A stretch of 40,417 nucleotides of DNA, from NCBI GenBank assembly GCA_035528575.1, contig DATKYK010000022.1, positions 1-40,417 of the forward strand, in the 5' to 3' direction. Below are positions 1 through 40,417 of the stretch, one piece after another. The translations under genes and the position numbers were made by a program. This DNA is from Dehalococcoidia bacterium. Lineage in GTDB: Bacteria > Chloroflexota > Dehalococcoidia > E44-bin15. Each line of letters begins with the position of its first letter. Position 1 is the first letter of the stretch. The notes beneath the pieces were generated by a model that worked only from the letters and a program-made list of their open reading frames with translations, made no database searches and had not been told where the DNA came from.

Positions 1-2
1 CC

Positions 3-1766
3 ATCGATCCCGCTGAAGTACGTGCCAGCAGCTTTCACTTCACCGTGACGGCCGACATGCGCGGCATCCACACGGCCTTCGGGAAACTATGCGACTCGAT
101 TAACAGCGAGGTCGGTGGGCCCGGCGCATTCCACGTCTCCGCAGGGGATATCGATTCAACCATCCCGGAGAACCGCGCTGTAATCGATACCAAGTTTGGG
201 TCGTCGGCAATCTGGTACCCCCTCATCGGAAACCACGAAGCGGAAACCGGGGCAGACATGCAGTGGCTTCGGGAGGAATATGACAACGGCAACAGCCTGA
301 GGACGCCGCTGAAGAACTACACCAACCAGGACGGCCCAACGGGTACAGTGCGGGTGAATTATTCCTGGGACCACGAGAACGCCCACTTCATCGCGCTGAA
401 CGAGTATTGGAATGGCGGCACCAGCGAGGGCAGCGGAACGAGTCTCTCGGGCAGTGACACGGCCACCGACGGCGACATCGTACCGGAGCTGTACGACTGG
501 CTGGCAGCGGACCTGGCGGCTAACACCAAGCCGTTCGTCTTCGTCTTCGGCCACGAGCCGGCCTTTCCTTACACTCGTCACGTTGGCGACAGCCTGGACA
601 AGTACGAGACCCACCGGGACGACTTCTGGGCCCTTTTGGAGTGTGCGGGCGTTGACGCATACTTCAACGGTCATACACACTACTACTCCAAGCACCAGGG
701 CGACAAGAACCATGTCGGCAACGTCTGGCAGCTCGATGTCGGTAATGCCGGTTGGGACCTTGGCGACGGCTTGACCTACTTCGATGTCGTCGTGGGCGAT
801 GACCAGGCGACTGTCAACGTGTACCGTGGGACCGGGACGTCATTCAGCCTGGCCGATTCGGTCTCCCTCCCTGCATCAATAGATTGTTTGCAGGTTGATG
901 GAGAGGGGTTGGCCGATGGCACCCCTATTCCTAGCTGGAACTTGACATATTTCGGCATTTCACCGGTTGCAACTGTTACTGCAACTGACACTCCAGCTGG
1001 TATTCATTCGGGCGATCGTGGCGTGCGGGTCAACGGTGACAACCCTGCAGGCATAGAACTCGACAATGTTGCCAAAGGGATTATAACGGCGGACTACTGG
1101 CATTACCCCAAACCAGGTCCTGACACCAACTCTGTCTTTCGGTTTTTTGGAGGCTCATGGAACGGTAGCTCCGAATCTATCTGGGACTATTTTTACGTAA
1201 CTAAGAACGATCAGGACAAGTGGCTGGTTGACCCTGGGGCGCATTATGTGGGCGACTACTCAGGTAGTTACACTCATTTCGTGATTACAATCGACACCTG
1301 CACCGGTCTGTTCGACCTCTCCATTGACGAGCAGCACGTATACCATGGCCTGGTGCAGTATGCCGATAGGATTTGGACCTCTGGGATTCGTTATGTCACT
1401 ATCAATAGCGGCCGCGATGGAGCCGGTACCGACAGCTATTTTGACGACCTCTTGATCACCGCTACTGCTACATCTACTTCCACGCCTACACCGACACCTA
1501 CGCCTCCTGCTCCCTCCTGCTTCATCGCCACCGCTGCCTACGGCACAGCGACAGCAGAGGAAATCGACACCCTCAGAGCTTTCAGGGACGACGTGTTGCT
1601 GGAAAGCACATTGGGCTCTCAACTTGTGGAGTGGTACTACCAGACCAGCCCGCCGGTGGCGGACTTCATATCGGAGCATCAGCCGTTAAGGACTTTGGTG
1701 AGGGAGCTACTTGTTGACCCCGTTGTTTCGCTAGTTGAAGCTACGGAGAATCTCTGGCGAAATTAA
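3..1766 (+). CDS. Secreted metallophosphoesterase with CFI-box C-terminal sorting domain, 5' end cut by window
   Basis: The frame is open to the left edge, so the true start lies outside the window; the GTG at 45 is internal. Calcineurin-like phosphoesterase motifs follow in order, numbered from that GTG: a metal-site Asp near the start in TADMRG, then SAGDID, then IGNHE, GHEPAFP and NGHTHYY. This supports a dimetal phosphatase/phosphodiesterase of the purple-acid-phosphatase type. Roughly residues 285-475 form a lectin/LamG-like beta-rich region (inference). A Thr/Pro-rich linker then leads to CFIATAAYGT and a conserved tail with YYQTSPPVADFI, the hallmark of the CFI-box-CTERM domain found on exported proteins. 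It probably acts at the cell surface; the natural substrate is unknown. No terminator is seen after it. Confidence 0.85.
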   Translation: MDPAEVRASSFHFTVTADMRGIHTAFGKLCDSINSEVGGPGAFHVSAGDIDSTIPENRAVIDTKFGSSAIWYPLIGNHEAETGADMQWLREEYDNGNSLRTPLKNYTNQDGPTGTVRVNYSWDHENAHFIALNEYWNGGTSEGSGTSLSGSDTATDGDIVPELYDWLAADLAANTKPFVFVFGHEPAFPYTRHVGDSLDKYETHRDDFWALLECAGVDAYFNGHTHYYSKHQGDKNHVGNVWQLDVGNAGWDLGDGLTYFDVVVGDDQATVNVYRGTGTSFSLADSVSLPASIDCLQVDGEGLADGTPIPSWNLTYFGISPVATVTATDTPAGIHSGDRGVRVNGDNPAGIELDNVAKGIITADYWHYPKPGPDTNSVFRFFGGSWNGSSESIWDYFYVTKNDQDKWLVDPGAHYVGDYSGSYTHFVITIDTCTGLFDLSIDEQHVYHGLVQYADRIWTSGIRYVTINSGRDGAGTDSYFDDLLITATATSTSTPTPTPTPPAPSCFIATAAYGTATAEEIDTLRAFRDDVLLESTLGSQLVEWYYQTSPPVADFISEHQPLRTLVRELLVDPVVSLVEATENLWRN

Positions 1767-1805
1767 AGCACCAGCCTTACACGCTGCACAAATAGAGGGG
1801 CAACA

Positions 1806-1988
1806 GTGAAAGTGACTATTGAAGAGGAGAAAGTAGGGAAAAAGCTAGGCAGTACGAAGGTTGATTCCCATTGTGAGGGATTCTATTCCGGCAACGGTTG
1901 CAACCGTCACCCTGATTGTCTCACTTGCCCCTTCCCCGATTGCCAGGCTGGATACAAGCAGATGAAAGTGGAGCGCAGCAATGGCTAG
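1806..1988 (+). CDS. Small cysteine-rich protein, 60 aa, unrecognised
   Basis: GTG start preceded by a GAGGGG Shine-Dalgarno about 6 nt upstream, and 39 nt after the phosphoesterase stop, so it may be co-transcribed. The protein has five cysteines in the middle and C-terminal part with the spacing C-x8-C-x5-C-x2-C-x4-C, in the segment containing DCLTCPFPDC. This could be a zinc- or iron-sulfur-binding knuckle. I do not recognise the family. It is short, but the ribosome-binding site and the clustered cysteines argue that it is real. The intergenic DNA from 1989 to 2236 holds a direct-repeat copy and a promoter, listed separately. Confidence 0.5.
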   Translation: MKVTIEEEKVGKKLGSTKVDSHCEGFYSGNGCNRHPDCLTCPFPDCQAGYKQMKVERSNG

Positions 1989-2096
1989 GCCGAAGCGATG
2001 GATAGGGGTTAACGATAATATGTGGGAGTATAACCAACAGGATACCGTCGCTTATTTCACCCCAATAGCGCCTTATAAAAACTCAAGCTACCACTA

Positions 2097-2149
2097 AAGC
2101 TGACAGAGCAAGTATATCGCTGCACCATCTCTAGGCTTTCCCATCTGCT
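2097..2149 (+). repeat. Direct repeat copy A (53 nt)
   Basis: About 41 of 53 bases match the segment 4401-4453 in the same orientation by my hand alignment. Shared blocks include GTATATCGC, ATCTCT and CTTTCCC. The two copies bracket the secreted-protein gene at 2237-4210. The function is unknown; it could be the ends of a mobile or duplicated unit, or a conserved RNA element. Confidence 0.5.
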
Positions 2150-2176
2150 ACCCAACCCTTCCTAACTCTACAAATG

Positions 2177-2205
2177 TTGACAACAAACCCCATTTATGCT
2201 ATACA
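2177..2205 (+). promoter_or_regulatory. Sigma70-type promoter
   Basis: Perfect -35 TTGACA at 2177-2182, a 17-nt spacer and a -10 TATACA at 2200-2205. The expected transcription start is near 2212, leaving a ~25-nt leader that contains the AAAGGAG ribosome-binding site of the gene starting at 2237. The upstream in-frame ATG at 2174 lies before the promoter and cannot be the start. Confidence 0.65.
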
Positions 2206-2236
2206 TGGCCTACTAAAGAAACAAAAGGAGAGTCAA

Positions 2237-4210
2237 ATGACTAAAAGGGGGAAAATCCTGCTTGTCCTAGTTAGCTTGGCAGTGGTTCTGGTCATAGCAG
2301 GCGTTACCAGCACCGTGACGCACGCTGCCACAGAAACCCTAGTCTTAACCAGGGCATGGTGTGGAAACACTTCGGTACTGCCTCCTACCCTCAACGATTT
2401 GAACATTGGTACGGAGATATCGGAGATATATAAAGCGAACTTATTATCTTCTAATGATGTATGGGATGATTGTTCGCACACCTGGGAAGAAGCCGCTTAT
2501 GATTTTCATAGATTTGAGTTCAAAATAGAGGACACTAGTACATGTTGTACCCAGCTTAATGTGTTACACGAAGGGTGTGGGCATTTTACATCGGATTCGG
2601 AGGCAAATGGGCATTTCCTTTGTATATGGAATTACGCCAATCCAGGATGGGAATTTGTAGACGGAACTACTAACGGGAACTGTGATCAAACACTAACGGG
2701 CACATTTACCACTAACTGGTCCAATTATATTCAAGGTGGATATGTATATCTATTAGCAATAACTCAAGATAAAGGTTGGTCCTGCCCTTTCCTTTATACC
2801 TGGAACGGAACTACCTATCAACTTATAGGCGATATGTATGGTGGTGCCGGGCTGGGCTATAATCCTACACCAGGGAGAGACAAAGATTATATTAACGTTG
2901 ATGGCTCTAAACTGATACCAGTCAATGGTACCTACCGCCTGGAGATCGCAGTGGACCAAAATGAAATAACATATCTGGATGAGGTCAGATTGATAGCTGT
3001 CGATCACTCACCCGATATAGAGATTTACTCACCAGCGCCACCAGCATTTTGGATTAATGAGATTCCTCCATTCGAGATAGATACGATAAAGGATCCTGTA
3101 ACCCCGGTCTCGGCAACAGACGGGGATGGCAGGGATATTCTGCCAGCTATCTCAGAAATAGACAGGGAGTGTACCGAGGCACATCTGTTCTCTTTTGATA
3201 CCATAACGCTAGACTTTGGAAATCTAAGCGAAGCAGAACAAATAAAGCTGTTATACAGCGCCTGGATGGACTTGGGAGGTGAACCTGAGTGGACCGTGAG
3301 ACGAGAATTTGTTGCATCGCACCCCGGTGAACCACTGATTGGCAACTCCTATGCTGAGGTGATAAATGAGGATGGAGAGTGGGAGAGGATTTCCGACTTC
3401 CGCACACTATCAATGTCGAAACCGAGGACGTGGGTCGTGGACATCACCAACTGGTTTAAGACAGACGACTATAGAGTTAGGCTAAATATTTTCACTAAGA
3501 CACATTTCGATTATATAGCTGTTGATACCTCACAGGATGAGGAGGTCTCAGTTACCGAGCTCGCCCCCATTTCAGCAGACTTATACTGGAAAGGCGTTTC
3601 CATACAAACTTCTCCCGATGGGAAAGAGCCGGTCATGGCTAGCTATTACGATACCACGGAAGATTTAACCGGTTTCGGTGTGTTCGAGGGTAAGTTCACC
3701 AGGTATGGGGATGTCCTCCCATTATTAACCCAGGTTGATGACAGGTTTGTTATTATGCATGCTGGCGATAGCATCTCTATCAACTTCAATGAACTACCTA
3801 TTCCCGAGGGGATGGAAAGGGACTATTATGTGGTTTGCGATGGATATTATAAGACGGATGCTGTGCGGAAATGGTTGGGCCAGGATGTAAGCAGTGTGGA
3901 ACCACTGCCGTTCCATGCTATGTCTGCTTATCCCTACCCAGAAAGCGAAAGCTACCCCTATAATGCTAAAAATATGGCATACCTTGATGAGTATAACACA
4001 AGGGAATTTAGGGCATCGCTGTCTGGTGAATCAGGGCACCATACCATTTATTCCGATTATGCCGAGGTGGAATTCACCCCTTGCGTGGTGGGTGGCGATG
4101 TCCTCTCCATAAACAAAGTTGCTGTCCTGGCGCCGCTGGTCGGCTTTTTAGTATTCTTAATCTTGGTTGTTGGTGGTTTCCTGGGTTTAAGAAGACTCAA
4201 GGCCCGGTAG
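2237..4210 (+). CDS. Secreted, C-terminally membrane-anchored protein, 657 aa, unknown function
   Basis: I chose the start at 2237 because it has AAAGGAG 6-8 nt upstream and sits downstream of a strong promoter; it also gives a clean signal peptide (MTKRGKILL followed by a hydrophobic run ending in THAA). An extracellular region follows, including a Cys-rich part and a CPFLYTWNGTTYQLIGD segment that leads into beta-rich sequence. The C-terminus carries VGGDV, then NKVAVLAP, a transmembrane helix and a basic end (RRLKAR). That three-part tail is shared with the protein encoded at 4564-5430. It probably sits on the outer face of the membrane. I do not recognise an enzymatic domain. The gene is flanked by two 53-nt direct repeats. 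Confidence 0.8.
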   Translation: MTKRGKILLVLVSLAVVLVIAGVTSTVTHAATETLVLTRAWCGNTSVLPPTLNDLNIGTEISEIYKANLLSSNDVWDDCSHTWEEAAYDFHRFEFKIEDTSTCCTQLNVLHEGCGHFTSDSEANGHFLCIWNYANPGWEFVDGTTNGNCDQTLTGTFTTNWSNYIQGGYVYLLAITQDKGWSCPFLYTWNGTTYQLIGDMYGGAGLGYNPTPGRDKDYINVDGSKLIPVNGTYRLEIAVDQNEITYLDEVRLIAVDHSPDIEIYSPAPPAFWINEIPPFEIDTIKDPVTPVSATDGDGRDILPAISEIDRECTEAHLFSFDTITLDFGNLSEAEQIKLLYSAWMDLGGEPEWTVRREFVASHPGEPLIGNSYAEVINEDGEWERISDFRTLSMSKPRTWVVDITNWFKTDDYRVRLNIFTKTHFDYIAVDTSQDEEVSVTELAPISADLYWKGVSIQTSPDGKEPVMASYYDTTEDLTGFGVFEGKFTRYGDVLPLLTQVDDRFVIMHAGDSISINFNELPIPEGMERDYYVVCDGYYKTDAVRKWLGQDVSSVEPLPFHAMSAYPYPESESYPYNAKNMAYLDEYNTREFRASLSGESGHHTIYSDYAEVEFTPCVVGGDVLSINKVAVLAPLVGFLVFLILVVGGFLGLRRLKAR

Positions 4211-4400
4211 GTTATCCAAAAGCGAACCGAGGGCGTTTAGCTACATAGCCCTGGTGATGCTTACCTTGGCATTACCAGGGCTTGATTTATGACGCCGCTT
4301 TCCCTTGCGGCAGGTGTTTTGGCCCACCTGTTCCGCAGTAGGACTACGTCAACCTAGTGTTCACCACAGTGACGGCTTAAGGAACTTCGGGCTGTCGCTG

Positions 4401-4453
4401 AAGCTAACTGTGTGAGTATATCGCCGGATCATCTCTGAGCTTTCCCGTCTGCC
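4401..4453 (+). repeat. Direct repeat copy B (53 nt)
   Basis: Second copy of the element at 2097-2149, about 77% identical, lying ~190 nt after the stop of the secreted-protein gene. The rest of 4211-4563 holds no gene that I can support; it contains this repeat and the terminator hairpin that follows. Confidence 0.5.
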
Positions 4454-4496
4454 TAATGGCTTAGTTCCCCTGTGCCATACAATTTGATAATCAGAT

Positions 4497-4538
4497 AATC
4501 AAAGGCAAGCCCGAAAAGAGCTTGCCTTTGATTTTTTT
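4497..4538 (+). terminator. Rho-independent terminator
   Basis: Perfect 14-bp stem: AATCAAAGGCAAGC at 4497-4510 pairs with 4520-4533. The loop has 9 nt, and seven T follow on the plus strand. It lies between the convergent genes ending at 4210 (+) and 4564 (-). The T-tract favours termination of plus-strand transcripts; on the minus strand the downstream tract is weaker. Confidence 0.85.
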
Positions 4539-4563
4539 ATAAACTTTTTCTATGAACTAACTC

Positions 4564-5430
4564 TTATGCGCTAATCCTGCGTCGTATAAAGAGTGTTCCA
4601 CCAACTATGATAGCTGCCGTTAGAGCAAGCCAAGGCGCCAGGATAACATATTCATTCACCGGGTAGACTTCTCCGCCTACAGGTACCCTACACTCATCCG
4701 CTGCCAACGCACCCATATCTGCTCCTGGGGGACCTTGAAAGGAATTTATGACACCACCATTGTTTGGATTAACCTCCCATATATGCGAAACATTCCCAAT
4801 AAACAGGGTGTTCCTATGAAAAGAGAAGCCCAAACCGAATATTGTAGCCCCGCCGGGAGAGGAAAACGAGTTTAGCATTGTCCCATCTTGAGTGTCTAGT
4901 TCATATATTGTATTCGTGTCTGTAAAGAAGACGGTGTTCCTCGTCCCGGCAAAAGAGCCTCCTCCGTGCAGATCTAAAACGACGGGATCATTGAGGGTAG
5001 TAATAAGCGCCCCGGTGTCTGGATTCAAGACATAAATCTCGTCGGTGCTATTATCCAAGGCAAATAGCCTGTAACAGGAAAACCCCAAGGCGGCAATATC
5101 ACCGGCAAATGCCGGTCCTGTAAAAGAGTTAATCAAAGAGCCATCTAAAGGATCTATTTCGTATATAGTCTGTGGTGTCCCGCCTGTACCGGAAGTAAAA
5201 AACATTCTCCCATTACCATAGGCTAGACCTTCGCTACGATCGGTAACCGATGGTGTGGTGAAAGTATTCAGCACATTACCTGTTGATGGGTCCAGCTCAT
5301 GGATTTCTTGAGAGGCACTATCAACTATAAATAGTTTTCCCTGTGCAGCGAGTGCAGGTGAATTCATAGGCATTAAGAAGAGAAGTGACAAAACCACCGT
5401 TAAGCACATAAGCCTGAATACTTTAGTCAT
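4564..5430 (-). CDS. Secreted beta-propeller-like protein with C-terminal membrane anchor, 288 aa
   Basis: The frame opens at 5448, but that upstream ATG overlaps GGGGGAGG, which is the ribosome-binding site for the second ATG (MTKVFRLM). The start is therefore placed at 5430. A signal peptide ends near ALAAQ. The body has about five repeats of a pattern like LFIVDS..IYELDP.TG..LNSF, typical of PQQ/NHL/YncE-type propeller blades, so it probably binds ligand or polysaccharide outside the cell; no catalytic motif is seen. The C-terminus reads PVGGEVYPVNEYVILAP, then a transmembrane helix and RRRISA, the same anchor style as the gene at 2237. Upstream to 5828 there is no supportable gene, only a palindrome and the next operon's promoter. 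Confidence 0.8.
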   Translation of the reverse strand: MTKVFRLMCLTVVLSLLFLMPMNSPALAAQGKLFIVDSASQEIHELDPSTGNVLNTFTTPSVTDRSEGLAYGNGRMFFTSGTGGTPQTIYEIDPLDGSLINSFTGPAFAGDIAALGFSCYRLFALDNSTDEIYVLNPDTGALITTLNDPVVLDLHGGGSFAGTRNTVFFTDTNTIYELDTQDGTMLNSFSSPGGATIFGLGFSFHRNTLFIGNVSHIWEVNPNNGGVINSFQGPPGADMGALAADECRVPVGGEVYPVNEYVILAPWLALTAAIIVGGTLFIRRRISA

Positions 5431-5722
5431 TTTCTTAGCCTCCCCCATTTAATCTTAAACCTTAGTTTGACTTTATATAAATACTAAAGTCCGTGGTTTG
5501 CTACTGCTAATTCATGTCCCCTTTATTAGTCCTTCCTACCTGTCAAATTGAAAATACCACTTTATTCGCATACAGTTATATCACTTATGCTGTTGCATAT
5601 AAATATCACTATTTATCGAATTTGTCAATGCATCAAATAGAGCCAATCTATGTCCCCCAGCCTCCCATCAGGACAGTTAACGGGGTATCCTGGACTAGAT
5701 AGGGCAGGCTGAACTACATAGT

Positions 5723-5752
5723 GTAGGCTGGCCGACGTCGGCCAGCGCCTAC
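5723..5752. promoter_or_regulatory. Inverted repeat, candidate operator
   Basis: A perfect 16-nt palindrome, TGGCCGACGTCGGCCA, at 5729-5744, extended by GTAGGC/GCCTAC arms with a 2-nt bulge. It ends 9 nt before the -35 box of the next operon. No T-tract follows, so a terminator is unlikely; a regulator site or a short dispersed palindrome are both possible. Confidence 0.45.
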
Positions 5753-5761
5753 CCGTCATGA

Positions 5762-5790
5762 TTGACTATGTGGCGCGAGGGCCTTAGAAT
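5762..5790 (+). promoter_or_regulatory. Sigma70-type promoter of the 2-oxoacid oxidoreductase operon
   Basis: -35 TTGACT at 5762-5767, a 17-nt spacer and -10 TAGAAT at 5785-5790, each matching 5 of 6 consensus bases. A start near 5797 would give a ~32-nt leader before the ferredoxin gene at 5829. Confidence 0.6.
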
Positions 5791-5828
5791 TGAAAGTTGT
5801 AATAAGGGCTTTTTAGCAGGCGGTTTTC

Positions 5829-6065
5829 ATGGGTTCGGGAAAGACAGAGACTAAGACAAAGGGATATATTGAAATTGACCAGGAGTTCTGCAAGGGATGC
5901 CAGATCTGCATGTCGTTCTGCCCCAAGGATGCGATTTGCCTTTCCGACAAATTGAATGCCAGTGGCTATTTGCCGGTCCGGTTCAATGAGGAGAGCGGGT
6001 GCACCGGCTGCGCCATCTGTGCTGTGGTATGTCCGGAAGTTGCGATAGAGGTCTACCGTGACTAA
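5829..6065 (+). CDS. 2-oxoacid:ferredoxin oxidoreductase, ferredoxin (delta) subunit
   Basis: A 78-residue protein with two 4Fe-4S motifs: CKGCQICMSFCP and CTGCAICAVVCP. It is the first gene of a four-gene operon with the alpha, beta and gamma subunits of a 2-oxoacid oxidoreductase. In this family the delta subunit passes electrons from the TPP-bound intermediate to free ferredoxin. The stop overlaps the next gene by 8 nt, implying translational coupling. The ribosome-binding site is weak (AGG about 8 nt upstream). Family assignment is firm; substrate is not deducible from this subunit. Confidence 0.9.
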   Translation: MGSGKTETKTKGYIEIDQEFCKGCQICMSFCPKDAICLSDKLNASGYLPVRFNEESGCTGCAICAVVCPEVAIEVYRD

Positions 6066-7134
6066 GGTTCTCATGAATGGTAACAGCACGATCGGAGAAG
6101 CAGCCATCCGGGCTGGCTGTCAGTGCTATTTCGGCTACCCCATTACCCCTCAGAATGAGCTGACCGAATATATGGCTACCCACCTGAGCAGAAGGAAGGG
6201 TTGCTCCTTTATTCAGGCAGAAAGTGAGATTGCTGCCATAAACATGGTCTACGGGGCCAGCGTGGCCGGGTCAAGAGCCATGACCTCCTCCTCCAGCCCC
6301 GGAATCAGCCTGAAGCAGGAGGGAATCTCCTATCTGGCAGCCTGCGAGCTTCCCGCGGTGATTGTCAATATGTCCAGAGGCGGGCCGGGGTTGGGAAGCA
6401 TATCCGCCTCTCAGTCGGACTATTTTCAGGCTACCCGCGGCGGAGGTCACGGTGACTACCGGACCATAGTTCTGGCCCCATCATCGGGGCAGGAGCTGGC
6501 AGACCTCACCCACCGCGCCTTTGACCTGGCCGATAAGTATCTGGTTCCGGTAATTGTCCTTGGAGATGGCATGCTGGGACAGATGATGGAGCCGGTAGAA
6601 TTCAAGCATGAAGCCCCCGATGAACTGCCGGTAAGAAGCAATGCAATGAGGGGGGCTAAAGGGCGACCGAGCAGGATTATCAAGACCTTCACCTCAAAGC
6701 CCGCCGAGCTGGAGGAGATAAACTGGAGTTTGTTCAGAAGATACCAATTGATCAGGAAAGAAGAAACCGCCTACGAGGCCTTTATGGTTGAAGATGCCAG
6801 GCTAGTAGTCGTTGCCTTCGGTATAGCAGCCCGGATCGCTAAAGGGGCGATCAAGAATGCAAGGTCAAATGGACTGAGAGTGGGAATGTTGAGGCCAATT
6901 ACCCTGTGGCCATTTCCTTCCCAAAAACTGAAAGATTTGTCTAAAAAGACAAAGGATTTTCTCGTCTTTGAGATGAACATGGGCCAGATGATAGAAGATG
7001 TGCAACTGGCACTGGAAGGCAAAGGAGCGGTCTACTTCTACGGGAGGCCGGGAGGCGTTATTCCCACCCCCACAGAGGTCTCCCGCGTAATCTCGCGCCA
7101 TTATTATCAGAAGGGTTTGAAGTCGGCAAAATGA
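6058..7134 (+). CDS. vorB: 2-oxoacid:ferredoxin oxidoreductase alpha subunit, VorB/KorA type
   Basis: 358 residues, the usual length for the family, with a GTG start overlapping the ferredoxin gene. The N-terminal pyrimidine-binding domain shows the family signatures YFGYPITPQNE, QAESEIAAINMVYGA and TSSSSPGISLKQEG, followed by MSRGGPGLGSI and SDYFQATRGGGHGDY. These most resemble the branched-chain 2-oxoisovalerate form (VorB) as I remember it; the 2-oxoglutarate form (Kor) is a close relative. With beta and gamma it oxidises a 2-oxoacid and CoA to acyl-CoA and CO2 with reduced ferredoxin in the cytoplasm. The 3' end overlaps the beta gene by 4 nt (ATGA). Confidence 0.9.
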   Translation: MTKVLMNGNSTIGEAAIRAGCQCYFGYPITPQNELTEYMATHLSRRKGCSFIQAESEIAAINMVYGASVAGSRAMTSSSSPGISLKQEGISYLAACELPAVIVNMSRGGPGLGSISASQSDYFQATRGGGHGDYRTIVLAPSSGQELADLTHRAFDLADKYLVPVIVLGDGMLGQMMEPVEFKHEAPDELPVRSNAMRGAKGRPSRIIKTFTSKPAELEEINWSLFRRYQLIRKEETAYEAFMVEDARLVVVAFGIAARIAKGAIKNARSNGLRVGMLRPITLWPFPSQKLKDLSKKTKDFLVFEMNMGQMIEDVQLALEGKGAVYFYGRPGGVIPTPTEVSRVISRHYYQKGLKSAK

Positions 7135-7886
7135 GAAAGGTATACACCCGACCCAGATCGTTAAAGAGGGTTCCTTTCCACTACTGTCCAGGATGTGGGC
7201 ATTCCATTGTCCACAGGGTTATGACCGAGCTCATTGACGAGATGCACCTGCAGGATAGGATCATCGGTATCCCCCCGCCCGGGTGCTCGGTCTTCGCCTA
7301 CCACTACTTCGATGTGGACATGGCAGAATCGGCCCATGGCAGAGGGGCGGCGGTGGCGACCGGCATAAAAAGGGCATATCCCGAGGTAATAGTGTTTACC
7401 TATCAGGGGGATGGCGATCTTGCCGCCATCGGCACCGCCGAGACCATACATGCCGCCAACAGGGGAGAGAGGATAACCGCCATCTTCATCAACAACGCCG
7501 TATACGGAATGACCGGTGGGCAGATGGCCCCAACCACCCTTTCAGGGCAGGTGACCACTACCACCCCTTACGGACGGGATGTAAACCTTGAAGGATATCC
7601 GGTAAAAATGAGCGAAATGGTGGCTCTGGTCAGGGGTGCGGTGTATATCGAGCGGACTGCGGTGAACTCCCCGGTCAACATTAGAAAGACCAAGAAGGCT
7701 ATCCGAAAGGCGCTCCAGTCCCAGATCGACGGTCTCGGCTTCTCCCTGGTGGAAATACTCTCCCCGTGTCCCACTAACTGGAGGATGACCCCGTTAGAAT
7801 CGTGGCAGTGGATCGACAAAGAGATGACGAAGGAGTTCCCTCTGGGGGTAATCAAGGACATAACTGGAAAAACCGATGCTGATTAA
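7131..7886 (+). CDS. 2-oxoacid:ferredoxin oxidoreductase beta subunit (TPP-binding)
   Basis: 251 residues. YCPGCGHSI near the N-terminus and PPPGC provide the conserved cysteines of this subunit. The thiamine-pyrophosphate motif starts at GDGDLAAIGTAETIHAA and closes with INNAVYGMTGGQ. This is the subunit that holds TPP with magnesium. Overlaps of 4 nt with alpha and 11 nt with gamma show tight operon packing. It acts with its neighbours on branched-chain 2-oxoacids or 2-oxoglutarate; sequence reading alone does not separate the two. Confidence 0.92.
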   Translation: MRKVYTRPRSLKRVPFHYCPGCGHSIVHRVMTELIDEMHLQDRIIGIPPPGCSVFAYHYFDVDMAESAHGRGAAVATGIKRAYPEVIVFTYQGDGDLAAIGTAETIHAANRGERITAIFINNAVYGMTGGQMAPTTLSGQVTTTTPYGRDVNLEGYPVKMSEMVALVRGAVYIERTAVNSPVNIRKTKKAIRKALQSQIDGLGFSLVEILSPCPTNWRMTPLESWQWIDKEMTKEFPLGVIKDITGKTDAD

Positions 7887-8406
7887 GACAGTATTTGCCG
7901 GTTTTGGAGGTCAGGGTGTTCTATCCATGGGGCTCAATCTGGCCCAGGCAGCAATGCTAGAGGGAAAGAACGTAACCTATTTACCCTCCTACGGCGCCGA
8001 GGTCCGCGGGGGCACCGCCAACTGCACGGTTGCGGTATCAGACGAAGAGATTGCATCTCCGGTTGCCTCCTCTCCGGACTTCATTGTCGCCATGAACCAG
8101 CCCTCCCTGGTCAGATTTCAAAACCAGATTCAATCGGGCGGTGTGCTGTTTATTAATTCCTCTCTGATTGACGCTGAAATCTCAAGGGGTGATATTGAAA
8201 TTGTCAGAGTGCCGGCAAACAGTATTGCTGAAGAACTGGGCAGCCCTAAATCAGCTAACATGGTGATGCTGGGAGCATTTACCAAGAAAAGCAATCTGGT
8301 TTCCGTTTCGAGCGTAATTGAAGAGCTAAAAAGCACCTTGAAGAAAAAACAGAAACTGATCGCAATCAACAAAAAGGCTCTGATGGCAGGATATGATCTG
8401 GTCTAA
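7876..8406 (+). CDS. 2-oxoacid:ferredoxin oxidoreductase gamma subunit
   Basis: 176 residues, with the gamma-domain hallmarks GFGGQGVLSMG at the N-terminus and YGAEVRGGTANC. It completes the delta-alpha-beta-gamma set of one enzyme, in the order 5829-8406 on one strand. In the family this domain contributes to CoA binding and to holding the TPP subunits together. No terminator is obvious; the following 370 nt carry a dispersed repeat whose palindrome might slow transcription. Confidence 0.9.
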   Translation: MLIKTVFAGFGGQGVLSMGLNLAQAAMLEGKNVTYLPSYGAEVRGGTANCTVAVSDEEIASPVASSPDFIVAMNQPSLVRFQNQIQSGGVLFINSSLIDAEISRGDIEIVRVPANSIAEELGSPKSANMVMLGAFTKKSNLVSVSSVIEELKSTLKKKQKLIAINKKALMAGYDLV

Positions 8407-8455
8407 TGAGCGGTTAGCTAGATATGTATTGTTCGCAGGTCATTGCCCTAGCAAT

Positions 8456-8672
8456 CCAACATGCCGCTTGCCAGCAGCTCCACCGATGATGAAAATGGCG
8501 CATATTTACACCGGCCTTGTCTGTCAGTACTATGGAAGCAGGAACCCGGAGACCCATGGGCCTGGATTCCCGCCTGCGCGGGAATGACATGGGCGTTTCA
8601 GCCTGTCCCGAGGCCGACAGGTCGGCCGACGCTTCGGCCCATATCAGGGCTCTATTTCAGTGGCAATGACAG
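8456..8672 (+). repeat. Dispersed repeat family R1, copy 1 (with inserted R2 module)
   Basis: Contains ATTCCC-N8-GGGAAT at 8566-8585, preceded by a segment with GGAAGCAGGAA and followed by AGGGCTCTATTT and GGCAATGACAG. The same order of blocks occurs at 38327-38518 (+) and 28241-28429 (-). A GC-rich stretch at ~8602-8640 (R2, containing GAGGCCGACAGGTCGGCC) interrupts this copy and recurs near 28596-28626. This repeat fills most of the gap 8407-8774, in which I see no gene. Confidence 0.75.
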
Positions 8673-8774
8673 AAAACATTGCGTTATTCTATATTTATCC
8701 GCAATGGAAGCTGGTTTTATCAGCGTCCTGGCCAGTGCTGACGGCTGAAAGCTTTATAAAATCGGGGGTAAGTC

Positions 8775-9206
8775 ATGTGCGTAAAACAGACTTCGATCAG
8801 TCTTGATAACGTGCCGGGGAAGTTCTTGGATGTGAGCGAATACCTGGGAGCCGAAGGGATAAACATCAGGGCTATTTCCGTAGCCGATACATCCGACGTC
8901 AGTACCGTAAGGTTTGTTGCGGATGACCCGGAGAAAACTACCAATGTCTTGAGAAGCCACGGTTATTCAGTAAAAGAAACCGACGTAATAGCCGTAGAGG
9001 TGCCTGACCATCCCGGTGGCCTTCAAGCAGTACTCAAGCCTCTTAAAAGGAACAACATTAATGTCCACTACCTCTATCCCTATCTGGGCAGGGGAGCAAG
9101 CGGGCAGCCCATAATAATCGTGGGCGTGGATAAAACCGAAGAGGCCCTGGATGTTTTGAAAAAGAACTGGGTTCACACCTTCGGTAAAGAGATCTATGCC
9201 CTTTGA
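8775..9206 (+). CDS. Tandem ACT-domain protein, 143 aa
   Basis: ATG with GGGGGT about 7 nt upstream. Two ACT-like halves: residues ~5-68 (ISLDNVPGKFLDVSEYLGAE) and ~72-138 (AVEVPDHPGGLQAVLKPLKR). ACT domains usually bind amino acids and control a partner enzyme or transporter. There is no attached enzyme domain, so this is a stand-alone regulator or sensor. Similar small proteins are often found beside indolepyruvate or other 2-oxoacid:ferredoxin oxidoreductases and aryl-CoA ligases (recalled, not checked), so a link to amino-acid catabolism by the operon upstream is plausible. Confidence 0.8.
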   Translation: MCVKQTSISLDNVPGKFLDVSEYLGAEGINIRAISVADTSDVSTVRFVADDPEKTTNVLRSHGYSVKETDVIAVEVPDHPGGLQAVLKPLKRNNINVHYLYPYLGRGASGQPIIIVGVDKTEEALDVLKKNWVHTFGKEIYAL

Positions 9207-9433
9207 CGATGTCCCCCTCAACGATATTATTAAGGCCTCAATCGAACCAAACCCGCTTTACCCACAGAGGGCCGGAGGTTACTTAACAGCAAGCCTATCG
9301 ACAAGGGATACTGGTATATGCAAAATAGTCGTGCCGGTTTTTCTGTATAGCTTAAAGTCAGGCGCCGTGCGGGGTCTGAGTCAGCATTGGCATTGGCATT
9401 CCTCTTGACGAAGATCCCCAAAGCCCTCCACCA
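9207..9433. other. Intergenic stretch without a supportable gene
   Basis: The 300-nt gap 9207-9507 contains short open frames only. One short tandem repeat (CATTGG x2 then CATTCC) lies near 9385-9402. The promoter of the cyclase operon is at its right end. Confidence 0.6.
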
Positions 9434-9462
9434 TTGACAGCAGACCCTCCGTCGTCTACTAT
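9434..9462 (+). promoter_or_regulatory. Sigma70-type promoter of the sensor-cyclase pair
   Basis: Perfect -35 TTGACA at 9434-9439, a 17-nt spacer and -10 TACTAT at 9457-9462 (4 of 6). The expected start near 9469 gives a ~39-nt leader. The leader has no clear Shine-Dalgarno before the ATG at 9508, so translation initiation may be weak. Confidence 0.5.
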
Positions 9463-9507
9463 GTGCGCACAAACAACCAGCGTAGAATTTGCCCAGCCTG
9501 AATTAAC

Positions 9508-12500
9508 ATGAAATGTATAAAATGCGATTCTGATAATCGAGAAGGTGCCAAGTTCTGCGAACAGTGCGGCACTCGGTTAGTCCGCAAATGTCCTGATTGT
9601 GGTGCTGAGGTTAGCCCGACGGCCAGGTTCTGCGCCGAGTGCGGCCACGATATAGCAGAGCCCAAAGAAGCCCCTCCTATCGACTACTCCCAGCCCCAGA
9701 CCTACACCCCCAAGTTCCTGGCCGATAAGATCCTTACTACACGCAGCTCTATCGAGGGGGAGCGCAAACTGGTCACCGTGCTCTTCGCCGATGTAGCCAA
9801 CTTCACCTCCATGTCGGAGAAGCTCGACCCCGAGGAAGTCCACGAGATCATGGACGGCTGTTATCAACTCCTCATGGACGAGATACACAGGTATGAAGGC
9901 ACCATCGACAAGTTCACCGGCGATGGAGTTATGGCACTCTTCGGTGCCCCAGTGGCCCATGAGGACCACGCTCAGCGTGCCTGCTACACCGCTCTGGCAA
10001 TGCAGAGAGCCATAGGGGAATACGGTGAGAAGATAGTGAAGGAGTGCGGGGTAGAGTTCAAGATGCGAGTAGGACTGAACTCCGGTCCGGTGATCGTAAG
10101 CTCTGTGGGGAATGACCTGCGGATGGACTATACCGCCATCGGGGACACAGTCAATCTGGCCTCGAGGATGGAGACCAATGCCAAGCCCGGCAGAGTTCTG
10201 GTTTCCTCAGGTACCTATAAGATAGCCAGGGACTTCTTCAAGTTCGAGCCTGTGGGAAAGATACAGGTAAAGGGGAAAGAGGAGCCTGTGGAGGCCTACC
10301 AGATTATCGAGGTCGGAGAGGCCGAGACACGGATAGAAGCGTCGGTCGCCAGGGGCCTCACCAAATTCGCCGGCCGGCAGAGGGAGATTGCAGCCCTGAA
10401 AGAGGCTTTCCAAAAGGCGCAGTCAGGCTCTGGCCAGGTAGTGGGCATCGTGGGTGAAGCTGGAGTAGGCAAATCCAGGCTCCTCCTCGAGCTGAGGGTA
10501 GCACTTAAGGAAGATGAATTTACCTACCTCGATGGCCAGTGTCTTCATTACGGTGGCTTAATGGCGTACCTCCCCTTGCTAGATATCCTGAGGTCCTACT
10601 TCGATATTAATGAGGGAGAGCGGGAGTTTGTGGTAAAGAAGAAGATCACAGATAAGATAGCCCTCCTTGACGAGAATCTTGAGAGTATCCTATCACCGCT
10701 ACATGACATTCTCTCCCTCAAGGTAGAGGATGTGAATTACATGATGTTGGAACCTCAGCAAAAACGGGAGAGGATCTTCGAGGCTATTCGTGACCTGCTG
10801 ATACGGGAGAGCCAGAACACGCCCCTCATTCTCGCTATTGATGACCTGCAATGGATCGATAAGACCTCGGAGGAGTTCCTCACCTATCTAATCGGCTGGC
10901 TAGCCAATGCCCGTATCCTGCTAATCATTCTCTACCGGCCGGAGTACACCCATCAATGGGCGAGCAAGTCCTACTACAGCCAGATCCGTGTTGAACAACT
11001 CTCCACGGATAACAGCGCCGACCTTGTGAAGTCGATCCTTGAGGATGGAGAAGTAGTGCCTGAATTAAGTGACCTAATCCTTACCAGAGCGGCTGGAAAT
11101 CCTCTCTTTATGGAGGAATTTACTCGCACCCTATTAGAGAACGGCTCCATCCAGAAAAAGGACCATCAATATATGTTGAGCACAAAGGCCTCTGAAATAC
11201 AGGTACCCGATACCATTCAAGGAATAATTGCAGCCCGCATGGACCGATTAGAGGATAACCTCAAACGTACAATGCAGGTGGCCTCTGTTATTGGTAGAGA
11301 CTTCGCTTTTCGTATCCTCCAGACCATTATGGGGATGAGTGAGGAGCTTAAATCATGTCTACTCAACCTACAGGGATTGGAATTCATCTACGAGAAGAAC
11401 CTTTTCCCCGAACTAGAATACATATTCAAACATGCTCTAACTCAAGAGGTGGCATATAATAGCCTACTTCTTAAAAAGAGAAAGGAGTTACACGAAAGAA
11501 TAGGGACGGCAATTGAGGAACTATATCCAGATAGGTTGGAGGAATTCTATGAAATGCTGGCTCATCATTATGCCAGAACCGAGAACCTGGAGAAGGCTTA
11601 CCAGTATCTGAAGCTATCTGGGGACAAGACATCAGGTCACTATGCCAACAGGGAAGCCTTTTATTTCTACAGGGAAGCGATAAAGGTACTAAATGAGTTA
11701 CCTGAGCCCGAGGAGAACAGAAAGAGACTGATAGAGGTGGTACTCTCAATGGAAGGCCCTATGAAACTCCTCGCCTACCCAGAAGATTCTCTTCATGTCC
11801 TCCAGGAAGGAGAGAGGCTGGCAAAAGAGGTCGGGGATCTTAGGAGTCTGGCAATTATTTATGCCAGCATGGGTCTCTGTCATACGTTTAAAGGAGATTC
11901 TAAGCAGGGGATGAGGTACGCCGAGTATTGCTTCGATATGGCGGCCAAGATAGAGGATATTGAACTTATGGCTCCTACTGCATTCAATCTTTGCTCCTCC
12001 TATGCCATACTTGGGGAACATACAAAAACAGTTGCAGTAGCAACTAAGGTCCTTTCTCTACTTGAGAAGACTCACAGAGAGTCTGAATCCTTCGGAGTAG
12101 CACTCAATTTCAATATATATGCGGCTCTCTCTTCGTATTGTGGGCAGGCAATGTGCCTTATGGGAGATTTCAAAGAGGGAATAGCTTTGTGCGACAAGGG
12201 CCTCCGTTTTCTGCAGAATACGGATAACTTATACAGCTTGGGTTTCGTGGAGATTATGTATGGTTTGGTTTACGTTGCCAAGGGAGACGGCGAAAATGCC
12301 ATTAACCATTCGCAAAAAGCTGTCGCATATGGGGAGGAGGGACAGATAATACCTGTGGTGAGCATTGCATCGGGTTTGTTGGGCTTGGGATATCATTTAC
12401 TTGGGAATCAGGAAACAGCTCGTCAATATATAGAGAAAGGGCTTCAAATACAGGAGGATACAGGGCTTTCTATGCTAATGTCTCTTAATAAAATAGCTTT

Positions 12501-12894
12501 GAGTATGGTTCATTTCGATTCGGGTGACCTGGATAGTGCTCGGATGTGTGCTGAGGAAGCCCTGGAGTTAGCACGGAGCAATGATGAGAAATGGCCATTA
12601 GCGATGTCATGGATCTTCTTGGGGATGGTCCTGGGTAAAGCGGGTAAATCACAGTACAATCAGGCCGAAGAGTGTATTCTGCAGGGAATCAAGCTCTGTA
12701 ATGAATGGAAAATGAGGCCGTCGTGCTCTGAAGGGTATCTCTACCTGGGAGAGCTTTATGCCGACATGGGCCAGAGGGAAAAGGCCATTGAAACCCTGAA
12801 GAAAGCCGAAGGTGCGTTCCAGGAGATGGGAATGGACTACTGGCTGCGCAGGACGCAAGAGGCGCTGGAGAGGGTGGAAAAGAAAACGAAATAA
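9508..12894 (+). CDS. Zinc-ribbon / class III adenylate cyclase / STAND-type ATPase / TPR sensor protein (copy 1)
   Basis: 1,128 residues. Two zinc ribbons: C3, C6, C17, C20 and C28, C31, C42, C45. Class III cyclase domain at ~85-235, with metal aspartates D95 and D139, the adenine-specifying pair K135 and D207, and catalytic N216 and R220. This full set predicts cAMP synthesis from ATP. A STAND/AAA-like ATPase follows, with Walker A GEAGVGKS at ~316-323 and a Walker B-like LILAIDDLQW, then a winged-helix-like part and TPR helices from ~690 to the end. In such proteins ligand or partner binding by the TPR part is thought to gate the output domain. The stop overlaps the next start (TAATG), so the two copies are co-translated. 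No transmembrane segment; cytosolic. Confidence 0.9.
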   Translation: MKCIKCDSDNREGAKFCEQCGTRLVRKCPDCGAEVSPTARFCAECGHDIAEPKEAPPIDYSQPQTYTPKFLADKILTTRSSIEGERKLVTVLFADVANFTSMSEKLDPEEVHEIMDGCYQLLMDEIHRYEGTIDKFTGDGVMALFGAPVAHEDHAQRACYTALAMQRAIGEYGEKIVKECGVEFKMRVGLNSGPVIVSSVGNDLRMDYTAIGDTVNLASRMETNAKPGRVLVSSGTYKIARDFFKFEPVGKIQVKGKEEPVEAYQIIEVGEAETRIEASVARGLTKFAGRQREIAALKEAFQKAQSGSGQVVGIVGEAGVGKSRLLLELRVALKEDEFTYLDGQCLHYGGLMAYLPLLDILRSYFDINEGEREFVVKKKITDKIALLDENLESILSPLHDILSLKVEDVNYMMLEPQQKRERIFEAIRDLLIRESQNTPLILAIDDLQWIDKTSEEFLTYLIGWLANARILLIILYRPEYTHQWASKSYYSQIRVEQLSTDNSADLVKSILEDGEVVPELSDLILTRAAGNPLFMEEFTRTLLENGSIQKKDHQYMLSTKASEIQVPDTIQGIIAARMDRLEDNLKRTMQVASVIGRDFAFRILQTIMGMSEELKSCLLNLQGLEFIYEKNLFPELEYIFKHALTQEVAYNSLLLKKRKELHERIGTAIEELYPDRLEEFYEMLAHHYARTENLEKAYQYLKLSGDKTSGHYANREAFYFYREAIKVLNELPEPEENRKRLIEVVLSMEGPMKLLAYPEDSLHVLQEGERLAKEVGDLRSLAIIYASMGLCHTFKGDSKQGMRYAEYCFDMAAKIEDIELMAPTAFNLCSSYAILGEHTKTVAVATKVLSLLEKTHRESESFGVALNFNIYAALSSYCGQAMCLMGDFKEGIALCDKGLRFLQNTDNLYSLGFVEIMYGLVYVAKGDGENAINHSQKAVAYGEEGQIIPVVSIASGLLGLGYHLLGNQETARQYIEKGLQIQEDTGLSMLMSLNKIALSMVHFDSGDLDSARMCAEEALELARSNDEKWPLAMSWIFLGMVLGKAGKSQYNQAEECILQGIKLCNEWKMRPSCSEGYLYLGELYADMGQREKAIETLKKAEGAFQEMGMDYWLRRTQEALERVEKKTK

Positions 12895-15800
12895 TGAAAT
12901 GCCCAAAATGCCAGGCTGAAAACCGACAAGGGGTTAAGTTCTGTGAGGAATGTGGTGCCAAGCTAGAATTACTCTGCCCAAGCTGCGGAGCTAACATTCC
13001 ATCAGGCAAGAAGTTCTGTGGCGTGTGCGGCCACGATCTGGAGGAAATAAAAGCAGCACTGCCCGTCGACTATAACGAGCCCCAATCCTACACCCCCAAA
13101 TTCCTCTCCGATAAAATCCTCACTATTCGCAGCGACATAGAGGGGGAGCGCAAGCTGGTGACCGTGCTCTTCACCGACGTTGCCGGCTACACCTCCATGT
13201 CGGAGAAGCTCGACCCCGAGGAGGTCCACCAGATCATGGACGGCTGCTTCAAGCTCCTTATGGACGAGATCCATAAGTATGAAGGCACCATCGATAAATT
13301 CACCGGCGATGGAGTCATGGCCCTCTTTGGCGCTCCTATAGCCCATGAGGACCACGCCCAGCGTGCCTGCTATGCTGCACTGGCAATGCAGAGAGTCATG
13401 GGCGAATACGGCGAGAAGATTGAGAGGGAGTGCGGCGTGGAGTTCAAGATGCGGGTGGGGCTCAACTCCGGCCCGGTGATTATAGGCGCGGTGGGGAATG
13501 ACCTGAGGATGGATTACACCGCAATCGGGGATACCACTAATCTGGCCTCCAGGATGGAGACCAATGCAAGGCCCGGCACCGTCCTGGTTTCGTCAGGCAC
13601 ATATAAGATAGCCAGGGACTTCTTCAGGTTTGAGCCCCTGGGAGAACTGAAGGTGAAGGGGAAAGAGAAGCCGGTGGAGGCCTACCAGCTTATAGAGGCC
13701 AGCGAGGTTGAAACGCGGATCGAGGCCTCGGTCGCCAGGGGCCTCACCAAATTCGTGGGCCGGCAGAGAGAGATTGCAGCCTTGAAAGAGGCCTTTGAAA
13801 AGGCGCAATCAGGCTCCGGCCAGGTGGTGGGCATCCTGGGAGAGGCCGGCGTGGGCAAATCCAGGCTACTCCTTGAGCTGAGGGGAGCACTCCCCAAAAG
13901 GGAACATACCTACCTCGAGGGCGAATGTCTGCACTACGGGGGGCTAATGGCTTACCTGCCCTTGCTGGATATCCTGAGGACATACTTCGATATCAAGGAG
14001 GGAGAGCGGGAGTTTGTGGTAAAGAAGAAGATGACAGATAAGATAACCCAGCTCGATGAGAAGCTCGAGGGCATCCTGCCGCCGCTGCAAGACATCCTAT
14101 CCCTTCAGGTAGAGGATGTGAATTACATGATGCTGGAACCTCAGCATAAAAGGGAGAGGATCTTCGAGGCTATTCGTGACCTGCTGATACGGGAGAGCCA
14201 GAACAGGCCCCTCATCCTCGCTGTGGAGAACCTCCAATGGGTTGATAGGACATCGGAGGAGTTTCTGACCTATCTCCTCGGCTGGCTGGCCAATGCCCGT
14301 ATCCTGCTGATAATTCTCTACCGGCCGGAATACACCCATCAATGGGCAAGCAAGTCCTACTACAGCCAGATCCGCGTGGACCAGCTATCCACCAGCACCA
14401 GCGCCGAGCTGGTGCAGTCTATCCTTGAAGAGGGAGAAGCGGTGCCCGAGCTCAGTGAGCTCATACTGAACCGGGCCTCAGGCAACCCCCTCTTCATGGA
14501 GGAGTTCACCCATACACTATTAGAAAACGGCTCCATCCAGAAGAAGGACCACCAGTACGTGTTGAGCATAAAGGCATCCGATATCCAGGTGCCCGACACC
14601 ATCCAGGGGATCATCGCTGCCCGAATGGACCGACTGGAGGAGAACCTCAAGCGCACCATGCAGGTAGCATCCGTCATTGGGAGGGACTTCGCCTACCGCA
14701 TCCTCCAGACCATCACCGGAATGCGGGAGGAGCTCAAGTCCTACCTGCTCAACCTTCAGGGGCTGGAGTTCATCTATGAGAAGAGCCTATTCCCGGAGCT
14801 GGAATACATCTTTAGACACACTCTCACGCAAGAGGTAGCATACAACAGCCTGCTTCTCAAGAGGAGGAAGGAGATCCATGAGAGGATAGGTAATGCCATA
14901 GAGGAGCTGTACCCGGACAGGCTGGAGGAGTTCTACGAGGTGCTGGCACATCACTATTCCCGAAGCGAGAATGCAGAGAAGGCCTTCCAGTATCTGTTTT
15001 CATCGATGGTAAAGACAGGGCTCAGCTATTCCCTGTGGGAAGCCTTTCGTTTTGGCAGGGAGGCGTTTAACGTACTCAACAATATGCCACAGACCGATGA
15101 GAATAAAGTTAATGGTATCAATGTTCGACTAATATTAGCATTGGTAATGCAAGGTTTGGGCTACCCGGAAGATTCGCTCCAGATCCTCCAGGAGGGCGAA
15201 AAATTATCGAAAGACCTAGGTGATGAGAGAAATCTAATCATATTTCACAGCAATATAGGTATGTGTTATACGAATAAAGGAGACCTGACCCAGGGGATTA
15301 AGTATACCGAGAATGCATATCAGGGTGCGGAAAAGTTAGATGAAATCGAACTCTTAGCTCCAATTGGGGTTGATCTTTGTGTGGCATATTTTTGGGCGGG
15401 GGAATTTTCACAAATAGCCGAAGTAGCTTCCAAGGTTATTGCTTCTTTGGAGAAAACGAGCAGAGAATCCGAATACTTCGGCAAGCCTTTCAATCCGTAT
15501 TGCGCACTTCTAGCACTCCGTGGGTCGGCATTGGGCTATTTGGGGAATTTCGAGGAAGGAGAAGCCCTGTGTGACAAGGCACTGCGTTTTTCACACGATA
15601 TCGCAAACGTAGTAACTATTGCATTTGTAGAGATATATTATAGCACTCTTTATGCAATCAAAGGAGATGGGAGGAACGGCGTACAGCATGCTAAAATCGC
15701 TGTCAAGTACGGTGAGGAAACAGGAATACTCACTATATTGGCCCCAGCCTGGTATGTTTTAGGATGGGGGTATTTCCTTCAGGAAGAACTAGAAACGGCT

Positions 15801-16265
15801 ATAGAATATATGCAGAAAGGCCTGGAAATCCAGCTTTCTGCCGGAATTTCCCCGAATCTATCTTCCTTCTATTCAGCATTAGGTCTATATTATATCGAAT
15901 CTGGTGATCGAGAAAATGCGATAGATTGTGGCAAGCGGGCCTTAAAGCTCTCGTGTGATAACTATGAAAGGAAGAATGAAGCATTATCAAAGATACACAT
16001 GGGAAGAATATTGAGTAAAGCAGATATCTCACAAGGCAGCGCGGCGGAGAAATATATTCTAGAGGGAATCAAGATCGATGAAGAACTGAAAGTAAAACCC
16101 GGTTGTTCATGGGGATATTTATACTTAGGAGAGCTCTACGCTGATATGGGCCAGAGGGAAAAGGCGCTTGAAACCCTGAAGAAGGCCGAGGGAATGTTCA
16201 GGGAGATGGGAATGGACTACTGGCTGCGCCGGACGCAAGAGGTGCTGGGAAGAGTGGAAGGCTGA
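12894..16265 (+). CDS. Zinc-ribbon / class III adenylate cyclase / STAND-type ATPase / TPR sensor protein (copy 2)
   Basis: 1,123 residues, a tandem paralogue sharing the first base of its ATG with the stop of copy 1. Domain order is identical: paired zinc ribbons (MKCPKCQAENRQ and later CGVCGHDL), a cyclase domain with TDVAGY, DKFTGDGVMALFG and DYTAIGDTTNLASR retaining all catalytic residues, Walker A GEAGVGKS, and TPRs. Identity to copy 1 is very high up to about residue 690 and again over the last ~45 residues (GYLYLGELYADMGQREKA). It falls sharply in the TPR block between, which is also visibly more AT-rich. In place of DDLQWID of copy 1 it has ENLQWVD, so the Walker B acidic residues differ. 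Probably senses a different signal with the same output. Confidence 0.9.
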   Translation: MKCPKCQAENRQGVKFCEECGAKLELLCPSCGANIPSGKKFCGVCGHDLEEIKAALPVDYNEPQSYTPKFLSDKILTIRSDIEGERKLVTVLFTDVAGYTSMSEKLDPEEVHQIMDGCFKLLMDEIHKYEGTIDKFTGDGVMALFGAPIAHEDHAQRACYAALAMQRVMGEYGEKIERECGVEFKMRVGLNSGPVIIGAVGNDLRMDYTAIGDTTNLASRMETNARPGTVLVSSGTYKIARDFFRFEPLGELKVKGKEKPVEAYQLIEASEVETRIEASVARGLTKFVGRQREIAALKEAFEKAQSGSGQVVGILGEAGVGKSRLLLELRGALPKREHTYLEGECLHYGGLMAYLPLLDILRTYFDIKEGEREFVVKKKMTDKITQLDEKLEGILPPLQDILSLQVEDVNYMMLEPQHKRERIFEAIRDLLIRESQNRPLILAVENLQWVDRTSEEFLTYLLGWLANARILLIILYRPEYTHQWASKSYYSQIRVDQLSTSTSAELVQSILEEGEAVPELSELILNRASGNPLFMEEFTHTLLENGSIQKKDHQYVLSIKASDIQVPDTIQGIIAARMDRLEENLKRTMQVASVIGRDFAYRILQTITGMREELKSYLLNLQGLEFIYEKSLFPELEYIFRHTLTQEVAYNSLLLKRRKEIHERIGNAIEELYPDRLEEFYEVLAHHYSRSENAEKAFQYLFSSMVKTGLSYSLWEAFRFGREAFNVLNNMPQTDENKVNGINVRLILALVMQGLGYPEDSLQILQEGEKLSKDLGDERNLIIFHSNIGMCYTNKGDLTQGIKYTENAYQGAEKLDEIELLAPIGVDLCVAYFWAGEFSQIAEVASKVIASLEKTSRESEYFGKPFNPYCALLALRGSALGYLGNFEEGEALCDKALRFSHDIANVVTIAFVEIYYSTLYAIKGDGRNGVQHAKIAVKYGEETGILTILAPAWYVLGWGYFLQEELETAIEYMQKGLEIQLSAGISPNLSSFYSALGLYYIESGDRENAIDCGKRALKLSCDNYERKNEALSKIHMGRILSKADISQGSAAEKYILEGIKIDEELKVKPGCSWGYLYLGELYADMGQREKALETLKKAEGMFREMGMDYWLRRTQEVLGRVEG

Positions 16266-16305
16266 AAGGGCGCATTCTGGATTAGAAACGATTGAGGTAA
16301 GTACG

Positions 16306-17625
16306 ATGTATGATGTGGCAGTCGCAAAATACGAAAAGCCTTTTGAATCATTGAAGAAAGTAGTTGACCTAGCCGGAGGACTTGGAGACATTTCTGGTGG
16401 TTCAAAGGTATTCATCAAACCTAACTTCGTCCTGTGGCTTGAGGGAGTAAATTTTCCTAAGTACGGTGTTTTAACGACGGCGCGATTGATTGAAGATACT
16501 GTAATCCTTTTGAAAGAACACGGGGCGCAAGATATTACTATAGTAGAAGGCATAATTGAACTCGAGAAACAATCCGAGTCAGTACTTCAACTAGCTGCTA
16601 AAGGTATGGGACTCGATATGCTTGCGAAACGCTATGGTGTAAAGTTAATTGATGTACTCAAAGGATCTTTTACAAAGGTAACTGTGGGTGACGTGAGGTT
16701 GTCGGTTAATGCGGATATCCTTGATGCCGACTATATTATTAACATGCCGGTATTGAAAACGCACGGCCAGAGTATGGTTTCTCTTGGGATAAAAAACCTG
16801 AAAGGCCTCCTCAATATCGCCTCCAGAAAGAGATGCCATAACGCAGATCAGAATATTGATCTCGATTATCATCTTACCAAATTACCGGAGATAGTTCGGC
16901 CATCCCTGACCATCATAGACGGTATTTATACCCTTGAAAAAGGGCCCACCACTTTAGGTGAAGCGCATCGATCAAATATCCTTGTCGCCTCCAAAGACCT
17001 TGTTTCTGCTGACAAGGTAGGAGCAACAATCCTGGGTATTGACCCGCAAACGGTCCCCCATATTACTCTTTCAGCTAGAAGTAAGAATCGCCCCACTGAT
17101 CTAAGCGACGTTAATGTTAGGGGAGACGTTGATATAAAAACGGCCACGAAACCGCATGAGGTAACACATTCGTATAATGAATCAGGAGACATGCCACTAG
17201 TTTGGGAACTGATGGGAATACAAGGCATCAGATTCCCACAGGTTGATAAGACTGCCTGCACTTATTGCGCATATTTTCTCTCTTTGGCAAGTGTAGGTAT
17301 TGCCATGGCTAAAAACAAAGATAAACCCTTTGACGATATTGAGATACTGACCGGTAAGATCATGGAACCCACACCGGGACACAAACATACCCTGCTCTTC
17401 GGGCAATGTCAGGTAAAGAAAAACGCTAAGGACTCCTCAATAAACCACGGCGTAGCACTGAAGGGCTGTCCGCCCAGTAGAAAGGGTTTTATCAAAGCGT
17501 TTGACGAACTAGGTATTGAATTGCCAGATAATCCCATGGAATGGATGAAAAAAGTACCGGAGTTCTTCATGGGGAAATATACGGGTAAACCGGAGTTCGA
17601 TGAGGCATTTTACAAAATCCACTAG
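16306..17625 (+). CDS. DUF362 domain protein, 439 aa
   Basis: ATG with GAGGTAAG about 6 nt upstream. The N-terminal two-thirds matches the DUF362 pattern: VFIKPNFV, a LLKEHGA segment, INMPVLKTHGQSMVSLGIKNLKG and IDGIYTLEKGP. DUF362 proteins are often linked to iron-sulfur proteins, and some carry a ferredoxin domain. Here the C-terminal part instead has scattered cysteines (TACTYCAYF, FGQCQVKKN, LKGCPPSRKG), which might hold a metal. The function is not established for the family. It lies 24 nt before an EFR1-type flavodoxin/ferredoxin gene, suggesting a redox pair. The base composition is more AT-rich than the cyclase cores upstream. Confidence 0.8.
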   Translation: MYDVAVAKYEKPFESLKKVVDLAGGLGDISGGSKVFIKPNFVLWLEGVNFPKYGVLTTARLIEDTVILLKEHGAQDITIVEGIIELEKQSESVLQLAAKGMGLDMLAKRYGVKLIDVLKGSFTKVTVGDVRLSVNADILDADYIINMPVLKTHGQSMVSLGIKNLKGLLNIASRKRCHNADQNIDLDYHLTKLPEIVRPSLTIIDGIYTLEKGPTTLGEAHRSNILVASKDLVSADKVGATILGIDPQTVPHITLSARSKNRPTDLSDVNVRGDVDIKTATKPHEVTHSYNESGDMPLVWELMGIQGIRFPQVDKTACTYCAYFLSLASVGIAMAKNKDKPFDDIEILTGKIMEPTPGHKHTLLFGQCQVKKNAKDSSINHGVALKGCPPSRKGFIKAFDELGIELPDNPMEWMKKVPEFFMGKYTGKPEFDEAFYKIH

Positions 17626-17648
17626 CCCAGCGTGGAGCTGAAAAGAAA

Positions 17649-18476
17649 ATGACCGCGGATAAAAGTGTATTGCTCTACCATTTCTCCGGCACGGGGAACT
17701 CCAGAAGGTTGGCAGAAGTATCCTCTGAAAGATTTAAAGAATCAGGATTTAAGGCCAAAGTAAAAAATATTGAAGATAACGAGGTGGCTGAAAAGCACAA
17801 CGATTACTCCTGTCATGGTTTCATATTTCCCTCCCTTGGCTTTGGCATTCCCCGTATTATGACTGAGTTTATGCAAGCTCTCCCCCCCACAACGGAAAAA
17901 GAGGCATTTATTATAGTATCGATGGGAAATGAAGAATACCATATTCCGCCTTCAGAGGGCAAATGCCTGGGTCAAGGTAAGAAAATCTTGGAGAAAAAAG
18001 GATATAAGGTAGTCGGCGGAGACGCGGTAGCCATGCCTAACAACTGGATTACGGGGTGGAGCGCTCCCCCTCCAGAAAAGGCGGCACTAATAGTCGAAGC
18101 CGGTGAGCAAGCGGTCCGTAAATTCATCGAAAAGATTATAAATGGAGAGTTCTACATGAAAAAATCCCATTGGCTATCGAAGCTACTTGGGATCACTGTT
18201 AACCCATTTATGTTATATGGATTAAACTATTTGTACCTCGGTTTTTATGTAAACGATAAATGTAATTCCTGCGAAATCTGCGCCAAAATCTGCCCTGTAG
18301 AAAATATCGCAATGATAAATGGCAAGCCTAAGTGGGGAAAAGAGTGTTTCTGGTGTCATAGATGTTTAAACCTCTGTCCAAAAGAGTCCGCTCAGGGCAT
18401 ATTTATCGGCACATCGGCAAAAAGGAGAAGATACAAGGAACCACATCTGAAGGTAAAGGATTTAATCAGGGAATAG
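17649..18476 (+). CDS. EFR1-type flavodoxin/ferredoxin fusion protein, 275 aa
   Basis: N-terminal flavodoxin-like fold with the FMN phosphate loop FSGTGNSRR at ~11-19. Two C-terminal 4Fe-4S motifs follow: CNSCEICAKICP and CFWCHRCLNLCP. This architecture is that of EFR1-family proteins, cytosolic electron carriers that combine FMN and two clusters. It sits directly after the DUF362 gene with a 23-nt gap, so the two are probably co-transcribed. A likely role is to move low-potential electrons from ferredoxin (for example from the oxidoreductase at 5829-8406) to an unknown acceptor; this is inference. Confidence 0.85.
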   Translation: MTADKSVLLYHFSGTGNSRRLAEVSSERFKESGFKAKVKNIEDNEVAEKHNDYSCHGFIFPSLGFGIPRIMTEFMQALPPTTEKEAFIIVSMGNEEYHIPPSEGKCLGQGKKILEKKGYKVVGGDAVAMPNNWITGWSAPPPEKAALIVEAGEQAVRKFIEKIINGEFYMKKSHWLSKLLGITVNPFMLYGLNYLYLGFYVNDKCNSCEICAKICPVENIAMINGKPKWGKECFWCHRCLNLCPKESAQGIFIGTSAKRRRYKEPHLKVKDLIRE

Positions 18477-18546
18477 AAATACTGACACCAAGGTATACTA
18501 GCTATCTTTAACAAGAATCTATGGCTAAGAAAGGTAAGGGTTCAGA

Positions 18547-20055
18547 ATGAACATCTGGGAACTCGCTGAGAACGATTTCCAGGCTTTTGGCGAGCGTGTA
18601 GTTATGGTGTTCGAGGGACAGGAGTTCACAAATGCGGAGATGGGTCGAACGGCAAGGAAGCTGGGAAACGTACTAAAGGATCTGGGTGTAAAGCGAGGCG
18701 ACAGGGTAATAATTCAGATGCCAAACTGTCCAGAGGTTGGAGAGAGCTTCGGGGCAGTGTGGGGAATAGGCGCTGTTGTTGTACCGATGAACTATCTTAT
18801 CGGGGAGGAAGAAAGCGCCCATATATATCAGGACTGTGGTGCGGAGACGGTAATTAGCAGCTCTGAGTTTCTACCCAAGATTGAGGCATGTCGTGCAAGG
18901 GCTCCAGCTATTAAGAACGTGATCCTTATTGACAAGGAAGTGCCAAAGGGCTATCAATCGTTCTGGGAGCTCGTGGAAGGCAGCTCTGATGAGCTGGAGA
19001 TGGTGAAAACAGACGATGATGAACTGGCAGCCTTGGTTTACACTGCCGGGACCACGGGTCGCCCGAAGGGGGTCATGCATTCCCACGATAGCTTATATGC
19101 CGGAGCTAAAGTTGCGAGTGAATCCAGCGCTATGCTCGAGAGGAGGGTAACTGTCTTTGTATTACCCCTTTGCCATATATATGGAATACTTTGCATGAAT
19201 ATAGGCAACCTCCAAGGGGGTTGGAAATCTATCATTTTACCCTCTTTCAGTGTGGAGAATGTGTTTGAAGCGATTGAAAAGTATAAAGCTACAAGGTTCG
19301 CTGGTGTACCCACAATATATATCCTCATGCTCCTCTACCCCGAGCCTGAGAAGTATGACCTGAGCTCCATGCAGTCGTGGATATCAGCCTCCGCGCCCCT
19401 CTCTATGGAAACCTGGAAAGGCTTCAAGGATAAGTTCGGCTTTGAAATCATAGAGGCATGGGGGCTTACCGAATCGGGGGGCACTGGATGTATAATGCCC
19501 CCTAAGGGACCGATAAAGGTCGGCTCCATAGGTAAAACCACGAAAGGGACCGAGGTGAAAGTCGTCGATAACGATGGTAACGAGCTTCCCCAGGGTAAGG
19601 AGGGAGAGCTATTCATCAGCGGCTCAGGACTCATGAAAGGCTACTGGAATATGCCCGAGGAAACAGCGGAGTCTCTCAGAAATGGCTGGCTCTATACCGG
19701 GGATATCGGCTATGTTGATGAGGATGGCTACTTCTTTATCACCGATCGAAAGAAGGACTTAATCATAAAGGCCGGGGAGAACATCAGCCCCAGGGAGATT
19801 GAGGAAGTCCTTTTCGCCCATCACAGGGTAGCGGAGGCCGCCGTAGTTGGCATCAAGGATGATGTGTATGGTGAGGATATCAAGGCTTTCGTGGTATTGA
19901 AGCAGGGTGAGCAGGCCACGGCGGAGGAGATCATCGAGCATTGCCGCGCAAGACTCAAGACTTTTAAGACACCAAAGGAGCTACAGTTTATGGAATCCCT
20001 ACCCAAGAACCTCGTTGGCAAGGTTGAGAGGAAGGAGCTGCGGAAATTGGGATAG
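18547..20055 (+). CDS. Acyl-CoA synthetase (AMP-forming), medium/long-chain type
   Basis: 502 residues, the usual length. The adenylate-forming family motifs are present: the P-loop YTAGTTGRPKGVMHSH, WGLTESGG, GWLYTGDIGYVDEDGYFF, DRKKDLIIKAGENISPREIE and a C-terminal GKVERKEL lysine motif. It converts a fatty or aromatic acid, ATP and CoA to acyl-CoA, AMP and pyrophosphate. The substrate is uncertain; the overall pattern fits fatty acids better than benzoate or phenylacetate. The ribosome-binding site is AAGGTAAGGG. It precedes a patatin-type phospholipase (83-nt gap), so the pair could release and then activate fatty acids. Confidence 0.88.
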   Translation: MNIWELAENDFQAFGERVVMVFEGQEFTNAEMGRTARKLGNVLKDLGVKRGDRVIIQMPNCPEVGESFGAVWGIGAVVVPMNYLIGEEESAHIYQDCGAETVISSSEFLPKIEACRARAPAIKNVILIDKEVPKGYQSFWELVEGSSDELEMVKTDDDELAALVYTAGTTGRPKGVMHSHDSLYAGAKVASESSAMLERRVTVFVLPLCHIYGILCMNIGNLQGGWKSIILPSFSVENVFEAIEKYKATRFAGVPTIYILMLLYPEPEKYDLSSMQSWISASAPLSMETWKGFKDKFGFEIIEAWGLTESGGTGCIMPPKGPIKVGSIGKTTKGTEVKVVDNDGNELPQGKEGELFISGSGLMKGYWNMPEETAESLRNGWLYTGDIGYVDEDGYFFITDRKKDLIIKAGENISPREIEEVLFAHHRVAEAAVVGIKDDVYGEDIKAFVVLKQGEQATAEEIIEHCRARLKTFKTPKELQFMESLPKNLVGKVERKELRKLG

Positions 20056-20138
20056 AGCGTCCTGCGCTTTTCAGAGCAATCCTATGTCCACCATAGGCAA
20101 TAAAAAATAGCTGTGATAGCTAGAAGGAGCGTGGCACT

Positions 20139-21935
20139 ATGACAGACGACATTCAATCCTTTTTGGCGACATCACCCGTTTTCAAGGACGTGCCTCCCGA
20201 ACAATTAGCGGAAATTGCGCCGCTCTTCCAAACGGAGCGCTATCGTGCCGGAACGGTCATACTGCATCAGGGTGATTACAGTCCGGCCGTTTATTTCCTG
20301 CGTTCGGGACGCCTCGTGGTACGCGTACAAAGGGGCGAGTTGAGGGAAACGGTAGCCTACTTACAGCCTCCAGCCATTGTCGGCGAACTGTCATTTTTCA
20401 CCGGGCGCCGCATCGTCGCTGACGTCGAGGTGGAGGTAGACGCAGAACTGGTGTTCTTGACCAAAGAGGCCTTTTCCAAGCTGCCGAAGGAGGGGGACGT
20501 AATCCTTACTGGGCTCATGGGGGAGATCGCGGGGAGACTGCATGAGACTATGACTCGCGGCGCAAAGGTGCCGGAGTCGCCTATCGCCTTGCTCTATAAC
20601 CATCCCAATTGGGAAGCTCCATTAAGCTTTGCCTCTGGGCTGGCCTGCTCGTTGGCCCGCCAGAGTGGACGTCAAACGCTCCTGGTAAACCTGGGCGCAG
20701 TGTCCCCTCACGAGGTCCGCTTGCTTGACGGTAGTGCCAGTGCCTGCTCCCTGGCTGTGAGTGCGGAGGACGAAAACCTGCGCGCTGACGTGGCCCAAAA
20801 GCTGACTGCCTGGAAAGACAGTTTTGAAAATTTGCTCTTGAACCCGGTGGGTCCGCAGGCAGCGGCTATCGCTGAAACCATCAAAGAGTTCACGAATTTT
20901 CGGGGAGACCTGGTCGGCCCAGGCGATCCAGTTCCAGGCGAGGCGGGGGAGGCGCATTTCATCGTCCAGAGCGCCTTGCGTCCCACATTGCCGTTTCTCA
21001 CTGGCAGGCAGCAATTGGTTTTTGATGCGGCGGCTTCGGAATCCGCTTACCTGTCGGGTCATCCGATAACATCTCGGTTCCAGCGCAGCGTGGATTCCAT
21101 CGCCCGTTGTATTGCCGGACTTCAGGTGGGCCTGACGCTGGGTGCCGGCGCCGCATGGGGCTGGGCACACATTGGCGCGCTTTCGGTCCTGGAGGACGCC
21201 GGCCTGCCAATTGATTGTATCTCCGGTTCCTCGATGGGAAGCGCCATGGGCGCGGTTTATAGCGTGGGCTACACTATACAAGAGATGAAAGAGATGGCTG
21301 TTTCCTACCCCTGGCGCTCGAAGCGCTTACGCGAATGGCGCTTCTGGCGCATGTGTCTGCTCAACGAAAGGGTGTTCCTGAAGACTTTACACGAGTATTT
21401 CGGCGACCGCCTGGTAAACCAGACGGAGATCCCGTATTGGGCCAACTCCGTGGATATCCAAACCGGCCGCGAGTACACGATCAGGACTGATACTTTGGTG
21501 GAATGCGTTCGCAGCTCGTGCGCTATGCCTGGTTTGTTGCCTCCGCGGCCGTGCGAGGGCCACCTGCTGGTCGACGGCGGGATCATGGATCCCGTACCCG
21601 TAAAACTCGTCCGGCAGATGGGCTGCCACTTCAGCATTGGCATCAATGTCATGGCTGAGATCGAGTCAGGTAAGGTGAAACGCCGGTATCCGTTCAACGC
21701 CTTCGAGATCGTGCTGCGCTGTATGTTCGCGATGGCGCACGAAATCGGCCAGGCACAGGCGGAGCGTACTGCGGCCGTGGTTTTTACGCCGGAACCGGGA
21801 GAGATTGGGATCCTTGATTTTTCCCGCAGTCCAGAACTCATTGAATGCGGCCGTAAAGCGGCGGAGGAACATATGCCAGCGATTCTCGCTAGCTATCAAA
21901 ACTTGAAGGCCAGTTCGCCAGGAGGGCAGCCGTAA
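20139..21935 (+). CDS. Cyclic-nucleotide-binding-domain patatin-like phospholipase (NTE family)
   Basis: 598 residues, start supported by AAGGAG about 10 nt upstream. Residues ~10-130 form a CNBD fold; the phosphate-binding cassette reads GELSFFTGRRIVADV at 82-96. Residues ~145-310 are a linker domain of the kind seen in bacterial NTE-like proteins. The patatin domain follows from ~328, with a Gly-rich oxyanion loop (GAGAAWGWAHIG, where the usual ARG is AWG), the nucleophile Ser365 in GSSMG and the catalytic Asp479 in DGG. It should hydrolyse phospholipids or lysophospholipids at the membrane. Arg in the cassette is offset by one relative to cAMP-binding CNBDs, so ligand binding is uncertain. 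It is richer in GC than its AT-rich neighbours, which hints at a different origin. Confidence 0.9.
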   Translation: MTDDIQSFLATSPVFKDVPPEQLAEIAPLFQTERYRAGTVILHQGDYSPAVYFLRSGRLVVRVQRGELRETVAYLQPPAIVGELSFFTGRRIVADVEVEVDAELVFLTKEAFSKLPKEGDVILTGLMGEIAGRLHETMTRGAKVPESPIALLYNHPNWEAPLSFASGLACSLARQSGRQTLLVNLGAVSPHEVRLLDGSASACSLAVSAEDENLRADVAQKLTAWKDSFENLLLNPVGPQAAAIAETIKEFTNFRGDLVGPGDPVPGEAGEAHFIVQSALRPTLPFLTGRQQLVFDAAASESAYLSGHPITSRFQRSVDSIARCIAGLQVGLTLGAGAAWGWAHIGALSVLEDAGLPIDCISGSSMGSAMGAVYSVGYTIQEMKEMAVSYPWRSKRLREWRFWRMCLLNERVFLKTLHEYFGDRLVNQTEIPYWANSVDIQTGREYTIRTDTLVECVRSSCAMPGLLPPRPCEGHLLVDGGIMDPVPVKLVRQMGCHFSIGINVMAEIESGKVKRRYPFNAFEIVLRCMFAMAHEIGQAQAERTAAVVFTPEPGEIGILDFSRSPELIECGRKAAEEHMPAILASYQNLKASSPGGQP

Positions 21936-22056
21936 GTGGCTTCGCCGGAACTCTGATGGGTGGCTGGCTAGTCATATCTTGATAGGCGTTGGCACCATCA
22001 GTGCCCAAGCGCTAGAGAAATGCAAGACTGCTCCATAGAAGCGGGGGAGCGGGGCG

Positions 22057-22118
22057 ATGACAATGAAATGCCCAAAATGCCAGACCGAAAACCCTGAGGG
22101 TGCCAACTTCTGTCGAAA
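22057..22118 (+). pseudogene. Relic of a sensor-cyclase gene start (zinc ribbon only)
   Basis: Downstream of a purine-rich GCGGGGGAGCGGGG stretch, an ATGACAATG start encodes MKCPKCQTENPEGANFC, matching the first zinc-ribbon half of the two intact cyclases almost base for base. After the third cysteine codon similarity stops and the frame runs into unrelated sequence ending at 22242. I read this as the broken 5' end of a third family member. The remaining gap to 22315 holds nothing else that I can support. Confidence 0.65.
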
Positions 22119-22314
22119 AAAACGGGCATCAGTATTTGCAGGATTCGTTCTGTGGTTTTTTTCTGAGTCATTAGTAATTGGCCGCAGTCTATTGGCCCTG
22201 CCCATTGCTTCAATGAGATTTAAGGCGACGTTGTTGAAATAATAGTAATGGGGCGACCACTGTAGCAAACTCCCGGTCACATATAAACTGCTAAGGCTTT
22301 TTAAGGGAAACGAC

Positions 22315-23511
22315 ATGGACTTCCGATTTAGCGAGCGAGAAGAGACCTTTCGTGGAGAGGTTGATGATTTTATTAAGAGGGAACTCCCTGCAAACTGGGC
22401 GGAGGAAAACCTTTACTGGCCTGGTGGATACGGCACTATCCCGGAATTTGAGGAGACTAACCCCGTTGTTGAGCAGTTCAGGCATCGACTGGCAGAGAAG
22501 CGCTGGCTGACCATCTCATGGCCTAAAGAATACGACGGTGCAGGACGATCCTACATCGAACAAGCTATCTTCCAAGAACGTATCACTTACCATAGGGCGC
22601 CCATGGCTGATATAGGTGTGCTTATCTCCGGCCCCACCATTATACGCTTCGGGAGTGATGAGATGAAAAGGGAGTGGTTGCCCAGGATAGCCAGGGGAGA
22701 TATAAGGTTCTGGCTTGCCTACAGTGAGCCAAATGCGGGCTCTGACCTCTCCGCAATTCAAACGCATGCTGTCGAGGACGGCGATGACTTGGTTATTAAT
22801 GGCCAGAAGACCTGGAGTAGTGGTGCACATACATCAGATTACGCGTGGATGGCTGTAAGAACAGACACTGATGCACCCGCGCACAAGGGAATATCGTTAA
22901 TCATAGTGGATAACAGGTCAGAGGGCATTACTATTCGTCCATTGATAAATATGTGTGGCCATCATTCTTTTAACGAGGTATTTTTCGACAACGTAAGGGT
23001 CAATAAAAAGAACATTGTCGGGAATATAAATCGAGGATGGTATTACCTGATGGTCGCCCTCGATTATGAGAGGCTCGCAGTTGCCATAGGAGGCTTCCGT
23101 CGAACCTTTGAGGAATTAGTACAGTACGCCAAGGAGACGAAATACAACGGGCAGGCTGTTAGCAGTGATCCTCTGATACAGAATAGGTTAGCAGCGATGA
23201 GGATCGAGATAGAGATAGCATATATGTTCTTTTGGCAAACCGCTTGGATGCTGGACCAGGGTTTTTCTACAAATATTGGGGCATCGGTGCTGAAGCTATT
23301 TACCACGGAACTAAGTCATAAACTTGCCAGAACCTGCATGGATGTTATCGGACCCTATGCGGAACTAAAGATGGGTTCGAAATGGGCCCCATTAGGAGGC
23401 AGGGTTTGCACGGGTTACTTGGACTCTGTATCTGCACTCATTGGTGCTGGCACCTCGGAAATTCAGCGCAACATAATTGCCATGAGGGGACTCGGCCTGC
23501 CCTTAGTATAG
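22315..23511 (+). CDS. Acyl-CoA dehydrogenase
   Basis: 398 residues, full length for the family, with AAGGGAAA before the ATG. FAD/substrate motifs: LAYSEPNAGSDLSAIQT, INGQKTWSSGA, FFDNVRV and the C-terminal GAGTSEIQRNIIAMRGLGLP. The residue before the late GT is Ala, not the catalytic Glu of medium-chain enzymes. A Glu at 252 in LDYERLAVA instead sits where isovaleryl-CoA and long-chain dehydrogenases carry their base, so the enzyme should be active with that arrangement. It oxidises acyl-CoA to enoyl-CoA with FAD, passing electrons to an electron-transfer flavoprotein not found here. Together with the acyl-CoA synthetase it points to fatty- or branched-chain-acid oxidation. Confidence 0.9.
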   Translation: MDFRFSEREETFRGEVDDFIKRELPANWAEENLYWPGGYGTIPEFEETNPVVEQFRHRLAEKRWLTISWPKEYDGAGRSYIEQAIFQERITYHRAPMADIGVLISGPTIIRFGSDEMKREWLPRIARGDIRFWLAYSEPNAGSDLSAIQTHAVEDGDDLVINGQKTWSSGAHTSDYAWMAVRTDTDAPAHKGISLIIVDNRSEGITIRPLINMCGHHSFNEVFFDNVRVNKKNIVGNINRGWYYLMVALDYERLAVAIGGFRRTFEELVQYAKETKYNGQAVSSDPLIQNRLAAMRIEIEIAYMFFWQTAWMLDQGFSTNIGASVLKLFTTELSHKLARTCMDVIGPYAELKMGSKWAPLGGRVCTGYLDSVSALIGAGTSEIQRNIIAMRGLGLPLV

Positions 23512-23524
23512 AAGAGCCCGTGGC

Positions 23525-23876
23525 ATGGGAATAAATTGCTGGCTGCGCAAGACGCAAGAGGTGCTGGAGGGAGTAGAGGACTGACGAATGAAATGCCCAA
23601 AATGCTAGTTTGATAATCCGGAAGGGGCCATATTCTGCGGTAAATGCGGAGCCAAACAGGAAGGGACTTGCCCACAGTATGACTCTTGAAATCCTCTCGA
23701 CTTCAATTTTCTATGTGAGGTGCGGCCACGATCTAACAGAGCTCGAAACAGCTACTCCCGAACAACCCCCTGAAGACCTCTCCTTTGACGAGAAGAAAGT
23801 ATTGGTGGACGGTATCCAGAAGTTTCTGGATTATGCGATAGAACTCAAAGAGAAACAACCCGACATGTTTCATTAA
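23525..23876 (+). pseudogene. Relic of a sensor-cyclase tandem junction
   Basis: 23525-23584 encodes MGINCWLRKTQEVLEGVED and a stop, matching the last 19 codons of the intact cyclases. Four nt later an ATG at 23588 begins MKCPKC, then an in-frame TAG, then DNPEGAIFCGKCGAK, the start of a next copy. A second stop and a frame change follow, after which VRCGHDL of the second zinc ribbon reappears. The tail to 23876 (containing DEKKVLVDGIQKFLDYA) does not match the intact genes. This is the scar of a former head-to-tail cyclase array with the gene bodies lost. Confidence 0.75.
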
Positions 23877-24206
23877 ATCATTTCAGATTACGAATCATCT
23901 ACCCAGATAAGAGACCTGTAGATAGAAGCTGCTTTGCTACTCCCAGTTCAGTTTTGTTCTCTGAAAACAACTATTTTAGTAGAATCGTGCCATAGGCCCT
24001 AATTGTGCTGTAAGGGCAAAGGCGACACCTATAGTATCATTATTAGTGGTTTCCACTACATAGAGAAAGCGCATACAAAAATCTACCAACCCAATATACC
24101 CAAATGCAGGTGCCTCAACTTGCTAAAACAACCCCCATTTCAACCTCGCAACAGCTTAGTGGACGTATAGGGAGTTCTCCTCCGCTTCAGGGCAGCCAAA
24201 CAGAAA
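23877..24206. other. Intergenic stretch without a supportable gene
   Basis: The gap 23877-24335 has only short open frames on either strand. The only clear structure is the hairpin at 24207-24227, downstream of the minus-strand decarboxylase operon. Confidence 0.6.
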
Positions 24207-24227
24207 GGCACGGTATAAAACCGTGCC
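24198..24227 (-). terminator. Probable terminator of the decarboxylase operon
   Basis: Perfect 8-bp GC-rich stem (GGCACGGT at 24207-24214 with 24220-24227) and a 5-nt loop. On the minus strand it is followed by TTTCTGTTT. It lies about 110 nt beyond the stop at 24336. Confidence 0.6.
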
Positions 24228-24335
24228 CTATCGATTGCTCGGTAGCTATAGTTGAATTCGCACCAACGACCTCAGGAACAAGACAAATGTCATACACAGG
24301 CTGGCGACCGTTGACAACGGATCCTCTGAATACCT

Positions 24336-25457
24336 TTATGCCAAGAATGCGATCAGCAGTCCGGCTACTGTAGCGGAGCCGATGACTCCGGCGACGTTCG
24401 GCCCCATGGCATGGAGCAGCAGGAAGTTCTGCGGGTTAGCGCGCTGCCCCTCAACCTGCACTACCCTCGCTGCCATGGGCACTGCAGAGACCCCAGCGGC
24501 ACCGATGAGCGGGTTGACCTTCCCCCCGGTGAGCCAGCACATCAGCTTGCCCATCAGAACGCCGCTGGCGGTCCCGAAACCGAAGGCGAACAGCCCGAGC
24601 AAGAATATCTTAAGGGTATCAGGGGTCAGCACCTTATTGGCAGCCATCTCGGCACCGACGACGATGCACAGGAAGATAGTGATGATGTTTATCAGTTCGT
24701 TGCCCGCTGTCTTGTGCAGACGCTCGGTGACACCGCACTCACGCAGCAGGTTGCCGAACATCAGCATCCCGATAAGCGGTGCCGCTTTGGGCAGCAGCAG
24801 GACCACGATCACTGTGATAATAATAGGGAACAGGATCAGCTCCAGCCTGGAGACCTCACGGGTATCCTCCATGACGATGGCCCTCTCCCTCTTGTTGGTG
24901 AGCAGCCGCATAATAGGCGGCTGGATAATGGGCACCAGCGCCATGTAGGAATAGGCAGCGATGGCTATTATACCCAGCAGTTCCGGCTTATCCGGAGCCA
25001 GCATCACAGTGGTGTATATCGCCGTGGGACCGTCTGCACCGCCGATGATTCCAATGCTGCCTGCCTCGTTCATGGGAAAGCCCCAGGCAAGCGCTAAAAA
25101 GAATGCAGCAAAGATGCCGAACTGCGCCGCCGCGCCGAGGAAAAACGTCTTGGGATTTGCCAGCAGGGGGCTGAAGTCGGTAAGTGCCCCGATACCGAGA
25201 AAAATAAGGGGGGGGAAAATGGCCAGGTGAACGCCCAAACCGAGGTAATTGAGCAGACCACCCTCCTCCATCAGACCAGTGCCCGGGAGGTTGGCCAGTA
25301 TTACGCCGAAACCGATGGGGAGCAGCAGAAGTGGCTCATATTTCTTCTTAATCGCCAGATAGATAAGGACTCCGCCGACGACGAGCATAACCACATTGCC
25401 CCAGTATAAGCCGGCGAAGCCTGTTGTGTTTAGAAATTCCCAGATTCGATCCAGCAC
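24336..25457 (-). CDS. gcdB: Sodium-pumping decarboxylase beta subunit (OadB/GcdB/MmdB family)
   Basis: 373 residues, very hydrophobic, with about ten membrane segments. Family signatures: LIFLGIGALTDFSPLLANP, the Asp-containing SIGIIGGADGPTAIYTT implicated in sodium transport, and the C-terminal GAAGVSAVPMAARVVQ and NPQNFLLLHAMGPNVAGVIGSA. It couples decarboxylation of carboxybiotin to sodium export across the cytoplasmic membrane. It is preceded by the biotin carrier (3-nt gap) and a small membrane subunit. The carboxyltransferase that would define the substrate (oxaloacetate, methylmalonyl-CoA or glutaconyl-CoA) is not in the window. The symbol is family-level only. Confidence 0.92.
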   Translation of the reverse strand: MLDRIWEFLNTTGFAGLYWGNVVMLVVGGVLIYLAIKKKYEPLLLLPIGFGVILANLPGTGLMEEGGLLNYLGLGVHLAIFPPLIFLGIGALTDFSPLLANPKTFFLGAAAQFGIFAAFFLALAWGFPMNEAGSIGIIGGADGPTAIYTTVMLAPDKPELLGIIAIAAYSYMALVPIIQPPIMRLLTNKRERAIVMEDTREVSRLELILFPIIITVIVVLLLPKAAPLIGMLMFGNLLRECGVTERLHKTAGNELINIITIFLCIVVGAEMAANKVLTPDTLKIFLLGLFAFGFGTASGVLMGKLMCWLTGGKVNPLIGAAGVSAVPMAARVVQVEGQRANPQNFLLLHAMGPNVAGVIGSATVAGLLIAFLA

Positions 25458-25460
25458 CCT

Positions 25461-25850
25461 CTATCCCTCGATAGAAACCATGGGCTCCCCCTTTTTCACA
25501 TAACCACCCTCCGATACATGTATCTCCTTGATCTTACCATCTTTAGGAGAACGTATATCACTCTCCATCTTCATCGCTTCCAGAATGAGTACGCCGCCCG
25601 CCTTCACCGTATCGCCAACCCTGCCCTGCATAGGTGATGGCACAACGCCCTCATCAAGTATCCTAGGCACAGGCGGCTGTGATGCCAGCGGTGGGGCTTC
25701 AGGAGGTTTTGGCAGGGCTTCAGTTGGCTTATTAATCATTGGTACCGGTGGCACGTTGGCCATTGGGGGTGGCACCCTGCCCTCCACTACCTCTTCAACA
25801 TCTACCTCGTAAGTCTCACCCTCCAGGGTGATCTTGAACCTTCGTTTCAT
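25461..25850 (-). CDS. Biotin carboxyl carrier subunit of the decarboxylase
   Basis: 129 residues: a short N-terminal domain (FKITLEGETYEVDVEEV), a Pro/Ala-rich flexible linker at ~27-65, then a biotinyl domain with the biotinylated lysine in EAMKMES and a closing KIKEIHVSEGGYVKKGEPMV. Between PSPMQGR and VGDTVKAGG about 8 residues usually present in the family (a strand such as ...KVLVK...) are missing, checked directly in the DNA. This may weaken the fold or be a lineage feature. It carries CO2 between the carboxyltransferase and the beta subunit. It sits 4 nt after the small subunit gene. Confidence 0.88.
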   Translation of the reverse strand: MKRRFKITLEGETYEVDVEEVVEGRVPPPMANVPPVPMINKPTEALPKPPEAPPLASQPPVPRILDEGVVPSPMQGRVGDTVKAGGVLILEAMKMESDIRSPKDGKIKEIHVSEGGYVKKGEPMVSIEG

Positions 25851-25854
25851 TTAC

Positions 25855-26064
25855 TTACCTCTTGCTCGATCGATCCAAATAGCTCCTCACTGCAGCCGCA
25901 ATTATCGCCTTTCTCCCTGCTGCCTTGGGCCCTTCCTTAACCCTCCTCCCAACGCTAGCCCCCCACTGCAGGCCCCGGCTTAACCCTACAAAACAGAAAG
26001 AAATCAGCAGGAGTGCCACCAGTGCGATCACCGTCAGCTGTAAGGCGTCGATGTAACCTTCCAT
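25855..26064 (-). CDS. Small membrane subunit of the decarboxylase (OadG/MmdD-like)
   Basis: 69 residues with a single N-terminal membrane helix (LTVIALVALLLISFCFVGL) and a basic cytoplasmic tail. Size, topology and position at the head of a biotin carrier plus beta-subunit operon match the gamma/delta assembly subunits of sodium-pumping decarboxylases. Sequence conservation in this family is low, so context carries most of the weight. No clear ribosome-binding site precedes the ATG. Upstream, 26065-26292 has no supportable gene but holds repeat material. Confidence 0.7.
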   Translation of the reverse strand: MEGYIDALQLTVIALVALLLISFCFVGLSRGLQWGASVGRRVKEGPKAAGRKAIIAAAVRSYLDRSSKR

Positions 26065-26180
26065 TTCAATATCACAACAAGTATGAAGCCGTGCTCAGTT
26101 TATGCTTTTCCGAAGCAGAAAACAAGCTACCGAATTGACTCATCCAGTATATTGGTGATACGCAACCGTTCACCGTCTTT

Positions 26181-26285
26181 TCCCCGTCATTGCCACGAAA
26201 ATAGAGCTACGTTCTCTGTCGTTCCAAACTTGTTTCGGAATCTCAAGATTAATACTGGGATGCTGAAACAAGTTCAGCATGACAA
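26181..26285 (-). repeat. Partial R1 repeat and adjoining hairpin repeat
   Basis: 26181-26207 is the reverse complement of the R1 end block (compare AGGGCTCTATTTTCG and GGCAATGAC). Next to it lies another short repeat, TTCCAAACTTGTTTCGGAA, then an 8-bp stem ATGCTGAA/TTCAGCAT at 26260-26280. Such sequence gives spurious peptides on translation (a small open frame at 26083-26322), which I do not count as a gene. Confidence 0.6.
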
Positions 26286-26292
26286 GGGCGAA

Positions 26293-27732
26293 TCAGCCCT
26301 TGACCACGCCCATGGGTCTTGATCTGGCCACCTTGCGCGAGATGCCGGCGCGGTGAGTCACCTCTACCACCTGGGCGACATCCTTATATGCCGCCGATGC
26401 CTCCTCAGCCAGCGAAGACATGCTCCCCGCCTTGACGGTGATCCCCTGTTCGGCAAGCCCTCTGGCCACATCGACACCGCGCAGGCTTCGCTTGGCAGCA
26501 GAGCGGCTCTGCACCCGCCCCGCGCCGTGGCAGGTGGAACCAAAGGTCTCCGCCATCGCCCGCTGGGTGCCTACCAGAACGTAGGAATAACGGCCCATAT
26601 CGCCGGGGATGAGCACCGGCTGCCCGATATCGGCATAGATGTCGGGCACCTCCGGCTGTCCCGCAGGAAAGGCCCTGGTGGCCCCTTTGCGGTGAATACA
26701 GAGGGCGAGCCGCTTACCCTCTACCTCGTACTCCTCCATCTTGGCGATGTTGTGAGCCACATCGTAGACCATCTCCATGCCCAGCTCGCGGGGACTCTTG
26801 CTAAACACCTGGATAAAGGACTCTCTGGCCCAATGGGTGATGCACTGGCGGTTGGCCCAGGCGTAGTTGGCAGCACAGGCCATAGCAGCAAAGTAGGCCT
26901 GTCCCTCGGGGGATCTCACCGGTGCGCAGGCTAGCTGACGGTCAGGGAGATTGATCCCGTACTTCGCTACCGCCGTTCCCATGGTCGCTAAATGGTCGGT
27001 GCAAACCTGATGACCAAAGCCCCGCGATCCGGTATGTATAAGGAGCAGTACCTGGCCCACCCGCTCAATGCCCATGACCGAGGCGACTTCGGGCTCGTAG
27101 ACCTCATCCACCACCCCCACCTCAATGAAGTGGTTCCCCGCACCCAGCGTTCCCAGTTGAGGGGCGCCACGCTGCTTTGCCTTGGCGCTCACCTGCTCGG
27201 GGTCGGCACCCTCCATAGCTCCCTGCTCCTCGGTGACCTCCAGGTCCCTCGCCTCCCCATACCCCCGCTCCACCGCCCACCTGGCACCCTTTAGAAGCAC
27301 ATTTTCCATCTCCCGCTCTTTCAGTTTCAGCTTGCCCTGGGAGCCCACACCCGAGGGCACATTACGATAAAGTGTGTCCACCAGCTCCCCGATCCGGGGT
27401 CTAACCTCCTCCTCGGTGAGGTTGGTACGCAGCAGCCTAACCCCGCAATTTATATCGAAACCGACCCCTCCCGGCGAGATTACCCCATCCGATACCCTGG
27501 TAGCGGCAACACCACCAATGGGGAAGCCGTAGCCCCAGTGTATATCGGGCATAGCCAGGGAGCGGGATACGATCCCGGGGAGGAAGGCCACATTGGCTAC
27601 CTGCTCCAGTGCCTGCTCCTCCTTTATATGGGACAGCATTCCCTCATCGGCGTAGATGAGCCCGGGCACCCTCATCCCCGCCTTATAGCTCTGCGGGATC
27701 TCCCATCTATAATCGTCGATCCTGTTTAACAC
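26293..27732 (-). CDS. rtcB: RtcB-type RNA ligase (3'-phosphate/5'-OH)
   Basis: 479 residues from a GTG at 27732, chosen because AAGGGG lies 5 nt upstream and the protein then begins LNRIDDYRWEIP as in homologues; an upstream in-frame GTG at 27771 would add 13 atypical residues. Metal and catalytic motifs: D93 and C96 in GFDINCGVRLL, H in GAGNHFIEVG, HTGSRGFGHQ, DVAHNIAK and the guanylylated His in HRKGATRAFPAG. It joins RNA ends with 2',3'-cyclic phosphate or 3'-phosphate to 5'-OH using GTP and manganese, for RNA repair or splicing. It follows archease by 42 nt, the classical partnership. Confidence 0.96.
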   Translation of the reverse strand: MLNRIDDYRWEIPQSYKAGMRVPGLIYADEGMLSHIKEEQALEQVANVAFLPGIVSRSLAMPDIHWGYGFPIGGVAATRVSDGVISPGGVGFDINCGVRLLRTNLTEEEVRPRIGELVDTLYRNVPSGVGSQGKLKLKEREMENVLLKGARWAVERGYGEARDLEVTEEQGAMEGADPEQVSAKAKQRGAPQLGTLGAGNHFIEVGVVDEVYEPEVASVMGIERVGQVLLLIHTGSRGFGHQVCTDHLATMGTAVAKYGINLPDRQLACAPVRSPEGQAYFAAMACAANYAWANRQCITHWARESFIQVFSKSPRELGMEMVYDVAHNIAKMEEYEVEGKRLALCIHRKGATRAFPAGQPEVPDIYADIGQPVLIPGDMGRYSYVLVGTQRAMAETFGSTCHGAGRVQSRSAAKRSLRGVDVARGLAEQGITVKAGSMSSLAEEASAAYKDVAQVVEVTHRAGISRKVARSRPMGVVKG

Positions 27733-27774
27733 CGATACCCCTTTTTCGCTCTCCCCCCGACACCCCCACACCCC

Positions 27775-28197
27775 CTAGATATCAAAGAGCACCTGAACCC
27801 TGAAGCCCTTTTCACTCTCCCCCTCAACCCTGAGCATGTGATAGGTGGCTGCCTTGAACCCCACTTTTATCCGGTGACGCTGGGGGTCGATCCTTTCCCC
27901 GTAGCACATTGCCCTGAGCCTCGTCTCACCTAGCTCGCTGATTTCAAACCTCTTGAAGAGCACACTCTCCACCTCGAAGAGGTAGATCAGCTCGTTGAGC
28001 CAGGCCACCAGGAGCTCCGACCGGTCCTCAGCGGTTACCTCAACCTGGTGGCAGCTATCATCGCCCACACCCTCAAGGTCGACCATCAGGCTAAAGAGGC
28101 CGTAGGCTGCATTTGCAAAGGCCTCCTTCAGGTCTGCCCCATAGGCGGCGATGCCGATATCAGCCGTATGGTCGATAACCTCGAACCTTTTTCCCAT
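27775..28197 (-). CDS. Archease (RtcB activator)
   Basis: 140 residues from the ATG at 28197 with GGGGA 8 nt upstream. The frame stays open to 28383, but that extension is encoded by the R1 repeat and is not part of the protein. Archease signatures: FEVIDHTADIGIAAYG near the N-terminus, an acidic core, and the C-terminal GFKAATYHML plus VQVLFDI. Conserved Asp residues of the metal site (D in HTAD and the final D of LFDI) are visible. It activates RtcB guanylylation and multiple turnover. A TATAAT at 28211-28216 (minus) lies very close to the ribosome-binding site, so I do not claim it as the promoter. Confidence 0.93.
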   Translation of the reverse strand: MGKRFEVIDHTADIGIAAYGADLKEAFANAAYGLFSLMVDLEGVGDDSCHQVEVTAEDRSELLVAWLNELIYLFEVESVLFKRFEISELGETRLRAMCYGERIDPQRHRIKVGFKAATYHMLRVEGESEKGFRVQVLFDI

Positions 28198-28240
28198 ATA
28201 TATCGTCCCCATTATACCAAAAGGGCTCCCACAGTTCACC

Positions 28241-28429
28241 CACATCATTTCTATGAAAATAAAGCCCTTAAATCTCTTGACGAAACCTTCGTCCATGTCA
28301 TTCCCGCGCAGGCGGGAATCTAGGCCGACCATTCTCTGGATTCCTGCTTCCGCAGGAATGATAGACAAAGCCGGTGCAAGCATGTACCATTTTTATCCCT
28401 GGTGATGCATATTTCAATAGGCATGTTGG
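28241..28429 (-). repeat. Dispersed repeat family R1, copy 2
   Basis: Reverse-oriented copy. It contains ATTCCC-N8-GGGAAT at 28300-28319 and a second palindrome, ATTCCTGC/GCAGGAAT, at 28340-28359, followed by the CCGGCTTTGTCTATC and CCAACATGC blocks shared with the other copies. It ends ~45 nt before the archease start. Confidence 0.78.
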
Positions 28430-28479
28430 ATATCTATGAAAGTAGTGTCTATGTAAAAAGACATTATGGATTCTTCGCT

Positions 28480-28640
28480 GCCCCTAGCTTCGCTCAGGGC
28501 TTCGGCTCAGAATCTATGAAATCCTTTAGGCCCTCCGCCGGGTTTACCCTGATGCGCCCAAGCTCTGAACAGAGCGAAGAGGAGATTCTTCCCCCGAGGC
28601 CGGAAGGTCGGCCCACGCTTCGGCCCAAATCGTCCAATAA
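28480..28640 (+). repeat. Mosaic of short repeat modules R3 and R2
   Basis: 28482-28515 (CTAGCTTCGCTCAGGGCTTC) recurs with few changes at 38293-38325, next to R1 copy 3. 28596-28626 (GAGGCCGGAAGGTCGGCCCA) recurs inside R1 copy 1 near 8610. The whole gap 28430-28785 has no supportable gene apart from these modules. Confidence 0.6.
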
Positions 28641-28785
28641 ATCGGGCTCTCGCAAAGCGGATGGGTCAGAATGGCAGACGGCGAATGGCTCCAAGTGGCA
28701 AGAAAGGTAGGCCGAACTACTAAGTGAGGGAATTATATTGACAACTAATCCTCTTTCTGTAATGATATACTAAGGAGGTGTCAAG

Positions 28786-29412
28786 CTGAGATTCCCTTTT
28801 ATACCCAGGGAGGAGAAGTTCTTTGATCTTCTTGAAGAAAGCGCCCGCAATGCAGTGAAGGCAGCAAGCCTCCTTGCTGAACTTATCAACAATTGGGAGA
28901 ATGTGGAATCAAAGGTTCGGCATATCACAGATCTAGAGCACCACGGGGATGAGATCACCCACCGCATCATCGCGCAGCTGCACGCCACATTCGTTACACC
29001 CATCGACCGAGAGGATATCTCACAGCTTGCCCATTGCATGGACGATGTGATGGACCTTATTGAGGCGGCGGCGGTGGACATGCTTATCTACGAGGTGAAG
29101 CGGCCCACGGAGAAGGCGCGGGAGCTGGCGGATATACTGGTCAGGACAACCTCAGAGGTCATAGCGGCAATACCAATGCTGCGCCGCCGTAATCAGCTAA
29201 ACAAGATGCCGGAGCACTGCATAGAGATAAATCGGCTGGAGAATGAGGCCGATACGGTGGTGCGCTCCGCCCTGGCGGAGCTTTTTCACGACCAAATTGA
29301 CCTTGCCTATGTAATAAAGTGGCGGGAGATCTATGACCACATGGAGACCGCTACCGACCGCTGTGAGGATATCGCCAATGTCCTCGAAGGGGTTATGATC
29401 AAGCGTGCCTGA
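28786..29412 (+). CDS. DUF47/PhoU-like phosphate-transport regulator, CTG start
   Basis: 208 residues. The only in-frame start downstream of the stop at 28771 that fits is CTG at 28786, with a perfect AGGAGGTG 5 nt upstream. It gives the typical family N-terminus RFPFIPREEKFFDLLEE. A GTG at 28855 would cut this conserved helix. The rest is alpha-helical, with ITDLEHHGDEITH and DREDISQLAHCMDDVMDLIE, family motifs thought to bind metal. DUF47 genes usually precede a PiT permease, as here (4 or 9 nt away), and are believed to control it. A TTGACA at 28738-28743 lies upstream but has no well-spaced -10. Confidence 0.88.
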   Translation: MRFPFIPREEKFFDLLEESARNAVKAASLLAELINNWENVESKVRHITDLEHHGDEITHRIIAQLHATFVTPIDREDISQLAHCMDDVMDLIEAAAVDMLIYEVKRPTEKARELADILVRTTSEVIAAIPMLRRRNQLNKMPEHCIEINRLENEADTVVRSALAELFHDQIDLAYVIKWREIYDHMETATDRCEDIANVLEGVMIKRA

Positions 29413-30380
29413 GTTATAACTTGTTCATCCTTGTAATTATTCTCGCCGTCGGATTCGCCCTTGTAAACGGCTTCAATGACGCCGCTAATGCCATCGCCAC
29501 CGTAGTCGGCACCCGCTCTCTCTCCCCCCTTCGTGCCGTGATCATGGCGGCTATCTTCAACTTCGCCGGCGCCGCTACCGGCCTCGCCGTGGCCATAACC
29601 ATCGGCAAGGGCATAGTTGCCCCGGAGTTCCTGGACTACGGCGTCATGCTTGCCGCCCTGTCTGCGGTTATCATCTGGGGCGTCGTGGCAACGCGCCTCG
29701 GCCTTCCTGTAAGCATAAGCCACTCCTTCATAGCCGGCCTTGTCGGTGCAGCGATCGCCGCGGCCGGAAGCGTATCCATTGTGTGGAACACCTTCTACAA
29801 GGTGATTTCATCCGTTGCCATAGCACCGGCACTGGGCTTCACCGGGGGGCTATTAATCATGGTCGCCCTGATGTGGCTACTACGCCGCAGGGCACCCCTC
29901 CGGGTAGAAGGCATCTTCAGCAGGCTGCAGATCCTCACTGCCGCCTTCATGTCCTATGCTCATGGCAAGAACGATGGACAGATGCCCATCGGCATAATGG
30001 CCATGGCACTGGTTATCCACACCGGCAGCGAGTTTCATGTCCCCTTCTGGATGATCGCACTCTCCGCCGGCTCAATCTCCCTGGGCACTCTCTTCGGCGG
30101 CTGGCGCGTCATCAAGACAGTGGGAATCAAGATCACCGCCCTCCGGCCGGTTCATGGCTTCGCCGCCATGGGCTCGGCGGCCACGGTGGTTGAGGTCGCC
30201 TCGGCCTTCGGCATCCCGGTGAGCACCACCCACTGCGTTAGCTCTTCCATTATGGGGGTGGGCGCTACCAAACGTCTCTCCGCGGTGCGCTGGGGGGTTG
30301 CCGGTAATATCTTCATCGCCTGGATCCTTACCTTCCCCATATGTGGCATCATCGGCTGGCTGCTGGGCTCGATACTATAG
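29409..30380 (+). CDS. pit: PiT family inorganic phosphate permease
   Basis: About 320 residues with ~10 membrane helices. It has both halves of the PiT signature: GFALVNGFNDAANAIATVVGTRSLSP near the start, and later YAHGKNDGQMPIG and a GIPVSTTHC segment. It transports phosphate (as metal-phosphate) with a proton or sodium gradient. The start is uncertain: CTG at 29409 would overlap the upstream stop as CTGA and give MSYNLFILV, while TTG at 29421 gives MFILV. Neither has a good ribosome-binding site, so coupling to the DUF47 gene is likely. Confidence 0.92.
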   Translation: MSYNLFILVIILAVGFALVNGFNDAANAIATVVGTRSLSPLRAVIMAAIFNFAGAATGLAVAITIGKGIVAPEFLDYGVMLAALSAVIIWGVVATRLGLPVSISHSFIAGLVGAAIAAAGSVSIVWNTFYKVISSVAIAPALGFTGGLLIMVALMWLLRRRAPLRVEGIFSRLQILTAAFMSYAHGKNDGQMPIGIMAMALVIHTGSEFHVPFWMIALSAGSISLGTLFGGWRVIKTVGIKITALRPVHGFAAMGSAATVVEVASAFGIPVSTTHCVSSSIMGVGATKRLSAVRWGVAGNIFIAWILTFPICGIIGWLLGSIL

Positions 30381-30409
30381 ACATTAGGCTCGTCCAATAG
30401 AGGTGATGC

Positions 30410-30438
30410 TTGCCGAAAAGCTCACCATATGTTATAAA
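30410..30438 (+). promoter_or_regulatory. Sigma70-type promoter of the CoA-transferase pair
   Basis: -35 TTGCCG at 30410-30415, a 17-nt spacer and -10 TATAAA at 30433-30438. A start near 30445 would allow an ATG at 30455 to open a 21-codon leader frame ending at 30520, which overlaps the presumed 5' end of the transferase in another frame. Confidence 0.5.
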
Positions 30439-30498
30439 TATAAACTAGAGAGATATGGTCACCACAATCACCCTTGGGTGGTGGCCTGAGGATTTTCT

Positions 30499-31722
30499 AT
30501 CAAGCGGAAAGAGCAAGTAAGCGAAACGGCCCTCTACGGGGTAAAGGTCCTGGAGTATGCACAGCTTGCCGCCGGCCCCTACTGCACCAAGCTCCTTGCC
30601 GACCTGGGAGCCGAGGTAATAAAAATCGAGCCTCCCCGTATAGGCGATAAGGCGAGGAGGCGGGAACCCTTCCTCCGGGATGTCCCCCATCCGGAGCGGA
30701 GCGGTTTCTTCTTCTACCTCAACACCAACAAGCTGGGGATTACCCTTAACCTTAACACCACCACGGGGCGAAAAATATTCCTGGAGCTGGTAAAGCAGAG
30801 CGATGTCCTGGTGGAGGATAACCCTCCCCTGGCGATGAAAGAGCTGGGCCTGGACTACGAGAGCCTGGCTGGGATAAACCCCCACCTGATTATGACCTCG
30901 ATCACTCCTTTCGGGCAGTACGGCCCCTACCGAGATTACAAATCTTATCATCTCAACGACTATCACGGCAGCGGGATAGCCAAAATCCTGGCCTCCATCC
31001 TGCCCGATGAGACCCCCAGACCCACCAAGGGCCCCGGATTCCTCGGTGACTACGACTGCGGGCTCAACGCCGCTACCGCCACCATGGGAGCCCTATACGA
31101 ACGCTTATTCAGCGGCATGGGACAGCATATCGACATCTCCAAGCAGGAGTCGCTGATGGCCACCGAGAGAATAGAGATAGATATGTTCGGAAATAACGAG
31201 AGGGGAAGCACGGTCTGGATGCAATACATGGTAGGAGGGCTGCAGCGCTGCAAGGACGGCTACGTGATGATCACCCTCGGCGGGAGGCATCACTGGGAAG
31301 GCCTCATCGAGCTCCTGGGTAACCCGGACTGGGCCCAGGATGAGAAGTATAGGGAGGAGATAAACACCTATATTTATGCCCAGGAGATAAACCAGCATAT
31401 TGCGGAATGGATGATTAACCAAACCAAGGAGGAGGTCTATCACCGCGCCCAGGCCTTGAACTGCCCCATCGGCATTGTAACCACAGTGGAGGACCTGGTC
31501 AACTCGGAGCAGCTCCAATCACGGGAGTTCTTTACCGAGGTGGAGCACCCCGAGATGGGCAAGTTCAAGTGCCCTACAGCACCCTATCGCTTCTCCAGGA
31601 CACCGCTGCGATTTGACCGCCCTGCTCCTTTACTCGGCGAGCACAACGAAGAGGTTCTGGTTGAGCGGTTAGGTTATACCGGGGAGAAGCTGTCACAAAT
31701 GAGAGGGGCCGGGATCATCTAA
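30499..31722 (+). CDS. Class III CoA-transferase (CaiB/BaiF family), unusual or damaged start
   Basis: The frame is open from 30490 and reads ALYGVKVLEYAQLAAGPYC, then LLADLGAEVIKIEPP, the standard family N-terminus. But no ATG, GTG or TTG exists before 30811, which is well inside the fold. The position given uses ATC at 30499, which has GAGGA 6 nt upstream; GTA at 30517 is another position where homologues would start. Catalytic Asp is in FLGDYDCG, followed by GQHIDIS. It transfers CoA between carboxylic acids with a covalent Asp-CoA intermediate. A frameshift from the ATG at 30455, a non-canonical start, or sequence error could each explain the missing start. Confidence 0.82.
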   Translation: MKRKEQVSETALYGVKVLEYAQLAAGPYCTKLLADLGAEVIKIEPPRIGDKARRREPFLRDVPHPERSGFFFYLNTNKLGITLNLNTTTGRKIFLELVKQSDVLVEDNPPLAMKELGLDYESLAGINPHLIMTSITPFGQYGPYRDYKSYHLNDYHGSGIAKILASILPDETPRPTKGPGFLGDYDCGLNAATATMGALYERLFSGMGQHIDISKQESLMATERIEIDMFGNNERGSTVWMQYMVGGLQRCKDGYVMITLGGRHHWEGLIELLGNPDWAQDEKYREEINTYIYAQEINQHIAEWMINQTKEEVYHRAQALNCPIGIVTTVEDLVNSEQLQSREFFTEVEHPEMGKFKCPTAPYRFSRTPLRFDRPAPLLGEHNEEVLVERLGYTGEKLSQMRGAGII

Positions 31723-31742
31723 ACAGGAGGGCTATAGATAGA

Positions 31743-32957
31743 ATGTCGCGCCTACCCCTGGAGGGGATAAGGATAACCGACTTCACCTGGGCCTGGGCCG
31801 GGCCCTATGCCACCATGCTCCTCGCCTTTATGGGAGCCGAGGTGATCAAGGTCGAGACCAGCAAGCGCCCCGACCACACCAGGTTGCGCGCCCTGGCGAC
31901 CGGTCCCGGCGCTAAAGACCCCGACTGGTCCCCTATTTTCAACGACCTCAATCTCAACAAGATGGCCATCACCCTCGACCTTTCCCGTCCCAGGGCAGTG
32001 GGGCTGGCAAAAGGGCTAGTGGGAATAAGCGATGTAGTGACGGAGAATTTCCGCCCCGGGGTAATGGACCGGCTGGGGCTGGGGTACGAAGCGCTCAAGG
32101 AAGTAAAGCCCGATATTGTCATGCTCTCATCATCATCGCATGGCGCTGCCGGGCCGGATAGTAAATACGCCGGCTACGCCCCTATCTTCGCCACCCACGG
32201 TGGCCTCGCCCACCTCACCGGCTACCCCGATGCCCGTCCTGTCCCGCTTATGGGTTCCAGCGACCTGAGAAGCGCCGCCACCAGTGCCTTCGCCATCCTC
32301 ATCGCCCTATTTCACCGCGCCCGTAGCGGTGAGGGTCAGCGTATCGACCTCTCCTCCGTCGAGACCATCTCCGTGCTCATTGGCGATGCCCTCCTCGACT
32401 ACATCCTGAATAAGCGGATTCCCATCCGCCAGGGGAACCGCGATGAAATCATGGCGCCCCACAACTGCTATCCCTGCCAGGGTGAGGATAAATGGGTCTC
32501 CATCGCCATAGCCACAGAGGAGGAGTGGCAATCATTTTGCCATACCATGGGAGATCCCCCATGGACCGGTTATGAAAAATTCAGCGATGCTTACCGCCGG
32601 TGGCAGAACCAAGAGGAGATGGATCGGCTCATCGGGGAGTGGACGATGAACTATACCCACTATGAGGTAGCCCAAAGGCTGCAGCAGGCGGGGGTCGCCG
32701 CTATCCCATCCTTCGACGGCACGGAGCTATTCCTGGACCCCCACCTCAAAGAGCGCGGGCTTGCCACCGAGGTGATTCACCCCAGGGTCGGAAAGCGCGT
32801 GGTGCTCAACCCGCCGTGGAAATTCTCAGAAACACCGGCTCAGATTTCCCAGCGTGGCCCGCTACTGGGGGAGCACAACAAATATATCTTTGGTGACCTG
32901 CTGGGGATACCTGAAGAGGAGATTACCCAAATGGAAGAAGAGGGGGTTTTCTACTAG
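31743..32957 (+). CDS. Class III CoA-transferase (CaiB/BaiF family), second subunit or paralogue
   Basis: 404 residues, ATG with AGGAGG about 12 nt upstream. Family motifs: FTWAWAGPYATMLLAFMGAEVIKVE, LDLSRP, ENFRPGVMDRLGLGYE and a catalytic Asp in GSSDLRSAA, then GEGQRIDLS. It shares only family-level similarity with the gene before it, and both end with a similar LLGEHN segment, so the two may form a heteromer like the BbsE/BbsF pair, or two separate enzymes. The substrate is unknown. Its stop codon interlocks with the stop of the convergent moaE in a shared CTAG. Confidence 0.9.
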   Translation: MSRLPLEGIRITDFTWAWAGPYATMLLAFMGAEVIKVETSKRPDHTRLRALATGPGAKDPDWSPIFNDLNLNKMAITLDLSRPRAVGLAKGLVGISDVVTENFRPGVMDRLGLGYEALKEVKPDIVMLSSSSHGAAGPDSKYAGYAPIFATHGGLAHLTGYPDARPVPLMGSSDLRSAATSAFAILIALFHRARSGEGQRIDLSSVETISVLIGDALLDYILNKRIPIRQGNRDEIMAPHNCYPCQGEDKWVSIAIATEEEWQSFCHTMGDPPWTGYEKFSDAYRRWQNQEEMDRLIGEWTMNYTHYEVAQRLQQAGVAAIPSFDGTELFLDPHLKERGLATEVIHPRVGKRVVLNPPWKFSETPAQISQRGPLLGEHNKYIFGDLLGIPEEEITQMEEEGVFY

Positions 32958-33331
32958 AGAATCTCTCTTATCAAGATGTTCTCTTTAGCACGATCCACGG
33001 CATGCTGACAGGCCTCAAAGGCCTCCTTGCGATGAGGGGCTGCAACGGCAACAACCATGATGACATCCCCCACCTCAATCCTACCCACCCGGTGACAGAT
33101 TGCCACATTCTCAAGCTGCCAGTTAGCGCGTATCTCATCATCGATCTTTCGAAGCTGTTGCTCCGCCCTTTGCTTATCACTCTCACATTCGGCGAAGCGG
33201 ACCTGCTTGCCGCTTGCGGAGTCCCGGCGCAACGAACCGATAAAGCTTACCGTCGCCCCGTTACTGGAATCACCTCTCACCCTATCTATGATAGTATCAG
33301 GGAAGATGGGGTCCGGTGTTACCTTAACCAC
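32954..33331 (-). CDS. moaE: MoaE-like molybdopterin synthase catalytic subunit, short C-terminus
   Basis: 125 residues from a GTG at 33331 that overlaps the end of ftsH by 8 nt; an in-frame ATG at 33406 would lie deep inside ftsH. MoaE features: GATVSFIGSLRRDS, a KIDDEIRANW helix, and CHRVGRIEVGDVIMVVAVAAPHRKEAFEA. In molybdopterin synthase this subunit inserts sulfur from MoaD into precursor Z. The protein ends at AKENILIREIL. One lysine of the E. coli pair (K119) is matched, but the second (K126) appears replaced by Arg, and the usual 15-25-residue tail is missing. Activity is therefore uncertain. No moaD or other moa gene is nearby. Confidence 0.78.
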   Translation of the reverse strand: MVKVTPDPIFPDTIIDRVRGDSSNGATVSFIGSLRRDSASGKQVRFAECESDKQRAEQQLRKIDDEIRANWQLENVAICHRVGRIEVGDVIMVVAVAAPHRKEAFEACQHAVDRAKENILIREIL

Positions 33332-35246
33332 GCTTCTTTGCACTCTTCGCCGCTCTGGCGCTAGGTTCCCTGTTAACGACCTCCTTCTCAGCCTCCGTAG
33401 CCGCATCCTCAGCAGCCTCTGTTACCGGCTTATTGAAGAGCGCCTCCAGCTCCTCGCCCTCAATGGTCTCGCTGGAGATCAATGCCTCCGCCAGCTGCAC
33501 CAGCTTTCCCCTGTTCCTTGTGAGGATATCATTGGCCACGCTATACGCGTGCTGAATAAGCTGATCGACCTCCAGATCGATCTCATCGGCAACCTTGTCA
33601 CCATAGTCCTTCTGCTGCTCCGCCACCTCGCGCCCCAGAAAGACCATTTCCTCCCTTCGCCCGAAGGTACGGGGGCCCAGCTTCTCGCTCATACCATATT
33701 CGGTGACCATCCTGCGGGCTATTTTGGTTGCCTGCCCGATGTCGCTCTCAGGCCCGGTGGTCATTTCACCAAAGATAAGCACCTCGGCACAATGCCCGCC
33801 CAGCAGTGTGGCCAGCGTATCGTTAAACTGGGAGCGTGTCCATATATAGCGGTCCTCAGCTGGCAGGAGGCGAGTGTAACCACCAGTCACGCCACGAGCT
33901 ATTATGGAGACCTTGTGCACCGCGTCGGCGTTGGGAAGCATCCTGGCGACCAGGGCATGGCCTGATTCATGGTAAGCGGTGATCTCCTTCTCCTTAGGGC
34001 TGATGATCCTGCTCTTGCGCTCCGGCCCTGCTATCACCCGGTCGACCGACTCCTCAAGCTCCTCAAGGCCGATCTTCTTCTTATTACGCCGCGCCGCCAG
34101 TATGGCTGCCTCATTCACCAGATTGGCGAGGTCAGCGCCGGAAAAACCCGGGGTCTGTTTAGCCACGGTCTCCAGGTTAGCCGAATCATCCATCGGCAGG
34201 CCTCTGGCATGCACCTCCAGGATCGCCCTACGGCCCTTAATATCGGGGCGGTCCAGCACCACCTGTCGGTCGAAGCGGCCAGGTCGAAGAAGCGCCGGAT
34301 CCAGGATGTCGGGTCGATTGGTCGCAGCGAGTACGATAACCTTAGTAGAGGTCTCAAAGCCATCCATCTCCACCAGTATCTGGTTCAGGGTCTGCTCTCG
34401 CTCATCATGTCCACCGCCAAACCCCGCACCTCGGTGGCGACCCACGGCATCGATCTCATCGATAAACACAATACAGGGGCTATTGCGCTTGGCCTGCTCA
34501 AAGAGGTCCCTTACCCGGGAAGCTCCCACCCCGACAAACATCTCTACAAACTCGCTACCGCTCATGGAGTAGAAGGGGGCACCGGCCTCACCCGCCACCG
34601 CACGACCGAGCAGGGTCTTTCCGGTGCCCGGCGCTCCCACCAGCAGCACCCCCCGGGGGATGCGCGCCCCCAGCGAGGAGAACTTCTCCGGGTTCTTTAA
34701 GAATTCCACCACCTCCTCGAGCTCCGCCTTCGCTTCATCCACCCCGGCGACATCATTGAAGGTAACGGCGGGGTTGGTGCTGGGAAACAGGCGCGCCTTG
34801 CTCCGCCCGAAGCTCATCGCCTGATTCCCCGCTCCCCGCGCCCGGCTGAAGATGAACCAGATTACACCAACAAAGAGCAGTAAAGGAAGCAGGGTGAAGA
34901 GCAAACTGCCCCAGTCAAAGCCGCTCTCAGGGATAAAATCAACCTCTACATCACCTATGGCAACATTCCAAGGATCTTTACTCAGATATTCTTCCACTGC
35001 AGCCTGGTTTTCAAAAGGACCGGTCTCCACCCGCAGCACCGGAGCTTCACTATCCCATCCGGAAAGATAATTACCTTGAGCTTCAAACTTCGTAATCTTT
35101 CCCTGCTCATAATCGCTAATTAACTCATTCATGGTCCCTGTCGGAACCTCTTCAGAAGAGGGGTTGTAAAAGAAAAAAAGGATCGCTATGACCGCCACGA
35201 TAACGACCATGTAAATAACGCCTCTTTTAAGATGCTTCGAACCCAT
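33324..35246 (-). CDS. ftsH: ATP-dependent zinc metalloprotease FtsH
   Basis: 640 residues with the standard layout: membrane helix at ~10-27, a periplasmic/extracellular domain, a second helix at ~114-134, then the AAA module with Walker A GAPGTGKT at 204-211, Walker B IVFIDEID, and the pore motif FVEMFVG. The zinc protease motif HESGH is at 426-430, with a downstream acidic zinc ligand region ([10 protein letters not shown]). It degrades misfolded and short-lived membrane and cytosolic proteins. The ATG has GGAG upstream. moaE overlaps its 3' end, so the two are probably co-transcribed. Confidence 0.97.
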
Positions 35247-35294
35247 CCATATCTCCAGACCGCTAGCCCTGCCGCGGTAGTGTATTACTATACC

Positions 35295-35300
35295 AGTATA
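35295..35300 (-). promoter_or_regulatory. Extended -10 element for ftsH
   Basis: On the minus strand the sequence reads TGG-TATACT, an extended -10. The -35 region 17 nt upstream is poor (TTTAAT). It is placed ~50 nt before the ftsH ATG. Confidence 0.35.
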
Positions 35301-35342
35301 CCAGAAAACGCCTCACAATTAAATCTAAAGGGGGCGTTACGG

Positions 35343-35371
35343 TTGCCTCGCTGCTCAAGCTGTATTATACT
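35343..35371 (+). promoter_or_regulatory. Promoter of the DUF3786 gene, possibly leaderless
   Basis: TTGCCT at 35343-35348, a 17-nt spacer and TATACT at 35366-35371. The predicted transcription start (~35378) falls at the start codon, and no Shine-Dalgarno precedes it. Confidence 0.45.
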
Positions 35372-35379
35372 GAGTAGTG

Positions 35380-35979
35380 ATGAGCCTGGATGACGCTTAC
35401 GAGAATGCGCTAAGAGACATGGCACGGCTCAGACCAAACGTTGCTGCCGCTACCAGCGGGTGCAGCTTCGATGAGGGCCGCTTCACCGTGCCCTTCTTCC
35501 ACCGCTCCTTCTCCGTCCACTTCCCCGAGATTAAGGTGTCCGAGGTGGGAAGCGATACCCCACGCCCCCCTTGGCTCGACATACTTCTAATGCATTACCT
35601 GGTGAATGCCGATGGCACGCCCGTATCTGGCACGTGGATTGCCTATCGTAATCTCCCCGGTGCCCACCTATTCGAGCAAAGGTTCAACAACATGGCGATA
35701 CGACCCCTGCTGGATAGCTTCGGCAACGATGCTGACGGGTTTCGCCAGGCAGCCCTGGCCATCGGTGGAAAGCCAATGACCCGCACCGGCGATGCCGCCT
35801 TCCGTTTTTTGGCGCTGCCCAAAATTCCTGTGGGGTGTATCCTGTATCTCGGCGATGATGAGGTATCCCCCTCCATCAGTATACTCTTCGATGCCGTTGC
35901 CCCCCACTATCTGCCCACCGAGGACCTTTCCTATCTGGGCCTCTCCCTGGTCATAGAATTACGCGGCCATAAAACATAG
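35380..35979 (+). CDS. DUF3786 domain protein, 199 aa
   Basis: The ATG at 35380 is preferred over the adjacent GTG at 35377. The family pattern is clear: LDILLMHYLVNADGTPVSGTWIAYR, a LFEQRF..MAIRPLLDSFG segment, IGGKPMTRTGDAAF, then LYLGDDEVSPSISILFD and YLPTEDLSYLGLSL. The function of DUF3786 is not established; members occur in anaerobes and often near corrinoid or iron-sulfur genes (from memory). Soluble, no signal peptide. It is transcribed away from ftsH, and a 35-codon open frame and a ferredoxin gene follow. Confidence 0.78.
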   Translation: MSLDDAYENALRDMARLRPNVAAATSGCSFDEGRFTVPFFHRSFSVHFPEIKVSEVGSDTPRPPWLDILLMHYLVNADGTPVSGTWIAYRNLPGAHLFEQRFNNMAIRPLLDSFGNDADGFRQAALAIGGKPMTRTGDAAFRFLALPKIPVGCILYLGDDEVSPSISILFDAVAPHYLPTEDLSYLGLSLVIELRGHKT

Positions 35980-36075
35980 CTAAGGTGATGATGTGGGATA
36001 CCCTGGCAAGATTTGACATGCCAACACAAAACCGAATCGCTTGGAGGGGAAATATAAGTAGCGAGTTGAGTAGTC

Positions 36076-36183
36076 ATGGGTGAAGTAAAAGACCGGAGCG
36101 CTAACTCAACAGTGTACCGCCCGCGGAAACGGATTGGCTTAAACTTCGAGCCATGTGCTGGCGAGGTACGGGAAGCTTTTTAA
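36076..36183 (+). CDS. Possible 35-aa leader or small protein
   Basis: ATG at 36076 to TAA at 36181-36183. The stop sits immediately before the AAAGGAGG ribosome-binding site of the next gene, an arrangement that would couple translation. Its own ribosome-binding site is weak and the sequence (MGEVKDRSAN..., ending GEVREAF) matches nothing I know. It may be chance. Confidence 0.25.
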   Translation: MGEVKDRSANSTVYRPRKRIGLNFEPCAGEVREAF

Positions 36184-36195
36184 AGGAGGCAAGCT

Positions 36196-37032
36196 ATGTG
36201 TGATTGGTGTGAGAAGTATGGTGATGGGTATGACAGGTGGTACTTCAACCCCGCCAACTACGCGAGGAGGCTCTACAAGATTAGAAGGGAGGAGGCCGAG
36301 GCATCAGGGGCGGAGGCCAACCCCCAGTCCGCTGGGGGAATGGCAGTGGTGGGCCACGAGTTCCTGGAGGCCAGGGACAGGGGGGACACCGCGGAGGTGG
36401 AGCGGATGAAGCAGCAGGTAGAGGGTGCTTTGTGGCTTACCCACTTCGGGCAGGTTATAACCCTGGAGGAGGCGCTCAAGATCACCGACATCATGTATCC
36501 CATTTGCCTTATAACCTGTGCCTGCCGCCGCTCCATGGAGGGTCTCCCCGACGAGGAGAACTTCACCTGCATGGGCATGGGGCCAGGCATGTACAAGTGG
36601 GAGCGCTGGCCCGATACCTATAGGGGAGGGGTCCACTTCCTCACCCCCGATGAGGCAAAGGAGGTTCTAAACAAGCTGGACGAGAGGGGGCTGGTGCACT
36701 CCATATACACCTTTGGTACCCCCTATCTCGGCGGCCTTTGCAACTGTGACTACCCCGATTGTGCCGCCATCAGGACGGTGGTCGATCTCGATGTTAAGAT
36801 CCTGTGGAAAGGGCACTACGTGGCCACGATCGACCCCGAGCTGTGCAATGGCTGCGCCTCCTGCGTGCACCGCTGCCAGTTCAAGGCGCTCAGCTTCATC
36901 CCCAGCAGGAACAAGGCCTACATCGACCAGTTCCAGTGCTTCGGCTGCGGTCTTTGCGCCACCGAGTGTGACCAGGATGCGATCACCCTGGTGGAGCGGA
37001 CCAGCCTACCCGCACTGGCAAACGTATGGTAA
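36196..37032 (+). CDS. 4Fe-4S ferredoxin with extra N-terminal Cys-rich domain, 278 aa
   Basis: AAAGGAGG lies 6 nt before the ATG. The N-terminus begins CDWC. A middle domain has CACRRS, then a single Cys in FTCMGMG, then DEAKEVLNKLDERGLVHS and LCNCDYPDC. This order (CxCR, later GLVH, then CNC) resembles a domain seen in ferredoxins of anaerobes that bind an additional cluster. The C-terminus has two regular clusters: CNGCASCVHRCQ and CFGCGLCATECD. It is a cytosolic electron carrier for an unknown partner and heads a run of four close or overlapping genes (36196-38209). Confidence 0.82.
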   Translation: MCDWCEKYGDGYDRWYFNPANYARRLYKIRREEAEASGAEANPQSAGGMAVVGHEFLEARDRGDTAEVERMKQQVEGALWLTHFGQVITLEEALKITDIMYPICLITCACRRSMEGLPDEENFTCMGMGPGMYKWERWPDTYRGGVHFLTPDEAKEVLNKLDERGLVHSIYTFGTPYLGGLCNCDYPDCAAIRTVVDLDVKILWKGHYVATIDPELCNGCASCVHRCQFKALSFIPSRNKAYIDQFQCFGCGLCATECDQDAITLVERTSLPALANVW

Positions 37033-37054
37033 TCATGGATGGAGAGTGATTAAA

Positions 37055-37309
37055 ATGCTGCCAACAGTAACCGTTGACGACGAAAAGTGTAAAGAGCCCG
37101 CCTCATGCCGCAAGTGCCTGCTTATCTGCCCCACCCATATCCTGGGACTGGGCACCGATGTAGGGGCACAGAAGTTCCGCGAGATAGACCCCAGCCACTT
37201 CATCGTGAGGCCGGTACGCCTCGACAAGTGTAGCGGCTGCATGGATTGTGTCCAGGTTTGCCCCCAGAATGCCATCCAGGTGAGCTTCAGCGGAGGTGAT
37301 GCCAGATGA
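37055..37309 (+). CDS. Small two-cluster ferredoxin, 84 aa
   Basis: The start is placed at 37055 because GGAG lies ~10 nt upstream; an alternative GTG at 37046 sits on the ribosome-binding site. The first cluster has unusual spacing (C-x5-C-x2-C-x3-CP in CKEPASCRKCLLICP), the second is regular (CSGCMDCVQVCP). Between them is a ~38-residue insertion. The gene overlaps the next by 4 nt (ATGA). A longer frame starting at 36713 overlaps the preceding ferredoxin and is not the real gene. Confidence 0.8.
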   Translation: MLPTVTVDDEKCKEPASCRKCLLICPTHILGLGTDVGAQKFREIDPSHFIVRPVRLDKCSGCMDCVQVCPQNAIQVSFSGGDAR

Positions 37310-37890
37310 CAATGGGTTGGAAGTACGCAAAGCCAATAAAGGAAAAACTGATAACCCTGGAGGAGCCGGGGAAAGCGCTGCCATTCGATGCCGACCGGGG
37401 GCTGGTGGAGGAGGTCATGGCGCGATGCGACATCAGGTCGCTGGTGGAAAGCCTGAAGGGCAAGGGTGAGAAAGCGGCCGGAGAGGCCCTGGAGTCCTTC
37501 GGCAGGGAGCTGATGAAGCTTACCATTGAGCTTGCCGATGGCAAGTACATCGACCGCACCGGCGAGATGGTGGAGAGAGTAGCCAGGCAGACGGGTATCT
37601 CCTTCCCCCATCGCCTCGAGCGCTATGTGGAGCTATCCATCCTGTCCTCTCGACCCACCGACAGGTGGAACATCGCCAGGGCTACCACCAGGGAGCTGGT
37701 GCTCCAGGTCTCCAGTTGTGCCCTGAACCAGGCACTAGCGGAGGCCGGACGCGCCCTCCCCTGCAAAGCGATGTGCCTTACCAGCTTCGAGGTTGCCGCT
37801 GCCAGGACCGGCGACAAATTAAACATGGAGATGAGCAAGACGCTGACCAAGGATGGCATGTGTGAGTTCAGTTTCTCGCTCCAGCCCTAG
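37306..37890 (+). CDS. Unrecognised protein, 194 aa, in a ferredoxin operon
   Basis: Starts within the stop of the small ferredoxin, so it is translationally coupled. Mostly helical, soluble, no signal peptide. The C-terminal ~60 residues hold three cysteines (SSCALNQ, LPCKAMCLTSFE) and a GDKLNMEMSKTLTKDGMCEFSF end; Cys plus the final MCEF could bind a metal. I do not recognise the family with confidence. Its position between two ferredoxins and a second Cys-rich frame suggests it is the functional partner (enzyme or adaptor) that the ferredoxins serve. Confidence 0.7.
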   Translation: MTMGWKYAKPIKEKLITLEEPGKALPFDADRGLVEEVMARCDIRSLVESLKGKGEKAAGEALESFGRELMKLTIELADGKYIDRTGEMVERVARQTGISFPHRLERYVELSILSSRPTDRWNIARATTRELVLQVSSCALNQALAEAGRALPCKAMCLTSFEVAAARTGDKLNMEMSKTLTKDGMCEFSFSLQP

Positions 37891-38209
37891 GATAAGGGTC
37901 GGTTTCGGCCTGTTCCTGCCGCTGCCACATCGCGGATGGCACAGGTCAGGGGGATTCAGCGGCCTGCAGTGCTCCAGTGGCTTCCGCGCCCACCGGGTAG
38001 GGCTGGAGGAGTTCCTGGAGGAGTGGTACGACCGAAGCTCCGAGAGCTGCGACCTCTTCGAGAATATTAGCAAGGTGGATAAATACAGCGTCACCTGCAC
38101 CGTGTGTCGTCACTTCGAGGAGGAGTGCTGCGCCTCCGACTCCAAGGGCCCAAACATTCTAGGCCTGCTAAAGGCATCCTATATACACGATGGCCTGGCC
38201 TGGCACTAG
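37853..38209 (+). CDS. Hypothetical Cys-rich protein, 118 aa at most
   Basis: Overlaps the preceding gene by 38 nt in another frame. The first ~45 residues are Arg/Ser/Gly-rich and look unlike coding sequence. From about VGLEEFLEEW onward the sequence looks real, with SCDLFENISK, TCTVCRHFEEECC and a closing GLLKASYIHDGLAWH. The real start may therefore be further in (for example GTN codons near 37990), or a frameshift may join it to the previous gene. The cysteine cluster could bind a metal. No family recognised. Confidence 0.45.
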   Translation: MACVSSVSRSSPRIRVGFGLFLPLPHRGWHRSGGFSGLQCSSGFRAHRVGLEEFLEEWYDRSSESCDLFENISKVDKYSVTCTVCRHFEEECCASDSKGPNILGLLKASYIHDGLAWH

Positions 38210-38292
38210 CAACCGAAGAACCCAACTGACATTCTGACACCGATTTGTCGGAGGAGGAATCTCACTGATATTTTTTAATACCCCTTCTCTGC

Positions 38293-38518
38293 CCCTTAGC
38301 TTCACTCAGGGCTTCGGTTCAGAACACAACATGTCGCTCGCCAGCGGCACCACCGAGTTATGAAAATGGTGCATGTTTGAACCGGCTTTGTCTATCATTC
38401 CTGCGAAAGCAGTAATCCAGAGACTGGTCGGTCTAGATTCCCGCCTGCGCGGGAATGACAATGGTGTAGAATTCGTCCAGACACATCAGGGCTCTATTTT
38501 CGTAGCAACGATAGGGGG
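38293..38518 (+). repeat. R3 module followed by dispersed repeat R1, copy 3
   Basis: 38293-38325 is the R3 module also seen at 28482. 38327-38518 is R1 in the same orientation as copy 1, with ATTCCC-N8-GGGAAT at 38437-38456 and the end block AGGGCTCTATTTTCGTAGC. This explains most of the gene-free gap 38210-38557. Confidence 0.75.
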
Positions 38519-38557
38519 ATGGGTTGGCATTAATGTACTGTGTGTGTGTACAAGCCA

Positions 38558-38586
38558 TTGACAGGAGCAATGCAGAACCCTAGAAT
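38558..38586 (+). promoter_or_regulatory. Sigma70-type promoter of the greA-like gene
   Basis: Perfect -35 TTGACA at 38558-38563, a 17-nt spacer and -10 TAGAAT at 38581-38586 (5 of 6). The start near 38593 gives a ~23-nt leader. It has the same -10 as the 2-oxoacid oxidoreductase operon. Confidence 0.7.
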
Positions 38587-38615
38587 TATCTTCGAGAGCG
38601 GAAAGACGGAACAAC

Positions 38616-39419
38616 TTGAATAGCGAATTTAACCGGGAGAAAACCCTAGCGCAAGCGGCAATGCATTTCCTTGCCAGCCTGCCTCAGCAGGAGAGGGCGG
38701 AATACCAGCAGGAGCTTAACAAGTTTGTGCGCTGGTATGGCAGCGAGCGCCCCTTGAGCGAGCTTGCCGCACGCGAGGTGGCGGGTTACGCCAAGGGGAT
38801 AGAAGGCTCCCCGGTCAACGCCACTAAAAGGCTGACGCCGGTAAAGGCCTTCCTGGCACACGCCAGGAAGGAAGGCCTAATCAGGGAAAACCTCGCGGTC
38901 CATCTCCGGGTCAAGAAAGGCGCGCAAAAGAAGGGGTACCACGCTAAAGAAGCTGCACAGGCGATCACCTTCACACCGGAGGGTTACCGGGAGCTTAAAG
39001 ATGAGCTTTCCTCCCTCAAAGAGGAGCGCCCCGGGATTGCCGAGGATATACGCCGGGCCGCTGCCGACAAGGACTTCAGCGAGAATGCCCCACTCGATGC
39101 CGCCAAGGACCATCAGGGAATGGTCGAGGGGCGGATCAGGCAACTGGAGACCATCCTCAAATCGGCAGTGGTAAAAACGGGGAAGGGAGATAGCGCAAAG
39201 GTAACGCTGGGCAGCACAGTTACCCTTGAGGACCTCTCCTTCCAGGAAGAGTTGCGCTACACCCTGGTCAACCCCCGCGAGGCGAGCCCTTCAAGGGGCA
39301 AGCTCTCCATCGACTCACCCACGGGCAAGGCACTACTCAATCGCCGGGAGGGTGAGGCGATCGAGGTTGCCGCTCCGGCGGGCATGGTGCGCTATCGCAT
39401 CGCCAGGATCGAGGGCTGA
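38616..39419 (+). CDS. greA: GreA/GreB-type transcript cleavage factor with N-terminal recombinase-like SAM domain
   Basis: 267 residues, about 110 longer than ordinary GreA. Residues ~117-185 are the GreA coiled coil with the catalytic tip DFSENA (D153, E156) and EGRIRQLE. Residues ~195-267 are the FKBP-like domain ending SPTGKALLNRREGEAIEV. The extra residues ~12-98 look like the core-binding (SAM-like) domain of tyrosine recombinases: LNKFVRWYGSERPLSELA, then VKAFLAHARKEGLIRENLA, without any catalytic recombinase domain. GreA rescues backtracked RNA polymerase; the added domain might bind DNA. The start is TTG at 38616; the first in-frame ATG comes 15 codons later and would leave most of the extra domain intact. 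Confidence 0.88.
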   Translation: MNSEFNREKTLAQAAMHFLASLPQQERAEYQQELNKFVRWYGSERPLSELAAREVAGYAKGIEGSPVNATKRLTPVKAFLAHARKEGLIRENLAVHLRVKKGAQKKGYHAKEAAQAITFTPEGYRELKDELSSLKEERPGIAEDIRRAAADKDFSENAPLDAAKDHQGMVEGRIRQLETILKSAVVKTGKGDSAKVTLGSTVTLEDLSFQEELRYTLVNPREASPSRGKLSIDSPTGKALLNRREGEAIEVAAPAGMVRYRIARIEG

Positions 39420-39638
39420 AAACGATATACCCGGAAGGACCACGCTGATGCGGCAGGCTCTTGCGCCAGCCCGTGGCGCTATCTGGTAGCAGGCTCCAGG
39501 CTCAAGCGCTCACCCCGGATAACGATAACCGGGGAGCCTAAGAAACTTAGGCTATCTGCCAGGCGTGAAAACCCATTTCCCCCAAATCCTTGTATTTCTT
39601 GATGGGATGGACTACTATAGCCAAAACAGGAGGTAGAG

Positions 39639-40058
39639 ATGCAATTTCTGTCAAAGGAAATGATTGATGAAATGGTAAAGCTAGCGGAAGCAGATGCCGA
39701 GCTCCCGTCGAAGCTGAAGGGGCTTAGCATCAGGCTTCAGATGGTAGGTACCGACTGCCCGGGGAATGAAGACAGACAATTTAGCATCATCCTGGAAGAG
39801 GGGAAGCTTATCAACATGGAAGTGGGGGTCTATCCCGCCCCCAGCGACCTGAGGACCGCACCGCTGGATAAAACCAGGTTTGATTCCCGCGTGCTTTGCC
39901 CCTATGACGCGCTCCTGGACCTGGTGCAGGAGAAGATGAGCATGGTAGCGGCGCTGGGGAAGGTGAAGATCGACGGTGATTTACCCAAACTGATGACCCA
40001 GGTAGAGGGATTCATCGCCTTTCTACAGTTTATGAACACGCTGCCCCTGGAGTATTGA
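39639..40058 (+). CDS. SCP2-like lipid-binding protein, 139 aa
   Basis: ATG with a strong AGGAGGT ribosome-binding site 6 nt upstream. The C-terminal half (GKVKIDGDLPKLMTQVEGFI) resembles the SCP2/sterol-carrier fold, where a hydrophobic tunnel binds acyl chains. The N-terminal half matches less clearly. No signal peptide or membrane helix. Similar small proteins are common in fatty-acid-degrading anaerobes (recalled). A weak promoter candidate (TTGTAT, 17 nt, TACTAT at 39590-39618) lies upstream. The gap 39420-39638 holds nothing else. Confidence 0.6.
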   Translation: MQFLSKEMIDEMVKLAEADAELPSKLKGLSIRLQMVGTDCPGNEDRQFSIILEEGKLINMEVGVYPAPSDLRTAPLDKTRFDSRVLCPYDALLDLVQEKMSMVAALGKVKIDGDLPKLMTQVEGFIAFLQFMNTLPLEY

Positions 40059-40081
40059 GGTCAGTTTCCACCCTTAAGGAC

Positions 40082-40119
40082 TGGTCGGGGTGCGAGGATT
40101 CGAACCCCGGACACCCTGA
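40082..40119 (-). other. 3' fragment of a tRNA-Pro gene, probable attachment-site remnant
   Basis: On the minus strand: TCAGG (3' side of the anticodon stem), GTGTC (variable loop), CGGGG-TTCGAAT-CCTCG (complete T arm), CACCCCG (acceptor 3' strand), discriminator A, CCA. The implied 5' acceptor CGGGGTG is typical of tRNA-Pro. Sequence upstream of the anticodon stem does not pair or continue a tRNA (CTTCTAA in place of a proline loop). The fragment starts exactly at the loop, as left by tyrosine-recombinase insertion. By that logic the inserted element lies to the right and the intact tRNA beyond it. Confidence 0.65.
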
Positions 40120-40302
40120 TTAGAAGATATTGAGGGGAATTACCAAAGCTGGAGGAGCCTAAAATCCTGGTTTTAACACCCTAACTCCATATCTCTTATC
40201 TATCCCTTATTATATGTTACTCCGACCCTGCCAAATATTCCTAACTCAACGTGTCCAGTTTCAGGGGTTCACTCCAACCCGTATTCCATGCCATTATATT
40301 CG
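40120..40302. other. Gene-free end segment, possibly the terminus of an integrated element
   Basis: No open frame of useful length on either strand from the tRNA fragment to the window end, apart from the terminator-like hairpin at 40303-40335. A short direct AT-rich stretch, but no recognisable integrase binding repeats. Confidence 0.4.
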
Positions 40303-40335
40303 AAAAGAGGGGCCTGATCGGCCCCCCTTTTCTTT
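40303..40335 (+). terminator. Strong terminator hairpin, possibly bidirectional
   Basis: AAAAGAGGGGCC at 40303-40314 pairs with 40320-40331 (11 of 12 positions), loop TGATC, then TTTTCTTT on the plus strand. The A-rich left arm gives a T-tract on the minus strand too, so it may end a minus-strand gene entering from the right. Confidence 0.7.
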
Positions 40336-40417
40336 GATTGTCTCCAGCCATTTTGGCTAGCTGTGAATCCTTAGTGTTTGCCTGTGCGGGCTATTGCCTC
40401 GGCTGGATGCTGCTCGG

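Follow-up and report, generated by a model that had tools for sequence, protein, structure and literature searches.

We consider it likely that two tandem genes, A and B, encode modular cAMP receptors with exchangeable TPR sensors, that is, STAND-type cyclases whose history combines recombination between core and sensor with gene conversion of the core. They lie in a window of 40,417 nucleotides, the entire contig C22 of a genome of 2.3 Mb in 45 contigs (96% complete), which carries one more full copy of the family, copy C, at C29:70699-74097. As the sequence-only reading had described, they are head-to-tail genes for proteins of about 1,125 residues, and they share one domain order: a double zinc ribbon leads into a class III cyclase and a STAND-like ATPase, after which comes a TPR superhelix closed by a C-terminal cap. 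In both proteins Pfam recognises the double zinc ribbon, the cyclase (Guanylate_cyc), the ATPase (AAA_16) and the TPR region. The stop of A and the start of B share TAATG, an overlap read from the sequence that makes translational coupling of the two genes probable. Their parts, in window coordinates, are as follows.

9508..12894, + strand: gene A, intact open reading frame, 1128 aa
9508..9693, + strand: A codons 1-62, variable zinc-ribbon head, nucleotide identity to B 0.60
9694..10986, + strand: A codons 63-493, homogenised core with the cyclase and the greater part of the ATPase, nucleotide identity to B 0.85
9769..10305, + strand: A cyclase domain PF00211, by profile match and catalytic residues
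10363..10911, + strand: A AAA_16 ATPase domain, by Pfam
10723..10827, + strand: A codons 406-440, tract with third positions identical to B (31/31 in conserved residues)
10987..11610, + strand: A codons 494-701, left end of a putative replaced block, 87% aa identity, synonymous sites saturated, GC3 0.48
11611..12702, + strand: A codons 702-1065, diverged TPR block, putative sensor
12748..12882, + strand: A codons 1081-1125, homogenised tail, made up of the final TPR hairpin and the cap helix
12894..16265, + strand: gene B, intact open reading frame, 1123 aa, same architecture as A
13080..14372, + strand: B codons 63-493, homogenised core
13155..13691, + strand: B cyclase domain PF00211, by profile match
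13749..14306, + strand: B AAA_16 ATPase domain, by Pfam
14373..14996, + strand: B codons 494-701, protein-conserved segment, GC3 0.77
14997..16082, + strand: B diverged TPR block, GC3 0.43
16128..16259, + strand: B homogenised tail, by nucleotide segmentation
20139..21935, + strand: candidate output protein, fusion of a cyclic-nucleotide-binding domain (PF00027) and a patatin lipase

Along the pair, sequence divergence is stepped and not smooth, in profiles of nucleotide identity and synonymous sites of the kind that had been proposed as a check. Segmentation gives nucleotide identities of 0.60 for codons 1-62, 0.85 for 63-493, 0.77 for 494-701, 0.57 for 702-1080 and 0.84 for 1081-1125. Over codons ~53-493, dS is ~0.4-0.8, and at codons 406-440 all 31 of 31 third positions agree, which marks this stretch as a recent gene-conversion tract; codons 63-493 and the tail, the latter ~89% identical in protein, were homogenised between A and B by DNA exchange. 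Codons ~491-701 retain 86-87% aa identity yet are synonymously saturated (pS 0.78-0.88), and codons 494-701 are kept alike by purifying selection alone. Homogenisation of the whole core is thereby ruled out, and the protein border near codon 690 differs from the DNA border because codons 494-701 are conserved in protein yet saturated at synonymous sites. The TPR block has 45% aa and 57% nucleotide identity with dS 1.4-2.6.

The sequence-only reading was thus right about the strong divergence of the TPR block and the conservation of the last ~45 residues, and in naming gene conversion or selection as the cause, both of which act in this pair. Its nearly identical core up to ~690 holds as high similarity (86% aa overall) with two regimes at the DNA level, 63-493 and 494-701. 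The zinc ribbons, which it had taken to be alike residue for residue, are only 52% identical in protein over codons 1-52, where synonymous sites are saturated.

Base composition sets the two genes apart. GC3 in A falls from 0.69 (codons 63-493) to 0.48 (494-701; Fisher p 7e-7 for the drop) and stays at 0.48 in the TPR block, and in B it is 0.77 through codon 701 and 0.43 in the TPR block, with best change points at codon 511 in A and 716 in B. Both TPR blocks are therefore AT-richer than the cores, as had been noticed, but the AT-rich part of A starts at codon ~494-511 and not at 690, in B at ~716. This earlier onset makes A look recombinant, and its GC3 drop at codon 494 is the largest of 50 family members. 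Codons ~494 to ~1080 of A are probably a replaced block; counting against this, the protein of A codons 494-701 is nearer to that of B than to those of most other members. TPR blocks are AT-richer in 45/48 family members, so composition by itself is no proof of import.

An ordinary ancient tandem duplication, in which purifying selection held the core, the TPR block drifted fast and recombination was unneeded, would fit codons 494-701 exactly, with their 87% aa identity over saturated synonymous sites. It would also suit the sisterhood of A and B in the TPR tree, for which the AU test gives no more than a borderline rejection (p 0.054), and the faster change of the TPR block in all vertical pairs. 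We nevertheless judge it unlikely, since synonymous divergence is itself stepped along A/B and along the tandem pair of NaphS2, since cores 89-94% identical within one genome are joined to unrelated TPR blocks, and since core and TPR trees conflict with large dlnL. For the family as a whole, duplication without recombination is already contradicted.

This family evidence comes from 50 full or near-full members found in named draft genomes and further genomes, mostly draft assemblies; the named genomes are mostly Deltaproteobacteria/Desulfobacterota, with a few bins labelled Chloroflexi or Nitrospinota. Trees came from an unfinished maximum-likelihood search and FastTree, and topologies were compared by AU tests. 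Among 32 members sharing one TPR class, the TPR tree is rejected by the core data (dlnL 817, p 4e-7) and the core tree by the TPR data (dlnL 542, p 5e-40); synonymous sites in the TPR block are mostly saturated. Conflicting core and sensor phylogenies, the mark of sensor exchange, are thus present in the family. Moreover, core clade 0 occurs with TPR classes 0, 2, 3 and 4, core clade 2 with classes 0 and 3, and core clade 1 with class 1 and, in copy C, with class 0, so that copy C joins the TPR class of A and B to a different core clade.

Pairs that look vertically inherited provide a baseline, with core identity of 0.75-0.79 and TPR identity of 0.51-0.59; the TPR block is faster even here, and part of the A/B contrast is therefore an ordinary rate difference. 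Two pairs within single genomes depart far from this baseline, with core and TPR identities of 0.94 and 0.19 (L160/L161) and of 0.89 and 0.18 (L060/L074 of NaphS2), and the NaphS2 tandem pair has 0.99 and 0.73. Across genomes, L057 and L058 share 0.87 of the core and 0.35 of the TPR block, and L057 and L060 share 0.71 and 0.65; L057 and L058 are rejected as TPR sisters (p 8e-104). The tail sequence tracks TPR class, which rules it out as a universal constant. The proposal of a constant output with a varied sensor is thus borne out by the tree conflict, the same-genome pairs and the combinations of clade and class, except that the zinc ribbon varies too and the tail is not constant. Seen in many genomes, the family is a comparatively clean example from bacteria of how sensors are exchanged while the second-messenger output stays fixed.

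In most pairs compared, identity breaks near codons 57-63 and 682-716, and some pairs whose members belong to one TPR class regain it at codons 1057-1091. The NaphS2 tandem pair has dS of 0.02-0.15 over codons 116-690 vs 0.4 in the TPR block, a step for which protein-level selection alone is insufficient as an explanation. L060 is a natural chimera, L074-like up to codon 600 and nearest to L057 from about codon 585. The core (codons ~60-690) and the block of TPR plus tail thus have separate histories, which means that sensor blocks were repeatedly recombined onto different cores, with breaks within the conserved core or near the start of the solenoid, and tandem paralogues also swapped core DNA via gene conversion; selection may have favoured sensor variety. 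Natural chimeras of this kind show at which points a STAND receptor tolerates being split and joined anew, making TPR gating of STAND cores directly testable.

Both proteins have the hallmarks of class III nucleotide cyclases: PF00211 scores above its cut-off, and the two metal-binding Asp, the K/T substrate pair and the transition-state N and R are retained, their roles being presumably those known in the family. The P-loop ATPase has Walker A and B motifs in A and B, with Walker A intact in both. In B, Walker B (window 14211-14250) reads VENLQW vs (V/I)EDLHW in the family, without the second acidic residue, a change that possibly alters ATP hydrolysis. The predicted model of A shows a confident solenoid from codon ~680, ending in the tail as the last TPR hairpin and cap helix, and is poor in parts of the cyclase and at 559-657. 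For the NBD-HD-WHD-arm order, no STAND core is among the listed fold matches, and model confidence is low at 559-657. The TPR model matches MalT domain III (1hz4; Z 27.1, rmsd 3.8, 338 residues aligned), a match to be read with the ease with which helical repeats align, and as a fold match only it also resembles the peptide-binding Rap/NprR receptors (Rap Z 25-27).

These features suggest a ligand-sensing role for the TPR block and cAMP as the probable cyclase product. The family would then be one of cyclase receptors, soluble and of STAND type, from Desulfobacterota-like bacteria, in which the TPR superhelix would keep the ATPase switch shut. A ligand bound at the TPR block would open the switch, the class III cyclase would become active, and cAMP would rise. 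By analogy with STAND proteins that have a TPR sensor (PMC6468293), the sensor can be expected to gate the ATPase.

Known systems share parts of this design. STAND ATPases with a TPR sensor, such as MalT and PH0952 (PMC6468293), are alike in having an ATPase core with Walker A kept, followed by a TPR solenoid, but in A and B the output domain is a class III cyclase, placed in the N-terminal part after the zinc ribbons, and their sensors are swapped among paralogues. The best NCBIfam match of A and B, extending over cyclase, ATPase and TPR, is TIGR03903 (TOMM system kinase/cyclase fusion); the scores of 370.6 and 342.4 bits lie below the curated cut-off of 705.75, and the match begins at model position 276, the N-terminal part of the model being absent and a zinc ribbon standing in its place. 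In mammals, the soluble adenylyl cyclase ADCY10 has a cyclase, then an NTPase, then a long C-terminal region. A and B match its cyclase domain; they differ in having only one such domain, in their zinc ribbons and in a TPR block that can be exchanged. Polymorphic toxins (PMC3482391) and sensors diversified by diversity-generating retroelements (DGRs; PMC10907252) likewise combine a constant with an exchangeable part and leave relic ends behind current genes. In contrast, the part exchanged here is a putative sensor and not a toxin, and the signature is that of homologous recombination with no reverse transcriptase. DGR diversification is ruled out, as the 96% complete genome has no PF00078 match. 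Within the part of the literature covered, we found nothing specific on this cyclase-ATPase-TPR family.

Genes for cNMP-binding-domain proteins lie beside family genes more often than expected (11 observed vs 0.7 expected, ~15-fold, in 395 kb of flank, in a count that assumes independence between loci). The ones examined comprise CRP-type regulators, cNMP-rhodanese proteins and cNMP-patatin proteins, the last at three family loci. The source genome has only two PF00027 proteins, one of them the patatin fusion 3.9 kb downstream of B. cAMP would act on such nearby proteins, CRP-type regulators elsewhere and the cNMP-patatin lipase here, which is thus the presumed effector of A and B; it may serve other purposes, three metabolic genes lying in between. 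The family points to a little-studied cAMP pathway in anaerobic bacteria, in which cyclase receptors go together with cNMP proteins that are of CRP type or fused to a rhodanese or a patatin.

The gene order in the window, A, B, DUF362, Fe-S protein, AMP-ligase, cNMP-patatin and acyl-CoA dehydrogenase on the same strand, also fits a physiological role for A and B as a pair of sensors serving lipid or anaerobic metabolism. The two would read related metabolites, and the cAMP from both would reach the cNMP-patatin lipase and the adjacent acyl-CoA genes; variety as such would not be selected for. We regard this as possible, if on the doubtful side: the operon is putative, and neighbours vary between family members, cNMP-binding proteins excepted. 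It can be compatible with sensor exchange as the explanation of how the genes evolved.

The sensors swapped on a constant output core and the cNMP-patatin neighbours at three loci also recall an immune-like repertoire, a cyclase/lipase defence resembling CBASS or Pycsar whose TPR sensors are diversified against phages and whose orphan tails are by-products or anchors of cassette exchange. PycC models match the cyclase domain of A and B, and relic tails of another class lie directly behind L057 (TPR class 1, +58 to +120 nt past the stop, E 2e-8) and, weakly, behind L006 (class 0, +41 nt). Even so, this is very unlikely: the PADLOC matches are limited to the common cyclase domain, neighbours are metabolic in the window (acyl-CoA ligase, acyl-CoA dehydrogenase, DUF362) and CRP regulators elsewhere, and the genome has no reverse transcriptase. 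The architecture differs from that of Pycsar, and the nearby cNMP-patatin protein is a candidate effector. Of the repertoire-like diversification suggested earlier, sensor exchange in the family remains, with no sign of rapid, programmed or immune-type diversification.

Pieces of family genes also occur on their own. With a sequence profile, a tail piece of 46-60 nt was found outside family genes in six copies in the source genome (G000) and in three other family genomes (G001, G004 and G009). The copies in the source genome and the zinc-ribbon head fragments in the window are located as follows.

Window 23522-23580: orphan tail
C36:12870; C40:89645; C40:37994; C41:9891; C24:98734: orphan tails on other contigs
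Window 22063-22119 and 23588-23710: zinc-ribbon head fragments, MKCPKCQTENPEGANFC... and MKCPKC*FDNPEGAIFCGKCG...

The acyl-CoA dehydrogenase gene thus has a head on one side and a tail joined to a head on the other. In 8/9 resolved cases, the orphan tail lies 8-105 nt past the stop of an unrelated same-strand gene, and two placements are common to different genera. Ordinary gene decay is not favoured in general because homology ends sharply at ~46-60 nt; G001:C54 does look like such a relic. The orphan ends may have been left by sensor-block replacement or by deletion of tandem neighbours. That short conserved head and tail DNA served as recombination anchors, scattering orphan ends as a receptor repertoire with a constant cAMP-producing STAND core was repeatedly re-fitted with TPR sensors, strikes us as improbable.

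At C36:12870 and its counterpart G001 C86:9805, the tail ends a 35-codon frame (MMCDIRSGTNEDCFVKRVVDYWLRRTQEVLERVEG) in which 7/10 differences between the two fall at third positions (p 0.02), and this 35-aa frame ending in the tail motif is possibly a conserved ORF. An Rfam search of nine orphan-tail loci gave nothing above chance. In G004:C4 (L039), tail copies at 2354-2380 and 3319-3376 flank a predicted methyltransferase gene in direct orientation. Downstream of the orphan tails in C36, C24, C40a, G001:C86 and G009:C52, ACATCACA-like units are repeated, and at several of these loci a TATAAT-like promoter comes next, together with a common stretch resembling GATGAGTCCCTGACT.
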